Below, one piece after another: positions 1 through 64,000 of a stretch of DNA of 64,000 nt. Every line of letters begins with the position of its first letter. Position 1 is the first letter of the stretch. Origin of the DNA: Bacteroidaceae bacterium (GTDB lineage Bacteria; Bacteroidota; Bacteroidia; Bacteroidales; Bacteroidaceae). The stretch is from positions 1 through 64,000 of the forward strand of contig JAKSLM010000010.1 of the NCBI GenBank assembly GCA_024401225.1, written 5' to 3'. Below the pieces are notes generated by a model. That model did not search any database. It had not been told where the DNA came from and saw only the letters and a program-made list of their open reading frames with translations. The position numbers and the translations under genes are program-made.

Positions 1-533
1 CAAGCGTTAGTATTTGAGTCGTCACCACCGATGATTACGAGAGCCTTGATGCCGAGTTCGCGGAGAATCTCGATACCCTTCTCAAACTGCTCTTCCTTCT
101 CAAGCTTAGTACGGCCCGAACCGATGATGTCGAAACCACCAGTGTTACGGTACTGATCCATGAGCTCAGGAGTGATCTCCATGTACTTGTGGTCTACGAG
201 ACCGCCAGGACCGAGGATGAAACCGTAGAGCTTGTTCTCTGGGTTGAGAGACTTAACACCATCAAAGAGACCTGAGATCACGTTGTGACCACCAGGAGCC
301 TGACCACCTGAGAGGATGATACCTACGTTGAATGCAGGAAGGTCTACCTTCTCGCCTGCCTCGAATGTGATAACAGGCATACCGTAAGTGTTAGGGAAGA
401 GAGCCTTGATTTCTTCCTGGTTACCTACTGACTGAGTTGCTGCGCCTTCAACAGCCTTTACTGGGCCCTGAAGTGCCTTAGGAAGCTTTGGCTGATAAGC
501 CGCACGAGCTACCTGAAGATTTGAAATTGCCAT
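1..533 (-). CDS. pfp: Pyrophosphate--fructose-6-phosphate 1-phosphotransferase, N-terminal part (gene runs off the left edge)
   Basis: This is the first ~177 codons of a PPi-dependent phosphofructokinase, which interconverts fructose-6-phosphate and fructose-1,6-bisphosphate in the cytoplasm using pyrophosphate. Translation from the ATG at 533 gives GGQAPGGHNVI at about residues 76-86, the substrate-loop signature of long PPi-PFKs. At the window edge it reads GGDDSNTN. The second Asp (GGDDS rather than GGDGS) is the family marker for pyrophosphate instead of ATP as phosphoryl donor. The gene lies 84 bp downstream of the KDPG aldolase on the same strand, so triose phosphate made there has a route to gluconeogenesis. 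The product name is secure. Its membership of one operon with the aldolase is inference. Confidence 0.92.
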   Translation of the reverse strand, partial: MAISNLQVARAAYQPKLPKALQGPVKAVEGAATQSVGNQEEIKALFPNTYGMPVITFEAGEKVDLPAFNVGIILSGGQAPGGHNVISGLFDGVKSLNPENKLYGFILGPGGLVDHKYMEITPELMDQYRNTGGFDIIGSGRTKLEKEEQFEKGIEILRELGIKALVIIGGDDSNTNA

Positions 534-617
534 TGGTTTGAATTTTATTTATAAGTTAATAATGTTATTTTTTCGAGGTATCGATATTTCGACATTTGGA
601 GGAATCGAGGAATCAAA

Positions 618-1286
618 TTATCCTCTGATTTCTGCAATGATGTCAAAACATTCTTTGCACTTGTCAGTCACATACTGCCAGTCCTGAGCCTTTACCTTGT
701 CGCCTGGGAAAAGCTTTGAGCCCATACCTACGCAGAATACGCCTGCCTTGAACCATGCCTTGAGGTTCTCTGCCTCTGGAGCAACACCACCTGTCACCAT
801 GATCTTCGACCATGGCATTGGAGCCATAAGTCCCTTCACGAGGTTTGGACCTACCACATCGCCTGGGAATACCTTTGTGAAGTCGCAGCCTACCTCCTGT
901 GCCTTGCCAATCTCGGATGGAGTGAGGCAACCTGGGCAGTAAGTCACACAACGGCGGTTGCACACTACAGCAACATCAGGGTTGAAGAGTGGACCTACCA
1001 CGAAGTTTGCGCCCATCTGGATGTACATTGCTGCTGTAGGAGCATCTACAACAGAACCGATACCGAGTGCAAGTTCTGGGCACTCTGCTGCTACATACTT
1101 TGAGAGTTCTGCAAACACTTCCTGTGCGAAGTCGCCACGGTTAGTGAACTCAAAAGCGCGGACACCACCTTCGTAGCATGCCTTTACGACCTTCTTTGCC
1201 ACTTCTGCGTCCTTATGATAGAATACTGGTACCATTGGTGCGGCAGCAATCTTTGCCATCACCTGAAATTTATCGAAACGAGCCAT
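618..1286 (-). CDS. eda: KDPG/KHG aldolase (2-dehydro-3-deoxy-phosphogluconate aldolase)
   Basis: A 222-residue class I aldolase that cleaves 2-keto-3-deoxy-6-phosphogluconate to pyruvate and glyceraldehyde-3-phosphate. The (beta/alpha)8 landmarks are visible: FEFTNRG at 45-51 with catalytic Glu46, VGPLFNP at 97-103, and TKVFPG at 137-142 with Schiff-base Lys138. The length matches the family. It lies downstream of KDG kinase on the same strand with a 200-bp repeat-bearing gap, and upstream of pfp. The pair kinase-aldolase completes the lower half of galacturonate/glucuronate breakdown, in line with the GH28 pectinase locus 30 kb away. No TAnnTTTG box was seen in the gap, so it may be read from the kinase promoter. 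Confidence 0.93.
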   Translation of the reverse strand: MARFDKFQVMAKIAAAPMVPVFYHKDAEVAKKVVKACYEGGVRAFEFTNRGDFAQEVFAELSKYVAAECPELALGIGSVVDAPTAAMYIQMGANFVVGPLFNPDVAVVCNRRCVTYCPGCLTPSEIGKAQEVGCDFTKVFPGDVVGPNLVKGLMAPMPWSKIMVTGGVAPEAENLKAWFKAGVFCVGMGSKLFPGDKVKAQDWQYVTDKCKECFDIIAEIRG

Positions 1287-1287
1287 A

Positions 1288-1486
1288 AGACCCCCTCCCC
1301 GCTCCCCCCAAAGGGGAAGAGTAGAATGTAAGTGGGGAGTTATTCTACTTTATAATTTTAAAACTTATTATCTTTTCTCAATATTGCACTCAATCACAAA
1401 ACACTTTTTTTGCAACCAAATGCGTGCCCCAAGTTTATCCTTGTATCTATTCCCTCCATTCAGGGAGGGGTTAGGAGTGGGTCTTT
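1288..1486. repeat. MITE-like intergenic element with G/C-rich inverted ends
   Basis: The 200-bp gap between eda and kdgK is bounded by two copies of the same G-rich motif in opposite orientation. The left end begins AAGACCCCCTCCCC; the right end reads GGGAGGGGTTAGGAGTGGG then TCTTT. Inside are an 8-bp inverted repeat (AGTAGAAT 1320-1327, ATTCTACT 1342-1349) and A/T-rich sequence. A third copy of the motif lies near 38588. Similar CTCC...GGGAGGGG..GGGAG strings are, from memory, common between genes in Bacteroidetes. No coding sequence is seen. Confidence 0.55.
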
Positions 1487-2509
1487 TTATCGCTGAACAC
1501 GACCATTAGCAGCACCACCAGCCAATGCTTCAACTTCCTCAACTGATACGAGGTTGAAGTCACCGTTGATTGTATGCTTCAAAGCTGAAGCTGCTACTGC
1601 AAACTCGAGAGCCTCGCCCTGAGTAGCCTTAGTCAGAAGACCATGGATGAGACCACCAGAGAATGAGTCGCCACCACCGATACGGTCAATGATAGGATTG
1701 ACATCATAACGCTTTGACTGGTAGAATTCCTTACCATCATAGATGAGAGCCTTCCAACCATTGTGTGTAGCAGAGAATGACTCACGGAGAGTAGATACCA
1801 CATACTCGAAACCGAACTCCTCCTTCATCTGCTTAAAGATGCCCTCATAGCCGGCAGCATTGGTCTCACCGCCTTCTACGTCTGCATCAGGCTTGAATCC
1901 GAGGCAGAGCTCTGCATCCTCTTCGTTACCGATACACACATCAACATATTGCATGAGCGGACGCATGATGCTGATAGCCTTCTCGCTTGTCCAGAGCTTC
2001 TTGCGGAAGTTGAGGTCGACCGAAATCTTCACTCCATGCTTCTTGGCACAGATACATGCCTGACGCAAGCACTCAGCACTCGCATCGCTGATGGCTGGAG
2101 TGATACCCGACCAGTGGAACCAGTCAGCCCCCTCAAACACCTTGTCGAAATCCCAGTCAGATGGCTGAGCCTCTGCAATGGCAGAATGAGCACGGTCATA
2201 GATCACCTTTGAAGGACGCATCGAAGCACCAGTCTCTGCATAGTACAAACCTACTCGATCACCGCCACGAGCGATGAACTCTGTGCTTACACCATAGCGA
2301 CGCATAGCGTTGACAGCTATCTGACCTATTTCGTGCTTTGGAAGCTTTGATACAAAGTAACAGTCGTGTCCATAGTTAGCACAGCTTATTGCCACATTTG
2401 CTTCACCACCACCTGGGATGATGCGGAAACTCTCCGACTGTATGAAACGATCATTTCCTTCTGGAGAAAGGCGAAGCATGATTTCGCCCATTGTAACGAT
2501 TTTTGCCAT
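1487..2509 (-). CDS. kdgK: 2-dehydro-3-deoxygluconokinase (KDG kinase), PfkB family
   Basis: A 340-residue ribokinase/PfkB-family sugar kinase predicted to phosphorylate KDG to KDPG, the substrate of the neighbouring aldolase. The N-terminal strand MAKIVTMGEIMLRLSPEG and the GGGEANVA loop are typical. The C-terminal PfkB signature reads GGGDSFSGG, with catalytic base Asp281. I chose the ATG at 2509: the reading frame stays open to 2614, but the extra residues lie upstream of and across a promoter box and look unlike protein. The KDG assignment rests on family resemblance plus linkage to eda; a related 2-keto acid or hexose substrate cannot be excluded from sequence alone. Confidence 0.88.
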   Translation of the reverse strand: MAKIVTMGEIMLRLSPEGNDRFIQSESFRIIPGGGEANVAISCANYGHDCYFVSKLPKHEIGQIAVNAMRRYGVSTEFIARGGDRVGLYYAETGASMRPSKVIYDRAHSAIAEAQPSDWDFDKVFEGADWFHWSGITPAISDASAECLRQACICAKKHGVKISVDLNFRKKLWTSEKAISIMRPLMQYVDVCIGNEEDAELCLGFKPDADVEGGETNAAGYEGIFKQMKEEFGFEYVVSTLRESFSATHNGWKALIYDGKEFYQSKRYDVNPIIDRIGGGDSFSGGLIHGLLTKATQGEALEFAVAASALKHTINGDFNLVSVEEVEALAGGAANGRVQR

Positions 2510-2611
2510 AAAAAATAGATATGATTTGGTAATATAGTGATCACCGTGAAAAATATATATTTGTACACTCTTAGGCAGAGATGTTCTACGAACACCCTGC
2601 ATTTTATTCTG

Positions 2612-2619
2612 CAAATATA
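2612..2619 (-). promoter_or_regulatory. -7 promoter box of kdgK
   Basis: The minus strand reads TATATTTG, matching the Bacteroidetes -7 consensus TAnnTTTG, about 100 bp upstream of the chosen kdgK start. A weak -33 candidate (CTTG) lies at 2637-2640. It shares the gap with the divergent regulator promoter, so one operator could serve both genes. Confidence 0.6.
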
Positions 2620-2725
2620 ATTATTTTTTTGTGTACAAGCATCGTTTTTCGGAACAAATATACAAAAAACAATGATTATTGATATTTTTTGAGCAAATAA
2701 TTACTTCGAAATGAAAAATAATAAT

Positions 2726-2733
2726 TAAATTTG
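2726..2733 (+). promoter_or_regulatory. -7 promoter box of the LacI-family regulator
   Basis: TAAATTTG fits TAnnTTTG and lies about 135 bp upstream of the chosen start. No clear TTTG is found 19-21 bp upstream. The surrounding 2620-2780 region is A/T-rich and holds no gene. Confidence 0.5.
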
Positions 2734-2866
2734 CAATCGTTTAGAACGACAGATATATTCCGAATTATTCGATTTAGCTAGGCACTTGGCTGTTCTGGCT
2801 TTTATGTCTGTCTGCATACAATTGAAAAATAAGTATTGTTTTAAGGTCATTTACCCAAGTTTATCC

Positions 2867-3940
2867 ATGGAGATTGAACCATCCAAGATTCGCATTAAGG
2901 ATATCGCAGAACAGGCAGGCGTATCGGTAGGAACTGTCGACCGCGTGCTTCACGGACGCACCAATGTATCAGCCCTCAGCATGGAGAAAGTGCAGAAGGT
3001 GCTCGATGCCATCAACTACGTGCCAAACCACTATGCCAGCGCCCTTGCAAGCAACAAGGTCCACGACTTCGCAGCCATACTTCCTCTCCATGAGGAGGAC
3101 AGCTACTGGGCACGCGTGGAGCATGGACTGATAGAAGGCACCAAGCGTTTCAATGACTTTAAGATTTCGTTCAAGATCTATCACTACGATCCATTCAGCG
3201 ACGAGTCGTTCAAGGTGGAGAGCAGCAAGGTCATCGATAGCCAGCCTGATGTGCTCATCATCGGTCCTGTGTTCAACTTCAATCTCATGAAGAACTTTGT
3301 CGACCGACTCGACAAGGAGGAGATACCATACGCCCTACTCGACTCCAACTGGGAGGAGTTCAACCCAGTCACCTTCTACGGTCAGGATTCGCATGCCAGC
3401 GGTGCCTTTGCAGGCCGTATCATCAGCATGGCGATGAATAAGGAGGAGAAGAAGATTGCCATCTTCAAGGTGCTCGGCGAAGGTCGCGTAGCATCGCGCC
3501 AGCAGATGGACCGCGAACTTGGCTTCCGCAAGTACATGCAGGAGCATCTGCCACAATGTGAGATTGTTGATGTCAACCTTTATGCTTACGATAAGGACGG
3601 AGTAAAGGAGATTCTCAATAAGTTCTTCGCTGAGAATCCTGATATCATCACAGGCCTCTCGTTCAACTCAAGCATACACATCATCTGCAATTTCCTTCGC
3701 AACGAGAAGCCAGACCATAAGCACGTCACCCTACTCGGCTATGATGCCATCAATACCAATGTGGAATGTATAAAGAATGGTTCGTGCGAATTCCTCATCG
3801 GTCAGCATCCTCACGACCAGGGACTCAATTGTTTCCGTGCCATGTTCAATGCTTGCGTATTGCACATTAAGCAGCGCAAGAATCATTATGTAAGTATCGA
3901 ACTGCTCACCAAGGAAAACATTGATTATTACAAAGACTAA
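2867..3940 (+). CDS. LacI-family transcriptional regulator with sugar-binding domain
   Basis: A 357-residue regulator. Residues 8-30 form the LacI helix-turn-helix (IRIKDIAEQAGVSVGTVDR). The rest is a periplasmic-binding-protein-like effector domain with family landmarks such as PDVLIIGPVF and ITGLSFNSSIH. The frame is open from 2786, but the methionine at 2867 directly precedes the helix-turn-helix and is preferred. It is divergent from kdgK-eda with about 350 bp between start codons, the usual arrangement for a local regulator. By inference it senses a uronate-pathway sugar or KDG(P) and controls kdgK-eda. The GH28 locus could also be a target, but no shared operator was identified by eye. 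Confidence 0.88.
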   Translation: MEIEPSKIRIKDIAEQAGVSVGTVDRVLHGRTNVSALSMEKVQKVLDAINYVPNHYASALASNKVHDFAAILPLHEEDSYWARVEHGLIEGTKRFNDFKISFKIYHYDPFSDESFKVESSKVIDSQPDVLIIGPVFNFNLMKNFVDRLDKEEIPYALLDSNWEEFNPVTFYGQDSHASGAFAGRIISMAMNKEEKKIAIFKVLGEGRVASRQQMDRELGFRKYMQEHLPQCEIVDVNLYAYDKDGVKEILNKFFAENPDIITGLSFNSSIHIICNFLRNEKPDHKHVTLLGYDAINTNVECIKNGSCEFLIGQHPHDQGLNCFRAMFNACVLHIKQRKNHYVSIELLTKENIDYYKD

Positions 3941-3959
3941 AGGGCGTTCAAAAACACAA

Positions 3960-4036
3960 AAACATCCAAAGAGGAAGAAGATAGTACAAGAGATTTTAGA
4001 CGTTTCTCATTCTATCTTCTTTTTCTTTGGATGTTT
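3960..4036. terminator. Bidirectional terminator between the LacI regulator and nrdG
   Basis: Arms at 3960-3984 and 4012-4036 are complementary over 25 bp, with two G-U wobbles as the only departures and a 27-nt loop. It sits between convergent genes, 20 bp after the regulator stop. One of the strongest hairpins in the window. Confidence 0.8.
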
Positions 4037-4069
4037 ATTATTTGGATGCTTTATATTTGAGCAAACAAC

Positions 4070-4561
4070 CTAATACTCCTCCATCAAGCACAGAGTGCCT
4101 GTAGCGAGTGACTTTTGCACGTCAATGATGCGCTGATTGCCCGATCCACGAAACCTCAGGCTTATGTCGCGTTGAGCAAGGATGAATGGGCTATCCACCA
4201 ACACATCGATCGACTGAAGCAGGGACTGAAAACGAGGTTCCTTCACCAGTTGTTCCCATCGATAACCCGTGTAGCACCAGATGTTGTTCTTGCGCAGACG
4301 CAGTTTGATGGACTTTGCAAGCTGAGCTACCTCCTCCGCCTGGAAGAAAGGGTCGCCACCGGTGAAGGTCACATTAAAACGATTGTAATTCAGCACTTCC
4401 ACTATCTCATCAATGCCCATGGGCTTACCTTCTGCCACATCCCACGACTGCGGATTGTGGCATCCCTCACATCGATGCGTACAACCAGCAAAGTAGATGG
4501 ACGACCGGAGTCCGGGTCCATCTACTGTTGTGCCATGTATAATCTTAAGTACTGATAACAT
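4070..4561 (-). CDS. nrdG: Anaerobic ribonucleotide reductase activating protein (radical SAM)
   Basis: A 163-residue radical-SAM activase that installs the glycyl radical on NrdD using S-adenosylmethionine and a 4Fe-4S cluster. The cluster motif CX3CX2C is C27, C31 and C34 in AGCTHRCEGCHNP; the SAM-binding stretch FTGGDPFFQ follows. Short length is normal for NrdG. It lies 82 bp downstream of nrdD on the same strand, as expected for a co-transcribed pair. It ends at a strong bidirectional hairpin. Confidence 0.95.
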   Translation of the reverse strand: MLSVLKIIHGTTVDGPGLRSSIYFAGCTHRCEGCHNPQSWDVAEGKPMGIDEIVEVLNYNRFNVTFTGGDPFFQAEEVAQLAKSIKLRLRKNNIWCYTGYRWEQLVKEPRFQSLLQSIDVLVDSPFILAQRDISLRFRGSGNQRIIDVQKSLATGTLCLMEEY

Positions 4562-4617
4562 CTTGAGTTAATAAGCTTCACAAGTTATGCTTATAGGTGA
4601 AAAGTGCAGAACCTACT

Positions 4618-4645
4618 TATAACTTATAATTTATAACTTCTAACT
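4618..4645. repeat. Heptad tandem repeat between nrdD and nrdG
   Basis: Four 7-bp units (TTATAAC, TTATAAT, TTATAAC, TTCTAAC) abut the nrdD stop codon. It belongs to the class of short 7- or 8-bp tandem repeats seen at several gene junctions here. Confidence 0.6.
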
Positions 4646-6851
4646 ACTTATGCACCACGCGGTCGTGAAGCTCTGCAAGCTTTCCGCTATTCCATCGCTC
4701 GGTAGTACCTACGAGGTAGCCTGTGATGCGCTGGAGAGTGTCGATATTAGTGCTGCCGCACTTAGGACATTCAGTCAGGCCTTCAGTAGCATCCTCATAT
4801 CCGCAATGCATGCAGCGGTTGCGGTTGTGGTTCACCGATCCGTAGCCGATGTTGTACTCATCCATGAGGTCCACGATGTCCATGATAGCCTCAGGGTTGT
4901 GGGTAGCATCACCATCGATCTCTACGTAGAAGATGTGTCCGCCTCGAGTCAAGTCGTGGTAAGGAGCCTCGATCTCAGCCTTGTGGCGTGGAGAGCAATG
5001 GTAGTACACAGGTACGTGGTTAGAGTTGGTATAGTAGTCCTTGTCTGTCACTCCTGGGATGAGGCCGAACTTCTTCTTGTCAAACTTTGTGAAGCGTCCT
5101 GACAATCCTTCTGCAGGAGTAGCAAGGATAGAATAGTTGTGCTGATACTTCTCAGAGAATCGGTTGGCAGCATCGCGCATGTAAGTCACGATGCGAAGAC
5201 CAAGTTCCTGAGCCTCCTCACTTTCTCCATGGTGCTTGCCGATGAGGGCGATGAGACATTCTGCCAGTCCGATGAATCCGATACCGAGCGTACCCTGGTT
5301 GATTACACCCTCGATGGTGTCGTTCTCGTCAAGCTTGTCTGCACCAATCCAGAGCTTCGACATCACGAGCTGGAACTGCTTTGCCAATGCTGTCTTCTGG
5401 AACTGGAAGCGATCGTTGAGCTGCTTAGCTGTTGTGCCGAGCAACTTATCGAGCTTAGCGAAGAAGGCATCGATACGCAACTGCTTGTCCTCGATGTCCA
5501 TACACTCGATGGCGAGGCGCACGATGTTGATTGTCGAGAATGAGAGGTTACCTCGGCCTATGCTGGTCTTCTCACCAAATCGGTTCTCAAACACACGCGT
5601 ACGGCATCCCATTGTAGCAATCTCGTACTTGTATCGCTCAGGATCATTGATGTCCCACTTTTCGTGGTAGTTGTAAGGTGCGTCGAGGTTGACGAAGTTA
5701 GGGAAGAATCGGCGTGCTGTCACCTTGCATGCCAATGTGTAGAGGTCGTAGTTTGGATCCTCTGGCAGATAGCTGATGCCGCGCTTCTTCTTCCATATCT
5801 GGATTGGGAAGATAGCAGTAGCACCGTTGCCCACACCTTCGTATGTAGAGTTGAGAAGCTCACGGATGATGCATCGACCCTCAGCACTGGTGTCGGTACC
5901 GTAATTGATTGATGAGAATACGACCTGGTTACCACCACGCGAGTGGATGGTGTTCATATTGTGGATGAACGCCTCCATGGCCTGGTGTACGCGTCCCACT
6001 GTGCGGTTGATGGCGTGGTGGAGCACACGGTCGCGGCCCTTGAAGTTGTCGAGCTCAGCCACAGTATAGTCTTTGATCTGAGCATTGTAGAGATCGCTAT
6101 AGTCCTCACCGTTCAACTGCTCAAGGTATTTGATCTCCTCTATAAACGAAGAACGTACATAAGGAGCCATATAGAAGTCGAACGCAGGGATAGCCTGGCC
6201 TCCGTGCATCTCGTTCTGTGCTGTCTCAAGACTGATACAAGCTATCACGCTGGCAGTCTCGATGCGCTTGGCTGGACGGCTTTCGCCATGTCCTGCCATG
6301 AATCCCCACTTCAATATATTGTCGAGTGGATGCTGCACGCAGGTAAGAGACTTTGTTGGGTAGTAGTCCTTATCGTGCACGTGGAGGTAGTTGTTCTTCA
6401 CCGCCTCACGGCTCTCTGGCGAGAGCAGGTAGTCATCAACGAAAGGCTTTGTACTCTCGCTTGCGAACTTCATCATCATGCCGGCAGGGCTGTCAGCATT
6501 CATATTGGCATTCTCGCGAGTCACATCTGTGTTCTTTGCCTCGATGATCTCAAGGAACACCTGACGTGTCTTAGCACGACGAGCGATGCTACGCTGGTCG
6601 CGGTAAGCGATGTACTTCTTGGCAACTTCCTTTCGAGGCGACTTCATCAGTTCCATTTCCACACGGTCCTGGATAGCCTCTACATCCATCTGCTCTTTAC
6701 CTTGTATTGTAATCTTGTCGACAATGCGTTCGATGAGCGACTCATCTTCGCCCTTGTCGGTGGCAAGCATAGCCTTACGGATGGCAGCCTTGATCTTCTC
6801 CTCGTTGTAACCAACGATTCGGCCATCGCGCTTCTTTACAGTCTGTATCAT
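4644..6851 (-). CDS. nrdD: Anaerobic (class III) ribonucleoside-triphosphate reductase
   Basis: A 735-residue glycyl-radical enzyme that reduces ribonucleoside triphosphates to deoxy forms under anoxia. An N-terminal ATP-cone (about residues 1-95, opening MIQTVKKRDGRIVGYNEEKI) gives allosteric activity control. Near the C-terminus a zinc site is formed by C680, C683, C695 and C698, followed by the glycyl-radical loop RITGYLV with Gly711 as the radical residue. Length and domain order are complete. It is transcribed with nrdG from a clear promoter at 6976. No aerobic RNR is present in the window. Confidence 0.96.
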   Translation of the reverse strand: MIQTVKKRDGRIVGYNEEKIKAAIRKAMLATDKGEDESLIERIVDKITIQGKEQMDVEAIQDRVEMELMKSPRKEVAKKYIAYRDQRSIARRAKTRQVFLEIIEAKNTDVTRENANMNADSPAGMMMKFASESTKPFVDDYLLSPESREAVKNNYLHVHDKDYYPTKSLTCVQHPLDNILKWGFMAGHGESRPAKRIETASVIACISLETAQNEMHGGQAIPAFDFYMAPYVRSSFIEEIKYLEQLNGEDYSDLYNAQIKDYTVAELDNFKGRDRVLHHAINRTVGRVHQAMEAFIHNMNTIHSRGGNQVVFSSINYGTDTSAEGRCIIRELLNSTYEGVGNGATAIFPIQIWKKKRGISYLPEDPNYDLYTLACKVTARRFFPNFVNLDAPYNYHEKWDINDPERYKYEIATMGCRTRVFENRFGEKTSIGRGNLSFSTINIVRLAIECMDIEDKQLRIDAFFAKLDKLLGTTAKQLNDRFQFQKTALAKQFQLVMSKLWIGADKLDENDTIEGVINQGTLGIGFIGLAECLIALIGKHHGESEEAQELGLRIVTYMRDAANRFSEKYQHNYSILATPAEGLSGRFTKFDKKKFGLIPGVTDKDYYTNSNHVPVYYHCSPRHKAEIEAPYHDLTRGGHIFYVEIDGDATHNPEAIMDIVDLMDEYNIGYGSVNHNRNRCMHCGYEDATEGLTECPKCGSTNIDTLQRITGYLVGTTERWNSGKLAELHDRVVHK

Positions 6852-6975
6852 TTCTTTTTGGGGACGGATTGAATTTTAGGTGGGGTTAGTGTAATGATTT
6901 GATTATTAGTGCTTGTATATACGAGTTAGAATCATATATATAAAATGTGAGAAAACCTTAATGCGATTTCTGCTG

Positions 6976-7007
6976 CAAAGATAAAAATGTTTTATGAATT
7001 ACACAAC
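6976..7007 (-). promoter_or_regulatory. Promoter of nrdD-nrdG
   Basis: The minus strand has TATCTTTG at 6976-6983 and a TTG-core -33 (GTTG at 7004-7007) 20 bp upstream. The 350-bp gap 6852-7202 is otherwise A/T-rich. It holds the lepA terminator at its far end and no gene. Confidence 0.6.
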
Positions 7008-7144
7008 TTTTTTTGCAACTTTTTTTCATACAAAAATCACGTTTTGGAAAACTTTTTCATCAACACAATTTTCTATCTGCTTACATATCTGCAACATAAG
7101 TATTAAAAACGGAAAACTTTTTATTTTTAGAGCACATCCAAAAG

Positions 7145-7176
7145 CAAAAAAAAGTTCGCCCCCATCAGGACGAACT
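7145..7176 (-). terminator. Intrinsic terminator of lepA
   Basis: On the minus strand AGTTCG pairs with CGAACT (7153-7176, G/C-rich apical part) and is followed directly by eight T residues. It lies 27 bp past the lepA stop. Confidence 0.8.
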
Positions 7177-7202
7177 CTCATATATTGCTAATAATCAGCA
7201 CA

Positions 7203-9011
7203 TCAATCATCATCAAGCTTGAGGACGGCAAGGAATGCCTTCTGAGGCACCTGCACGTTACCTATCTGCTTCATGCGCTTCTTGCCTCGCTTCTGCTTCT
7301 CGAGGAGCTTGCGCTTACGCGACACGTCACCTCCGTAACACTTAGCAAGGACATCCTTGCGCACCTGCTTTACCGTTTCGCGAGCCACAATCTTACCACC
7401 TATCGCAGCCTGGATAGCGATGTCGAACTGCTGGCGAGGGAGGAGATCCTTGAGGCGTTCGCACATACGGCGACCGAGGTTGACGGCATTATCCACATGA
7501 GTGAGTGTAGAGAGGGCATCGACTGGTTCGCCATTGAGGAGGATATCAAGCTTTACGAGCTTGCTGGCACGGAAACCTGCCTGTTGATAGTCGAACGATG
7601 CATAGCCACGCGATATGCTCTTGAGCTTATCGTAGAAGTCGATGACTATCTCGCCGAGAGGCATGAGAAACTCGATCTCCACGCGGTTGCCGGCTATGAA
7701 GTCCTGCTTGACAAGTTCACCTCGCTTGCCAAGACAAAGCGTCATGATAGGACCGATGTAGCTGGCTGTAGTGATGACGGTAGCACGGATATATGGTTCC
7801 TCAACGTGGTCGATGAGCGTTGGGTCAGGCATACCACTTGGGTTATGAACTTCCTGACATTCGCCATGCTTGTCGTAGATGAGGTACGATACGTTAGGCA
7901 CGGTAGTAATGACATCCATGTTGAACTCTCGATCGAGGCGTTCCTGCACGATTTCCATGTGGAGCAAACCAAGGAATCCGCATCGGAATCCGAAGCCAAG
8001 GGCTGCCGACGATTCATGCATGAACGTGAGTGATGCGTCGTTGAGCTGAAGCTTCTCGAGCGATGTGCGAAGGTTCTCATAGTCCTCGGTCTCGATTGGA
8101 TAGATACCAGCGAAGACCATCGGCTTCACTTCCTGGAAACCTTCGATAGGTGTGGTGCTGGCACCAGTTACTGTGGTGATGGTATCGCCCACCTTTACTT
8201 CGGTGGCATTCTTGATACCGGTTACGATGTAGCCTACATCGCCTGTACGGAGTTCCTTCTTAGGCACCATGTCCATCTTGAGGACACCGATTTCCTCGGC
8301 AAGGTATTCCTTCTTGGTGGCAATGAAGCGCACCTTCTCGCCTGGATGCATGACACCGTTTACTATCTTGAAGTAAGCTATGATGCCTCGGTAGGAATTG
8401 AATACAGAGTCGAAGATGAGAGCCTGAAGCGGCGCTTCCTCCTCGCCTACTGGATGTGGCACGCGCTCCACTACAGCACGGAGTATATCATCGACACCTT
8501 CGCCTGTCTTTCCGCTGGCGTAGATGATGTCGTCGATGTCGCAGCCTATGAGGTCTACAATCTCGTCTGCCACCTCTTCTGGCATGGCATTAGGCATGTC
8601 AATCTTGTTGATGACTGGTATGATCTCAAGGTCGTGGTCGATGGCCATGTAGAGGTTGGAGATGGTCTGCGCCTGAACGCCCTGGGTAGCATCGACTACG
8701 AGGAGTGCGCCTTCGCATGCTGCGATGCTTCGCGACACCTCGTACGAGAAGTCAACATGTCCCGGAGTGTCGATGAGGTTGAGGGTGAACTTTTGGTTGC
8801 GATACTCTTCCTGATCCCCATCATAGAGATAGTCCATCTGTATGGCATGACTCTTGATGGTGATGCCTCGTTCCTGTTCAAGATCCATGTCGTCGAGCAT
8901 CTGGCCCTGCGTGATCTTGATGGTATTGGTCTTTTCAAGCAGTCGGTCGGCAAGGGTTGACTTACCGTGATCGATGTGCGCTATGATACAAAAATTTCTT
9001 ATATTCTTCAT
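7203..9011 (-). CDS. lepA: Elongation factor 4 (LepA), translational GTPase
   Basis: A 602-residue ribosome-associated GTPase that binds stalled or mis-translocated ribosomes. The P-loop AHIDHGKST spans residues 11-19, switch II contains DTPGHVDF, and the guanine-specificity motif NKID is present. The C-terminal LepA-specific domain with KQDFIAGN and the basic tail [18 protein letters not shown] is complete. Length is typical. It is read as a single gene between its own promoter at 9031 and terminator at 7145. Confidence 0.97.
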
Positions 9012-9030
9012 TCAAAATCGATTTTGGCTG

Positions 9031-9061
9031 CAAAGATACAAAAAAAAATGCGCCACTCAAA
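9031..9061 (-). promoter_or_regulatory. Promoter of lepA, overlapping the upstream terminator
   Basis: The minus strand has TATCTTTG at 9031-9038 and TTTG at 9058-9061, 19 bp apart. The -33 TTTG falls in the loop of the hairpin that ends the upstream winged-helix gene. Confidence 0.75.
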
Positions 9062-9074
9062 GAGAGTAGCACAT
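9039..9074 (-). terminator. Terminator of the winged-helix gene
   Basis: Arms 9048-9058 and 9064-9074 pair at 9 of 11 positions around a 5-nt loop. On the minus strand the stem is followed by a run of T residues (complement of 9039-9047). It lies 27 bp past the stop codon. Confidence 0.65.
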
Positions 9075-9100
9075 TTTTATATCGTAAAAGGATAAATAAA

Positions 9101-9310
9101 TTACTTGAGAGAGTAGATGTATGGATCCTTCTCATCGCCAGACTCTGCTGTAGCGATCTTATCCTCACGAAGAAGCCAGCCGAGACCGAGAAGGAAATCC
9201 TTCTCTGTGAGCTTAGTTGCCTTCTTGATTGCCTTGAATGTCAAACCTTCTGTCTGTGCAAGTGCTGTGTAGATGATACCAGCGATGTTGCCTGCCTTGT
9301 CCTGTAACAT
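9101..9310 (-). CDS. Small winged-helix DNA-binding domain protein (DUF2582 type)
   Basis: A 69-residue single-domain protein matching the DUF2582 winged-helix family, common in Bacteroidetes. It shows a first helix AGIIYTAL, a helix-turn-helix with FKAIKKATKLTEKDFLLGLGWLL, and a wing ending in DPYIYSLK. It has no other domain and no signal peptide. It stands alone between its own promoter (9401) and terminator (9048). Its target is unknown, and I infer only nucleic-acid binding. Confidence 0.8.
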   Translation of the reverse strand: MLQDKAGNIAGIIYTALAQTEGLTFKAIKKATKLTEKDFLLGLGWLLREDKIATAESGDEKDPYIYSLK

Positions 9311-9400
9311 GATCTTACTTTACCTTTAAAATGTTAAACTTATTGTGAATAGATATTTTTACCTCGTTAAGTATATGAGCATAAACTCATTTTTCGGGTG

Positions 9401-9432
9401 CAAAGTTAGGAAGATTTTTCATATCTACCAAA
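9401..9432 (-). promoter_or_regulatory. Promoter of the winged-helix gene
   Basis: The minus strand has TAACTTTG at 9401-9408 and TTTG at 9429-9432, spaced 20 bp. The transcript would have a leader of about 85 nt. Confidence 0.7.
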
Positions 9433-9518
9433 CAAATAAGCAATTTTGTGTACGCACACAGCACATTTTAGTGGTAAAATCGAACAATTACATCAAAAGC
9501 AGATGCAAATCATGACAT

Positions 9519-9773
9519 TTACTTTGCAATCACCTGCTTCAATGCCTGAGCCAACTGATCAGGGCAACTGGTAGGTTTCATGCCGCACTTGATGCCTTCG
9601 AGACGGCTGATGACGTCCTCTGGCTTCTGGCCGCGTACGAGTTGTGCGATACCGATGGTATTACCGGCACATCCGCCTGCAAACTGAACGGCGTTGATGA
9701 GGCCGGTAGCGTCATCAACGTCGATCATTATTGCTTTTGAGCAGGTGCCTTGAGTTTCAAAGATCTGTCTCAT
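9519..9773 (-). CDS. TSCPD-domain protein (TIGR03905 type)
   Basis: An 84-residue protein of the TSCPD family. The family motif appears as TSCPDQLAQAL near the C-terminus, with Cys residues at GTCSKA, GGCAGN and IKCGMK that could bind metal. The domain is also found at the C-terminus of some B12-dependent ribonucleotide reductases; the free-standing form has no settled function. Its ATG overlaps the yebC stop in TAATG, so translation is probably coupled. It is the last gene of pheT-yebC-TSCPD. Confidence 0.85.
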   Translation of the reverse strand: MRQIFETQGTCSKAIMIDVDDATGLINAVQFAGGCAGNTIGIAQLVRGQKPEDVISRLEGIKCGMKPTSCPDQLAQALKQVIAK

Positions 9774-10504
9774 TATTTCATATTTGTATATACGTTCTGC
9801 ACATCATCAAACTCCTCAAGACGCTCTACCATCTTCTCGATAGTCTCGCGCTGCTCGTCTGTTACTTCCTTGAGGTCGTTTGGTACGTATGTGAACTCAG
9901 CAGCTGTGATCTCAAAACCATTCTCCTCGAGGTACTTCTGGATCTGAGCGAACTGCTTTGGATCGCCATAGATGGTGATGGTAGTCTCATCCTTCTCCTC
10001 GTCGTACTCCTCATCAAACTCGTCGTTTACGCCGAATTCGATTGCTTCGAGGATGAATTCGTCCATATCGAGGTCGTCCTTCTTCTTGAATGTGAACATG
10101 CTGAAGTGGTCGAAGAGGAACGAGAGGGAACCTGTAGTACCCATGTTGCCGTTGAACTTGTTGAAGATTGAGCGTACATCAGCAACGGTACGTGTAGTGT
10201 TGTCAGTCAGAGTGTCGACGAATACTGCAACTCCGTGTGGGCCGTATCCTTCGTAAGTAACAGACTTCCATGCCGACTTATCCTTACCGATGGCGTTCTT
10301 GATAGCACGGTCGATGTTGTCCTTTGGCATGTTCTCATGGCGACATGTAGCGATTACTGCACGAAGGTGTGCATTGTTGTCTGGGTCAGGACCGCCTTCA
10401 GCTACTGCGATGGCAATCTGCTTGCCAAGGCGTGTGAAGGTTTTAGCCATGTTACCCCATCTCTTCATTTTTCTTGCTTTACGGAATTCAAATGCGCGTC
10501 CCAT
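9773..10504 (-). CDS. yebC: YebC/PmpR-family protein
   Basis: A 243-residue YebC-family protein, historically called a transcriptional regulator and in some bacteria linked to translation of difficult proline-rich stretches. The conserved start MGRAFEFRKARKMKRWGNMAK and the block ENMPKDNIDRAIKNA are present. The acidic segment DEFDEEYDEEKDETTIT lies in the last domain. It overlaps the TSCPD gene by one base and follows pheT by 47 bp on the same strand. Which role applies here cannot be told from sequence. Confidence 0.93.
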   Translation of the reverse strand: MGRAFEFRKARKMKRWGNMAKTFTRLGKQIAIAVAEGGPDPDNNAHLRAVIATCRHENMPKDNIDRAIKNAIGKDKSAWKSVTYEGYGPHGVAVFVDTLTDNTTRTVADVRSIFNKFNGNMGTTGSLSFLFDHFSMFTFKKKDDLDMDEFILEAIEFGVNDEFDEEYDEEKDETTITIYGDPKQFAQIQKYLEENGFEITAAEFTYVPNDLKEVTDEQRETIEKMVERLEEFDDVQNVYTNMK

Positions 10505-10551
10505 ATTAGTTTTCTTATTTTATGTTTTGATTTTTGATTATTATTTACTTT

Positions 10552-13071
10552 TTACTTGCCACGTACAGTAGCACCTGTTGCCTTTACAATGGCCTGCTCG
10601 ATCTTCTGCATTACTGCTTCGATGGCCTTGTCGTTGAGTGTCTTCTCCTCCGACTGGAGAGTGAAGTTGACTGCATACGACTTCTTGCCAGCCTCGAGGT
10701 TCTTGCCTTCGTACACATCGAAGAGGCGCACCTCCTTGAGGAGCTTCTTCTCTGCAGAATAGGCAGCTGCCTCGATCTGCGAGAACTCAACGCCTGTGTC
10801 GAGCAGGAGTGCAAGGTCGCGGCTCACGGCTGGGAACTTAGGAATGTCGTAGTAGCTTACCGATACCTTCTTCACGAGCTTCATGAGGTTGGTCCAGTTG
10901 ATGTCGGCATAGTAGACTGGAGCATCGATGTCGAGCTTCTTTGTCTGCTTCTTAGATACGATACCGAACTGAGCGATGAGCTTGCCGCCACGCTGCTGGA
11001 TGGTAGTCGATGCTGCAAACACATCGTTCGACTCGCTACCGAACACGAGGGTACCAAATGGCACGCCAAGGCGCTGGAGTACGTTGAGCACGTATGCCTT
11101 CATCTCATATACCGATGATTCCTCGTCGGCATGAGCCCAGTTGCCTTCCACGCGCTTACCTGTCTGCCAGAGTGCGAGGTGGTAGTCCTCCGAGTAGGCT
11201 GCAAGGATCTTCTTCGACGACGATGCCGATGCCTTGAGCACATTGCCTTCCTCGTCCACCTTAGGCTGGTTGCGTTCAGGAGAGAAACGGTAGCAGTTGC
11301 CATATTCAAAGAATCGGAGGTTTGGCATGCGGCGGTTGCTATTGTGAGCTATGCACTCCAATCCACCGAAGAGGAGAGTCTGGCGAAGCACGCCAAGATC
11401 CTGCGAGAGTGGGTTAAGCAGCTTGACAGAATTCTCTGCCTTGAATGTCTCACCATCCTCATAGTATGAAGTCTTGGTGAGAGAGTTGTTGAGTATCTCA
11501 TTGAATCCACAGCCTACGAGCTGCTCGGCGATGAGGTTCTGCTGCTTGTTGCTCTTGTCGAGCTCGCCCTTGGTGGTGAGCGACGACTTCACCTGCGAAG
11601 GGATCTCAATATTGTTGTATCCGTATATGCGGAGAATCTCTTCCACTACATCGCATGGACGCTTCACATCCACACGGAAGGCAGGAGCCTTGAGCTGCAT
11701 CTTCTCAGCATCGGACGAGAGAACCTCGAATCCAAGGCTTGTGAGGATGCTATGCTGTGTCTCAACTGGGATGTCCTTACCGATGAGGTCAGTAACGTAC
11801 TTGTACTCCACATCGATGATGGCATCCTGTGGGAGGGTGTCGTTCTTGATGTCAACGATCTCCATAGCTATCTCACCTCCGGCGAGTTCCTGTGCGAGGA
11901 GTGCAGCTGCCTTGAGGGCGTAGATCTGACCTGCAGGGTCGATACCACGCTCGAAGCGGAAGCTTGCATCGGTCTGCAATCCATGACGGCGAGCCGACTT
12001 GCGGATCCATGTTGGGTGGAAATATGCCGATTCGAAGAGTACATTCTTTGTAGTCTCGTAAGTACCACTACCCTTTCCGCCAAACACACCTGCGATACAC
12101 ATGGCATCCTCAGCGTTGCAGATGGCGAGGTCGCGATCAGAGAGCTTGTGCTCCATGCCGTCGAGAGTGACGAATGGTGTGCCCTCAGGCATAGTCTTTA
12201 CGACCACCTTGCCACCCTTCACCATGTCGGCATCGAAGCAATGGAGTGGCTGACCGTATGCCATCATGATGTAGTTAGTGATATCTACTATATTATTAAT
12301 AGGACGGAGACCGATGGTAGTGAGTCGGTCCTTGAGCCACTTTGGCGATTCCTTCACCTCGCAGTTTTTCACGCTCACAGCACAGTAGCGAGGACAAGCC
12401 TCTCCAGCCTCGACCTCCACCGTGAATGGAAGGTCGTTGCTCTGCACCTTGAAGCCATCGACCGATGGGCGATGGAGCGAAGTCTCGTAGCCATTCTGCT
12501 TAAGATACGCATAGAAGTCGCGAGCCACACCCCAATGCGAAGTAGCATCCGAGTGGTTAGGAGTGATGTCCACCTCGATCACATAGTCGCTCTCGATGCC
12601 ATAGTACACGGCTGCAGGAGTACCAACTACCGCACCCTCTGGGAGTACGATGATGCCATCGTGCGAAGTACCGATGCCTATCTCATCCTCAGCACATATC
12701 ATACCGTTGCTCTCCACTCCGCGCAGCTTGCTCTTCTTGATGGTGAAACACTCGTCGCCATCATAGAGCTTGCATCCGAGCTGAGCCACGATGACCTTCT
12801 GTCCGGCAGCAACGTTCGGAGCGCCGCATACTATCTGCTGTACTACTCCGTTGCCCTCATCGACAGTGGTGATGTGCATGTGATCTGAGTTTGGATGAGG
12901 TTCGCATGTGAGTACCTGACCCACTACGAGGCCTTCCAGTCCTCCCTTGATGGACTGTACTTCCTCTACCGCTTCGACTTCAAGTCCCATGCTGGTCAGT
13001 GCCTTACCAACCTCTTCAGCCGACATGTCGAAGTCAACGTATTCTTTAAGCCATTTATAACTTACGTTCAT
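10552..13071 (-). CDS. pheT: Phenylalanyl-tRNA synthetase beta subunit
   Basis: An 839-residue large subunit of the alpha2-beta2 PheRS that charges tRNA-Phe. Domain order is visible: N-terminal MNVSYKWLKEYVDF, an EMAP/Trbp-type tRNA-binding domain (about 40-150), B3/B4 editing region with NIVDITNYIMMAYGQPLHCFD, B5, the catalytic-like core, and a C-terminal FDX-ACB anticodon-binding domain ending in KATGATVRGK. The start at 13071 is preferred over the open extension to 13134. The alpha-subunit gene pheS is not in this window. First gene of pheT-yebC-TSCPD. Confidence 0.96.
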   Translation of the reverse strand: MNVSYKWLKEYVDFDMSAEEVGKALTSMGLEVEAVEEVQSIKGGLEGLVVGQVLTCEPHPNSDHMHITTVDEGNGVVQQIVCGAPNVAAGQKVIVAQLGCKLYDGDECFTIKKSKLRGVESNGMICAEDEIGIGTSHDGIIVLPEGAVVGTPAAVYYGIESDYVIEVDITPNHSDATSHWGVARDFYAYLKQNGYETSLHRPSVDGFKVQSNDLPFTVEVEAGEACPRYCAVSVKNCEVKESPKWLKDRLTTIGLRPINNIVDITNYIMMAYGQPLHCFDADMVKGGKVVVKTMPEGTPFVTLDGMEHKLSDRDLAICNAEDAMCIAGVFGGKGSGTYETTKNVLFESAYFHPTWIRKSARRHGLQTDASFRFERGIDPAGQIYALKAAALLAQELAGGEIAMEIVDIKNDTLPQDAIIDVEYKYVTDLIGKDIPVETQHSILTSLGFEVLSSDAEKMQLKAPAFRVDVKRPCDVVEEILRIYGYNNIEIPSQVKSSLTTKGELDKSNKQQNLIAEQLVGCGFNEILNNSLTKTSYYEDGETFKAENSVKLLNPLSQDLGVLRQTLLFGGLECIAHNSNRRMPNLRFFEYGNCYRFSPERNQPKVDEEGNVLKASASSSKKILAAYSEDYHLALWQTGKRVEGNWAHADEESSVYEMKAYVLNVLQRLGVPFGTLVFGSESNDVFAASTTIQQRGGKLIAQFGIVSKKQTKKLDIDAPVYYADINWTNLMKLVKKVSVSYYDIPKFPAVSRDLALLLDTGVEFSQIEAAAYSAEKKLLKEVRLFDVYEGKNLEAGKKSYAVNFTLQSEEKTLNDKAIEAVMQKIEQAIVKATGATVRGK

Positions 13072-13142
13072 TATATTTATGCATTTATGATTATAATCCG
13101 TAAAAACATGAAGGAATAGGACACAATATGCCATATTCGGTG

Positions 13143-13150
13143 CAAAGTTA
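13143..13150 (-). promoter_or_regulatory. -7 promoter box of pheT
   Basis: The minus strand reads TAACTTTG about 70 bp upstream of the pheT start. No well-spaced TTTG partner is visible. Confidence 0.55.
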
Positions 13151-13235
13151 GTTATTATTTTGCAAATAATAGGTAAAGTGTGTCGAATTTTTACTTTTTC
13201 TCCTTTATATTAATTCAAATTTGACCAATAAACAC

Positions 13236-13243
13236 TACCTTTG
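13236..13243 (+). promoter_or_regulatory. -7 promoter box of rmuC
   Basis: TACCTTTG matches the consensus about 60 bp upstream of the rmuC ATG. It is embedded in the palindrome CCTTTGCAAAGG. The nearest upstream TTTG (13220-13223) is only 12 bp away, so the -33 is unclear. Confidence 0.55.
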
Positions 13244-13301
13244 CAAAGGAAACAAAACGTACAACCATACAAAAACACATTAATACATTCTAATCAAAGA
13301 C

Positions 13302-14594
13302 ATGGAAATACTTATAGCAATCATATTCCTCTTCATTGGATTTGTAGTTGGCTACTTACTGAATGCTACAATGAACAAGACGCAGATAGAGGCAATAAAG
13401 ACACTATCAGATACGGAACTTAAGACCCAGATCTACGCTGTGAAGGAACAGAGTGAAAAACAGATTGCCGACATGCGCTCCATGTACGAAAAGCAGATCG
13501 AGTCGGAGCGTGAATATGCCAAGGCTATGCTTCAGGAGACGAAGGAAAGCATACGCCAGGAGATGCATAACACAGCCGCCGAACAGCTGGCACAGAAGCA
13601 GAGATCCCTGCAGGAGAACAACCGCCTGCAGATCGATGCATTGCTGCGCCCTCTGAAGGAGCAATTCGTGGAGTTCAAGCGCTCGGTCGATGAGAGCAAG
13701 ACGCAGAGCGAGGTCAACAAGACCGAGATACGCAGCACATTCGAAAACGCCATCAACCTGTTCCGCAAAGAGCAGGAGATGGCAGTACGTTCGCTCACCG
13801 AGCAGACATCGCGCATAGGCGCTGATGCTGAGAATCTTACAAAGGCACTCAAGGGCGAGAACAAGACTCAGGGCGACTGGGGCGAGATGATACTCGAATC
13901 CATGCTCGAGCGTAGCGGACTAAGGAGGGATGAGCAGTACTTCATACAGGAAAACGTGAAGGACGAGGATGGCAACAGCTACCGTCCTGATGTCATAGTT
14001 CGATTCCCTGAAGGCAAGTCGGTCATCATCGACTCGAAGGTGTCGCTCACTGCCTACACCGAGGCAGCAGCAACCGACGATGAGAACCTCCAGAACCGAT
14101 TCATGCGCGACCATGTGACCAGCATACGCCGCCATGTGGACGAACTGGCAGCAAAGGACTACTCCACCCTCGTGAGCGGAGGCATCGGCTACGTGCTCAT
14201 GTTCGTGCCAAACGAGGCAAGCTACATAGCCGCCATGAAGTATGACAACACATTGAGTAAATACGCTTACGACAAGAAAATCATCATCATATCACCGAGC
14301 AACCTGCTCATGGCCTTGCAGCTCGCCTACAACCTATGGCAAACCGACAAGCAGAACAAGAACGTGGCAAAGATCGTAAAATCTGCCAACGATCTATACG
14401 ATAAGGTAGCAGGATTTTCGGAAACTTTCGAGGACATTGAGTCCAAGATCACCGCACTTCAGAAGTCGTTCGCCACAGCCAAGGGACGCCTCTACGATGG
14501 CACCGGCAACATCATGAAGCGCGTGGAAGATCTCAAGGCGCTTGGCGTCAATCCGAAGAAGCAGATAAAAGGATTAGAAAATACGGAAAACTGA
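13302..14594 (+). CDS. rmuC: RmuC-family DNA recombination protein
   Basis: A 430-residue RmuC homologue, a membrane-anchored nuclease-fold protein said to limit inversions at short inverted repeats. Residues 4-23 form one transmembrane segment (AIIFLFIGFVVGYLLNA). Residues 30-130 are a charged coiled coil. The RmuC domain spans about 180-400, with conserved GDWGEMILESMLERSGL and VIIDSKVSLTAY. It is divergent from pheT. Its presence is notable beside so many intergenic inverted repeats, but that link is speculation. Confidence 0.93.
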   Translation: MEILIAIIFLFIGFVVGYLLNATMNKTQIEAIKTLSDTELKTQIYAVKEQSEKQIADMRSMYEKQIESEREYAKAMLQETKESIRQEMHNTAAEQLAQKQRSLQENNRLQIDALLRPLKEQFVEFKRSVDESKTQSEVNKTEIRSTFENAINLFRKEQEMAVRSLTEQTSRIGADAENLTKALKGENKTQGDWGEMILESMLERSGLRRDEQYFIQENVKDEDGNSYRPDVIVRFPEGKSVIIDSKVSLTAYTEAAATDDENLQNRFMRDHVTSIRRHVDELAAKDYSTLVSGGIGYVLMFVPNEASYIAAMKYDNTLSKYAYDKKIIIISPSNLLMALQLAYNLWQTDKQNKNVAKIVKSANDLYDKVAGFSETFEDIESKITALQKSFATAKGRLYDGTGNIMKRVEDLKALGVNPKKQIKGLENTEN

Positions 14595-14775
14595 TAAAAA
14601 TGCACTAAGAGGGGGAAAACCGAAAAAAACTACGTTGTCTTTCCCGAGTTCAGTACGGCACTCAGTGTTTTTTTTGGTGGTTTCTTACGCAAATTTGACA
14701 CTACCTAAGTACATGATAGTTAGTAGCATGCAAAATGCTAGTGGCTTTTTTGCATAAAATGTCTCAAAAAGTCTA

Positions 14776-14816
14776 TACTATATACGCACATACACGTGTG
14801 ACGTACGTATATAGTA
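14776..14816. repeat. 11-bp perfect inverted repeat with nested palindrome
   Basis: TACTATATACG (14776-14786) and CGTATATAGTA (14806-14816) are exact reverse complements around a 19-bp centre that contains ACACGTGT. It sits in the 772-bp non-coding gap 14595-15366. That gap also holds a possible rmuC terminator (T-run 14668-14675), a small hairpin GGTTTTC/GAAAACC near 14820-14838, the 22-bp repeat array and the promoter of the glycan locus. Confidence 0.6.
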
Positions 14817-15030
14817 AGGGGTTTTCAAGGGGAAAACCTCATTTTTACCACTGAGATTCGCTAACACACTGAAGATGTATAGCATACAAACAGCATTTTG
14901 GTAGCAAAAAACCACTAAAAAACCCACTGACCTGTACTTTCCTAAAAAAGGTTGACTGTTTCAGGTCCGTTTTATGCCTTATTCCTAAGATCTGTTGACC
15001 AGGTGACTTTCCTAAACATCTCAAATGCCA

Positions 15031-15118
15031 AACTCCTTGCAAGGAGTTGCGCTAACCATTGCAAGGAGTCAGTCAAAACATTGCAAGGAATAGTGCGAAT
15101 CCTTGCATGGACATTTAA
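15031..15118. repeat. Array 1: four 22-bp-phased copies of a TTGCAAGGA palindrome
   Basis: Cores TTGCAAGGA start at 15037, 15059 and 15081, and a variant TTGCATGGA at 15103: exactly 22 bp apart each time. The first copy is an 18-bp perfect palindrome, AACTCCTTGCAAGGAGTT (15031-15048); later copies lose bases from the left arm. The spacers differ. The period is not a multiple of three, so this is not a peptide repeat. A sister array lies at 54792. Confidence 0.85.
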
Positions 15119-15228
15119 GCAGAGTGCCCAGGCTGCAAGGGTATGCGTTGGCACGCTCAATCCTTAAAAAATATTAAACAAGCAGCAAATATTTGAATGA
15201 AAAGGGTGATTATTCCGTTAATTATTAC

Positions 15229-15236
15229 TAAATTTG
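15229..15236 (+). promoter_or_regulatory. -7 promoter box of the glycan utilisation locus
   Basis: TAAATTTG lies about 130 bp upstream of the first fasciclin gene, leaving a leader of roughly 120 nt. It is the only consensus box seen before the eight-gene run to 34606. No TTTG at the usual -33 distance. Confidence 0.5.
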
Positions 15237-15366
15237 TCCACTCGATGTAAATTGAAAATACCTAACGATACGCACGAGCATCAAAGACTATTATCTATTT
15301 ATAGATAAATCAACAAGATACCAAAAAGAAAAATTCTAATAATAATTAATATCTTAACGATTCTTT

Positions 15367-18300
15367 ATGAACAAACGCTTTTGTAAACTTGGAAGCAATG
15401 CAGCTAAAGCATTCTTCATGGTTGCTGTCTGCGGTTCATTGTATTCATGTACGGACGACTACATGTGGGACGACAAAGACCCATCATGGCTTGGCTCGTC
15501 AATATACGAATACCTGAATGACAAGGACAACAATTACAAGAACTTCGTCAGACTGATTGACGATCTTGACTACAAGGAAGTGTTGTCACGTACTGGTTCG
15601 AAGACCCTGTTCGTCGCTGACGATGCAGCTTTCGACAAGTTCTATGCCAACAATCCTTGGGGAGTAAAGAACTACGATCAACTCTCGCTCAAGCAGAAGA
15701 AGATACTGCTCAACAGCGCCATGATCAACAATGCCTATCTCCTGGAGATGATGTCAAGCACTCCTGCCGGCGATGGCGATAACGCACAGCCTAACAAGGG
15801 CGAATGCCTGCGCCGCGTGACTGCAGCCGACGTGACCGACTCCATCCCTCACCTCTTTGCTGCCGACCTGCCTCACAGCTACAACCCAGACGATAAGGAC
15901 TACTGGGCTCGCTTCCGCAACAATGACAAGGGCATATACCTCGCCAACGATGCCACTACTCCTATGATGACTCACTTCCTCGCTACTCAGATGGCAAACC
16001 AGAACATCACCAACGAGGACTTCAGAATCATCACCGGCCAGACTCGCCAGGAGAGCGACGCATTCATCTATGACGCCAAGGTCATCAAGCAGGACGTGAC
16101 ATGCCAGAACGGATATATCAACGTGCTCGACAAGGTGCTCGTCAACCCACAGAACATGGCTGAGACCCTCCGCACATGCGATAGCACAAAGATATTCAGC
16201 CACATGCTCGACCGCTTCTCGGCTCCTTTCTACAACGCTACTCTTACAGAGCGCTACCGCCTGCTCTACGGCAATGAGGTTGACTCGGTATTCCAGAAGC
16301 GCTACTTCGCCATCCGTTCGCAGGGCAACCAGAACCTCTACTCGGATGCAGGCACAGACCCTGTAAACAATCCTCAGGGTAACACCGTGTTCGACAACAA
16401 CTCGAACAAGCCTCTTCCATTCGACCCAGGATGGAATGAGTATACATCGGAGACTCGTACGGGTGCAGGTAACACACGTACCACATCCAAGGAGATGGAC
16501 ATGGCTGTCATCTTCTGTCCAAAGGATGAGATGCTGATGGAGTACTTCTTCGCTTCTAACGGTGGTGGACGATTCCTTATAAATGCTTACGCACCTGACC
16601 TTGTGGAGAAGATCAATGAGAATACTACCGACCTTGAACTTGTGTATCAGGCTATCGACCAGATACCAAGACAGACCATTCGCGCCCTTCTCAACAACCT
16701 GATGAAGGATTCGTTCAATTCGTGCGTACCAAGCAAGTTCGTCAGCATCAAGAATTCAGCACAGGACGCCATGTTCGATGACAAAGACAACTATCACACA
16801 GGACGCATCGAGAAGACCATCCTCGCCAACAATGGTATCATCTACCTGATGAATGAGGTCACTACTCCTGCCGAATATGCTGCTGTCAGCGCACCTGCAT
16901 TCGTAGAGACCGACAAGCGCATCTTCAACTACGCTGTCCAGGCAAGCACTCTGGGTAACATACCTACCAACTACTATGCATATCTGTTGGCCATGAGCTC
17001 ACGCTTCTCGTTCTTCGTACCATGCGATGAGAACTTCTGGTACATCGACCCTCTGTCGTTCTACAACGCACAGACTGAGAATTCGGCCGATGGAACAGTA
17101 CTCGTAGGACGTGCCTACAACTACACATGGGATCAGAAGACCAACAGCCCTAAAGCTACTTCACACCGCTACCTCTACAACATCAAGACTGGTGAGGGAT
17201 CGATCGGCGACAAGCTTGCCAACGAGAACGTATCGAAGTCGTGCTTCGAAAACCGACTCAAGGATATGCTCGAGACTCACACCATCATCCATGAGGAGAA
17301 TGAGGCTACTGGCATCGATGAGACACAGACCGGCGTTGAGTGCAATCAGCACTACTTCGTATCGAAGAATGGTGCCGTGATCTACGTTGACAATGCAACC
17401 CAGCGCAAGGACGGCATGAAGGTAAAGGGCGGATGGGACCTCGGCAACGGTGGCGAATGCGACGTAACCGGATTTGACGACAAGAGTTCTCAGACATGGG
17501 GCTACGGTAACGGTTTTGCCTACATGCTCAACCAGCCTATCGTTCCTACAATCGAAAGCGTGTACTCGGTGCTCTACAACAATCCTAACTTCTCAAAGTT
17601 CTTCGAACTCTGCCAGACAGATATGGAAGTGCTCAGCGCCATCGACATCACAAGCGCTGCCGATCAGAACCGATACACCATCTTCGTAAACAGCAAGGGT
17701 CTGCCATGCTACGACAAGCAGACTGGCAACGTTGTGAACTCGGCAACCAACGTCCGATTCTTCAACAACTACCGCTACACAGTCTACGTTCCAACCAACG
17801 ACGCTATCGAAGAGGCTGTGGCAAAGGGTCTGCCTACATGGCAGCAGCTCCGCGACATGCTTGAACTCGACATCCCAGAGGAGGAGCGCGTAAGCTTCGA
17901 CAACGATGACGAATACCAGGCATACATCGAGGCACGCAACGTGAAGGCTCGCGCCATGGTGACTGCCATCATCAACTTCGTGAAGTACCACTTCCAGGAC
18001 AACAGCGTATTTGCTGATACTCCTGCCATCAACATGACTCCTTACGAGACTGCAACCCTCAACAAGGAGACTGGCGTGTACTGCAAGCTCAGCGTGTTCT
18101 CAAACGGTGGCGGTTCGCTCTCGGTTAAGGACACCGAAGGCAACACATGCAATGTCACTTCGGACAAGAACATCATCGCTCGCGATTACATCACCAATGG
18201 TGGCGGTACAGCCATCAACACTACGCTTACGTCATCATCGTCGGCTGTAATACACGGTGTGGACGGTGTGCTCAACTACAAGAAGCTCGAGAATGGCCGC

Positions 18301-18369
18301 TACGACAGCGACTGGGCTACAGCAGCCAAGGCACGCGCGTACCTTAATAAATATATGATTGTAGAATAA
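15367..18369 (+). CDS. Large fasciclin (FAS1) repeat lipoprotein, first gene of the glycan locus
   Basis: A 1000-residue exported lipoprotein. The signal peptide ends in SLYSC with lipid-bearing Cys28. FAS1-like modules follow: a clear one has TLFVADDAAF at 80-89 and closes at YINVLDKVL; later stretches YTIFVNSKG and YTVYVPTND, and closers such as NGIIYLMNEV, suggest three or four modules. FAS1 domains mediate adhesion or ligand binding; in Bacteroidetes they occur beside SusCD as probable surface glycan-binding parts, but the ligand is unknown. It starts the operon 25 bp upstream of susC. No enzyme motif is seen. Confidence 0.8.
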   Translation: MNKRFCKLGSNAAKAFFMVAVCGSLYSCTDDYMWDDKDPSWLGSSIYEYLNDKDNNYKNFVRLIDDLDYKEVLSRTGSKTLFVADDAAFDKFYANNPWGVKNYDQLSLKQKKILLNSAMINNAYLLEMMSSTPAGDGDNAQPNKGECLRRVTAADVTDSIPHLFAADLPHSYNPDDKDYWARFRNNDKGIYLANDATTPMMTHFLATQMANQNITNEDFRIITGQTRQESDAFIYDAKVIKQDVTCQNGYINVLDKVLVNPQNMAETLRTCDSTKIFSHMLDRFSAPFYNATLTERYRLLYGNEVDSVFQKRYFAIRSQGNQNLYSDAGTDPVNNPQGNTVFDNNSNKPLPFDPGWNEYTSETRTGAGNTRTTSKEMDMAVIFCPKDEMLMEYFFASNGGGRFLINAYAPDLVEKINENTTDLELVYQAIDQIPRQTIRALLNNLMKDSFNSCVPSKFVSIKNSAQDAMFDDKDNYHTGRIEKTILANNGIIYLMNEVTTPAEYAAVSAPAFVETDKRIFNYAVQASTLGNIPTNYYAYLLAMSSRFSFFVPCDENFWYIDPLSFYNAQTENSADGTVLVGRAYNYTWDQKTNSPKATSHRYLYNIKTGEGSIGDKLANENVSKSCFENRLKDMLETHTIIHEENEATGIDETQTGVECNQHYFVSKNGAVIYVDNATQRKDGMKVKGGWDLGNGGECDVTGFDDKSSQTWGYGNGFAYMLNQPIVPTIESVYSVLYNNPNFSKFFELCQTDMEVLSAIDITSAADQNRYTIFVNSKGLPCYDKQTGNVVNSATNVRFFNNYRYTVYVPTNDAIEEAVAKGLPTWQQLRDMLELDIPEEERVSFDNDDEYQAYIEARNVKARAMVTAIINFVKYHFQDNSVFADTPAINMTPYETATLNKETGVYCKLSVFSNGGGSLSVKDTEGNTCNVTSDKNIIARDYITNGGGTAINTTLTSSSSAVIHGVDGVLNYKKLENGRYDSDWATAAKARAYLNKYMIVE

Positions 18370-18394
18370 TAATAACTTACACAGAACGAAAATT

Positions 18395-21300
18395 ATGAAT
18401 AAGATTAAATTTATCATTACATCTATCGTGCTGTTCTTCTGCGTAAGTTCAGCATTCGCTCAAAGCCGACGTATCTCCGGTACCGTAACCGACGAATTCG
18501 GTGGCGTGGCTATGGCCAACGTTGTAGAGCGTGATAACAACAACCGTATTGTGGAAGCCTGCGTGACCGACATCAATGGTAACTTCAGTATGGTGATCAA
18601 GAATCCTAAGGACAAGCTTGTAGTTTCGTACATCGGTATGAAGACTCATACTGAGGTGATCGGAACCACAAAGACCAAGTTCAACATCCGCCTGCAGGAC
18701 AATTCCGTGCTCCAGGAGGTAGTCGTAAAGGCTAAGCCAAAGGTCAACAGCAATGGTATGGCCATCCCTATCAAGGAGATTTCGGTAACCACCCAGACCA
18801 TGAGCATGGACGATGTGGAAGGTCTCTCATTCGCTGGTGCTGACGAAGCCCTCCAGGGTAAGATTGCCGGTCTCGACATCATCTCCAACTCAGGTAACCT
18901 CGGTGCAGGTACATCAATGCGTCTGCGTGGTGTCAGCACCTTCAACGGTTCGGCCGAGCCTCTCATCGTAGTCGATGGTAACATCTTCGACCTCCCATCT
19001 GATGCAGTCGACATCGACTTCAACGACCTCTCGAACGAAGAGCAGTTCGCTACCCTCCTCTCAGTCAATACTGAGGATATCAAGGAGATCAAGGTACTGA
19101 AGGATGCTTCGGCAGCTGCTATCTGGGGTGCCCGTGGTGCCAACGGTGTGCTCGAGATCACTACTCGCCGTGGTGCTGCTGGTAAGACAAGCGTCAGCTT
19201 CTCGTACAAGTACACTGGCAGCTGGACACCAAAGGGTCTCAACATGCTCAATGGTGACGGTTACACTATGATGATCAAGGAGGCTTACTTCAATCCTAAG
19301 CAGAATACTGCTACTTCGGACATGGTCGAGCTCAACTACGACCCTTCATACCCTATCCAGTACTACAACTTCAACAAGAATACTGACTGGGTAAGCGCTG
19401 TAAATCAGTACGGTGAGAAGAGCGACTACGGTATCACCCTCACCGGTGGTGGTGAAAGAGCAACATTCCGCGTATCAGGCAACTACACTCACCAGACTGG
19501 TACCATCATCAAGCAGGCGCTCGATCAGTTCACCACACGTCTTGCACTCGACTACAACGTGTCGGACCGTATTAAGTTCTCGACCAACTTTGCTCTCGCA
19601 TATACTGACAACCACCGTAACTGGGATGGCAACAGCGTATCATCCATACTCGGTAAGGCTTACAATGCAATGCCTAACATGTCAATCTATGAGTACGACC
19701 AGAACGGCCAGCTCACAGGCGACTACTTCAAGATGCTTCCTACCAACCCTACCGTAGGTGCCGGTGGTAACAACTACTACAGTTCGTACTACCTCTCGGA
19801 CATGAAGAGCATCGGCAACCCTGTAGCCATCGCTAACCAGGCATTCAACAACCAGAGCACATACCGTATCACTCCTCAGTTCAACATCCAGTACAAGCTT
19901 CTTGCAAAGGATGCCGACGAGGGTCACCAGCTCAACCTCAATGCTGAGGTCTACATGGACATCTTCAACAAGAGCGAGAATGCATACTACCCTAACTCAC
20001 TCACTTCCGACGCATGGTCGGTAGGTGTGAACCAGGTAACCAACGACGAATACAAGTCGCTCGCATTCACCAACCGCGAGAAACTCATCTTCACTCCTAA
20101 GACCAACAACGACATCTGGTCGCTCCTCGTCATGGGACAGTTCGAGCTCACAAGCGGTAACAGTACATCGCAGAACATCGTGAAGAACGGCATTCCAACA
20201 GGCATATCATCAAGCACAGCTGAGGGCTACCTCCGCAACACATCGTCTGGTACAGGACAGTGGCGCAGCATGGCATTCCTCGGCACTATGCACCTCGGAT
20301 TCTACGACGGACGCTACGTAATCGACGGAACCCTCCGCCGCGATGGTTCCACAATGTTCGGTAAGGGAAGAAAGTGGGGTACATTCGGTGCCGTATCAGG
20401 TCGTTGGAACATCGACCAGGAGCCATTCTTCGAGAAGCTCGGACTGACCAAGTACATTTCCGTACTCGCACTCCGTCCATCATGGGGTGTTGTAGGTCGT
20501 ACTCCAACAAGCGAATACCTCATGTACAACCGCTACAACTCAAGCGGTGTGTACGGTAGTGGCAACAATGTATACTCAGCCATCTACCCTGAGAACCTCC
20601 GTCTCACCGACATCCGTTGGGAGACTACCAAGTCATGGAACCTTGGTGCAAACCTCACCATACTCCGCGACCTCCTCTCGTTTGATTTCAACTACTACAA
20701 GAAGTCGACGTCCGACCTCATCATGTTCAACGTAGGTATCGCAGGTTCTACTGGTTTCAGCGGCCTCGCACAGAAGAACGTGGGTAGCGTAACCAACGAA
20801 GGTTGGGAACTCAACGTCAGCACAGGCAAGTTTGCCAAGGCTGGCAAGTTCTTCATGACTGCAAACTTCAACATCGCTCAGAACATCAACACCATCACAG
20901 CTATGGAGGCCAGCGTTCTTGCCAACATGAACAAGGACTTCACTTACAACAATGGTGACTACCTGCAGCGCATCCAGATCGGTAATGCAGTAGGTTCAAT
21001 CTACGGCTTCCGCTTCAAGGGCGTATACCGCTACGACTATGAGCACAGCGGATATACCGACCTCTCAGCCAAGACTTACGGAGATAACACAGCATCAGCA
21101 GCTGCTGCACGCGGCGAGAACGCCACAGTACCTGTAGCACGCGATGAAAAGGGCAACATCCTCTTCGACTCAAAGGGTAACCCACTCCACATGTTCTTCA
21201 ACTATGGTGGTGTGAACTATGAGTTCAAGGGTGGTGACGTGATCTACGAGGACATCAACCACGATGGTCAGATCAACGAGCTTGACATCGTATACCTCGG

Positions 21301-21808
21301 CAACTCCAACCCTAAGGTCAACGGTGGTTTCGGATTCACTCTCAACTATGGTCCATGGAAGCTCAATGCTTCGTTCAACTTCCGTCTTGGAAACAAGATT
21401 GCCAACATAGCACGTCTCAACAATGAGTCTATGCGCGGAAACGACAACCAGAGCCAGGCTGTAGCTTGGAGATGGAGAAAGAATGGTGACATCACCGAGA
21501 TTCCACGCGCCATGAGCGGTAGAATCGGTGCTTCGTACAACTCGCTCGCAAGCGACCGCTTCGTAGAGAATGGTGACTACCTCCGTCTCCAGTACCTCCA
21601 GCTCAGCTACAACGTGCCAAACAATATTGTCAAGTCATGGGGATTGAAGAATCTTCGTGTCAACGCATCGGCCAACAACCTCTTCTGCTTCACCAAGTAT
21701 ACAGGTGTGGACCCTGAGGTTAGCTACGGCTCATACGGTGTAGTATACGACCGTTCAAAAACTCCACGTGCAAAGTCATTCACAATCAGTGTAAATCTTG
21801 GATTCTAA
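18395..21808 (+). CDS. SusC/RagA-type TonB-dependent outer-membrane transporter (first pair)
   Basis: An 1137-residue TonB-linked outer-membrane porin that imports oligosaccharides with its SusD lid. A signal peptide (about 1-22, ending AFAQ) is followed by a carboxypeptidase-D-like domain (about 24-105, ISGTVTDEFGG). Then comes the plug domain with the SusC signature VLKDASAAAIWGARGANGVL, and a C-terminal beta-barrel ending in Phe (SVNLGF). It lies between a fasciclin lipoprotein and susD with short gaps, so it is co-transcribed. Substrate is inferred as pectin-derived from the GH28 in the same run. Confidence 0.94.
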   Translation: MNKIKFIITSIVLFFCVSSAFAQSRRISGTVTDEFGGVAMANVVERDNNNRIVEACVTDINGNFSMVIKNPKDKLVVSYIGMKTHTEVIGTTKTKFNIRLQDNSVLQEVVVKAKPKVNSNGMAIPIKEISVTTQTMSMDDVEGLSFAGADEALQGKIAGLDIISNSGNLGAGTSMRLRGVSTFNGSAEPLIVVDGNIFDLPSDAVDIDFNDLSNEEQFATLLSVNTEDIKEIKVLKDASAAAIWGARGANGVLEITTRRGAAGKTSVSFSYKYTGSWTPKGLNMLNGDGYTMMIKEAYFNPKQNTATSDMVELNYDPSYPIQYYNFNKNTDWVSAVNQYGEKSDYGITLTGGGERATFRVSGNYTHQTGTIIKQALDQFTTRLALDYNVSDRIKFSTNFALAYTDNHRNWDGNSVSSILGKAYNAMPNMSIYEYDQNGQLTGDYFKMLPTNPTVGAGGNNYYSSYYLSDMKSIGNPVAIANQAFNNQSTYRITPQFNIQYKLLAKDADEGHQLNLNAEVYMDIFNKSENAYYPNSLTSDAWSVGVNQVTNDEYKSLAFTNREKLIFTPKTNNDIWSLLVMGQFELTSGNSTSQNIVKNGIPTGISSSTAEGYLRNTSSGTGQWRSMAFLGTMHLGFYDGRYVIDGTLRRDGSTMFGKGRKWGTFGAVSGRWNIDQEPFFEKLGLTKYISVLALRPSWGVVGRTPTSEYLMYNRYNSSGVYGSGNNVYSAIYPENLRLTDIRWETTKSWNLGANLTILRDLLSFDFNYYKKSTSDLIMFNVGIAGSTGFSGLAQKNVGSVTNEGWELNVSTGKFAKAGKFFMTANFNIAQNINTITAMEASVLANMNKDFTYNNGDYLQRIQIGNAVGSIYGFRFKGVYRYDYEHSGYTDLSAKTYGDNTASAAAARGENATVPVARDEKGNILFDSKGNPLHMFFNYGGVNYEFKGGDVIYEDINHDGQINELDIVYLGNSNPKVNGGFGFTLNYGPWKLNASFNFRLGNKIANIARLNNESMRGNDNQSQAVAWRWRKNGDITEIPRAMSGRIGASYNSLASDRFVENGDYLRLQYLQLSYNVPNNIVKSWGLKNLRVNASANNLFCFTKYTGVDPEVSYGSYGVVYDRSKTPRAKSFTISVNLGF

Positions 21809-21818
21809 TTATTAAGCA

Positions 21819-23711
21819 ATGAAATCATTAATCAAGAATATATCATTCTGCACTTGTCTGGCTGCTGGTTTCGTAATGTCGTCATGCGATGATTTCCTAA
21901 CCATCACACCTACTGACAAGATTGTAGAGGAAGAGTTCTGGCAGGACAAGAACGACCTGACAAACTCTGTATATGCATGCTACAAGAGAATGACCAACTA
22001 CGATCTTCTCAATGCATATCTTACCTGGGGCGAGATACGTTCGGACAACTTCGAGCGTTCCACCACTACCGGTTCCACAGGACAGGTGGCAAACATCATG
22101 AATGCCAACCTGCTCTCTACCTACAACGCATTCAACTGGACCTCTGCCTACAACTGCATCAACTACTGCAACAAGATTCTGGCTCACGGTCCTGAGATCC
22201 TTGCAAACGACGAGTCGTTCTCTGAAGGCGACTGGACTCCAATCCGCGCAGAGATCATCGCGCTCCGTGCGTTCAATCACTTCTACCTCGTCCGCACATT
22301 CGGTGAGATACCTTACGTGACAAAGGACTACAACAACGACTCGGAGGAGCTGCGCCAGACACAGGAGACTCAGCTCACCGTGCTCAACAACATCATCGAC
22401 GACCTCGAGAGCGTGAAGGATCAGGCTATGTCGGACTATGGTAAGACAGTCCTCAACAAGGGACGCCTCACCAAGAAGGCCATCTATACCCTCCTTGCCG
22501 ACGTCTACCTGTGGAGAGCCAGCTACAAGGCCGGCAACTGCCACCCATTCGTCAACCGCACCATCCCTTCGTACAACGACCTCTACGTGGACAAGGTTCC
22601 ATACGTAGCCGAGACTTACAAGACTACTGCTGAGGCGGACTACAAGAAGTGTGTGGAATGCTGCGACAAGGTGATTGATATCGCAAAGGCTGAATACATC
22701 AAGAAGATGAAGGAGTCGGGCGAGGCTATCGGCGGCGTGGTTGAATTCGAGTTGGGCGACCTCCTCGCACAGAATGTCAACAAGACTGGTACACTCAATC
22801 AGACTAGCGCCTACACAAAGATATTCGGTACCGGCAACTCGGACGAAAGCATCTTCGAGCTCCAGTTTGACGGAACAACCTACGGCAACGGTGTAGTCAC
22901 AGGACTCTACTTCCAGGTTACAAACGCCAAGCAGGGACAGTACCAGGCAGCAAGCGCACTCATCGAGGGCAACCTTACAAGTCCTAACACCATTTTGCCT
23001 AACCTGCTCTACACAAAGACTGACTACCGTCTTTGGGACTATCTGCAGGTTCCTACTACAGGTAATGGAACTCCAGAGGGTACTATCATCAAGTTCGTTT
23101 CACGCGAGAACCATCAGTACAAGACACGTTCCACAACCACAGTCATGGAGGACAACATGAGCACTACCAAGTGCTATGCCACACAGTTGCTGCGTTCATC
23201 TTCCAACATGGATGCCAACTGGATCTTCTACCGCATGTCGGAGGTATTCCTCATGAAGGCAGAAGCCATGTCACAGCTCTACACCGATCCTGAGGATCTC
23301 AAGGAAGGCTTCAAGTACGTGCGTGAGGTATTCAAGCGCAGCAACCCATTCGCCTACAGCCCATCCAACGCAGCAGCCAAGGACGACTCGCTCAAGTTCG
23401 ATGGCAACTTCGACACCCAGAAGGGTCTCGAGATGCTCGTGATGGCAGAGCGCCAGCGTGAGCTCTATGGTGAAGGCAAGCGTTGGTTCGACCTCGTACG
23501 TCTTGCTCAGCGTCGTGGTAGCACTGAGGATATGCTCACATTGCTCACACGCAAATACGCTACCAACCGCAAGTCAATCCAGGCAAAGCTTGCTGACATG
23601 CAGTCGCTCTTCTCGCCTGTATATGAAAACGAGCTCAAGAGCAACACTTGGCTCTATCAGAACGGTGCATGGGAGAACAACTCTTCAAGCGGCCGAACAG
23701 ACAACCTCTAA
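21819..23711 (+). CDS. SusD/RagB-type starch-binding-like lipoprotein (first pair)
   Basis: A 630-residue surface lipoprotein that caps SusC and binds glycan. The signal peptide ends FVMSSC, with Cys23 as lipid site. The SusD-like N-terminal region follows (NDLTNSVYACYKRM), then the RagB/SusD fold, with the characteristic late motif RQRELYGEGKRWFDLVRL. It starts 10 bp after susC. Specificity cannot be read from sequence. Confidence 0.94.
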   Translation: MKSLIKNISFCTCLAAGFVMSSCDDFLTITPTDKIVEEEFWQDKNDLTNSVYACYKRMTNYDLLNAYLTWGEIRSDNFERSTTTGSTGQVANIMNANLLSTYNAFNWTSAYNCINYCNKILAHGPEILANDESFSEGDWTPIRAEIIALRAFNHFYLVRTFGEIPYVTKDYNNDSEELRQTQETQLTVLNNIIDDLESVKDQAMSDYGKTVLNKGRLTKKAIYTLLADVYLWRASYKAGNCHPFVNRTIPSYNDLYVDKVPYVAETYKTTAEADYKKCVECCDKVIDIAKAEYIKKMKESGEAIGGVVEFELGDLLAQNVNKTGTLNQTSAYTKIFGTGNSDESIFELQFDGTTYGNGVVTGLYFQVTNAKQGQYQAASALIEGNLTSPNTILPNLLYTKTDYRLWDYLQVPTTGNGTPEGTIIKFVSRENHQYKTRSTTTVMEDNMSTTKCYATQLLRSSSNMDANWIFYRMSEVFLMKAEAMSQLYTDPEDLKEGFKYVREVFKRSNPFAYSPSNAAAKDDSLKFDGNFDTQKGLEMLVMAERQRELYGEGKRWFDLVRLAQRRGSTEDMLTLLTRKYATNRKSIQAKLADMQSLFSPVYENELKSNTWLYQNGAWENNSSSGRTDNL

Positions 23712-23723
23712 TCCATTAAAAAG

Positions 23724-25847
23724 ATGAAAATTCTAAGCAACATAAAGAACTATTGCAGCGCAGCACTCATTGTCGGTGCCTGTGCGGCAGTAACTCTGAA
23801 CTCATGTACAGAGAATATCGACGAGAGTGACCTCTACACCTTCACCGGTGAGATGATGGTCGACCACTTCGAAAACAATCCTGACCAGTTCAGCAGTTAC
23901 CTCACTATCCTGGGCAAGGTACACCCAAGCAAGCGTTCTTCATCTACAATGCGAGAACTGCTCGATGCACGCGGTCACTACACATGCTTTGCTCCTACCA
24001 ACAAGGCTATAGCCCTGTACCTCGATTCGCTCCTTCACATGGAGGAGCCTCAGGTCAGCTCAACCAATGTCGATGAGATCCCTGACTCCATCGCACAAGC
24101 CATCGTGTTCAACTCCATCATTGAGAACGGCGACCTGGAGGCATTCGCAACCACCGACTTCGAGGAGGGTGCGCTCGGCCTCACCAACATGAACGACCGC
24201 TACGTGAGCATCTCATACGGCACTCGCGTGGCTAACGTAAGCGAGCAAGGCGACACAGCACTCGCTACCGTAATCTACGTCAACACCAACTCAGCCATCG
24301 TAGAGGCTGACATCGAGGTGGAGAACGGTTATATCCATGCTGTCGACAAGGTGCTCTCACCATCCAACGCATCCATCAGCGACCTCATCATGACCACTCC
24401 TAACACTCAGTTCTTCGGCGAACTTCTCCACCTTACAGGATGGGACAAGAAGATGACCATGTACAAGGACCAGGCATGGGAGGACAAGTATGACGACATA
24501 CGAGGCGAAGGCTGCGGCAAGGGTAGCTTCAGCGCCGTATATCCAAAGAACCGCTACGTAGGATTCACCATATTCGTTGAGACCGACTCCATCTATGAGT
24601 CAAAGGACCTCAAGGAGATCGAAAAGCTCAAGACTTGGGTTCGCGAAAACAACTACTACGATGACGACACCAGCGGTGGCCACCCTACCCTCTGGGACGA
24701 TAATTACGAGAACGAAGACAACTGGCTCAACCAGTTCGTTGCATACCACTGTCTGCCTGAGCGCTTGACCTACAACACAATGGTCGTATTTGCCAACGAG
24801 TATGGCTGCGATGCATCGATGATGAAGTCGCGCACAGCAAGCCAGTTCTACGTAAACGTATGGGAATACTGGGAGACACTCGGCAAGCAGCGCCGCCTCA
24901 TGAAGATCACAGGCTGCCGCGAGAAGGGTATCATCCAGCGCCGCATCAACCGTAAGTCGGTATACAACCAGTCTACCTACCGTGAGGCTGCATCGCTGAT
25001 GTACGACCCAGGTATCTATGTCAACTCTACCAACAAGGAGTATGACAACCAGGCTCTCAACGGTTTCTACTTCACTATCGACGACATCCTCATCTGGAAG
25101 AAGGAAGTGCCAACCAACATCCTCAACGAGCGTATGCGCTTCGACATCACTTCGCTCTTCCCTGAGTTCATGACCAACAACATCCGCCAGACACGTACTC
25201 AGAACTGGATCTGCAACCTCGACTATCTCGACAACCTCGTTTCGATGACCGACGAGACACTCTTCCAGTACCTCCCTAACCGCAACTACGAGTCAGGTAT
25301 GGGTGCATGGATGGACTATCAGGCCGATGAGTTCAACATCCAGGGCCAGTACGACTTCACCATGAAGCTCCCTCCAGTGCCTTACACAGGTACCTACGAG
25401 CTCCGTTACGGCGTATGGGCTAACAACAACCGTGGTATGGCTCAGATCTACATGGGTAAGAACCCTGCCAACCTCCCTGCCATCGGTATTCCTATCGACC
25501 TCCGCTCTGCATCAGGTACCAACCCTGCATCTACAGGATGGGTAGCTGAGTCTACCATCGCTCCTGCAGGTAGCGACTCAACAGCTATCTACGAGAACAT
25601 GAAGACCATGCGCAACCTCGGCTTCATGAAGGGTGCCAAGTACATCCAGGTAGTAGGCGGTACAGGACGTGACTCACAGGACAACCTCCGTAAGATCATC
25701 TACACAGGTCAGTTCGAAGCAGGTCAGACTTACTACATCCGCTTCAAGTCCGTACTTACCAGCAGCAGCACAGAGTTCTTCTACGACTACCTCGAGTTCG
25801 TACCTAAGTCAGTGTACGCAGGCGAGTTCAACGAAGACATCTGGTAA
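23724..25847 (+). CDS. Fasciclin-domain lipoprotein with C-terminal jelly-roll-like region
   Basis: A 707-residue lipoprotein with lipobox TLNSC (Cys28). A FAS1 module has YTCFAPTNKAI at about 86-96 and ends NGYIHAVDKVL. A second, weaker FAS1-like part follows. The last ~170 residues (from about YTGTYELRYGVW) look like a beta-sandwich of the kind found in carbohydrate-binding or DUF5108-type tails. It begins 12 bp after susD. A glycan-capture role at the cell surface is inferred from location and architecture. Confidence 0.75.
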   Translation: MKILSNIKNYCSAALIVGACAAVTLNSCTENIDESDLYTFTGEMMVDHFENNPDQFSSYLTILGKVHPSKRSSSTMRELLDARGHYTCFAPTNKAIALYLDSLLHMEEPQVSSTNVDEIPDSIAQAIVFNSIIENGDLEAFATTDFEEGALGLTNMNDRYVSISYGTRVANVSEQGDTALATVIYVNTNSAIVEADIEVENGYIHAVDKVLSPSNASISDLIMTTPNTQFFGELLHLTGWDKKMTMYKDQAWEDKYDDIRGEGCGKGSFSAVYPKNRYVGFTIFVETDSIYESKDLKEIEKLKTWVRENNYYDDDTSGGHPTLWDDNYENEDNWLNQFVAYHCLPERLTYNTMVVFANEYGCDASMMKSRTASQFYVNVWEYWETLGKQRRLMKITGCREKGIIQRRINRKSVYNQSTYREAASLMYDPGIYVNSTNKEYDNQALNGFYFTIDDILIWKKEVPTNILNERMRFDITSLFPEFMTNNIRQTRTQNWICNLDYLDNLVSMTDETLFQYLPNRNYESGMGAWMDYQADEFNIQGQYDFTMKLPPVPYTGTYELRYGVWANNNRGMAQIYMGKNPANLPAIGIPIDLRSASGTNPASTGWVAESTIAPAGSDSTAIYENMKTMRNLGFMKGAKYIQVVGGTGRDSQDNLRKIIYTGQFEAGQTYYIRFKSVLTSSSTEFFYDYLEFVPKSVYAGEFNEDIW

Positions 25848-25890
25848 TAGAAATCGTAAAGTCATAAATCACAAATCATACTGGTTTTTT

Positions 25891-27756
25891 ATGAAAGTAA
25901 ACATCACAAAATGGTTAACAGGATCGCTGATGACAGTAGCCCTCGCTACCGCTGTCACATCGTGCCAGGACGACCATTTCAAAATAGACTCTGCCGTGAT
26001 GGGCAATCAGACCATCTGGCAGAACATCGTAAGCAATCCACAGCTTTCCGACTATGCTGAGATACTTCAGAATGTCTACTATTCGCAGACTGAGGAGAAG
26101 GCATCGACCGAGACATACGCAGCAATGCTCAACAGCGATCAGACATTCACCGTCTGGGCTCCTGTCAACGGATCGTTCGACAAGGCATACTACATGGGCC
26201 TTCTCAAGTCAGGCATACGCGACAGTATCTTCAAGGTGGAAAAAGAACTGGTCCGCAACAACATGACGCGCTTCTCGCACATCATCAACGGCAAGGACTC
26301 AGTCAAGTTCGAGCTCTTCAACAGCAAGGTGGCTTCGCTCAACTTCAGCAACGGCACCTTCATGGGCAAGAAGATGGTAACATCCAACATTGGCGCTACC
26401 AACGGTGTGCTCCACATCACCGAGGCTCCAGCAACTTATCAGTATAATATGTACGAGTTCCTCTCGTCGCGCCAGGGTCAGCTCGACTCCATCAGCGCCT
26501 TCATCAAGAAGTTTGAGAAGAACGAGTTCAATGAGGAGCTCTCAACCCAGGGACCTACTGTCAACAGCCAGATCACATGGGTCGACTCCATCACCAACCT
26601 CACCAACGACTTCCTCTACTACGGACTCAATGCCTACCTCAACCGTGAGGACAGCAACTATGTCATGATCGTACCTACCAACAAGGCATGGGAGGAAAAG
26701 ATTGAGGACACAAAGAAGTACTTCCACTTCAAGTCGTCGTACAAGCAGAAGGTCAACACTACCAACGAGCGTGGCGATAAGGATCAGACCGATGGTCCTG
26801 AGACCGTATTCACCGACCTTGAGGTTGACTCCCTCAACAACTACTACGCAAAGAAGGCTCTCTGCGAGAATCTCATCTTCAATGCCAACTGGCAGTATGA
26901 GCAGATTCCTATCTCAAGCATCGCCGACATCCGTGCTGCCGATGCACGTGGCGACTCGCTCCAGCTCACAAACAGAATAAAGCTCAAGAAGACTGGTACG
27001 CTCAACGAGACCAACAAGCTGCTAACAAAGGAGATTGACAGCTTTGCTGACATGTTCGGCAACAACGATCCTGTCGAGACCAGCAACGGCCACGCCTACC
27101 TCATCGACAGTTACGCATTCCCAGTCATCGATACCAAGAAGGACTATTCAGCCTTCAGCGTCTACGATGCCTGCGACCAGCACTGTACTGAGATCATGAG
27201 CCCTACTACCGTTGTCAACGAGAACCCAATCGTTATCATCGATGGCGACACCGTTCAGACCGACTCCATCTACAAGAACTCATACGTCATCATGGAGAAC
27301 AAGAACTCATCTTCCAACCCTGGTGCCTACTTCATCTTGCCTGACGTACTCTCGTGCAAGTACGACATCTACGTAGTGCTCGGTTACTGTACAAAGTACG
27401 ATCGTCCTAACAAGTTCCGTGCATACATCGCTTACGATACAGAAGCAAAGCGCATCGACAACGAGACCCTCAAGAACCCTAACGAGGATGCTGTCGATCC
27501 TAATGGTGCAAGCCTCTACAACACCAACTACTTCGTCAACCGTCCTCCTCACTACAACGAGAAGGGAGAGGTTACATTCAACGACACCATCTGTATCGCA
27601 CGCGACTTCGAGTTCCCAGTCAGCTACTATGGTCTGCCTAACAACTATCCTATGATTCAGATCAAGAGCAACTTCACATCGAAGGAAAGTGCAATCTATT
27701 GTCGCGAGATTTGGGTTAACGCCGTAATTCTCAAGACAAAGGGCCACGATGATTAA
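25891..27756 (+). CDS. Fasciclin-domain lipoprotein, third in the locus
   Basis: A 621-residue lipoprotein. The start at 25891 is chosen because MKVNITKWLTGSL begins a proper signal peptide ending VTSC (Cys25); an open frame back to 25669 overlaps the previous gene and is not used. The FAS1 module has FTVWAPVNGSFDKAY at 86-100 and closes NGVLHITEAP. The C-terminal ~190 residues resemble the beta-rich tail of the preceding protein (PGAYFILPDVLSCKYDIYVV). It precedes the second susC by 23 bp. Each susC in this locus is thus preceded by a fasciclin protein. Confidence 0.75.
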   Translation: MKVNITKWLTGSLMTVALATAVTSCQDDHFKIDSAVMGNQTIWQNIVSNPQLSDYAEILQNVYYSQTEEKASTETYAAMLNSDQTFTVWAPVNGSFDKAYYMGLLKSGIRDSIFKVEKELVRNNMTRFSHIINGKDSVKFELFNSKVASLNFSNGTFMGKKMVTSNIGATNGVLHITEAPATYQYNMYEFLSSRQGQLDSISAFIKKFEKNEFNEELSTQGPTVNSQITWVDSITNLTNDFLYYGLNAYLNREDSNYVMIVPTNKAWEEKIEDTKKYFHFKSSYKQKVNTTNERGDKDQTDGPETVFTDLEVDSLNNYYAKKALCENLIFNANWQYEQIPISSIADIRAADARGDSLQLTNRIKLKKTGTLNETNKLLTKEIDSFADMFGNNDPVETSNGHAYLIDSYAFPVIDTKKDYSAFSVYDACDQHCTEIMSPTTVVNENPIVIIDGDTVQTDSIYKNSYVIMENKNSSSNPGAYFILPDVLSCKYDIYVVLGYCTKYDRPNKFRAYIAYDTEAKRIDNETLKNPNEDAVDPNGASLYNTNYFVNRPPHYNEKGEVTFNDTICIARDFEFPVSYYGLPNNYPMIQIKSNFTSKESAIYCREIWVNAVILKTKGHDD

Positions 27757-27779
27757 ACAACTCCTAATACAACAAGACA

Positions 27780-30700
27780 ATGAAGAATAACAATTCCATT
27801 CCTCAAGGCATACTCCGTGCCGGCATTGCACTCTTGATGGTATCAGGAGCAGCATACGCTTCGGCACAGGACGCAAGTGCAGAAGAAGCACAGCCTAAGA
27901 AGGCAAAGGTCGAACGCCCTGCGCCAAAATACGAGACAAAGGAAGTAAGCGGTTATGTCTACGATGCTGCAACCAAGAAGCCTCTTGATGCAGCCAGCAT
28001 CCAGGCCTTTGGCAACAGTCGCTACACCGTGATGACTGACGAGAACGGTAAGTTCTCCATCAAGGTGCCAGTGTTTGTCACATCGCTCTACATCAGCGTA
28101 CCTGAGTACAACAGCGTACAGGTAGCCATCGATGGCAACAAGACTCCCGATGTAGCCCTCTACCCTGCTGTCTTCACATCAGCATACCAGAAGCAGACCA
28201 CCATCACATCGGCAGCCAAGACTGAGCTTCGCAACACCAGCGCAGTCACAGTCGACGATGAGATCGACAACTCGCTCTCGGGCGACATCCACACCATCAA
28301 CCGCACAGGTATGCGCGGCCAGGGTGTAGCAATGTTCATCCGCGGTATCAATTCGCTCAACATCAATGCTCAGCCACTCATCATCCTCGATGGCATGATG
28401 ATCGACACTCAGATTGATCGCAGCGCCATCCACGACGGCTTCTTCAACAACATCCTCGCAGGCATCGATCCTGACGACATCCAGAGCGTGGAAGTGCTCA
28501 AGAACGCCACTTCGCTCTATGGAGCACGCGGTGCCAACGGTGTCATCCTCATCAACACCAAGCGTGGCCACTCGCAGGCTACACGCATCGATGTGAGCCT
28601 TAACACAGGCTTCGAGCTCGCACCTTCCTATACATCCATGATGAACGGATCGCAGTATCGCAACTACGTGAGCGACATCATCGGTACTACCAAGTACGGT
28701 CAGGAGCACTCTACAGCAGCCAATGCTATCCCATTCCTCAACTCCAACCCTGACTACTACTGGTACCCACTCTACCACAACGACAACGACTGGAGCGATG
28801 CACTCTATCGCACAGCAGTCACTCAGAACTACAAGGTAGGTGTGCAGGGAGGTGACGACATCGCTATGTACAACCTCTCCCTCGGATATGCCAACTCACA
28901 GTCTACAGCATGCAACAATGCCTTCGATCGTCTCAACATCCGATTCAACACCGACATCAAGCTCGCTAAGGGACTGGACACACAGCTCGACCTTTCATAC
29001 TCAAAGTTCTCATACAACCTTCGCGACAACGGATGGGCTGAGAGCTATGCATCGTCGACCGTTTCATCACCTAACGTCCTCGGACTCATCCAGGCTCCAT
29101 TCCTCTCAAAGTATGGCTACTACACAGGTGAGGACGGACACCTCCACGAGTCGTCAGTATTCGCTGGTAAGTACCTTACCGATCCTAACAACCCATTCGG
29201 CTTTGCATCATCCTATGGTACCAACACAGCGCTTGCCAACCCATACTGGATTCTCGAGAACGGTGAGGCAGCCAACAAGAACAGCCAGGAGGTGACACAG
29301 TTCAACCTCAACATCATGCCAAAGTGGGAGATCAACAGTCACTTGACACTCACCAACCGCTTTGCCTATCAGCTCAACCGCTCTAACGAGAAGTACTTCC
29401 TTCCTGAGGCTGGTACTCCAAAGTACAACCTCGAGGGCTTCGGCGATGTGACATCAGTCATCAAGTCGCTCTTCTCGAAGGAGACATCCATCTACGAGGA
29501 CTTCCGCATCGACTGGAAGAACATCTACGGCGGCATTCACGACATCAACGTGTTCGGTGGCATGCGCTTCACCAGCAACAGCTTCTCCGACTCACGCATG
29601 AGCGGTTACAATGCCGGTAACGACAAGATGCCTGACTTCCGCAACTCCAACGCCTTCCGTTCCGTACCGGGCATTCAGAACCAGTGGAAGAACCTCGCAT
29701 ACTATCTGCAGGCCGACTACAACTACAAGCACATCTACTACCTCCAGGCTACCGTATCGGCCGAGACCTCATCGCGCTTCGGTAAGGAGGCAGCAGGCGG
29801 ACTTCGCATGTGCGGCGTGTCGTGGGGCATGTTCCCAAGCATCCAGGCAGGCTGGGTACTCACCAACGAGAAGTGGTTCCGCAAGTCGAACGCCATCAAC
29901 TACCTCAAGCTCACAGCAGGCTACGACATCAGCGGTAACGACAACTTCGACTACGACCTCTCGCGTACATATTTCAAGTCGTTCACATACCTCAAGAATG
30001 CTACAGCCCTTCAGCTTGCCAACATTGAGAACCCTGCTATCCAGTGGGAGACTACACACAACTTCAACGTAGCCCTCAACGGATCGTTCCTCAACAACCG
30101 CTTGCAGGCAGGTGTAGACTTCTATGTCCGAAACACCAACAACCTCATCACCTACAAGACCATCAACTACATGTCGGGTCTCAAGGGCTACTACACCAAC
30201 GACGGCTCGCTCCGCAACGTAGGTGTTGATGCCAAGGTTACAGCCATCATCGCCAACACTAAGGACTTCACCTTCCAGCTTGGCGCATCGCTCGGACACT
30301 ACAAGAACGCCATCACAGCACTTCCTGAGGGCGACTACACCCAGAAGATCTATGGTGCCGAGGTCCTCACATCGCTCAACAACCCAGCAGGCGTGTTCTA
30401 CGGCTTCAAGACAGCAGGCGTCTTCGCATCCGATGCTGAGGCAAGCAAGGCTCACAAGGGCAGCGACTACCTCAAGTATCCTACAGGCATAGCTACTGCT
30501 CCTTACAAGAACTTCAATGCGGGCGATGTACACTTCGTTGACAACAATGGCGACGGCGTTATCGACAATAGCGACAAGACCATCATCGGCGATCCTAACC
30601 CAGACATCTTCGGCAACATCTTTGCCAACCTCACCTTCTGCAAGCACTGGAGCCTCGACATCAACTTCAAGTACTCACTTGGAGGCGACATCTACAACTA

Positions 30701-31100
30701 CCAGCGCAGCCGTCTTGAGTCAGCCAACGGCTTCATCAACCAGACCACAGCTGTAGTCAATCGCTGGCGCAACGAAGGTCAGGTTACCGACATGCCACGC
30801 GCTATGGCTGCCGACTCGGAGGACTGGGTCAACAACGAGCGCTTCTCTGACCGCTGGATCGAGGATGGTTCATTCCTCAAGCTCAAGAAGGTGCGCCTCT
30901 CTTACCAGCTCCCTCTTGCACTCTCATGGATCCAGGGACTTACCATCTGGGCTGAAGGCAACAACCTCATCACCCTCTCACGCTACACAGGAGCCGATCC
31001 TGAATTCTCTTGTGGCAACGGCGTCATGTACCAGGGCATCGATGCAGGTCTCCTTCCATCCAACCGCTCATTCAACATCGGTGTAAAGATCAACCTCTAA
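27780..31100 (+). CDS. SusC/RagA-type TonB-dependent outer-membrane transporter (second pair)
   Basis: An 1106-residue outer-membrane transporter. The signal peptide (about 1-30, ending ASAQ) precedes an acidic/basic linker and a carboxypeptidase-like domain (SGYVYDAATKKPLDAASI). The plug contains VEVLKNATSLYGARGANGVI, the SusC signature, and the barrel ends NIGVKINL. Compared with the first SusC it shares architecture but little local sequence, so the pair is not a recent duplicate. It sits between the third fasciclin gene and the second susD. Confidence 0.94.
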   Translation: MKNNNSIPQGILRAGIALLMVSGAAYASAQDASAEEAQPKKAKVERPAPKYETKEVSGYVYDAATKKPLDAASIQAFGNSRYTVMTDENGKFSIKVPVFVTSLYISVPEYNSVQVAIDGNKTPDVALYPAVFTSAYQKQTTITSAAKTELRNTSAVTVDDEIDNSLSGDIHTINRTGMRGQGVAMFIRGINSLNINAQPLIILDGMMIDTQIDRSAIHDGFFNNILAGIDPDDIQSVEVLKNATSLYGARGANGVILINTKRGHSQATRIDVSLNTGFELAPSYTSMMNGSQYRNYVSDIIGTTKYGQEHSTAANAIPFLNSNPDYYWYPLYHNDNDWSDALYRTAVTQNYKVGVQGGDDIAMYNLSLGYANSQSTACNNAFDRLNIRFNTDIKLAKGLDTQLDLSYSKFSYNLRDNGWAESYASSTVSSPNVLGLIQAPFLSKYGYYTGEDGHLHESSVFAGKYLTDPNNPFGFASSYGTNTALANPYWILENGEAANKNSQEVTQFNLNIMPKWEINSHLTLTNRFAYQLNRSNEKYFLPEAGTPKYNLEGFGDVTSVIKSLFSKETSIYEDFRIDWKNIYGGIHDINVFGGMRFTSNSFSDSRMSGYNAGNDKMPDFRNSNAFRSVPGIQNQWKNLAYYLQADYNYKHIYYLQATVSAETSSRFGKEAAGGLRMCGVSWGMFPSIQAGWVLTNEKWFRKSNAINYLKLTAGYDISGNDNFDYDLSRTYFKSFTYLKNATALQLANIENPAIQWETTHNFNVALNGSFLNNRLQAGVDFYVRNTNNLITYKTINYMSGLKGYYTNDGSLRNVGVDAKVTAIIANTKDFTFQLGASLGHYKNAITALPEGDYTQKIYGAEVLTSLNNPAGVFYGFKTAGVFASDAEASKAHKGSDYLKYPTGIATAPYKNFNAGDVHFVDNNGDGVIDNSDKTIIGDPNPDIFGNIFANLTFCKHWSLDINFKYSLGGDIYNYQRSRLESANGFINQTTAVVNRWRNEGQVTDMPRAMAADSEDWVNNERFSDRWIEDGSFLKLKKVRLSYQLPLALSWIQGLTIWAEGNNLITLSRYTGADPEFSCGNGVMYQGIDAGLLPSNRSFNIGVKINL

Positions 31101-31116
31101 ACAGCAGAAGAACAAC

Positions 31117-33204
31117 ATGAAACATATTTTCAAGCACATAGCCATTGCATCAATCGTGGCTTCGGGCATCGCCTTCACCTCGTGTGAGGACATGATGACC
31201 GTCGACACCGGTGACAAGGCATATATCAATGCCAACGATACCCTCTACTCATATCTTGGCATCATGCGAAGCATGCAGGACGTAGCAGAGCGTCAGGTCA
31301 TCCTCGGTGAGATCCGTGGCGACCTCGTCAGCTCCACTGCATTCGTTACCGATACCCTCCATGCCATCTCCAACTTCGAGGATCCTAAGGACCAGACATG
31401 CTCCATGCTTCAGGTCAGCGACTACTACAATGTCATCAACAACTGTAACTTCTACATCCACAACTGCGACACCAGCGCCATCAAGTCCAACAGCCAGTTC
31501 ATGCTTCCTGAGTATGCACAGGTAAAGGCCATCCGCGCCTGGGCTTACCTCCAGTTGGTGAAGAACTACGGCAAGGTGCCATTCATCACAGAGCCAGTCA
31601 CCAACCTCGATGTCATCAACAACTTCGACTATCAGGCCAACCTCGTGTCGAAGGACAATCTCGTGGACCGCATCATCGAGGACGGATTGCTCCACTTCGT
31701 TGACACACGCTATCCACAGTACGGTACTCCTAACTCACAGTATGGTAGCTGGAACAACGGTTTCACCGACATCTCATCACGCCTCTGCTACCTTCCTATC
31801 CGCGTCATCCTCGGCGACCTCTACCTGCTCCGTGGAGCTTCCGAGTCCGACTACCGACAGGCAGCACGCTACTACTATGAGTATCTGCGCAACGAGGCCA
31901 ACCCTATGTACCTCCAGTACTGTACAGCCGAGATCCTGCGCAATGGAAACACCGATTACGACACCCGTACCTCATGGGGACTCTGGGCATCAACCTATAG
32001 CTACTCAGCTGCTACCAACGAGGTTGTCAGCCTCATCCCAGGCTCTTCCAATGCTGGTCTTGGTAAGATGCTCACTCGCGTAGCCGACATCTTCGGTTAC
32101 ACACCTACTTCATCTCAGGAGTCAGAAGAGACCGAGGACACCGAGATTGCAGGCGAGTACGAGACAAGTGGTGCCATCCGCGTTGAGCGCAACTACAAGC
32201 GCCAGTATGCACCATCGGCAGCATTCTCCGATGTGTGCAGCGATCAGACCTATGTCAACTACTCAGGCATGACAAGCACATCGCCACTCGCCTCATACAT
32301 TGAGAACTGCGATGCACGCTACGGCAACTCGATCGAGAACTATGCCCACGAAGGCGATGGCTACCCACTCTGTAGCAAGGCTGCACGTTACACAAGCTTC
32401 TTCTACACCATCCCTATCTACCGCAAGTCGCTCATCTGGCTTCGCCTTGCTGAGGCCATCAACCGTGCCGGCTTCCCTGAGATGGCGTTTGCCATCCTCA
32501 AGGATGGTATCAACCAGTTCACCATCCCTAAGGTTGCTACCCACTACACACTCTCTACACGTCTCGATGCCAATGGCGACTCCATCCCTGTATGGAACAG
32601 CGACTCTACACGCGTGCTCCGCTACCTTCAGGACACCACCTACTATCGCCAGCTCGATCACAACTCGTATGGAGCCATGTACTACCTTACCGACACCCTC
32701 AAGCTCGAGCGCTTCAACGAGTTCCTCGACTTCAAGGACGACGTATGGAACACCACCTACGGCATCCATGCCAAGGGTGCTGGCTATGGCAACTGGAACG
32801 CCAACAAGACCACAACCGAGTACCGCAACGAGTCCAACATCTCCGGCTATCACGACTCCATCTACTACGACTACAAGCGTCTGCTTGCTACCCAGGGCGT
32901 AGTGCTTGGCAAGGCATCGGAGAATGATATCATCAATGCAGTCGAGAACATCATCGTCGATGAGCTCGCACTCGAGACAGCCTTTGAGGGCAACCGCTTC
33001 ACCGACCTCGTTCGTATCGCCGAGCACAAGAATGCAAGCGGCTACAACGGTACTGAGTGGCTTGCAAAGAAGATTGCCAACCGCGACACCAAGAAGGCCG
33101 TTCAGGCACAGCCTGCAGTCGATGGTTTCAACTCTGACATCTACTCAAAGCTCCTCAATCCAGTCAACTGGTACTTCTCACTTCCTGCATGGTCTGTGAA
33201 GTAA
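31117..33204 (+). CDS. SusD/RagB-type lipoprotein (second pair)
   Basis: A 695-residue SusD-like glycan-binding lipoprotein with lipobox AFTSC (Cys23). It has TPR-like stretches (VKAIRAWAYLQLVKNYGKVPF) and the late motif ALETAFEGNRFTDLVRIA, both typical of SusD. It starts 16 bp after susC and ends 16 bp before the GH28 gene. An insertion rich in Glu/Thr (SQESEETEDTEIAGEYE) near the middle is unlike the first SusD. Confidence 0.93.
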   Translation: MKHIFKHIAIASIVASGIAFTSCEDMMTVDTGDKAYINANDTLYSYLGIMRSMQDVAERQVILGEIRGDLVSSTAFVTDTLHAISNFEDPKDQTCSMLQVSDYYNVINNCNFYIHNCDTSAIKSNSQFMLPEYAQVKAIRAWAYLQLVKNYGKVPFITEPVTNLDVINNFDYQANLVSKDNLVDRIIEDGLLHFVDTRYPQYGTPNSQYGSWNNGFTDISSRLCYLPIRVILGDLYLLRGASESDYRQAARYYYEYLRNEANPMYLQYCTAEILRNGNTDYDTRTSWGLWASTYSYSAATNEVVSLIPGSSNAGLGKMLTRVADIFGYTPTSSQESEETEDTEIAGEYETSGAIRVERNYKRQYAPSAAFSDVCSDQTYVNYSGMTSTSPLASYIENCDARYGNSIENYAHEGDGYPLCSKAARYTSFFYTIPIYRKSLIWLRLAEAINRAGFPEMAFAILKDGINQFTIPKVATHYTLSTRLDANGDSIPVWNSDSTRVLRYLQDTTYYRQLDHNSYGAMYYLTDTLKLERFNEFLDFKDDVWNTTYGIHAKGAGYGNWNANKTTTEYRNESNISGYHDSIYYDYKRLLATQGVVLGKASENDIINAVENIIVDELALETAFEGNRFTDLVRIAEHKNASGYNGTEWLAKKIANRDTKKAVQAQPAVDGFNSDIYSKLLNPVNWYFSLPAWSVK

Positions 33205-33220
33205 AAAACAACATACCTAC

Positions 33221-34606
33221 ATGATAAAGAAATTAACCCTGATGATGGCACTCACTCTACTGTGTGTGCCATCATTTGGAAAGAAGCGACCTGTTCAGGA
33301 CCTCTTTCCCGACGGCACCCCGATACCTGAGTGGTTCCGCCAGACCGATGCCGTCGACCTCGCGTCCCTCGGGCGCCAGTACCGCATCACCGACCATGGA
33401 GTCATCAACGACGGCCGCATCCACACCACCGAGATGCAGGCCCTCATCGACCGCGTGGCAGCCGATGGAGGCGGAGTCATCGTAGTCCCTCCTGGCACCT
33501 TCATCACCGGAGCCCTCTTCTTCCGTCAGGGCGTCCATCTCCACGTGCAGCAGGGAGGCATGCTCCTCGGCTCCAACGATCCGTCCGACTACCCTATCCT
33601 CCGCACCCGCATCGAAGGCGAGACCTGCCTCTACTACTCCGCACTCATCAATGCCGATGGCCTCGATGGCTTCACCATCAGCGGTCCCGGCAGCATCGAT
33701 GGCAACGGACTCACCTACTGGCGCCACTTCTGGGAGCGCCGCAAGTGGAACCCTAAGTGCACCAACAAGGACGAGCAGCGCCCACGCCTCATCTACATCT
33801 CCAACTGCCGCAACGTGCAGATCGATGGCCTCCACCTCCAGAACTCAGCCTTCTGGACCACCCACCTCTACAACTGCGACAGCGCCAAACTGCTTCGCCT
33901 CCACATCTCATCGCCAGCAGCACCCGTCAAGGCACCATCCACCGATGCCATCGACCTCGATGCCTGCACCAACATCCTCGTTAAGCATTGCTACATGTCA
34001 GTCAACGATGATGCCGTAGCCATCAAGGGAGGCAAAGGCCCTTATGCCGATGCGTTCCGTGCCAAGGAGGGCGAAAACATGTATCCCGATGTCGACCTCA
34101 GCAAGTATCCTGAGATGGAAGGCGACGGAGCCAACGAGAACATCATCATCGAGGACTGCGAGTACGGATTCTGCCACGGATGCCTCACCTTCGGCTCCGA
34201 GAGCGTGTACAACCACAACATCATCCTGCGCCGCATCAAGGTCACCGAGGCCAACAACCTCCTCTGGCTCAAGATGCGCCCCGACACCCCACAGCAGTAC
34301 GAGTACATCACCGTCGAGGACATCGAGGGCAATGCAAAGAACTTCATCCTCATCGCCCCATGGACACAATTCTACGACCTCAAGGGCCGCACCACCGTGC
34401 CTATGTCCTACTCCGACCACATCACCATGCGCCGCATCCGCTTCGATTGCGACGTCTTCTTCAATGTGCGCCAGCGTGACGACCAGTACCGACTTAGCAA
34501 CTTCACATTCCAAAACCTCGATATCACTGCCAAAAACGTAGAATTTCATCCTGAATACGTCGAAAACTTCGCCTACGACCACATCAATACCGCCCAAAAG
34601 CAGTAA
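33221..34606 (+). CDS. Glycoside hydrolase family 28 (polygalacturonase-like pectinase)
   Basis: A 461-residue right-handed beta-helix enzyme with a signal peptide (about 1-20). GH28 active-site landmarks appear in order: TDAID with Asp242, NDD with Asp263/Asp264, FCHG with His319, and the LKMR strand (351-353) where the substrate-binding Lys/Arg lie. These match inverting pectinases that cleave galacturonic-acid links by exo or endo action. No lipobox, so probably periplasmic. It is the only enzyme in the SusCD run and the best clue to its substrate. Sugar specificity (homogalacturonan, rhamnogalacturonan, xylogalacturonan) cannot be set from sequence. Confidence 0.92.
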   Translation: MIKKLTLMMALTLLCVPSFGKKRPVQDLFPDGTPIPEWFRQTDAVDLASLGRQYRITDHGVINDGRIHTTEMQALIDRVAADGGGVIVVPPGTFITGALFFRQGVHLHVQQGGMLLGSNDPSDYPILRTRIEGETCLYYSALINADGLDGFTISGPGSIDGNGLTYWRHFWERRKWNPKCTNKDEQRPRLIYISNCRNVQIDGLHLQNSAFWTTHLYNCDSAKLLRLHISSPAAPVKAPSTDAIDLDACTNILVKHCYMSVNDDAVAIKGGKGPYADAFRAKEGENMYPDVDLSKYPEMEGDGANENIIIEDCEYGFCHGCLTFGSESVYNHNIILRRIKVTEANNLLWLKMRPDTPQQYEYITVEDIEGNAKNFILIAPWTQFYDLKGRTTVPMSYSDHITMRRIRFDCDVFFNVRQRDDQYRLSNFTFQNLDITAKNVEFHPEYVENFAYDHINTAQKQ

Positions 34607-34611
34607 CTTTG
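34604..34611 (+). promoter_or_regulatory. Possible -7 box for the AspT-type transporter gene
   Basis: TAACTTTG overlaps the GH28 stop codon, 68 bp before the transporter ATG. No TTTG partner is seen at -33, so it may be chance. Confidence 0.4.
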
Positions 34612-34678
34612 CAGCCGTATTAGTTTTTAAGGATAATCATATTGGAATTCAAAAAATCATTTAAGGAAACAAAACATC

Positions 34679-36391
34679 ATGCAGTGGTTAATTGATCTCA
34701 TCATGCATGGAGGAGGCGTTGCACATACCGTCATCCTCTTCTCCCTTGTCATCTCGCTCGGAGTGTGGCTGGGCAACAAACTCAAGATTGGAGGCATCAG
34801 CCTCGGTGTCACATGGATCCTCTTCGTGGGCATCCTCGTAGGCGACCTTCTCATGCGCGGAGGCGTCAAGGAGAACGTCGAAGTCATCAACTTCGTACAG
34901 GACTTCGGACTCATCCTCTTCGTCTTCTCTATCGGACTCCAGGTCGGTCCATCCTTCTTCACCTCCCTCAAGCAGGGCGGACTCAAGGCCAACGGCGTGG
35001 CAGCAGGCATCATCATGCTCAACATCATCGTCATGCTGGCACTCTACTACGGATGCCGCAACTTCATCCCAGCAGCCAACAACCTCCCTATGATGGTAGG
35101 AACCCTCTGCGGAGCCATCACCAACACCCCGGGCCTCGGTGCAGCCAATGCAGCCCTTGATCAGATCAATGCCATCCATCCCTTCGAGGGTGGAGTGCCA
35201 GTCATAGCCAACGGCTACGCATGCGCCTATCCACTCGGCGTAGTAGGCATCATAGGCAGCATCATTGCCATCCGCTACATCTTCAAGATCAAGTTTGCCG
35301 ACGAGCTCGAGCAGTTCAATCGCAAGAACAACAACTCAGCAGCCGTCAAGCCACACCTCATGACAGTCACCGTATCCAACCCAGCCATCAACGGCAAGTC
35401 CATTCTTCAGGTGCGTGGCTTCATCGGTCGTGACTTCGTAGTCAGCCGTCTGCTCCATGAGGGTCACGTTATCGTGCCAAACAAGGACACCCTCCTTGCC
35501 CTCGACGACCGTCTCTTCATCGTCAGCGCTGAGGAAGATGCCGAAGCCATCACAGCCTTCATCGGTCCTGTGGTCGACCTCGAGTGGGAGCATCAGGATG
35601 TCACCATGGCATCGCGCAAGCTCACCGTTACCAAGGATAAGATCAACGGCAAGACCCTCGGTGCCCTCCATCCATCATCACTCTACGGAGTCAATGTCAC
35701 CCGCCTCTATCGCTCAGGTATCGAGCTCTTCGCATCCCCAAGCGTCATCCTCCAGGTAGGCGACATCCTCACCACCGTAGGTCCTGAGGACGCCGTCGAA
35801 CGCTTCGCAGCCAAGCTTGGCGACTCAAAGCAGGCACTCGACAAGCCAAACCTCCTCACCCTCTTCGTGGGCATCCTCGTAGGTATCATCTTCGGTATGA
35901 TCCCGATCGCCATCCCAGGCATGTCTATGCCAGTCAAGCTCGGACTTGCCGGCGGACCGCTCGTCATCGCCATCCTCCTCGGACGCTTCGGTTACAAATT
36001 CCATCTCGTAGCCTATACCACCAACTCAGCATCCCTCATGATTCGCGACATCGGACTCGTCCTCTTCCTTGCAGCAGTAGGCATCAAGGCAGGAGGCAAC
36101 TTCGTCGACACCGTGATGAACGGCGGAATCCACTACGTATGGATGGGCTTCATCATCACCGTGGTGCCACTCATCATCATGGGCATCTTCGCACGTGTCA
36201 AGTGGGGCATGAACTACTTCCTCCTCATGGGCATCATGTCCGGAGCCACTACCGACCCACCAGCACTTGCATTCTCTACTGCTACAGCCAACAATGGCAT
36301 CCCATCCGTAGGCTATTCGACAGTTTATCCACTCTCCATGTTCCTGCGCATCATCACCGCCCAGGTCATCATCCTCCTTCTATGCAGTTAG
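34679..36391 (+). CDS. AspT/YidE/YbjL-family membrane transporter with two TrkA-C domains
   Basis: A 570-residue inner-membrane protein of the aspartate:alanine exchanger superfamily. Hydrophobic helices occupy about 1-190 and 390-570. Between them are two RCK/TrkA-C-like domains (about 215-370), containing FIGRDFVVSRLLHEGHVIVP. The duplicated family motif appears as GTLCGAITNTPGLGAA and MSGATTDPPALAF. Substrate is unknown; some relatives exchange amino acids or small acids. It follows the GH28 gene by 72 bp and overlaps the next gene by 10 bp. Export or uptake of a sugar acid is possible but unsupported. Confidence 0.85.
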   Translation: MQWLIDLIMHGGGVAHTVILFSLVISLGVWLGNKLKIGGISLGVTWILFVGILVGDLLMRGGVKENVEVINFVQDFGLILFVFSIGLQVGPSFFTSLKQGGLKANGVAAGIIMLNIIVMLALYYGCRNFIPAANNLPMMVGTLCGAITNTPGLGAANAALDQINAIHPFEGGVPVIANGYACAYPLGVVGIIGSIIAIRYIFKIKFADELEQFNRKNNNSAAVKPHLMTVTVSNPAINGKSILQVRGFIGRDFVVSRLLHEGHVIVPNKDTLLALDDRLFIVSAEEDAEAITAFIGPVVDLEWEHQDVTMASRKLTVTKDKINGKTLGALHPSSLYGVNVTRLYRSGIELFASPSVILQVGDILTTVGPEDAVERFAAKLGDSKQALDKPNLLTLFVGILVGIIFGMIPIAIPGMSMPVKLGLAGGPLVIAILLGRFGYKFHLVAYTTNSASLMIRDIGLVLFLAAVGIKAGGNFVDTVMNGGIHYVWMGFIITVVPLIIMGIFARVKWGMNYFLLMGIMSGATTDPPALAFSTATANNGIPSVGYSTVYPLSMFLRIITAQVIILLLCS

Positions 36392-37131
36392 ACCAACTCA
36401 TATACACCCTTACGCAGTCAGCAGAACTCCCTCTGTTGACTGCATTCCTTTTGGGCATAGCTACCGCACTCAATCCCTGCCAGTTAGCCATATCCATCTC
36501 AGCCATCACTTACATCACCCGTCACCATGCTGGCGAAGGCGATCAGCAGCCAGCTGGCATCACCCCATCCACCCTCACACCACTCTACCACACAGCCCTG
36601 CTCTACCCCCTTGGGCGCGCCATCACCTACATCATCCTTGCGTGGGTGCTGCTGTGCCTTGCAGGCGAGACGGCGCATCTCAACGGAGCCACCCACCTCT
36701 TCTCCATAGTTGAGACCATGCTCCCCTACATGCTGTGCCTCATAGGCATCTTCTTCCTCACCCGTAGCTTCATCCATCATCACGACCATAGCGACGACTG
36801 CCACCATTCGGGACTCCTCATCAGCCGTAACGGCCCCCTTGGCAGCCTCATCCTGGGCATCACCCTTGCCTTTGCCTTCTGTCCCGAGAGCGCCATCATC
36901 TACTTTGGCGGCATACTCCCCCTGTCCTTCGTCTCCAACGTAGGCATCCTCATCCCCATAGCCTTTGCACTTGGAGCCACCATCCCCGTCATCGTGCTTG
37001 CCCTGCTGCTCCACCGCCTCACGTCGCATGTGCAGCGTGCCACCCATAGCCTCGAACACTTCCAGCAGGTGTTCAACATCATTTCCGGCATCATCTTCAT
37101 CATCATCGGCATCCTCCTATTCTTCGAATAG
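36382..37131 (+). CDS. CcdA/DsbD-like six-helix membrane protein (ArsG/TauE-type permease)
   Basis: A 249-residue polytopic protein whose ATG overlaps the last 10 bases of the transporter gene (ATGCAGTTAG), implying coupled translation. It shows the CcdA-type pattern: ALNPCQLA with Cys33 in the first helix pair and AFCPESA in the second. Bacteroidetes homologues are often named sulfite exporter or aminobenzylarsenical permease of the ArsG family. A His/Asp/Cys-rich loop (SFIHHHDHSDDCHHSG) suggests metal contact. The earlier frame opening at 36139 lies inside the upstream gene and is not used. Function is unsettled: thiol-redox transfer or metal/metalloid export. Confidence 0.75.
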   Translation: MQLDQLIYTLTQSAELPLLTAFLLGIATALNPCQLAISISAITYITRHHAGEGDQQPAGITPSTLTPLYHTALLYPLGRAITYIILAWVLLCLAGETAHLNGATHLFSIVETMLPYMLCLIGIFFLTRSFIHHHDHSDDCHHSGLLISRNGPLGSLILGITLAFAFCPESAIIYFGGILPLSFVSNVGILIPIAFALGATIPVIVLALLLHRLTSHVQRATHSLEHFQQVFNIISGIIFIIIGILLFFE

Positions 37132-37285
37132 GTGCCATTCAATGAGGATAGCGACCGCACGGCTCCGATGTTTTTTGCGAAAACAAACGCCGTGAAAGAA
37201 ATACGAAAATCTTTTTCAGAAAATTATCCCCCTTTTATTTATTCGTATATATATCGTTTGAATAGCCTTTGTTCTTCACCCCCCA

Positions 37286-38518
37286 CTATCGACCTTGCAA
37301 AATTTTCTGAAGTCGCATACACTCATCTTCCGTTAGACCACACTTGATGACATAATCGTGGGCTGCCTTCTGGAGATTTACCGAAGCAGGATCCTTGCCT
37401 GTCCAGTCGATATTGGTATAGTCATCAACAGCCGATACGTTTTCCAGAAGCCATACGAGACGGTCGACAGACAATGATTTTCGGAGCGTATAGCTTGCAT
37501 CGCCCTTCTGGATCTTGTAGAAGTTGATGAGTGTCTGCATATAGTCGTCTGCCACCTCCTGATATGTTGCTCCTGCAAGCGATTCGAGAAGTATGATGAC
37601 GAATCCGCAACGATCCTTGCCTTCATTACAATGTACAAGGTATGGAGGCTTGTGGTTGACCATGAATCGGAGTCCATCACCCATCTTTTTCATGAAGGTT
37701 GTGGAATAAACATCTGCCGTAAGACCGAGTGCAATCGTGTTGCCCGCATCGACGAGGTTTGGACAATATGTAGACGCAAAACCCTCTGTCTCACGATATT
37801 TGCCTATCTTCTCCATCGTATCAGCAAGATCAATCTCTGTATTGATGCCTGCAGCCTTTGCAAGTCGGTCGACGTATGCATATCGCACTTCGTTGTCCTT
37901 AGGATTGAGAGGATTGCTCGAACGATAGAGAACACCATCTCCCATGCCCGATGTGCGGACCTGTCGGAAGTTTGCGAATACTTCGTCCGAGAGATAATCG
38001 TTACGGTTAGGAGTATAAATAGACTTCATAACCTTCCAAGTATCCTCATACCCATGGTGTTTCGCAAGACTAATCTCAATCTTGTCACCAGGCTTGCCAC
38101 CTATGCGCTCAGAGAAATTGCCATGGAGAAGGCCGAATCCATACATCTTGCCCTGTGCATTATAGTCGCAAAGGCAAGTTTCCAACACACCGACCTCGTT
38201 GAAACCTGTCACGAATGGTACGTTATGCAGAGATATTTTATCGCCAATTTTGACATCGAGAAGATCGGAATACTCAAATCCTGCATCGATAAGTTCCTTA
38301 GGAGTGAACGAAGGTACGAGCATACCATAACTGTCAACATCGGCGACCTTACCTGCAAAAGTCAGAGTTGCAATGCTGTTTTTTTCAACTTTATTCTCTA
38401 TATTATTCAGTTCATCATCTTGCTGACAACTTGTGAGACAGAGCGATGCTGTTATAGAAACTGCAGCGATGGCAACCATTGCCAATGAGTTGTTAAAAAG
38501 ATTGTTCAAAGTTTTCAT
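37286..38518 (-). CDS. Exported lipoprotein tyrosine/dual-specificity phosphatase (Y_phosphatase3 type)
   Basis: A 410-residue lipoprotein with lipobox CLTSC (Cys31), so it acts outside the cytoplasm. The catalytic P-loop is HCNEGKDRCG, with nucleophile Cys297 and Arg303, the CX5R signature of the PTP3/DSP3 family (CxEGKDRTG). Upstream it has the family block VLYRSSNPLNPKDNEVR and a general-acid region. Start at 38518 is chosen because it begins the signal peptide; the longer open frame crosses promoter and repeat sequence. The substrate is unknown; phosphotyrosine, phosphoinositide or phytate-like phosphates are all possible for exported members. Confidence 0.85.
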   Translation of the reverse strand: MKTLNNLFNNSLAMVAIAAVSITASLCLTSCQQDDELNNIENKVEKNSIATLTFAGKVADVDSYGMLVPSFTPKELIDAGFEYSDLLDVKIGDKISLHNVPFVTGFNEVGVLETCLCDYNAQGKMYGFGLLHGNFSERIGGKPGDKIEISLAKHHGYEDTWKVMKSIYTPNRNDYLSDEVFANFRQVRTSGMGDGVLYRSSNPLNPKDNEVRYAYVDRLAKAAGINTEIDLADTMEKIGKYRETEGFASTYCPNLVDAGNTIALGLTADVYSTTFMKKMGDGLRFMVNHKPPYLVHCNEGKDRCGFVIILLESLAGATYQEVADDYMQTLINFYKIQKGDASYTLRKSLSVDRLVWLLENVSAVDDYTNIDWTGKDPASVNLQKAAHDYVIKCGLTEDECMRLQKILQGR

Positions 38519-38528
38519 AATCAAGTTG

Positions 38529-38576
38529 TTTTTTGAGTTTGTAAGTTTGTAAGTTCTTGAGTTTGTAAGTTTTTGA
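38529..38576. repeat. Octad tandem repeat just upstream of the phosphatase gene
   Basis: Six 8-bp units (TTTTTTGA, GTTTGTAA, GTTTGTAA, GTTCTTGA, GTTTGTAA, GTTTTTGA) begin 10 bp upstream of the start codon, in the ribosome-binding window of a minus-strand gene. Confidence 0.7.
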
Positions 38577-38579
38577 GTT

Positions 38580-38624
38580 CTCTTCTCCTCTCCTATGGGA
38601 GGAGGTCGGGAGGGGGCTCCTTTT
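38580..38624. repeat. G/C-rich dispersed repeat, third copy
   Basis: CTCTCCTATGGGAGG then AGGTCGGGAGGGGGC matches the two copies that flank 1288-1486. It can form a small hairpin (CTCC/GGAG). It lies between the octad repeat and the phosphatase promoter. Confidence 0.6.
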
Positions 38625-38634
38625 GTTGACGCAG

Positions 38635-38642
38635 CAAAGGTA
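38635..38642 (-). promoter_or_regulatory. -7 promoter box of the phosphatase gene, with upstream TGAA/TTCA dyads
   Basis: The minus strand reads TACCTTTG. Upstream of it (higher coordinates) lie the 11-bp palindrome GTGAACTTCAC (38696-38706) and the pair TTCAC-AAAA-TGAAC (38722-38735), possible operator sites. The -33 is not evident. Confidence 0.5.
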
Positions 38643-38796
38643 CGGACTTTTCGCAGGGTGCAGCGTGTTGGTTGTGAAAACCATACGTACAAATCGTGAA
38701 CTTCACACCATGTACGCATCCTTCACAAAATGAACGTGTTTTGGGCATGTTTTTCGTTCTTCTTCCCTATTTGGATGTCTTTCCTCACCATATATA

Positions 38797-38837
38797 CAAA
38801 AGTAGGGTTAGTGAAGCAATCACTAACCCTACTTTTG
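38797..38837. terminator. 17-bp perfect hairpin downstream of the GH51 gene
   Basis: CAAAAGTAGGGTTAGTG (38797-38813) pairs perfectly with 38821-38837 around a 7-nt loop. It lies 27 bp past the GH51 stop. The T-rich tail (GTTTTTG) is on the plus strand, whereas the gene is on the minus strand, so the orientation is unexpected. The rest of 38519-38864 holds no gene. Confidence 0.7.
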
Positions 38838-38864
38838 GTTTTTGTACCTATGAGACTGGGGGAA

Positions 38865-41366
38865 TTATTTCTGAAGCTTGAGTTTCAGGATATTGACTGA
38901 GAATGGAGCGACATGGAAGTCTACCTTGTCGGCCGATGTGACTGAGGTGATAGGTGTGCTCACTGGAGAGATGTGATGAGGATGGTCGAGGGTGTTCTCG
39001 TCCGTACCATCCTGGGCTGCGAGCTTGGTGAGCATGACTGCCTCTGGTGCGTTGGTGTCGACCTTGCAGTTCTTGAGGTTGATGACTCCCGGTGCATAGC
39101 CTTCACCAAGGTTTACCACCTTTACATACATGGTGTTGGTGGACTGGTCGATGGTAGTGGATGCGTATACTCCCTCCATCGTGAAGCCTTTCTGGAGCTT
39201 GCAGGCGAAGTCGAGTGTGCCATCAATATAGCAATGCAGGCTGTCGTCGTCAACATCGACCTGAAGGTCGTACCAGCGGTTGCTTTCCACCTTGAAGCGC
39301 TTTTGAGGCGCGATGCCATCCTTGCTGCCTTTGAGTATCTGTTCGACGCTGCTAAGGGCATTGTCCCATCCACCTACGTTGTACCATTGGTAGTTCATGT
39401 CGTCCTCATAGCCTACAAGCATCAGGAAGCCCTGTCGGCCGCTTTCCTTCATGGCCTGTACGCGGTAGGAGTAGTGGCGTGAAGAGATCTGCGCTGGGTG
39501 GATGCTTACGGCTGGCTCGAGCTTGGAACGCTGTACGAGTTCGCCGTTCTCCACGCTCCAGTTGCCATGGATAGCCTTCCATGCGGAGAGGTCGCCGATA
39601 GGCTGTTCGTTGCCATCGACTATGAGTCGAGGGTTGCGGAAATGCACGTTGGTATTCCACGATCCGACACCTACCTGTACTGGCTTATGCTCTTCCTGCT
39701 TTGCCTCTGGCTTGGTGAGTGACCAGGTGCAGTCGGTCTTGATGACACGTGTACCGACATTGTTTGGGAAGAGTTGCTGTACATAGTATGAAGGGGTACC
39801 CATGCTCTGGGATGAGTTGAAGCGGATCATGTCAGGACGCCAGCGGGCATCGTTCTCGTTGACGAAGATTGGTGCATAGGAGTTCATGGCTACCACATCG
39901 GAGTTGTTCTCCATACCCATCATGAAGACTGCCTCTCCAAGGGCGGCATTCATGTTGCCTATGACTCCAAACTGGCTTGTGACGGCATATTCGCCTACAT
40001 AGACCTTGTGCGAACTGCGAGGGTAGCTGTCGTACTTGTGGAATCGCTCGGCAAACCATCGTGGATTGCGGTAGTAGTGCTCATCGACCATATCGACCGG
40101 ATGAGGGTTGCGCCATGTAGGATCGTCGGTACCCCATGACTCTACGTTGCCGATGCATGTGACATCAGGGTACTTTGCCTTGATGGCTTTGTAGAACTGG
40201 ATGTAGCGCTCTGGGTAATGGTCGGACTGATCGGAATTGTTGTCCATGTGGAAGTTGTAGTTCTCATTACCTATCTCGATGTATTTCAATCCGAAAGGCT
40301 CTGGGTGGCCATTCTTGGCGCGCAGTTTGCCGTAAGGGGTGGAGAGGTCGCCATTGGCATACTCGAGTGCATCGAGACATTCCTGAATCCAGCTGTCAAT
40401 CTTGTCGTAAGGGTCGCAGCCTCCATGCCAGATGCCTACATTCACCACATAGAGTGGCTTGGCACCGATGTCCTCGCTGAGCTGCAGGTACTCGTGGAAT
40501 CCGATGCCATCGGTAGTGCGGTAGCCCCAATTGACATTTGGGTGTCCCTCACGCTCCTCGATAGGGCCGATGGTACGCTTCCAGCGGAATGCATTGTCGG
40601 GACTACCCTGCCCCTCCACAAAGCATCCTCCAGGGAAGCGAAGGAAGCTCGGATGCATGTCGGCAAGCATCTGTGCAAGGTCGGGACGCATGCCGTTAGG
40701 GCGATTCTTGAAGGTAGGCGGGAAGAGCGATACCACATCAAGCTGCAGTTCGCCTGCCTTGTCGGAGGTGAGGGCGAACTGTGCCTTTGGATCGTTGCCC
40801 TTGGCTATGATGGTGGCTGTGTACTTGGTCCACTTGCCGGATGCTTTCACCTTGATGGTTGTGCTGCCGAGGTTTTCTCCTGCAGCAGAGATGAGCGATG
40901 CCGTAAGGGTGCCCTTGAATGCCTTGTCGCTTCGGGCAAAGAAGCTGAGCTGGTACTTACGACCTGCAACGGCGTTCATGCCCCAGAAGCCTTCGTTGCG
41001 CACTCCGTCGCCTGGTGCTGTGAACGATACCTTCAGGGCATTGTGCTGCACCTTGTTGAGGAGGTTCTGCTGTGTGAGTGCCATCTGAGCATTGCCGATG
41101 GCAAACCAATTGCTGATGGGTGAGTGTTCGCGACGGGTCCGTGAGAGGTCGTCCTGCCTCATGGTGTTGTCCTCGAACGATCGGTTGCGTATCAGTTCGG
41201 CATACAGACCACCATCGGCTGCATGGTTGATGTCCTCGTAGAAGAGGCCGTAATGCACGGGACTTATCTCTGGTCCCAGTTGCTTTGCATCTACATCTAT
41301 CACTACCTGCGCCTTCATGGTGCATGCAGCAGTAAGAATGGCAATTAATAAACTTGATCTTTTCAT
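38865..41366 (-). CDS. Alpha-L-arabinofuranosidase, glycoside hydrolase family 51
   Basis: An 833-residue secreted enzyme releasing arabinofuranose from arabinan or arabinoxylan side chains. It has a signal peptide (1-19, ending KAQ). A CBM4_9-like beta-sandwich spans about 90-215. The GH51 barrel follows, with acid/base Glu368 in EIGNENY and nucleophile Glu459 in YVGEYAV. A LamG-like sandwich (about 580-740) and the C-terminal beta domain complete it. Retaining mechanism is known for the family. It is outside the SusCD run but fits pectin side-chain removal. The heptad repeat 41372-41434 occupies its ribosome-binding window. Confidence 0.94.
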   Translation of the reverse strand: MKRSSLLIAILTAACTMKAQVVIDVDAKQLGPEISPVHYGLFYEDINHAADGGLYAELIRNRSFEDNTMRQDDLSRTRREHSPISNWFAIGNAQMALTQQNLLNKVQHNALKVSFTAPGDGVRNEGFWGMNAVAGRKYQLSFFARSDKAFKGTLTASLISAAGENLGSTTIKVKASGKWTKYTATIIAKGNDPKAQFALTSDKAGELQLDVVSLFPPTFKNRPNGMRPDLAQMLADMHPSFLRFPGGCFVEGQGSPDNAFRWKRTIGPIEEREGHPNVNWGYRTTDGIGFHEYLQLSEDIGAKPLYVVNVGIWHGGCDPYDKIDSWIQECLDALEYANGDLSTPYGKLRAKNGHPEPFGLKYIEIGNENYNFHMDNNSDQSDHYPERYIQFYKAIKAKYPDVTCIGNVESWGTDDPTWRNPHPVDMVDEHYYRNPRWFAERFHKYDSYPRSSHKVYVGEYAVTSQFGVIGNMNAALGEAVFMMGMENNSDVVAMNSYAPIFVNENDARWRPDMIRFNSSQSMGTPSYYVQQLFPNNVGTRVIKTDCTWSLTKPEAKQEEHKPVQVGVGSWNTNVHFRNPRLIVDGNEQPIGDLSAWKAIHGNWSVENGELVQRSKLEPAVSIHPAQISSRHYSYRVQAMKESGRQGFLMLVGYEDDMNYQWYNVGGWDNALSSVEQILKGSKDGIAPQKRFKVESNRWYDLQVDVDDDSLHCYIDGTLDFACKLQKGFTMEGVYASTTIDQSTNTMYVKVVNLGEGYAPGVINLKNCKVDTNAPEAVMLTKLAAQDGTDENTLDHPHHISPVSTPITSVTSADKVDFHVAPFSVNILKLKLQK

Positions 41367-41371
41367 TTGGT

Positions 41372-41434
41372 TGAGAGGTGAGAGGTGAGAGGTTAGAGGT
41401 TAGAGGTGAGAGGTGAGAGGTTAGAGGTGAGAGG
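41372..41434. repeat. Heptad tandem repeat (TKAGAGG)9 between GH51 and glsB-like genes
   Basis: Nine uninterrupted 7-bp units, each TGAGAGG or TTAGAGG, fill the space from 5 bp upstream of the GH51 start to the first base before the upstream gene's stop codon. Confidence 0.85.
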
Positions 41435-41698
41435 TTAGTCAAAGAGTTTTTTCCATATCCATAGGAATATGATGGCACCGAGGACGCAGAAGATGAAGTT
41501 CTTGAGGTAGCCTGCGGCGAGGAGGTTGACATCGAGCAGGCTGCTGAGCAATGCTCCGGCATAGCTTCCGATGATGCCAATGATGAGGTTCATACAACAT
41601 CCTTTGCCTTCACCGCTCATGATGCGGTTGGCTATGTAGCCAATGAAGATGCCTGTAAGGATTGGCCACGCTGTGAATTGTGCAATATGTTCTAACAT
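41435..41698 (-). CDS. GlsB/YeaQ/YmgE-family small membrane protein
   Basis: An 87-residue integral membrane protein with three hydrophobic segments (about 8-25, 36-58, 65-84) and the Gly-rich family pattern GIFIGYIANRIMSGEGKGCC...NLIIGIIGSYAGALL. Members are linked to stress response (transglycosylase-associated proteins), with no known biochemical activity. It lies upstream of the GH51 gene on the same strand, joined by the heptad repeat. No consensus promoter box seen. Confidence 0.88.
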   Translation of the reverse strand: MLEHIAQFTAWPILTGIFIGYIANRIMSGEGKGCCMNLIIGIIGSYAGALLSSLLDVNLLAAGYLKNFIFCVLGAIIFLWIWKKLFD

Positions 41699-41720
41699 CG
41701 TTTTTTTAATTATGAATTAT

Positions 41721-42066
41721 GTTATCGCGAAGCGCTTGGAGCGCAGCGGAAAGAATTTTGAATTTTGAATTATGATTTATACGCCTTCGGCGGACGAAGA
41801 AAAAACAAGTAAAAATATTAGGTTCTACTGGGTTTAGTGTGAATTTATGCGCAAGCGCCAATTAAGAAAACAAAAGAAAACAAAAGAAAACACTTGAAAA
41901 CAAAGTAAATTTGAAGCCAAAGTACGCAAAAGAATCGGTTTTCTTTTGTTTTCCTATGTTTTCTTTTGTTTTCTTAATTGGCCCGAAGGGCACTTTCATA
42001 CGAATTCCCGAAGAACCTTATTTGTTTTTCTTTCGTCCGCTTTGGCGCAGCCAATCTAGCGTAAAA
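41721..42066. repeat. Dispersed intergenic element, copy A, with imperfect inverted ends
   Basis: The left part contains GCTTGGAGCGCAGCGGAAAG and then GCCTTCGGCGGACGAAG at 41783. The right part reads TTTCTTTCGTCCGCTTTGGC (ending 42046) and CCAATCTAGCGTAAA. The two ends are roughly reverse complements (GCC..CGGACGAA..AAAAACAA). Both ends recur around 47436-47647, where the interior differs. This element fills most of the 428-bp gap 41699-42126; no gene is present. Confidence 0.75.
41858..41981. repeat. Long hairpin inside copy A: 25-bp perfect inverted repeat
   Basis: Bases 41858-41882 and 41957-41981 are exact reverse complements over 25 bp, built from GAAAACAAAA-type units. The arms continue imperfectly inward and outward (GCGCCAATTAAG against CTTAATTGGCCC). 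Absent from copy B. Confidence 0.8.
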
Positions 42067-42072
42067 CGTAAC

Positions 42073-42114
42073 GAATTATGAATTATGAATTATGAATTAC
42101 GAATTATGAATTAT
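42073..42114. repeat. Heptad tandem repeat (GAATTAT)6
   Basis: Six 7-bp units GAATTAT (one GAATTAC) lie just past the stop of the S41-like gene. Shorter runs of the same unit are at 41755-41775 and 47341-47375, so it travels with the dispersed element. Confidence 0.8.
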
Positions 42115-42126
42115 GATTTAGGAGTT

Positions 42127-43428
42127 TTACAGATGGAGTTGGCGGATGGCTTCGCGTAGGTAAATCTCGTTTTCATCACCATAGTTATAAAGGTAGACGG
42201 CGGACTGGTCATCGCACTCCACATCGGGCTTGATACCTGATGAGTAGTTGTAGTCATCGTTGACATCGGCTACGTAGGCTACTGCTGGGTAGATGTTGAT
42301 CTTGTAGTCGTAGCCCATGTGGTGCGTGAGCACGTTCTGGCCTGCGGTTGTACCTCCTACAAGGATGGTTGGGAACTCAGCCGACTGCAATCCGCGTATG
42401 AGCCACTCGGCTGCACCCACGGTGTAGGAGGACTGGATGATGACCACTCGGCGCAGGTTCAGTCCCTCAGGCAGGTCGGTCTGGAAGGTATAGGTCTGGT
42501 TTCGGTCAGCATGGTGAGGATTCCAGAAGGTCTTGGCAAATACGTGGTCGCGGAAGGATGGATGAACGATGTAGGATGCCAGGCGGCGAGCCATCTCGAG
42601 GGTGCCGAAGTTGCAAAGGCGCAGGTCGAGTACGAGTTCGGTTGCCTTTTCAGCACGCAGCTGGGCTATAGCCTGATCCATCAGGTCCTGATAGGCGGTA
42701 GCATTGGTAGAATCCTCGGGATTGCAAGGCGTGAGACGGCTGCACATGAGGTATCCGACCTTGGTGCCATAGGCATCGATGGTACAAACCACAGGGAACG
42801 GGCGATCCTCCACATACTCCGACTTGTCGATGCTTAACTCACGCTGGTCGATGTAGGAGAAGGTGGTGCTATCGTCCGACACGGCAAGGTTTGCCACCGT
42901 GAGCTTGTGCGATGGGCCAGACTGCATCTTGTCGATATTGTTGTTGCTGAACTTAAAGCCATCGAACGAGAGGATGAAGTCGCCTCGCTTGAGTCCTGCA
43001 CGCGCTGCTGGCGATCCGGCATAGACGGTGAGCACGCGGAGATACTGCTTGGTGGTGGCTCCTGAAGGGTCGACAAGGATGGAGAAATCGAATCCGTAGG
43101 ACTTGAGATGATTGAACATGCCACGAGGATGGCGATCGACCTTCAGGGTGTCGATCTCGATGTACGACCACTTGTCGCTTCGCCCCTTGGCACAGAGGCG
43201 CGAGAAGAACTCCTCAGGCTTGGCAAAGTAGTCCTTCCATGCTGGTTCGGCGGTAAGGGTGTCGCCCCAGAGGTAGTGCTCACGCATCTGGGAGAGCAGC
43301 CACTCGTTGTGCTTTGTGAGCGCTTCGAGCTCGTAAGTACGATCCTCGCCGCAGGATGTGAATCCAAGTGATGAGAGGGCAAGGATGAGGAATGACAGGG
43401 ATAGTAGCTTATGATTTTTCATTTCCAT
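42127..43428 (-). CDS. S41-family peptidase-like lipoprotein lacking the Ser-Lys dyad
   Basis: A 433-residue lipoprotein (lipobox GFTSC, Cys26) with S41 C-terminal-processing-protease architecture: an N-terminal helical part, a PDZ domain (SPAARAGLKRGDFILSFDG), and the S41 core. Where active relatives have T-A-S-A-S-E, this protein has TVGAAE (Gly338 in place of the nucleophile). Where they have a catalytic Lys in GxTxxGKNV, it has GGTTAGQNV (Gln364). It is therefore probably not a protease, perhaps a peptide-binding protein. Start: ATG at 43428 or 43422; both overlap the MFS gene end. Last gene of the 42-50 kb run. Confidence 0.8.
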   Translation of the reverse strand: MEMKNHKLLSLSFLILALSSLGFTSCGEDRTYELEALTKHNEWLLSQMREHYLWGDTLTAEPAWKDYFAKPEEFFSRLCAKGRSDKWSYIEIDTLKVDRHPRGMFNHLKSYGFDFSILVDPSGATTKQYLRVLTVYAGSPAARAGLKRGDFILSFDGFKFSNNNIDKMQSGPSHKLTVANLAVSDDSTTFSYIDQRELSIDKSEYVEDRPFPVVCTIDAYGTKVGYLMCSRLTPCNPEDSTNATAYQDLMDQAIAQLRAEKATELVLDLRLCNFGTLEMARRLASYIVHPSFRDHVFAKTFWNPHHADRNQTYTFQTDLPEGLNLRRVVIIQSSYTVGAAEWLIRGLQSAEFPTILVGGTTAGQNVLTHHMGYDYKINIYPAVAYVADVNDDYNYSSGIKPDVECDDQSAVYLYNYGDENEIYLREAIRQLHL

Positions 43429-44737
43429 CAATTTTTACAAATGCTGTGACTGCAAAGGTGACAAGGCAGAATGCCATCACGATGCAGAAGAACTGTGAAT
43501 AACCGACTCCCTCGCTGATGAATCCGCTCACCATGCCAGGAAGCATGACTCCACCGAGATACTGGCCTGCTGTACAGATGCTGAAGACTGCCGTGCTGCG
43601 CTCGCCACGCGAGAAGGTGACAAGGTAGAGCGTGTAGGCTGCAAAGCCAAGGCCATAGCCTATCTGCTCGATGCATACGCACGTAGCCACGATCCATAGG
43701 CTGGAAGAGGTGAAGTAGCTGAGGTAGACGTAGACGATGTCAGGCAGCGTGATGCAGAGCACCAGCGGCCAGAGCATGCGGCGCAAGCCATAGCGCGACA
43801 CGAGCCAACCTCCGATGATGCCTCCAAGGAGGAGTCCGATGACTCCCAGGGTGCCGTAGATGATGCCATAGTCGACATCGCTCATGCCGAGTCCACCCTC
43901 CTCGACTGTGCGCTTGAGGAAGAGCGGCACGATCTTGGTGAGCAATCCCTCAGGCAAGCGGAACAGGAGGATGAAGCAGAGTGCGGACACGATGTGCGGC
44001 TTGGTGATGAAGACCATGAGCGTCTTGCCAAATTCACGTATCTGCTGGCGTACGAACGAACCGGTAGATGCTGGTGCCTCCGTGCCATCGGACGATGCCA
44101 CTTCGCGCACAGCCTTGCGATCGAGAAGGCCCTCGCAGAATGGCAATGCTGCCATGTGGTAGACGCCCAGTCCGATCATGAGCGCGGAAAGGATGAGGAA
44201 GGTGATGGTCCACGAAAGCGGAATGCTGATGGGAGCCATGCCGAAGCCTCCGGTCTGCAGCTTGCCCACAAGCCACACGAGACCGCCCTGCCCGAGCACC
44301 ATGCCTATGCGGTAGAAGGTGTTGCGGATGCCGACATAGAATTCCTGTTCACGATCGCTGAGCGCGATGATGTAGAAGCCGTCGGCACTGATGTCGTGGG
44401 TAGCACTGGCAAAGGCGATGATCATGAAGAGGGCAAGCGCCCACTGCAACCACGACTGGGTAGGAATGGTCATGGCTACGAGCGCAAGACCAGAACCCAT
44501 GAGCATCTGCATCATGAGGATCCACCAGCGCTTGGTGCGTATGTTGTCAACAAACGGGCTCCAGATGGGCTTGATGACCCACGGCAGACCGAGCCAGCCG
44601 GTGTAGAGGGTGATCTGCGAGTCGGTAAGCCCCATCTCCTGAAACATGATGACGCTGATGAGCATCACAGCCGAGAATGGCAGCGACTCACCGATGTAGA
44701 GCGTAGGGATCCATGAATATGGTTTATCTGTCTTCAT
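43409..44737 (-). CDS. MFS transporter, AmpG-like
   Basis: A 442-residue inner-membrane transporter with about 12 helices. The opening GESLPFSAVMLISVIMFQEMG and the block WLGLPWVIKPIWSPFVDNI are close to the AmpG/PAT family, which imports muropeptides or, in some Bacteroidetes, N-acetylmuramic acid. It overlaps the S41-like gene by about 20 bp and the second MFS gene by 14 bp, so the three are one transcriptional unit. Substrate by analogy only. Confidence 0.82.
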   Translation of the reverse strand: MKTDKPYSWIPTLYIGESLPFSAVMLISVIMFQEMGLTDSQITLYTGWLGLPWVIKPIWSPFVDNIRTKRWWILMMQMLMGSGLALVAMTIPTQSWLQWALALFMIIAFASATHDISADGFYIIALSDREQEFYVGIRNTFYRIGMVLGQGGLVWLVGKLQTGGFGMAPISIPLSWTITFLILSALMIGLGVYHMAALPFCEGLLDRKAVREVASSDGTEAPASTGSFVRQQIREFGKTLMVFITKPHIVSALCFILLFRLPEGLLTKIVPLFLKRTVEEGGLGMSDVDYGIIYGTLGVIGLLLGGIIGGWLVSRYGLRRMLWPLVLCITLPDIVYVYLSYFTSSSLWIVATCVCIEQIGYGLGFAAYTLYLVTFSRGERSTAVFSICTAGQYLGGVMLPGMVSGFISEGVGYSQFFCIVMAFCLVTFAVTAFVKIDGNEKS

Positions 44738-46004
44738 AAGTCAGTAGTTGTTTGATGCCCAACGCAGGCAGCAGCACGAGCGGCAGAAGGGCCGAGGCTG
44801 CATCGATGATGAAGAAGGTGCGGAAGCCGAGCCATTGGCACATCCATCCGCTCGCCATCATCGGTACAAACAGGGCTGCTGCAACGAGTGGGACATAGAG
44901 ATAGTTGATAGTGTTCCTATAGCGTTCGCCCGAGATGAAACGGACGAAGAAGTAGCAGATGTTGAGTCCCAGACCGAAGAAGAACTGGGCAAGCAAGGTC
45001 ATGATGCAGAGGGCAAGCATGTCGTCGTAATGAGGGTGGAGAGTCATGGTCATGTAGCACAGAGGCGAGAGCACGATGCTCACTGCCATGAGCCAGAAGA
45101 TGCGATGGCCAAAGGTACGCACGAGGCGGCGTCCAATGACTATGCCGAACGAGAAGGCAAGCACACCGATGGTGCCCTGAGCAAAGCCTACCTCGTGGAT
45201 AGTGCATCCCAAGCCGCCTGCATCGACTGGCGTGAGGAGGTAGAACACACGCGAATTGAACATGAGTGCCTGAGGCAACAGGAGGAAGAAGAGCACGAAG
45301 ATGACACGCTTCGAGCCTGCCTTGCGGCGTATGCGCTCGATGATGTGGATCTCGGCCTTCACGGTGCGAGCCATGGACTCGTAGCGGTAGGAGTTGCAGA
45401 TGCGCGGATTCTTCAGAAGGGCGAGGTTGGACATCACGAAGAAGAAGAATCCTCCTGCCACGAGGTAGCTCTCCATAGCCCACGCCTTGCTGATGCTGCG
45501 GAAGAAGACCTCAAGGAATCCGACGATGATGATGAGCACTCCGTACGTGAGGACCATGGTGGTCTGGGTGGCAAGCACCTTGGTGGTGTGGAAGAGTATC
45601 TGCTCGCGCGGATAGAGCATGCGTTCGTAGTACATCTTGCTCAGCAGTTCGTGCCATGCACAAAGACCGCTCATGATGAAGAGGATGGCAAAGAGCAGGA
45701 GTGTGTTGCAATGCCAATGGTTGATGGTGATCTCAATGAGCATCATCATAAGGAAGATGAGACCCTGAGCCACATGTATGCGGAACTTGAAGTAGCCAGC
45801 TGAGCGCACCTTGCTGCGCACGAACGACTTCAGGATCCATGGCACGGCAAGCAGGGACACATAGAGCGATGCCATGCCGAAGCCTACGCCAAACTGCACA
45901 AACATGAGCAAGGCGACATAGGTCACCACGACAAAGGGGATCTCCTCTGCCGCGCTTAGCATGGGGATCCATAGCCAAGGATTATGTTGCTTCTTGTTGT
46001 GCAT
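44724..46004 (-). CDS. MFS transporter, second in tandem
   Basis: A 426-residue polytopic protein, paralogous in layout to its neighbour (SAAEEIPFVVVTYVALLMFVQFG; VPWILKSFVRSKVRS). The cytoplasmic loop between helices 6 and 7 is long and basic (RTVKAEIHIIERIRRKAGSKR). Overlaps the next MFS gene by 14 bp. Tandem AmpG-like pairs suggest two related cell-wall products or a heteromer; this is inference. Confidence 0.78.
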   Translation of the reverse strand: MHNKKQHNPWLWIPMLSAAEEIPFVVVTYVALLMFVQFGVGFGMASLYVSLLAVPWILKSFVRSKVRSAGYFKFRIHVAQGLIFLMMMLIEITINHWHCNTLLLFAILFIMSGLCAWHELLSKMYYERMLYPREQILFHTTKVLATQTTMVLTYGVLIIIVGFLEVFFRSISKAWAMESYLVAGGFFFFVMSNLALLKNPRICNSYRYESMARTVKAEIHIIERIRRKAGSKRVIFVLFFLLLPQALMFNSRVFYLLTPVDAGGLGCTIHEVGFAQGTIGVLAFSFGIVIGRRLVRTFGHRIFWLMAVSIVLSPLCYMTMTLHPHYDDMLALCIMTLLAQFFFGLGLNICYFFVRFISGERYRNTINYLYVPLVAAALFVPMMASGWMCQWLGFRTFFIIDAASALLPLVLLPALGIKQLLTYEDR

Positions 46005-46033
46005 GGTTAAGGTGAGTTTATTCTTTTTTTTTA

Positions 46034-46081
46034 ATTAGACGATTAAACGATTAAACGATTAGACGATTAAACGATTAAACG
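46034..46081. repeat. Octad tandem repeat (ATTARACG)6
   Basis: Six perfect 8-bp units, ATTAGACG or ATTAAACG, arranged as two 24-bp super-repeats. It fills much of the 93-bp gap between the SpoIID and MFS genes, 29 bp upstream of the MFS start. Confidence 0.85.
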
Positions 46082-46097
46082 ATTATATATTTATTCA

Positions 46098-47333
46098 TTA
46101 AACAACTATGATGTCGGTGCCGGGATAGTAGTGGGACAGGATGGCACGATAGTCAAATCCGGAATCGCCCATTACGGCGGCACCAATCTGACATAGTCCT
46201 ACGCCATGCCCCCAACCGCGTCCACGCAGGGTGAATCCGCTGGCTGTGCGCTCCACATCGAAGGCGCTGGAATAGAGGTGCGACTCGGAGAGCCACTTGC
46301 GAATCTCGAGTTCCTTGCCTACGGTCATGGTGCGAAGGGTGCCAACGATGCGTAGCTCGATGATGCGTCCCGACGGACCGCGAAGCACGGGCTGCAGGTC
46401 GGTAACCGTACCGAAGTCGATGCCGCTCTTACGCGCTATGAGTGCGGAGAGCTCGGAGGTGGTGTAGCTGACTGTCCAGCGGTAGAAGTCGACCGTCTCC
46501 TGATCGTAGCCATTGAGCACCTGAGCAAGGATGCGGGCATCGCTGGTGTTGCAGTAGGGGTCGGGTTTGGAGATGAGGTAAGGCTTATGGGTAGCGTCCC
46601 AGCACGACTCGTACTGTTCGAGCATGCCTCCGCAGCACTTCGAGAAGCGGGCATCGCACACCTCACCCTGATAGGTAAGAACCTGTCCGCGAGTGGACTC
46701 GATGACCTGGCTCACCCTACTCCATCGCTCTGCCGATTCGCGGGCACGGGTGATGCCCTGATAGCGCTGGCAATGATCGTCAGCACACACATCGAAGAGC
46801 TGGTGATCATCGTGATCGTACCATCGTATGAGGCGATCGGCCGACTGATGACTGATGGTGTTGGCCTGGCACTTCGCGGCTGTCATGCGGTTGATGAGCC
46901 AGCTGCGGCTGATGACTGCATGTGCCTTGAGGAACTCGGTGGTAGCACTGGCGCTCATCTCGCTGCTGATGACGCTGAGCAGATAGTCCTCGATGTCGAG
47001 GCTATTGACTGCTCGCACCATGCCGTCCTCAACGATGAAGCGAAGGGTGCCCGTGAAGGTCTGATCCTCGCATCGCTGCCAATGGAAGCCTATGCCTATC
47101 ACTACATCGCGTATGGTGAATGAACACGCACCATCGGCAGGAACCATCTCCATGGCATCGGTCTCTGCTATCGCTTCTCCTTCGCTTGTGCTCAAGGTGA
47201 GACGCGCTCCTTCCATGGCTACACGGTAATCACCGGCTCCAAGCGGTATGGAGTCGAGGATGAATGTGCCGTGAAGCGTGAAGCGGATATCGGCGGCTCT
47301 GAGTATTCCTACATTTACGATGTGGCGGGACAT
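46098..47333 (-). CDS. SpoIID/LytB-domain protein
   Basis: A 411-residue protein with the SpoIID/LytB (amidase-enhancer) domain, known in SpoIID as a lytic transglycosylase acting on denuded peptidoglycan. The signature is VISSEMSASATTEFLKAHAV followed by ISRSWLIN, and the late motif GRGWGHGVGLCQIGA is intact. It has no obvious signal peptide at the chosen start (MSRHIVNVGILRAAD), which is odd for a wall enzyme. Its presence beside AmpG-like transporters supports a peptidoglycan-salvage theme. Confidence 0.87.
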   Translation of the reverse strand: MSRHIVNVGILRAADIRFTLHGTFILDSIPLGAGDYRVAMEGARLTLSTSEGEAIAETDAMEMVPADGACSFTIRDVVIGIGFHWQRCEDQTFTGTLRFIVEDGMVRAVNSLDIEDYLLSVISSEMSASATTEFLKAHAVISRSWLINRMTAAKCQANTISHQSADRLIRWYDHDDHQLFDVCADDHCQRYQGITRARESAERWSRVSQVIESTRGQVLTYQGEVCDARFSKCCGGMLEQYESCWDATHKPYLISKPDPYCNTSDARILAQVLNGYDQETVDFYRWTVSYTTSELSALIARKSGIDFGTVTDLQPVLRGPSGRIIELRIVGTLRTMTVGKELEIRKWLSESHLYSSAFDVERTASGFTLRGRGWGHGVGLCQIGAAVMGDSGFDYRAILSHYYPGTDIIVV

Positions 47334-47340
47334 TTGGGGG

Positions 47341-47375
47341 AATTATGAATTTTGAATTATGAATTTTGAATTATG
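47341..47375. repeat. Heptad tandem repeat (AATTWTG)5 upstream of the SpoIID gene
   Basis: Five alternating 7-bp units AATTATG/AATTTTG begin 7 bp upstream of the start codon. Confidence 0.75.
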
Positions 47376-47421
47376 TTATCGACGCAGTCGGTTCTTGGCA
47401 AGCCAAGCGCTACGCGATGAG

Positions 47422-47647
47422 GAGCGAAGCGGAAAGTTATCGTCCGCAGGACGCTTGGAGCGAAGCGGAAAGAATTATGATTTATACGCCTTCGGCGGAC
47501 GAAGAAAAAACAAGTAAAAATACGAAAAAACATTAAAAATATTTTCTTCTTGTTCTAAGGTTGTTACGAAAGAGATGTTTTTATTATTTTTCTATGTTTT
47601 TATTTGTTTTTCTTTCGTCCGCTTTGGCAAAGCCAATCTAGCGTAAA
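47422..47647. repeat. Dispersed intergenic element, copy B
   Basis: Shares both ends with copy A at 41721: GCCTTCGGCGGACGAAG at 47488 and TTTCTTTCGTCCGCTTTGGC ending 47628, then CCAATCTAGCGTAAA. The interior is about 88 bp here and about 211 bp in copy A. A 15-bp piece (GAGCGAAGCGGAAAG) is duplicated at 47422 and 47458. No gene is present in 47334-47702. Confidence 0.75.
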
Positions 47648-47702
47648 GTTTAAAGATTTATTGTTCAATCTTATTCTTCTTTGGAGGCAAAACTCTTGGA
47701 GG

Positions 47703-50144
47703 CTATTCTCTTTGGAGATAACAATTAATCATGTTCTGTACATCCTCTTTGCTGCAAGCACATTCGCGGAGAATGGATGCTGCGAGCGATGGTGTGAGGC
47801 GGCGGAAGTCAGACTCGCGTGGAGTGATGATGAGTCCGCCCATATCGAGTGCTCCCGGACTGACAAGAAGCTGATCATCACCCTCGCTATAGTAGCAATC
47901 GGGACGATGCTTGGCACGAGGTATGACGATGCTTACTATGCGATTGGTATCGGCTGTAGTGTCGGTCCATGTGAGTATGTTCATTGCTGGTTCGTAGTCG
48001 CCCTCAGCTATAGGCATGGCATCGTACAGCGTGCGGAACAAGGCACTACCCTCCTCCACGCTTTCGCTGATGATGGCGAATGCCGGGCAGATATAATTAT
48101 CTATATAGTATAGGCCTGTGCCTGATGCTGATGGCTGTAGCGGCTGCAATGCAGGGGCATAGACTGAGTGCCAATCGCGCTCCAGAGGTACGAGTCCGCG
48201 ACTGCCTGCCTGGAAGTGCATGTGGTCGGGTGCTGAGGCACCGCAGCGAGGTCCGTTGTAGAATACGAACATCGCGGGCATCTGGAGTGCTATGGATAGC
48301 ATATCGGGATACGTACCGAGGATCTCCTGGCGCTGATGCAAGCGCAACGGGAGCGTGAAGTGGACTGGCAGTATAGGGAACGGATTGACCAATAGATGAT
48401 AGCGGCCCTGGATGGCTTGGCTCATCTGCTGCGATGTGCGGTTGAGCTCACAGAGGAAGCACGAGCGGCGTGCTATGCTCTTGCGGTCTATGCTGGCTCC
48501 TGTAGATACTATGCGAGCAGGATTGAACTGCACGGAGAGGTTGACACCCTCGTGCTGCAGATCCCTACGCTCGGCCGACTTCAGATCTTCATACCTTCTG
48601 TTCGCTTCAGGCCATTGCTGAAGCTGAAGGGTAAAAAAATCGGGAAGGTTGACCTCCTTTCTGTCCCAGTAGGCTACAAGCTGGCGACGGCTTGCAAGTT
48701 CGATGGTGCGCAGACCATCCTTGTAATGGTTGTTGGCATTGATCTTCTCAGGCGAGAGTGCAGCATCGCTGTTGCCTTCCCAGCGGCGGCAGAGGTAGAG
48801 TTCGTCGTAGATACGCCCTATGCGATACTGGCGCGAGAGGGCGAGTCCCATGGCGTAGTCCTCACCGTAGCTGGTGTTAGGGAAGTTGCACTTGCATACT
48901 ATTGGAGTAAAGAATGCACGCGGAGCACCAAGACCGTTGATTCGCAGAGCATTATTGCGTCCATTCGCCTCAGTCCACTCCTTATGGTCGATGAGGCCTG
49001 GAGGGAGAGTCTCGAGTTGGAAGTTGCACATACGGTATGAACCGATGACCATAGCGCATTGCTCATCATGGAACATATCGACCACCTTCTGCAAGGTGGC
49101 AGGACTGCTATACAGGTCGTCGCTGTCGAGCTGAACGGCAAAGCGTCCGCAGCGTGGGTCGAGGATGGCACGGTTCCAGCAGCCTCCGATGCCCAGATCA
49201 TCGCGCTCAGGGATGATGTGCACGAGGCGTGAGTCCTCTGCTGCTATGCGATTGAGGATATCGGTAGTGCCATCGGTCGAAAGGTTATCGACCACGATGA
49301 CATTGAATGGGAAGTCGGTGCTCTGCGAGAGTGCTGAGCGAACGGCATCCTCGATGGTGCGAACACGATTGCGAACCGGGATGACGACTGAGGCTTCAAA
49401 CTCAAAGTCGCCACCACTCACATCGACCAGCGATGCTGTGGATGGATCGATATAAGCGCCTATCTGCTTCAAGTGCTCGGTAAACACCTGTTCCTTCTCT
49501 ATCTGATACTGGCGGTTGCGAGGATCGACATAGTCGAACTGCTTCTCCCCACTCTTTCGAAGGTCGAGCTCAACCTCGGTGTAGAGATACTCAGAGAGGT
49601 GGAACACCTCATGGCAGGCACGGTTGCGCAGGTTGTAGAGCTGCAGTTCGTAGATGCCCGATGTCTGCCATGCAGAGTCGGGATGTTCCTCAACGAATGC
49701 ACGGAGACATTCGGTGCGTCCCAAAGCCAGGGCTCCGAAGTCGAAATCGTCGCGCACGCTGCCATCCTGCATATCGATGGTAGGCACCGCGATGGTCTTT
49801 CCATCCTTCACCTGATAGCGGTCGCAATAGAGCACCGAGGCACTTACGCTGCACGCTACCTGGTACATGCGGCTTACGGCCTGGTAGCCGAAGCGTATAG
49901 GGGTTGGCTTGATGCACAGCATGATGTACTGCGACTCAGCAGCCTCGATCATCTGGCGGCAAGTAGCCGAACTGAGCACATTGTCGATCGTCATCAGGCG
50001 GCATCCATCGATTGGTGCTGCCGAAGCATCGGACGTGAGGAGGGTGATGCTGTTGATGAGCGGCTCAGCCTGCAGCTGGGCTACCGTGTACTGCACGCTC
50101 TCGGCATCGCTATATAGCAAAAAACTGTCTATTCCGGTTTTCAT
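47703..50144 (-). CDS. GT2 glycosyltransferase fused to a GalT/HIT-like DUF4922 domain
   Basis: An 813-residue, apparently cytoplasmic protein. Residues 250-460 are a GT-A glycosyltransferase (ASVVIPVRNRVRTIEDAV, VVDNLSTDG, metal motif QLDSDD at 338-343); residues 1-230 look like a degenerate GT-like part. Residues about 530-813 are DUF4922, with a CFLC pair (562, 565), LLVNPFPILPVHFTLP, and CGASAPDHMHFQAG. HMHFQ (641-645) fits the HxHxQ active site of GalT and GDP-hexose phosphorylases. The fusion could join sugar-nucleotide turnover to glycosyl transfer. First gene of the run to 42127, from the promoter at 50218. Confidence 0.82.
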   Translation of the reverse strand: MKTGIDSFLLYSDAESVQYTVAQLQAEPLINSITLLTSDASAAPIDGCRLMTIDNVLSSATCRQMIEAAESQYIMLCIKPTPIRFGYQAVSRMYQVACSVSASVLYCDRYQVKDGKTIAVPTIDMQDGSVRDDFDFGALALGRTECLRAFVEEHPDSAWQTSGIYELQLYNLRNRACHEVFHLSEYLYTEVELDLRKSGEKQFDYVDPRNRQYQIEKEQVFTEHLKQIGAYIDPSTASLVDVSGGDFEFEASVVIPVRNRVRTIEDAVRSALSQSTDFPFNVIVVDNLSTDGTTDILNRIAAEDSRLVHIIPERDDLGIGGCWNRAILDPRCGRFAVQLDSDDLYSSPATLQKVVDMFHDEQCAMVIGSYRMCNFQLETLPPGLIDHKEWTEANGRNNALRINGLGAPRAFFTPIVCKCNFPNTSYGEDYAMGLALSRQYRIGRIYDELYLCRRWEGNSDAALSPEKINANNHYKDGLRTIELASRRQLVAYWDRKEVNLPDFFTLQLQQWPEANRRYEDLKSAERRDLQHEGVNLSVQFNPARIVSTGASIDRKSIARRSCFLCELNRTSQQMSQAIQGRYHLLVNPFPILPVHFTLPLRLHQRQEILGTYPDMLSIALQMPAMFVFYNGPRCGASAPDHMHFQAGSRGLVPLERDWHSVYAPALQPLQPSASGTGLYYIDNYICPAFAIISESVEEGSALFRTLYDAMPIAEGDYEPAMNILTWTDTTADTNRIVSIVIPRAKHRPDCYYSEGDDQLLVSPGALDMGGLIITPRESDFRRLTPSLAASILRECACSKEDVQNMINCYLQRE

Positions 50145-50217
50145 ATCGTATGGTAATGGTTTTCGTAAGTTTCAACTTTAACCTTTTAAGTTAGCACTTT
50201 GCACATTCAATGAACTG

Positions 50218-50248
50218 CAAAGGTACTGAAAGATACACTTATTTCAAA
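50218..50248 (-). promoter_or_regulatory. Promoter of the GT2-DUF4922 / SpoIID / MFS run
   Basis: The minus strand has TACCTTTG at 50218-50225 and TTTG at 50245-50248 with 19-bp spacing: a textbook Bacteroidetes promoter, 75 bp upstream of the start. Confidence 0.8.
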
Positions 50249-50317
50249 ATAAAAATTGTCACATTTTGTTCGATTCACAAAAGTTTAGTGTTTTTTGAAC
50301 AAAATTACTCGTTTTTC

Positions 50318-50349
50318 TTTGATAATAAGAATAAATAAAACTAACTTTG
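50318..50349 (+). promoter_or_regulatory. Promoter of queF-phoH
   Basis: TTTG at 50318-50321 and TAACTTTG at 50342-50349, spaced 20 bp, 65 bp upstream of the queF ATG. Divergent from the promoter at 50218. Confidence 0.8.
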
Positions 50350-50413
50350 CAGAGAATTTTTGCGGCACACACGTCAAAGCATCCATTTTGCCGCCATTAA
50401 CATACCAAGAAAC

Positions 50414-50881
50414 ATGAACGACGAAAGAGCAAACGAAGGCCTACAAGCCTTAGGAAAGAAAACAGAATACCGTCAGGATTATGCACCCGAAGTGCTGGAG
50501 GCTTTTCAGAACAAGCACCCAGAGAATGACTATTGGGTACGATTCAATTGCCCTGAATTCACAAGCCTGTGCCCTATCACCGGACAGCCGGACTTTGCCG
50601 AGATACGCATCAGCTACCTGCCCGACCAGAAGATGGTAGAGAGCAAGTCGCTCAAGCTGTACCTGTTCTCGTTCCGCAACCACGGCGACTTCCACGAGGA
50701 CTGCGTGAACAAGATCATGAAGGACCTCATCAAACTTATGGATCCTAAGTATATCGAGGTGACAGGCATCTTCACCCCACGAGGCGGCATAAGCATCTAC
50801 CCTTACGCCAACTACGGCCGACCAGGCACCAAGTACGAGGAGATGGCCAACTACCGACTGATGAACCACGACCTACATTAA
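50414..50881 (+). CDS. queF: NADPH-dependent 7-cyano-7-deazaguanine reductase (preQ1 synthase), short type
   Basis: A 155-residue type I QueF, which reduces preQ0 to preQ1 in queuosine tRNA modification. Catalytic Cys53 lies in [13 protein letters not shown], with Asp60. The family signature ESKSLKLY is at 76-83 and the block [13 protein letters not shown] follows. I use the ATG at 50414; the frame is open back to 50360, but that part overlaps the leader. It is followed after 3 bp by phoH. Other queuosine genes are not in the window. Confidence 0.95.
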
Positions 50882-50884
50882 CGT

Positions 50885-51868
50885 ATGATAGAAAAGCATA
50901 TTATATTAGAAGACATAGACCTACTCACCTTCTACGGAGTGAACAACGTACACCTGCAGATGATCAAATCGCTGTACCCTAAGCTCCGCATCATGGCAAG
51001 GGGAAACATCATCAAGGTGCTTGGCGACGAGGAGGAGATGTGCTCGTTTGAGGAGAACATCGACAAGATGCAGAAGCACTGTGCCAAGTACAACTCACTC
51101 AACGAAGAAACCATACTCAACATCATAAAGGGCGAACGCACGCAGAGCCAGGTGACCGACGGGTCAGCTATATGCTACTCCATCACCGGCAAACCTATCG
51201 GTCCACGATCGGAGAACCAGATCAAGCTCGTGGAGGCATACTACAGCAACGACATGCTGTTTGCCATCGGTCCTGCAGGTTCGGGAAAGACATACGTGAG
51301 CATCGCACTTGCCGTACGTGCCTTGAAGAACAAGGAGATACGCAAGATCATCCTCTCGCGTCCAGCGGTCGAGGCAGGCGAGAAACTCGGCTTCCTCCCA
51401 GGCGACATGAAGGACAAGATCGACCCATACCTTCAGCCACTCTACGATGCCCTTCAGGACATGATACCAGCACAGAAGCTCACCGAATACATGGAGCAGA
51501 ACGTGATACAGATTGCACCGCTGGCATTCATGCGAGGACGCACACTCAACGATGCAGTAGTAATACTCGATGAGGCTCAGAACACCACCACCCAGCAGAT
51601 CAAGATGTTCCTTACCCGTATGGGACAGAACACGAAGATGATCATCACAGGCGACATGACACAGATCGACCTTCCACATGCCGTCAAGAGCGGACTGAAG
51701 GAGGCTTGCGAGGTGCTTCGTGAGGTGCCAGGCATAGCATTCATCCACATGAACGACAAGGACATTGTGCGCCACAAGCTCGTGACAAGAATCGTAAATG
51801 CATACAACAAATACGATAAGCAAAGAGAAATCTTGAGAAAGCAAGAACTCAACACCCCAAGAACCTAA
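50885..51868 (+). CDS. phoH: PhoH-family ATPase
   Basis: A 327-residue PhoH/YbeZ-type P-loop ATPase. Walker A is GPAGSGKT (129-136), Walker [10 protein letters not shown], and the family strand [20 protein letters not shown] is complete. The N-terminal part includes a KH-like region ([22 protein letters not shown]). Relatives associate with rRNA maturation and YbeY. It is tightly coupled to queF. Confidence 0.93.
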
Positions 51869-51872
51869 GAAA

Positions 51873-51968
51873 TCGAGACCTCGAAACCTCGAAAACTCGA
51901 AAACTCGAAATATCGAAAACTCAAATACTCAAGAACTCAAAAACTCAAGAACTCAAAAACTTAAAAAC
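51873..51968. repeat. Octad tandem repeat, twelve units, upstream of purC
   Basis: Twelve uninterrupted 8-bp units drift from TCGAGACC through TCGAAAAC to TCAAAAAC. They fill the whole phoH-purC gap and end 7 bp before the purC ATG. Confidence 0.9.
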
Positions 51969-51975
51969 TCATAAT

Positions 51976-52923
51976 ATGAACGCATTAACAAAAACTGACT
52001 ACAACTTCCCTGGACAGACAGGAGTGTACCGCGGAAAGACCCGCGACTGTTATTTCATCAACGACGACGTCATGGTAATGATTGCCAGCGACCGCATCTC
52101 AGCATTCGACGTTGTGCTCCCTAAGGGTATTCCATTCAAGGGACAGGTGCTCAACCAGATTGCAGCAAAGTTCCTCGATGCCACTACCGACATCTGCCCT
52201 AACTGGAAGCTCGCTTGCCCTCACCCACAGGTCACAGTAGGACTCAAGTGCGAGGGATTCCGCGTTGAGATGATCATCCGTGGCATCCTCACTGGTTCTG
52301 CATGGCGCGACTACAAGAACGGCTGCCGTGAGATATGCGGTGTGAAGCTCCCTGAAGGCATGCGCGAGAACGAGCGCTTCCCAGAGCCTATCATCACTCC
52401 TACAACCAAGGCCGACGAAGGTCACGACATGAACATCTCGAAGGGGGAAATCATCGCTCAGGGCATAGTATCGAAGGAGGACTACGAGGTCATGGAGGAC
52501 TACACTCGCAAGCTCTTTGCACGTGGTCAGGAAATCGCTGCCAAGCAGGGACTCATCCTCGTTGACACCAAGTACGAGTTCGGCAAGCGCGACGGCAAGG
52601 TATACCTCATCGACGAGGTTCACACACCTGACTCTTCACGCTACTTCTACGCTGAGGGCTACGAGGAGAAGTTTGAGAAGGGCGAGCCACAGAAGCAGCT
52701 CTCGAAGGAGTTCGTTCGCCAGTGGCTCATCGACCACAACTTCATGAACCAGCCAGGTCAGACCATGCCTGAGATCACAGACGAATACGCAGAGTCAGTA
52801 TCTGACCGCTACATCGAGCTCTATGAGCACATCATCGGTGAGAAGTTCGACAAGGGCGAGCAGTCAGCCGACATCGCATCTACAATCGAGAAGAAAGTAC
52901 TCGACTACCTTGCTAGCAAATAA
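51976..52923 (+). CDS. purC: Phosphoribosylaminoimidazole-succinocarboxamide synthase
   Basis: A 315-residue SAICAR synthetase joining CAIR and aspartate in purine synthesis. Family blocks are [32 protein letters not shown], and the substrate loop [20 protein letters not shown] with TPDSSRY. The extended length (about 315 rather than 240) matches the eukaryote/Bacteroidetes-like long form. Its TAA is directly followed by the menG ATG with no spacer. Confidence 0.96.
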
Positions 52924-53664
52924 ATGTACAAGCAAGAGGACATAAAACCATACACTTCGGAAGGTAGTAAGCGTGAGCAGGTCGAACACATGTTTGACAA
53001 CATAGCTCACTCTTACGACCTTCTTAATCATACCCTATCGTTCGGAATCGACAAGATATGGCGCAACAACGCCATAGCCTACCTGAAGCCATTCTGCAAG
53101 AAGGGGTGCAGCATACTCGACATCGCTACCGGCACAGGCGATTTCGCCATCCTCGCCGACCAGAAGCTGCAACCTGCCCAAGTGGTGGGATGCGACATCA
53201 GCGAGGGCATGATGCAGATAGGACGCGAGAAGGTGGAGAAACTGGGCCTCTCGGACCGCATCACCTTCTGCAACGAGGACTGTGCCAACCTCTCGTTCCA
53301 GGACAACCGCTTCGATGCCGTGATCTCAGCCTTTGCATTGCGCAACTTCCAGAACCTCGACCAGTGTCTGAAGGAGATGCACCGAGTGCTGGCACCCGAT
53401 GGCCACCTCAGCGTGGTCGATCTCTGCACACCCGTATCGTTCCCAATGAAGCAGCTGTTCTGGATCTACAAGAAAGCCATCATGCCTATGCTTGGCGCTC
53501 TCCTGTCGAAGGATGCATCAGCCTACTCGTACCTTCCCGACACAATGGATGCCGTGCCACAAGCAGAACAGATGACAGCCATCATCACCAAGGCAGGATT
53601 CCACAATGCACACTATCGCCGACTGCTGTTCGGCATGTGCATTCTTTACACAGCAGAGAAATAA
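52924..53664 (+). CDS. menG: Demethylmenaquinone methyltransferase (UbiE/MenG)
   Basis: A 246-residue class I SAM-dependent methyltransferase for the last step of menaquinone synthesis. SAM-binding motif DIATGTGDF spans 66-74. The UbiE signatures are [21 protein letters not shown] near the N-terminus and [20 protein letters not shown]. Menaquinone rather than ubiquinone is expected in this phylum. Adjacent to purC (TAAATG) and 17 bp before aroE. Confidence 0.94.
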
Positions 53665-53681
53665 AATCACACTCCTACAAC

Positions 53682-54425
53682 ATGACAACATACGGACTAC
53701 TTGGCTACCCATTGGGCCACTCCTTCTCACGCCGATACTTCACCGAAAAGTTTGAATCAGAAAGCATCGATGCTGAATACCTCAACTTCGAACTGCCATC
53801 GATGGATCAGTACCTCACCATGCTCGATGAGCACCCTACCCTTCGAGGTCACAACGTCACCATCCCCTACAAGCAGCAAGTCATCCCATTCCTCGATGAG
53901 ATGTCCGATGAGGCTCGTGCCATAGGAGCGGTCAACGTGGTCAAGGTAAGCGAGCGCGATGGCAAGCGCTACCTCAAGGGCTACAACAGCGATGTGATCG
54001 GATTTGTAGACAGCATCAAGCCACTCCTCCGCCCACACCACACCAAGGCACTCATTCTCGGCACAGGTGGCGCATCGCGTGCCATCCGCTACGGACTAGA
54101 GAGCAAGCTCGGCATCGAGGTGCTGTACGTGTCGCGTACACCCAAGGAAGGCATGATAACCTATGCCGACATCACAGCCGAGATACTGAAGCAGTATACA
54201 GTCATCGTCAATTGCACCCCATCGGGAATGTATCCACACGTTGACGAATGTCCCGACCTCCCATACGAACTAATGACATCCGACCATCTGCTCTACGACC
54301 TCGTCTACAATCCTGAAGAAACACTCTTCATGCGCCGGGGAGCAGAACATGGAGCAACAGTCAAGAACGGACTCGAAATGCTTATCGGACAGGCCATCGC
54401 ATCATGGCGTTTCTGGAACGAATAA
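53682..54425 (+). CDS. aroE: Shikimate dehydrogenase
   Basis: A 247-residue NADP-dependent enzyme reducing 3-dehydroshikimate. The substrate motif GYPLGHSFSRRYF is at 8-20, catalytic Lys64 in NVTIPYK pairs with Asp104 in YNSD, and the dinucleotide loop is LGTGGASRAI. The ATG at 53682 is used; the longer frame from 53058 is a shadow of menG. The gene ends the queF-aroE run before a terminator at 54471. Confidence 0.94.
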   Translation: MTTYGLLGYPLGHSFSRRYFTEKFESESIDAEYLNFELPSMDQYLTMLDEHPTLRGHNVTIPYKQQVIPFLDEMSDEARAIGAVNVVKVSERDGKRYLKGYNSDVIGFVDSIKPLLRPHHTKALILGTGGASRAIRYGLESKLGIEVLYVSRTPKEGMITYADITAEILKQYTVIVNCTPSGMYPHVDECPDLPYELMTSDHLLYDLVYNPEETLFMRRGAEHGATVKNGLEMLIGQAIASWRFWNE

Positions 54426-54470
54426 AGTCAAAAAGCAGCTAAACAGCACGAATCTATACACAAAAATCGT

Positions 54471-54514
54471 AGTGCATCTGGTGGTTGTCGCCACAAGATG
54501 CACTATTGTTTTTT
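54471..54514 (+). terminator. Terminator of the queF-aroE run
   Basis: AGTGCATCT (54471-54479) pairs with AGATGCACT (54496-54504). An inner GTGG/CCAC stem and a T6 tail (54509-54514) complete it. An A-rich stretch on the other side makes a bidirectional role possible. Confidence 0.85.
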
Positions 54515-54587
54515 GTTCAAATCTATTAAATTTTGTGTCATTTTCTATAAAAAACGTATCATTCATGTAAATTTTATGCCAAAACAT

Positions 54588-54618
54588 TTTGTTTTTTCGG
54601 CAAAACGCCCTACCTTTG
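54588..54618 (+). promoter_or_regulatory. Orphan promoter before a non-coding segment
   Basis: TTTG at 54588-54591 and TACCTTTG at 54611-54618 with 19-bp spacing form one of the best promoters in the window, yet no plausible protein gene starts within 600 bp. It drives the putative small RNA at 54625. Confidence 0.75.
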
Positions 54619-54624
54619 CACCCA

Positions 54625-54747
54625 GAAAATAAAGTAATTTTTTCAGAGTTAGTTTTTCATAGTATTTGTTCAATTACAATTCCGATCGAGGAATACAACA
54701 ATTGAAGTAACGTGATCAGATGTGTGAACACCGGTCACGTTTTTTTA
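54625..54747 (+). ncRNA. Putative structured small RNA
   Basis: Between an orphan promoter and an intrinsic terminator lies ~120 nt of structured, non-coding sequence. A two-tier hairpin is formed by TTCAATT (54669-54675) with AATTGAA (54700-54706), enclosing ATTCC/GGAAT (54679-54683 / 54690-54694) and loop GATCGA. The 3' end is the terminator hairpin. The 5' third is U-rich. I cannot assign it to a known family; 6S-like or Bacteroidales-specific RNAs would need checking. The 5' end is estimated from the -7 box. Confidence 0.5.
54709..54747 (+). terminator. Terminator of the putative small RNA
   Basis: AACGTGA (54709-54715) pairs with TCACGTT (54735-54741), with an inner GTGT/ACAC helix, and T7 follows from 54740. 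Confidence 0.75.
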
Positions 54748-54791
54748 TTGCCCTTTTACTATGGCTTAATGAATGGACAAAACATTCAAAT

Positions 54792-54879
54792 AACTCCTTG
54801 CAAGGACATGACCAACTCCTTGCAAGGATTCGGGCAACTCCTTGCAAGGACTTCATCAATTCCTTGCAAGGAGTTTTTT
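54792..54879. repeat. Array 2: four 22-bp units with palindrome TCCTTGCAAGGA
   Basis: Units start at 54792, 54814, 54836 and 54858. Each opens with AACTCCTTGCAAGGA (the last has AATTCC) and ends in seven different bases. TCCTTGCAAGGA is a perfect 12-bp palindrome. Spacing is exactly 22 bp, as in array 1. It follows the small-RNA terminator by 45 bp and lies in the gene-free stretch 54426-55257. Confidence 0.9.
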
Positions 54880-54961
54880 CTCCACTTCATAAGATAATTT
54901 TGATGCACACGCTAGGGGTACTCTTGCTGAAAATGATGAGAGTTATCAAAGAGTTCTCAGA

Positions 54962-54997
54962 GCGTTCGCGGAACGATTGCGGAGCGTTCGCGGAACG
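54962..54997. repeat. Second 22-bp-phased dyad pair
   Basis: GCGTTCGCGGAACG occurs at 54962 and 54984, again 22 bp apart; CGTTC/GAACG forms the dyad. It is out of phase with array 2. Downstream, 55065-55119 contains an ATCACCACC/GGTGGTGAT inverted pair and TCG/GAT triplet runs. Confidence 0.65.
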
Positions 54998-55194
54998 TTC
55001 CACCCTCCAACGCGCGCACGTATATTATTAAGAATAGATAAAGAAAAGAGGAAGACGAGATAATATCACCACCCCTCCCTCCTTTCGTCGTCGTCGTGAA
55101 TGATGGTGATGGTGGTGATGATGATATTGAATTCAATATAACCTTACTCCCCGCAAATAAAACGCGGACACAGAGCAACTTTCTTTGAACAAAA

Positions 55195-55226
55195 TTTGTT
55201 TTTCTCATGGATTTTTATTAACTTTG
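55195..55226 (+). promoter_or_regulatory. Promoter of the serpin remnant
   Basis: TTTG at 55195-55198 and TAACTTTG at 55219-55226, 20 bp apart, 32 bp upstream of the remnant's ATG. The promoter is intact although the gene is broken, and could still serve the lipoprotein at 55569. Confidence 0.75.
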
Positions 55227-55257
55227 CACAAAACTTAAAGAATAACAAAATAAAATC

Positions 55258-55527
55258 ATGAAAGTTACGAAAACAGGATTTCACCTTGCAACATTGCTCT
55301 TTGCTGCGTTGTTATCGATTGCATTCGTGTCGTGCTCAAAGTCGACGGAATCGATCGATGAGGAGGTGGTGAAGTAGCTGCAGCCACTCACTTGCGATTG
55401 GAAACCTCCAATGGTGGCGAACTGCCTAAGCCTATCGTAGTAACACTCGACCACCCATTCGTGTTCTGCATCATGGAGCATAGCACCAGTTTCCCTTTGT
55501 TCATAGGTTCTGTTGAACGACCTTGAT
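55258..55527 (+). pseudogene. Serpin-family lipoprotein remnant with the body deleted
   Basis: The ATG at 55258 opens a 39-codon frame with a lipoprotein signal (IAFVSCSKS) that stops at 55378. In the next frame from 55368, translation reads GEVAAATH, the serpin reactive-loop hinge, and continues to DHPFVFCIMEHSTSFPLF, the serpin C-terminal strand. A second shift near 55500 restores IGSVERP and a stop at 55527. Roughly 300 residues of the serpin fold between signal peptide and hinge are absent. Two frameshifts plus deletion make a functional product unlikely. Bacteroidales serpins are protease inhibitors of the cell surface. Confidence 0.7.
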
Positions 55528-55568
55528 AATTATTCACACTATTAACTTTATAAAAAATTACAAGAAAA

Positions 55569-55988
55569 ATGAAGAAAGTATTTTATTTGTTTGCTGCTAT
55601 CTGCATGATGGCAGTAACTATGGTTTCCTTCACAAGCTGCGAGAAGGATGGAGACAAGAAAAAAGAGGCACCTTCGGTTGAAGGTACATGGGTTGGTAAG
55701 GCTAAAACAAACTTAGGATTGTTTGGAGAAGATGCTAAATATGTTGATTGCACTTTCACTTTCGCAAAGAACAAGGCTACAATCACAGAAGGTGACAATG
55801 AGCCAGTAGAGTACACTTTCACATACAATGCAGCTCTTCTTGACTCGGATCCTGCTTACCTCACATTCTTCTATAAGGGTGAAGATGTAGGTTCTTTGCA
55901 CTACAAGATTGAAGGTAACAAACTTATCTTCACTGGCACAAACGGCTCATGGGGCTATGGCTATGTAGGAACTTTCACAAAGAAGTAA
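55569..55988 (+). CDS. Small lipoprotein with lipocalin-like beta barrel pattern
   Basis: A 139-residue lipoprotein with lipobox SFTSC (Cys24). The mature part alternates short beta strands and starts VEGTWVGKA, the W-containing first strand seen in lipocalin-like Bacteroidetes proteins, and ends with GTNGSWGYGYVGTFTKK. No enzyme motif. It lies 41 bp after the serpin remnant, possibly on the same transcript (promoter at 55195), and ends before a convergent terminator. Function unknown. Confidence 0.8.
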   Translation: MKKVFYLFAAICMMAVTMVSFTSCEKDGDKKKEAPSVEGTWVGKAKTNLGLFGEDAKYVDCTFTFAKNKATITEGDNEPVEYTFTYNAALLDSDPAYLTFFYKGEDVGSLHYKIEGNKLIFTGTNGSWGYGYVGTFTKK

Positions 55989-56016
55989 AGAAAGAAATAC
56001 ATCACAAATCAAAAAG

Positions 56017-56053
56017 AACGGGTACCACGATATGTATCTATCGGGTACCCGTT
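56017..56053. terminator. Bidirectional terminator between two convergent lipoprotein genes
   Basis: AACGGGTACC (56017-56026) pairs perfectly with GGTACCCGTT (56044-56053) around a 17-nt loop. Confidence 0.8.
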
Positions 56054-56105
56054 ACTGTTTTATATTAGTATGTAAAAGGGTCGTTAAAGAATTCCTTCAC
56101 GTGGA

Positions 56106-56699
56106 TTACTTTTTAGTACACACCACTTGGTTGTTATCGTCAATCTTGAAACAAAGAGTTTTATCCTCGAATATATAGTAAACTCCACTGCAGAAGTATT
56201 TTGGTGCATCATAGTTTACATCAAACATAGTCATTGACTCCGAAATAGGGTTTTCAGTAACCTTCACAGAATGCTGAAAGTCTTCCTTACCATTGTGCTT
56301 TACGTTGATGATGCATGTTGCATTCCATGGTGCTTTTTCAGTCTTGTATGCAGAGATATCTGCCTTTGTAGTAGTTACGCTGATAGCAAACTCTTTTCCC
56401 TTGCCTTCTGCATGGAATGGCAATTTTAATGATAATGGGCTCTGTCCTGCGAAATCCTTGTTGAGAACCACTTCATCTGACTTGCCATCGAAGTCTGTGT
56501 ACTTGATAGTCATTGATACACCCTTGGTCATTGCACCTGAAATTGAAGCATCGACTTCAATATCGAGTACCTGCTTGCTATCGTCCGAACCGCCAGAAGG
56601 TGCGTCAGGATCGAGATACTCAGTTTTTTCTGTGTGACAGCTGGTGAATACCATTACTGATGCGATTGCAAGTGCAACCATTGATAAATACTTTCTCAT
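56106..56699 (-). CDS. Lipoprotein of unknown function
   Basis: A 197-residue lipoprotein (lipobox VFTSC, Cys21). The mature protein begins with a flexible acidic linker (DPDAPSGGSDDSK), then a beta-rich domain. I recognise no family. The ATG at 56699 is chosen because it begins the signal peptide; the upstream open frame crosses the promoter. It has its own promoter (56756) and a 13-bp inverted repeat just upstream, so it is likely a regulated single gene. Confidence 0.75.
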   Translation of the reverse strand: MRKYLSMVALAIASVMVFTSCHTEKTEYLDPDAPSGGSDDSKQVLDIEVDASISGAMTKGVSMTIKYTDFDGKSDEVVLNKDFAGQSPLSLKLPFHAEGKGKEFAISVTTTKADISAYKTEKAPWNATCIINVKHNGKEDFQHSVKVTENPISESMTMFDVNYDAPKYFCSGVYYIFEDKTLCFKIDDNNQVVCTKK

Positions 56700-56755
56700 A
56701 AATAAATAAAAATAAAATTGAGTTGTTTGTAAATTTGTTTGTTTTATTTCTGCCG

Positions 56756-56763
56756 CAAAGATA
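56756..56763 (-). promoter_or_regulatory. -7 promoter box of the 197-residue lipoprotein gene
   Basis: The minus strand reads TATCTTTG 57 bp upstream of the start. A TTTG at 56789-56792 is 25 bp away, longer than usual, and lies in the inverted repeat. Confidence 0.6.
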
Positions 56764-56784
56764 GTAATATTTCGCTTACAGACG

Positions 56785-56838
56785 CTTGCAAAACGTCCAA
56801 ATTTGCGATTTGCACATAAAATCACGACGTTTTGCAAG
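56785..56838. promoter_or_regulatory. Candidate operator: 13-bp perfect inverted repeat
   Basis: CTTGCAAAACGTC (56785-56797) and GACGTTTTGCAAG (56826-56838) are exact reverse complements, 41 bp centre to centre, covering the -33 region of the lipoprotein gene. The spacing of about four helical turns suits DNA looping or two dimer sites. Confidence 0.55.
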
Positions 56839-56956
56839 TAAATTTCAGAGGATAACAGGTAGTTTTTCCTATCTGCATGACGATATGGGCAAGAAGGTGG
56901 GAGGAAGAAGAATAAGTATAAAATGGGGACCTTAAAGTAAAAAGATGAACGAAGTG

Positions 56957-56987
56957 TTTGCGGAATCAGGGAAATGTTGTATCTTTG
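56957..56987 (+). promoter_or_regulatory. Promoter of tcdA
   Basis: TTTG at 56957-56960 and TATCTTTG at 56980-56987, spaced 19 bp. The predicted transcript starts near 56992-56995 and has a leader of about 80 nt. Confidence 0.8.
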
Positions 56988-56996
56988 CACCACAGT

Positions 56997-57051
56997 CCCG
57001 GTAATTCCTCCAGACTATGAACTGGTGAATAATCCGGGGTTTCCTTTTTTT
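56997..57051 (+). promoter_or_regulatory. Attenuator-like hairpin at the 5' end of the tcdA transcript
   Basis: Three stacked helices: CCCGG/CCGGG (56997-57001 with 57034-57038), ATTC/GAAT (57004-57007 with 57027-57030) and CCAG/CTGG (57010-57013 with 57022-57025), loop ACTATGAA. GTTTCC and T7 (57045-57051) follow. It resembles an intrinsic terminator placed directly after the transcription start and 24 bp before the ATG. Confidence 0.6.
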
Positions 57052-57074
57052 ATATATGCTATTAGCTACTCAAT

Positions 57075-57959
57075 ATGGGCAACAGAACAACAATGGAACG
57101 CGGTATGCAACGCCGCACGGAATTGCTTCTCGGCGAGGATAACCTCGATAAGATACAACAAGTCAAAGTGCTGATATTTGGAATTGGTGGTGTCGGATCA
57201 TGGTGTGCAGAATCCTTGGTACGCAGCGGGGTGAGAAACCTCACCATCGTTGACTCCGACCGCATCTGCATCACCAATTGCAACCGTCAGCTGATGGCTA
57301 CAAGCAAGACACTCGGTCAGGTGAAGGTAGATGCTCTGCGCAATCGTCTGCTGGAGATCAATCCAGATGCCAACATCGTATGCCTGCAGAAGATATACGA
57401 GGCGGAGACTGCCGAGAGTTTCCACTTGGAGGAATACGACTACATCGTGGATGCCATTGATTCGCTGAAGGAAAAGGCAGATCTGATAATGCGTGCAACG
57501 GCCCTACCAAAGCATATCACTTTCATCTCGTCCATGGGAGCTGCCCTGCGTCGTGATCCGTTCATGGTGCGCAAAGCTGAGTTCTGGAAGATCAAGGGCG
57601 ACCCATTGGCAAGGGCTATACGCAACAAATTCAAACGAGAGAAGCTTTTCCCTTCGAGAAAGTTCCAATGTGTATATAGCGAAGAACCACCTATGCACAA
57701 CCTTGGTATCAACAAGGCTTGTGGCACAAGTGGCTTTCTCTGCCCGAAGGCTAAACTACCGAGTGGTGAACAAGGTACGGACTCCGCCGTCTATGATGCT
57801 CCGGGCGACCAGAGTCTGGTAGAGCATTCGTGGTGTACGACAAAGGCTCAGACCAATGGGTCGCTATGTCACATCACAGCTACCTTCGGCAATGCTATTG
57901 CTGGTATGATCATCAATCATATCGTGGATAAGAACGCTGACGACAAGCAGCAAGCTTAA
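57075..57959 (+). CDS. tcdA: tRNA threonylcarbamoyladenosine dehydratase (ThiF/E1-like)
   Basis: A 294-residue E1-like enzyme that cyclises t6A37 of tRNA to ct6A using ATP. The nucleotide loop GIGGVGSW lies at 36-43, followed by SLVRSGV and the [14 protein letters not shown] block; the family signature [13 protein letters not shown] is present. The ATG at 57075 gives [20 protein letters not shown]; the next Met (residue 7) is an alternative. Its stop overlaps the stop of convergent hisB by 4 bp, so no terminator fits between them. Confidence 0.93.
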
Positions 57960-59023
57960 AGCATGCCCTTGCTGCTTGGCAACTGGAACTTGTAGATGTC
58001 GCGCTTCACAGCCATCTTGATGCTTCGAGCAAGTGCCTTGAAGATACCCTCAATCTTGTGATGCTCATTGTCGCCCTCAGCCTTTATGTTAAGGTTCATG
58101 CGGGCCGCATCGCTGAATGACTTGAAGAAGTGGAGGAACATCTCCGTAGGCATGTCGCCTACCCTCTCGCGATGGAACTCTGCATCCCATACCAACCATG
58201 CACGTCCTCCGAAGTCGAGTGCCACCTGACAGAGGCAATCGTCCATAGGAAGGGTGTAGCCGTAGCGCTCTATGCCTCGCTTATCGCCAAGTGCCTTGTT
58301 GATGCACTCACCAAGGGCGATACCAGTATCCTCGATGGTGTGGTGCTCATCAACATTGAGGTCACCATTGACATGAATATAGAGGTCGATGCTGCCGTGC
58401 TTGCCAATCTGCTCAAGCATGTGGTCGAAGAATCCAAGTCCTGTGCTGATGTCGCACTGGCCCGTTCCATCAAGGTTGAGACGGATATCGATGTCGGTCT
58501 CCTTTGTAGTGCGACGCACACTTGCCTTACGTTCGCCCGCAAAGAGGATCTCTGAGATCTCATCCCACGACTGTACGTTATCACCGATGATGAGGTACTG
58601 GCAACCGAGGTTGATGGCAAGCTGCTTGTCCGTAGCGCGATCGCCAATCACATACGAGTGTGCCAGATCGTACTCACCTGTCATATACTTGGTCATCATG
58701 CCTGTACCCGGCTTGCGTGTAGGGAGGTTATCCTCAGGGAAGCTGCGGTCGATGAGTATGTCATCAAACTCCACGCCCTCGCTCTTCAGAGTGTTGAGCA
58801 TGAGGTTGTGCGTAGGCCAGAAGTCTGCCTCAGGATAGCTATTGGTCCCCAGTCCGTCCTGGTTGCTGACCATCACGAACTCGAAGTCAAGCTTGGTACG
58901 GATGAAGTTGAGGTTGCGAATCACTCCTGGTAGGAACTGAAACTTATCGAACGAGTCGATCTGTTCGTCTTCAGGTTCGACGAGGATGGTTCCGTCGCGA
59001 TCTATGAATAATGCCTGTTTCAT
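57956..59023 (-). CDS. hisB: Bifunctional histidinol-phosphatase / imidazoleglycerol-phosphate dehydratase
   Basis: A 355-residue fusion for two steps of histidine synthesis. The N-terminal HAD phosphatase (about 1-165) has nucleophile motif FIDRDGTIL with Asp8 and Asp10. The C-terminal dehydratase carries the paired metal motifs [13 protein letters not shown] and [14 protein letters not shown], plus a late [13 protein letters not shown]. Fused HisB is usual in Bacteroidetes. It follows hisC by 3 bp and is last of hisG-D-C-B. Confidence 0.96.
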
Positions 59024-59026
59024 AAT

Positions 59027-60064
59027 CTATACGTATTGTCTTAATGCCGAGAGCAACTTGGTGTTCTCCTCCTTCGTACCGATGGTGATGCGGAGGCAAC
59101 CCTCGCAGAGCTCTACCTTGTTGCGATTGCGCACAATGATGCCACGCTGCACGAGGTACTTGTATATGCCATTGGCATCAGTAACCTTGGCAAGGAAGAA
59201 GTTTGCATCGGATGGATAGACCTTCTCGCAGATAGGAAGGAGCGACACGGAGTGCATGAGGTGCTCACGCTCCTCAAGGATGAGTGCTATGCGGCGCTGA
59301 AGAAGGGTGACATTGGAAAGGATCTCCTTTGCCTTCTCCTGAGTGAGGATATTGACATTGTATGGGTACTTGACCTTATTGAACAGGGCAATGATATCGG
59401 CGCTTGCAAATGCCATGCCAAGACGGATGGATGCTGCACCCCACGCCTTGCTGAAGGTGTTGAGGACAATGAGGTTAGGATACTTTGCTATGAGCTGGCG
59501 CATAGGACGCACAGCAGAGAACTCGGAATATGCCTCATCGACAATAACGATGCCAGGGAACTCGCTGATGACGCGCTCGACCTTCTCGGGTGCAAAAGCA
59601 TTTGCCGTAGGATTGTTTGGCGAACAGATGAAGATGATCTTCGTGTTCTCATCGGCTGCTGCAAGAAGGCGGTCGGGATCCATGTCGTAGTTCTCATCGA
59701 GCGGCACCTTGCGGTACTCGATGTCGTTGGTGTCGGCACACACCTCATACATGCCGTATGTAGGCGAGATGGCCACCACATTGTCCACTCCCGGACGACA
59801 GAAGATGCGGTATGGGAGGTCGATGGCCTCGTCCGATCCGTTGCCGAGGAAGATGTTGGCAGTAGGTACGCCCTTGAGAGGCGAGATCATGGCCTTCAGT
59901 TCCTCCTGAAGTGGATCAGGATAGCGGTTGATTGGTGCTGAGTGAGGGTTCTCGTTGGCATCAAGGAAGACATCGGCCTTCATGCCCTTGAACTCGTCAC
60001 GTGCACAGCTATATGGCTTGAGCGCCCAGATGTTGGGACGCGTTAATTCGCTTAATGGTTTCAT
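59027..60064 (-). CDS. hisC: Histidinol-phosphate aminotransferase
   Basis: A 345-residue PLP-dependent class II aminotransferase. PLP Lys206 sits in [21 protein letters not shown] and the PNNPTAN motif are present. I start at ATG 60064 rather than a TTG at 60073. Same strand as hisD with a 16-bp gap. Confidence 0.95.
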
Positions 60065-60080
60065 AATGATCAAAGTATTA

Positions 60081-61361
60081 TCACAATGATTGGAGTCTGA
60101 TGGTCATTGCATTCTTGTGAGCATCAAGCATCTCGGCTTCTGCCATGAGCTCGACTGCACGACCGATGTTGGCTATACCTTCGGCAGTAAGGTTCTGGAA
60201 TGTCACTTTGCGGCAGAAGCTGTCGAGGTTGACACCCGAGTATGCCTTGGCATATCCGCTGGTAGGGAGCGTGTGGTTGGTGCCCGAAGCATAGTCGCCA
60301 GCCGACTCGCATGAGTAGTGACCTACGAACACGGAGCCTGCATTCACTACGCTGTCGCAGTAGTCCATAGCACTATCCATGGCAAGGATGAGGTGCTCAG
60401 GAGCATAATCGTTGCAGATGTCGAATGCCTCCTTTATGTCGTGAAGTATGATGATCTTGCTATATTCCAAAGCCTTGGATGCTATCTCCATGCGAGGGAG
60501 AAGGGCAAGCTGGCGGTCGACCTCAGCACTAACGGCATCAGCCACCTGGACTGAGTCGGTGAAGAGGATGGACTGCGAATCAATGCCATGCTCTGCCTGC
60601 GAAAGGAGATCGGCAGCAACGAATGCAGCATTGCAAGTGCTATCGGCAACTATTGCCACCTCCGATGGACCAGCAGGCATATCGATAGCCACCTCGTGGA
60701 GCGACACCTGCTGCTTGGCAGCCATCACAAACTGATTGCCTGGACCGAAGATCTTGCTGACCTTAGGCACGCTCTCGGTACCGTAAGCCATGGCTCCGAT
60801 GGCCTGTACGCCTCCAGCCTTGAAGATGCGATTGACACCTGCTATGCGTGCTGCCACGAGAATGGCAGGATTGAGCTTGCCTTCCTTGTTAGGAGGAGAG
60901 CAGAGCACGATGTCGCGGCATCCTGCTATCTTGGCAGGTGTGGCAAGCATGAGAACGGTAGAGAATAGTGGTGCTGTACCACCTGGGATGTAAAGACCTA
61001 CCTTCTCGATGGCGATGCTCTTCTGCCAGCATTTCACACCCGGACGTGTCTCCACTTCGATAGGAGCATACGCCTGTGCCGAGTGGAATGCAGCAATATT
61101 GTCGTGTGCCAACTGGATGGCACGCTTCAGATCGTCGGATACGAGTCCTTCCGCCTCCTGCATCTCTGCCTCGGAAACGGCAAGACTATCAAGCTGCACC
61201 TTGTCAAACTTCAGCTCGTAGTCCATCACGGCTGCATCACCACGCTGCTGGATGTCGTCAAGAACGGTCTTGACTGTGTTGCGCAGCTCGGATGCATCAC
61301 GATGCGGACGCTGAAGAAGTGCCTTCCACTCTTCACGTGTAGGATATTTTATGATGTTCAT
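60081..61361 (-). CDS. hisD: Histidinol dehydrogenase
   Basis: A 426-residue zinc enzyme performing the two NAD-linked oxidations of histidinol to histidine. Family blocks: [43 protein letters not shown], and [10 protein letters not shown] with zinc/catalytic residues. The ATG at 61361 ([12 protein letters not shown]) is used; the open extension to 61415 is not typical. Confidence 0.96.
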
Positions 61362-61427
61362 CGTAAAAATGCTTACGGTGGGCTCTATAAATTCCCACCG
61401 ATAGGATATTAACAATTATGGGCTATT

Positions 61428-62279
61428 TTACAGAATCATTTTTTCGATTGGAGTAACGAGGATACCCTCTGCACCGAGAGCCTTGAGCTGGCCCACGATC
61501 TCCCAGAAGTGCTTCTCATCGAGCACAGCGTGAACTGAGCACCACTCCTCGTCGGCAAGTGGGATGATGGTTGGCGACTTGAGTCCTGGAAGCACCTCGA
61601 TGATCTCGTTGAGACGAGCCTTAGGAGCATTCATGCGGACATACTTCTTGTCCTCAGCAATGAGTACCGACTCGATGCGGAAGAGGAGTTCCTTAAGTAT
61701 CTCCTTCTTCTCGTCCGAGAGCTTCTTGTCACCAATGAGGAGTGCCTCGCTCTTCATTACCACCTCAACCTCGCTGAGGTTGTTGCTGACCAATGTAGAA
61801 CCCGACGACACGATATCGAAGATACCATCAGCAAGACCGATGCCCGGTGCAATCTCAACGCTTCCCTGGATGACGTGTACATCCATATCAACGCCCTTCT
61901 CCTTCATGAAGTTGCGGAGTATGTTAGGATAGGAAGTGGCAATCTTCTTGCCGTTGAACCACTCCACGCCTGGATAGTCGATAGCCTTTGGAATGGCAAG
62001 CGAGATGCGGCACTTTGAGAATCCGAGGCGCTTGATGATGTCGGCATCCTCGCCACGCTCAACAAATTCGTTCTCGCCCACGATACCTATGTCGGCTACG
62101 CCGCTGGCTACGGTCTGTGGAATATCATCGTCGCGGAGGTAGAGCACCTCGAGTGGGAAGTTGGTTGACTGAACCAGAAGCGTACGCTTTGATGATGGAA
62201 CCTTGATGCCTGCTTCTGTAAGGAGGTTGATTGTATCTTCGTAGAGTCGTCCTTTTGACTGTATTGCAATTCGTAACAT
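61428..62279 (-). CDS. hisG: ATP phosphoribosyltransferase, long form
   Basis: A 283-residue first enzyme of histidine synthesis. The long form has the C-terminal regulatory domain (about 205-283, VRMNAPKARLNEIIEVLPG onward), so it needs no HisZ and should be feedback-inhibited by histidine. Catalytic-domain markers IVGENEF and VSSGSTLVSNNL are present. No histidine-rich leader peptide or attenuator is seen upstream; only a heptad repeat and the neighbouring GT2 stop. Confidence 0.95.
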   Translation of the reverse strand: MLRIAIQSKGRLYEDTINLLTEAGIKVPSSKRTLLVQSTNFPLEVLYLRDDDIPQTVASGVADIGIVGENEFVERGEDADIIKRLGFSKCRISLAIPKAIDYPGVEWFNGKKIATSYPNILRNFMKEKGVDMDVHVIQGSVEIAPGIGLADGIFDIVSSGSTLVSNNLSEVEVVMKSEALLIGDKKLSDEKKEILKELLFRIESVLIAEDKKYVRMNAPKARLNEIIEVLPGLKSPTIIPLADEEWCSVHAVLDEKHFWEIVGQLKALGAEGILVTPIEKMIL

Positions 62280-62288
62280 TGTATTTTT

Positions 62289-62316
62289 TGATTTGTGATT
62301 TATGAGTTATGAGTTT
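62289..62316. repeat. Heptad tandem repeat upstream of hisG
   Basis: Four 7-bp units (TGATTTG, TGATTTA, TGAGTTA, TGAGTTT) begin 9 bp upstream of the hisG start and run into the stop region of the GT2 gene. Confidence 0.65.
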
Positions 62317-63509
62317 TTTTTGATGACAAAATCACCTGTGATGATCTTGTGGCTCGACTTGAGATAAGTACCTATCTGTGGCGACTTACGCTGCGGGCCG
62401 CAATGTCGGAAAAACTCAAGTATGTTGCGGTAGCTGTAGGCATCGGTGTCAAACACTATGAAGTCGAAGCCATCATAGTTGGTTAGTCCCTCGATCGAGC
62501 CTCCCCTTCCGGGTTCGATCTCGACCGTCTGATACCTAAGCTCGTTTTGCTCCATCACTTCCTTCATGTCGAGCAATGTCTGTCCGTAACCCACGAGGAG
62601 GAACTTCTTCTGCTGGCAGTATTGCTTGTTGGTCAGCGAGATGTTCTTACCCTTCCTGCAGAGCTTCGAGTAGATGTAGGTCATTGCTCCCTTGAAGTAG
62701 ATGGCAAGCTTGATTGGTACTGTGACAAAAATATTATAGTGTCCATAATGCTTCTCAGTGAAGATGAGCATAGCCTTATAGAACGTGGTAACGTATTTGA
62801 ACGATGACTTGTTGGTACTCTCGCCCTTGTAGTGCATGATGCTCACAGGGAGATAGTAGTTGTTGTGGCCAGTCATCAGCATGCGATAGGAGAGGTCGAT
62901 ATCCTCGCCATACATGAAGAATGTCTCATCGAACAGTCCGCACTTGTCGAGCACCGAACGGCGAAGGAACATACATGCACCGGAGAGGATCTCTATCTGG
63001 TTAGGCAGGTTCTCATCCAGATACTGCATGTAGTACTTGCCAAATGTTGGGCTCTTTGGGAAACGGCTGGTGAGGCCCACCATCTTGCAGAAACTGGTAA
63101 ACGGCGTAGGGATACCGCGTCGCGACTCGAGCGCAAAGCTGCCATCCGTGCGGAGCATCCTGACTCCAGTGGCACCTGCCTGTGGATGCTCGTCCATGAA
63201 CTTCACGCAGTCGCAGAGCACATTCTCGCCCAGGATGGTGTCAGGATTGAGCAGCATGACATATTCGCCCTTGGAGATGCGTATGCCCTGGTTGTTGGCA
63301 CGCGCAAAGCCTACATTGTCCTTGTTCTGGATGAAGAGCACATCGCGGAAACGTGGAGTAAGGTATTCGACCGATCCGTCGCTGCTATTGTTGTCGACCA
63401 CTATCACCTCCGTATTTATTCCACATGCCGAACGTACCACCGACTCGAGACATTGCTCGAGGTAGTACTTCACATTATACGAAACGATGACGATTGATAG
63501 TTTGACCAT
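62307..63509 (-). CDS. Family 2 glycosyltransferase (rhamnosyltransferase-like)
   Basis: A 400-residue GT2 enzyme. N-terminal SIVIVSYNVKYYLEQCLESV, nucleotide-binding VVDNNSSDGS, DNVGFARANNQGI, and metal motif LLNPDT are typical of WbbL/RfbF-like rhamnosyltransferases in surface polysaccharide synthesis. Residues about 245-285 contain a hydrophobic patch that could dock on the inner membrane. The C-terminal ~110 residues form an extra domain (FLLVGYGQTLLDMKEVMEQNE) of unknown role. It lies 27 bp upstream of hisG on the same strand. Confidence 0.88.
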   Translation of the reverse strand: MVKLSIVIVSYNVKYYLEQCLESVVRSACGINTEVIVVDNNSSDGSVEYLTPRFRDVLFIQNKDNVGFARANNQGIRISKGEYVMLLNPDTILGENVLCDCVKFMDEHPQAGATGVRMLRTDGSFALESRRGIPTPFTSFCKMVGLTSRFPKSPTFGKYYMQYLDENLPNQIEILSGACMFLRRSVLDKCGLFDETFFMYGEDIDLSYRMLMTGHNNYYLPVSIMHYKGESTNKSSFKYVTTFYKAMLIFTEKHYGHYNIFVTVPIKLAIYFKGAMTYIYSKLCRKGKNISLTNKQYCQQKKFLLVGYGQTLLDMKEVMEQNELRYQTVEIEPGRGGSIEGLTNYDGFDFIVFDTDAYSYRNILEFFRHCGPQRKSPQIGTYLKSSHKIITGDFVIKKNS

Positions 63510-63588
63510 AACGATTTACGGATGCTATGTTGCGCGATGCTATATACGTTTACAATCTTTTTACTTTCTCTTTATTCACTTTTCTTTC

Positions 63589-64000
63589 CTACAGATCATG
63601 CTCCTCTCCCTGACGCTCCAGGTAGTCTTCAATCTTATGGCGTGAAGGAATGCAGAACAGGATTACCGCCAGCATACTGATGCACGCACAGAGGATGAAC
63701 GAAACGTTGAACGTGAAATAATAAAAGAGCACACCCATGATGCATGGAGCGGTGAGGCTGAACAGACGAACTATCGACCACAAGTGGTAGGATGCAAGCG
63801 CCTCGTCGTAGTTCATGCGGCGCAGGTTGCGAGTAGTGTTGAGGTCGAAGAGCTTGATGGCGATAGGAATCGTGACAAGAGTCAACACTATCACCACACA
63901 CTCAAGCACAAACTCCGTATTCGGACTGAACGGTGCATTGCCTGCGAAAACGTTCAACTCACCAAGCACCACAAGTAGCACTACAAAGGCTATCTGCGAT
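63589..64000 (-). CDS. Multi-pass membrane protein, C-terminal part (runs off the right edge)
   Basis: The open frame continues past the window: the codons before the first internal GTG at 63981 read SQIAFVV. The visible 137 residues contain four hydrophobic helices, the pattern LFDLNTTRNLRRMNYDEALASYH between helices 2 and 3, and end SRHKIEDYLERQGEEHDL. I do not recognise a named family beyond small Bacteroidales membrane proteins. It is upstream of the GT2 gene on the same strand, 79 bp apart. Confidence 0.7.
   Translation of the reverse strand, partial: SQIAFVVLLVVLGELNVFAGNAPFSPNTEFVLECVVIVLTLVTIPIAIKLFDLNTTRNLRRMNYDEALASYHLWSIVRLFSLTAPCIMGVLFYYFTFNVSFILCACISMLAVILFCIPSRHKIEDYLERQGEEHDL

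Follow-up and report, generated by a model that had tools for sequence, protein, structure and literature searches.

Phased 22-bp arrays of a 12-bp palindrome lie between the genes of a Prevotella-like bacterium, and relatives carry arrays of the same plan with other cores

Arrays of tandem protein sites about two turns apart are known from iterons and from centromeres of the ParR/omega type. Among intergenic repeats, the BrickBuilt elements of Porphyromonas gingivalis are MITE-like and comprise 19 intergenic elements of up to 22.8 units, in which a leader and a tail surround direct repeats of a 23-nt tandem unit, AGAYCATARTATCCTCTCRTRTG (PMC4596501). PINSR of Prevotella intermedia/nigrescens is a 188-bp intergenic repeat present in 177-184 copies, for which no terminal inverted repeats are reported (PMC4755523). 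REP/BIME elements are palindromic, extragenic, often downstream of genes, lineage-specific and clustered, and they carry a GTAG or CGTC tag, a tetranucleotide placed at one end of the palindrome (PMC3733652).

The arrays described here were followed up from a window of 64,000 nucleotides (G000:C2:1-64000) in the assembly of a Prevotella-like gut bacterium (3.0 Mb, 105 contigs, 84% complete), hereafter the source genome or G000. The original prediction had placed four units of a palindrome, TCCTTGCAAGGA, at a spacing of 22 bp in this window, and these positions are exact (Table 1). Each unit reads AACTCCTTGCAAGGA, except the last, which has AATTCC, and the spacers are CATGACCAAC, TTCGGGCAAC and CTTCATCAAT. 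The sister array with the same core and spacing, also predicted, has one perfect core and three slightly changed ones, CCATTGCAAGGA, ACATTGCAAGGA and TCCTTGCATGGA, which depart from it at two, two and one bases. When as many as two mismatches are allowed, the window contains 11 copies of the core where 3.01 would be expected, and 100 dinucleotide shuffles never produced that many.

Table 1. Coordinates of the arrays and adjoining features (window positions unless a contig is given)
Feature	Position	Strand	Remarks
Four-unit array	54792..54879	.	unit starts 54792, 54814, 54836, 54858; spacing exactly 22
Perfect cores TCCTTGCAAGGA of the four-unit array	54795-54806, 54817-54828, 54839-54850, 54861-54872		
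Six-T run	54874..54879	+	immediately 3' of the last core's GAG
Sister array, four units	15031..15118	.	same 22-bp phase; first core perfect
Stretch CTGTTTCAGGTCCGTTTTATGCCTTATTCCTAAGATCTGTTG beside the sister array	14958..15002	+	by eye also adjoins other arrays of the source genome (L030, L068)
Near-uniform 22-bp tandem repeat in G126, similar core CCTTGCAAGGATATCCTCAACG	C143:9739 and C210:12820-12895		

Searching the whole source genome for TTGCAAGGA-N13-TTGCAAGGA with at most two mismatches gave 200 forward and 194 reverse matches, and 0 and 0 for the reversed-pattern control; owing to the palindromic core, most matches show up on both strands. A sequence-only model of the array returned 201 matches, of which 150 were listed; as 150 of 1903 first-look candidates were scored, the total for the genome is a lower bound. 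The source genome carries at least 67 loci with multi-unit arrays of the core at exact 22-bp spacing, having 2, 3, 4, 5, 6 or 7 units in 2, 9, 27, 19, 7 and 3 arrays, respectively. The 297 units comprise 171 with a perfect core, 38 with a single change, 38 with two and 50 with three or more. Nearly all arrays lie between predicted genes, and some overlap ORFs called by length only. The motif thus recurs at strict 22-bp phase across the genome and is not a single duplicated fragment, in agreement with the original prediction. Several arrays sit at contig ends, which calls for caution from annotators and assemblers, and some loci are possibly assembly copies at such ends (the flanks of L092 and L108 are 91-94% identical). 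An Rfam search of 16 sources (142,424 bases) had its only hits in L062, to an SRP RNA and a tRNA that both lie away from the array, and a known structured RNA was rejected on this basis. The titles and abstracts listed by literature searches, with subscription journals mostly outside their reach, contained no description of this family; the core string itself appeared in one paper on an unrelated subject.

Set against these known elements, the arrays of the source genome resemble BrickBuilt in being intergenic, present at many loci and built of a variable number of units of about two turns. The likeness to BrickBuilt drawn in the original prediction holds best for the layout of the arrays in a relative, G009, which have a leader and a tail, and fails for the unit sequence: in the source genome the unit is 22 bp, its core is unrelated to AGAYCATARTATCCTCTCRTRTG, and most arrays share no leader or tail. 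Membership in BrickBuilt was therefore rejected, since an unrelated palindromic unit stands in place of AGAYCATARTATCCTCTCRTRTG. Like PINSR, the arrays are intergenic, lineage-specific and of high copy number; PINSR, however, is described as a 188-bp repeat. The arrays share with REP/BIME their palindromic, extragenic, 3'-biased, clustered and lineage-specific nature, and differ from it in their strict contiguous 22-bp phase and in having neither the tag nor a linked RAYT. GTAG and CGTC occur in 4 and 1 of the 297 unit windows, respectively, compared to 43 and 30 in control windows 300 bp away. The source genome has one Y1_Tnp (RAYT-like) gene, which lies beside the array at L068 and carries another palindrome, and no match to Y1_Tnp was found in the array carriers G009, G036 and G044; a RAYT gene flanked by the array repeat was thus not found, and the search linked no transposase to the arrays in these four genomes. 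Membership in the REP family defined by these tags was accordingly rejected, although the 3' extragenic bias is shared. The Y1_Tnp ORF itself (L068:1787-2990, G000:C11) is flanked and, in frame, interrupted by the long palindrome TGGATAATCAAGGGGTCWGACCCCTTGATTATCCA, which is read into the peptide WIIKGSDPLIIH.

Iterons and ParR/omega centromeres differ from the arrays in another respect, as the latter sit at many chromosomal loci whose neighbours have no replication or partition family in common. Pfam searches assigned 72 families to 74 neighbouring ORFs of 300-1300 nt in the source genome and 34 families to 24 neighbouring ORFs in G009, none of them more than twice. With 67 loci and no shared gene family, the suggestion of a partition site has no support. 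The suggestion of a regulatory site fared no better: an operator is unlikely because the arrays favour gene 3' ends and their neighbours share no pathway, and the regulon reading was rejected in both genomes. Nor did the neighbours offer a candidate for a protein that binds the units, as a family recurred in at most 2 of the 74 and 2 of the 24 ORFs.

The bias to gene 3' ends is supported by several counts. In the source genome, with ORFs of at least 300 nt, 58 arrays lie in 21 converging, 27 tandem and 10 diverging gene gaps; for comparison, the 71 further gaps of 100 bp or more at the same loci divide into 15, 36 and 20. Arrays are within 50 bp of a facing stop codon in 19 of 48 cases, where placing them at random in these gaps gives 12.3+-2.3 (p = 0.007), and within 50 bp of a start in 2 of 37; the array at L058 is 16 and 11 bp from two converging ORFs. 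The 20 arrays counted in G009 are convergent in 14 cases, tandem in 6 and divergent in none, these being raw counts. A T run is found within 9 nt outside the array at 32 of 126 ends in the source genome, compared to 2 and 8 in two control windows, and such runs are weakly enriched where incoming transcription would leave the array (22 of 69 ends vs 9 of 47, one-sided p = 0.09).

At the array that gave rise to this work, which is located 367 bp behind aroE, the fold predicted for the RNA (-47.8 kcal/mol, z -9.72) consists of nested stems, the outer of which enters the run of six U. A stable predicted hairpin followed by a T run is therefore present at 54792-54879, and the array together with its T run has the appearance of an intrinsic terminator that would act on transcripts arriving from the left. 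A terminator scan of 54400-55300, which counts loops of 3-8 only, found none. The same scan did not report the hairpin end of a candidate small RNA behind aroE (54622-54748), which ends in a hairpin with a T run and whose promoter was called by eye. This candidate is 74% identical over 142 nt to the corresponding place in the relative G003, with weaker matches in loci of G025 and G032; by eye, the aroE-sRNA region of G003 has no visible array.

The spacers had been taken as unrelated and free, which is not the case. In the source genome 179 spacers yield 358 half-spacers, in which position 2 outward from the core is T or A in 354, position 3 is T in 231, C in 100, A in 24 and G in 3, and position 5 is mostly G or A; 152 distinct spacers were counted among the 179. 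Every 22-bp unit consists of two 11-bp half-sites that face opposite ways, and this alternation is strict throughout an array, which brings equivalent positions round about once in each turn of the helix. Within an array, adjacent spacers show direct similarity (z 5.7 in G000, 2.3 in G009), and complementarity between spacers is absent at distances 1-3 in both genomes (z -0.3 to -2.4). Complementary end triplets within a spacer are rare, 11 of 183 against 25.1+-4.1 after shuffling in G000 and 1 of 97 against 12.8+-3.2 in G009. Because TTC...GAA spacers are in excess in the source genome (8 vs 1.4) and complementary ends such as ATAACTTAT are common in 21-bp arrays of relatives, a rule against complementary spacer ends is not general. 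Among the 32 units of G000 with both halves changed, a single one has the same change on both sides (1.6+-1.1 after shuffling), and 18 of 65 units in G009 are symmetric (22.8+-3.2). The 32 doubly changed units, out of 264, exceed the roughly 17 expected under independence, an excess due to degenerate units that are mostly at array ends; changed halves thus cluster in the same units, and half-sites are not strictly independent. The unmirrored core changes and the lack of co-variation between spacers speak against selection for a long stem, and a long hairpin with paired spacers or flanks was rejected, since the spacers are not complementary and the outward flanks of 62 arrays do not match each other.

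The original prediction had pointed to related genomes as a place to search for the motif. The exact TCCTTGCAAGGA pair pattern is found in none of the other 44 genomes of the genus, whereas relatives carry the same design with other cores. The nearest relatives of the source genome are about 70% identical to it in DNA. In an even sample of 399 genomes of the family, taken from a larger group, a pair pattern allowing one mismatch was found in two, the source genome (152/151 matches) and G126, a distant genome of another genus in which four matches in two contigs form an almost identical 22-bp tandem repeat. A search of named genomes with the pair pattern gave four stretches, of which two are true arrays in contigs of a Bacteroidaceae MAG from horse faeces (JAKSLI01); the stretches in Agaribacter and Roseicyclus have two palindromes each and look unrelated. 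Outside arrays and short repeats, the two MAG contigs do not match the source genome, and they therefore gave no empty site. Four stretches of viral contigs match the pair pattern; they have at most two units each and by eye fall outside the family.

Scanning the aroE region of relatives revealed a 22-bp periodic palindrome in G009, which carries GAAnnATnnTTC arrays at 22 bp; GAANNATNNTTC-N10-GAANNATNNTTC occurs 155 times in this genome and in none of the 44 others or the controls. Arrays of GAAYAATTRTTC at 21 bp, with a core close to that of G009, are present in 8 of 45 genomes with from 1 to 38 matches. Pairs of GACTCGAGTC occur in 6 of the 45, five of them (G018, G020, G036, G038 and G040) with arrays of the TGACTCGAGTCA palindrome at 22 bp and G024 with one match to another palindrome. 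As cores recur in several relatives, they are restricted by lineage but not each confined to one genome. The pattern of conserved dyads two helical turns apart, noted in the window, holds in the source genome and in these other array families. For 3 of the 21 arrays in G009, a neighbouring gene belongs to a family that also adjoins an array of the source genome (aroE, a pair 56% identical and a pair 34% identical); about one such case would be expected by chance, as estimated from rough gene numbers.

To look for such arrays de novo, 744,746 bases from 17 relatives were scanned for near-palindromic 12-mers that recur three times with a period between 14 and 35. Of the 30 hits with a score of at least 42, 20 have periods of 21 (6), 22 (8) or 23 bp (6), including two (L163 and L203) at places seen before sampling. 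The other ten are at 14 bp (six, from 7-bp repeats) and, once each, at 18, 20, 25 and 26 bp. By eye, low-complexity sequence accounts for 5 of the 20 (L165 three times, L171 and L194) and for 9 of the 10. A mononucleotide shuffle of 542 kb reached a maximum score of 38 at periods 20-24. The scan also brought up palindromic arrays with a period of 21-23 bp and yet other cores, at L205:17801 (G036), L195:1155 (G043), L202:12267 and L204:9107 (G035), and L201:5924 and 5996 (G011). The window itself also has tandem arrays of 7-8 bp (TGAGAGG, GAATTAT, ATTAAACG, CTCGAAAA) at 41372-41435, 41753-41780, 42073-42120, 46034-46085, 47340-47375 and 51880-51970.

In some cases the arrays belong to larger repeats. 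Fifteen aligned copies in G009 share a leader before and a tail behind an array of variable unit number; the array there is one component of a longer degenerate element whose leader and tail are conserved, and so may not be the selected part. This leader and tail have no counterpart at the loci of the source genome, the few BLAST matches being located in or beside genes. Of the 134 array ends in the source genome, 30 have flanks that align in register with those of another end, in ten groups, one of which (L072/L083) possibly reflects gene similarity. A conserved end, TTCTTACTA, occupies outward position 11 at 10 of the 124 ends compared and is absent from the control stretch. By eye, the 21-bp arrays start and end symmetrically with GAAGTCGTTC / GAACGACTTC. 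A repeat of about 550 bp, 88-90% identical and containing inverted repeats, starts inside or at the arrays of L066:3001-3588, L092:3011-3597 and L115:3011-3557.

The original prediction left a choice between a protein-binding array and a mobile repeat family, as opposed to random tandem duplication. Both of the former remain live readings, and the at least 67 loci oppose the latter. A plain slippage minisatellite with neither function nor mobility would account for the likeness of neighbouring spacers, as expected of unit duplication, yet it is hardly credible given that spacers have diverged at so many separate loci while the cores are conserved, and that relatives show the same two-turn design with different cores. 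A non-autonomous, MITE-like element in which a minisatellite was trapped, its palindromes serving as transposase sites and its array having no role in the cell, is unlikely but a real possibility: it would fit the copy number and intergenic spread, the leader and tail common to the G009 copies, the bounded 21-bp arrays, the conserved end in the source genome and the array-free aroE region of G003. Against this, the shared flanks are confined to a minority of ends and fall into several unrelated groups, and no transposase was linked to the arrays in the Y1_Tnp search. A REP/BIME system spread by a RAYT-type tyrosine transposase, which the palindromic, 3'-biased and lineage-specific character of the arrays and the sole Y1_Tnp gene adjoining one of them might suggest, is very improbable when the units lack the tag, the palindrome around and within that gene is a different one, and the other array carriers searched gave no match.

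The folds raise the question of whether the arrays instead act in RNA, as 3'-end hairpins, intrinsic terminators (possibly bidirectional) or mRNA-stabilising stems, with the palindromes serving inter-unit stems. We consider this unlikely. The window array and its sister (-35.1 kcal/mol, z -5.04) are predicted to fold strongly, T runs lie just outside a quarter of the ends counted above, and arrays stand behind genes, as at L058. Against this, core changes are mirrored no more often than by chance, spacers are less and not more complementary than when shuffled, pairing is absent between the two outward flanks, T runs are missing from 94 of 126 ends and 10 of 58 arrays lie between divergent genes. 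A strong hairpin fold of every array follows from its units being palindromes, and a structural role may therefore exist, which counts against the binding reading given below.

The reading we favour, at about even chances, is that the arrays are lineage-restricted short intergenic repeats with a layout like that of BIME or BrickBuilt, whose units are phased sites of a putative dimeric protein and some of which have been reused as terminators. Protein binding would then be the most likely mechanism, judging from sequence patterns, and the main argument that we infer from them for proteins on one helix face is the recurrence of 21-23 bp across different cores; counted against a fixed two-turn phase are the related cores at 21 bp and other arrays at 23. 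Each 22-bp unit would be the site of one dimer, with core contacts in successive major grooves and a putative minor-groove contact at spacer position 2, which is almost always A/T, and the dimers would line up along one face of the helix, where they may bind cooperatively. Arrays could lengthen and shorten through unit duplication and disperse over intergenic regions, being presumably best tolerated behind genes, and copies ending in a T run may have been taken into use as terminators, probably so at 54792-54879.

The presence of arrays with the same plan and other palindromes in several relatives points to an undescribed repeat or DNA-binding system. A bolder reading, which we regard as rather unlikely, is that Prevotella-like bacteria possess an undescribed chromosome-organising system, in which dimeric, array-forming proteins would mark gene ends and the borders of converging genes by rows of 11-bp half-sites on one helix face, the recognition helix and the 12-bp palindrome turning over by lineage while the two-turn layout stays. 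If this were true, each lineage would write the same kind of mark with another word. Different cores on a kept two-turn layout would offer ready material for comparison in the search for a DNA-binding protein or transposase that changes fast, and the array families could be used to test what intergenic repeats do at the 3' ends of genes in major gut bacteria.
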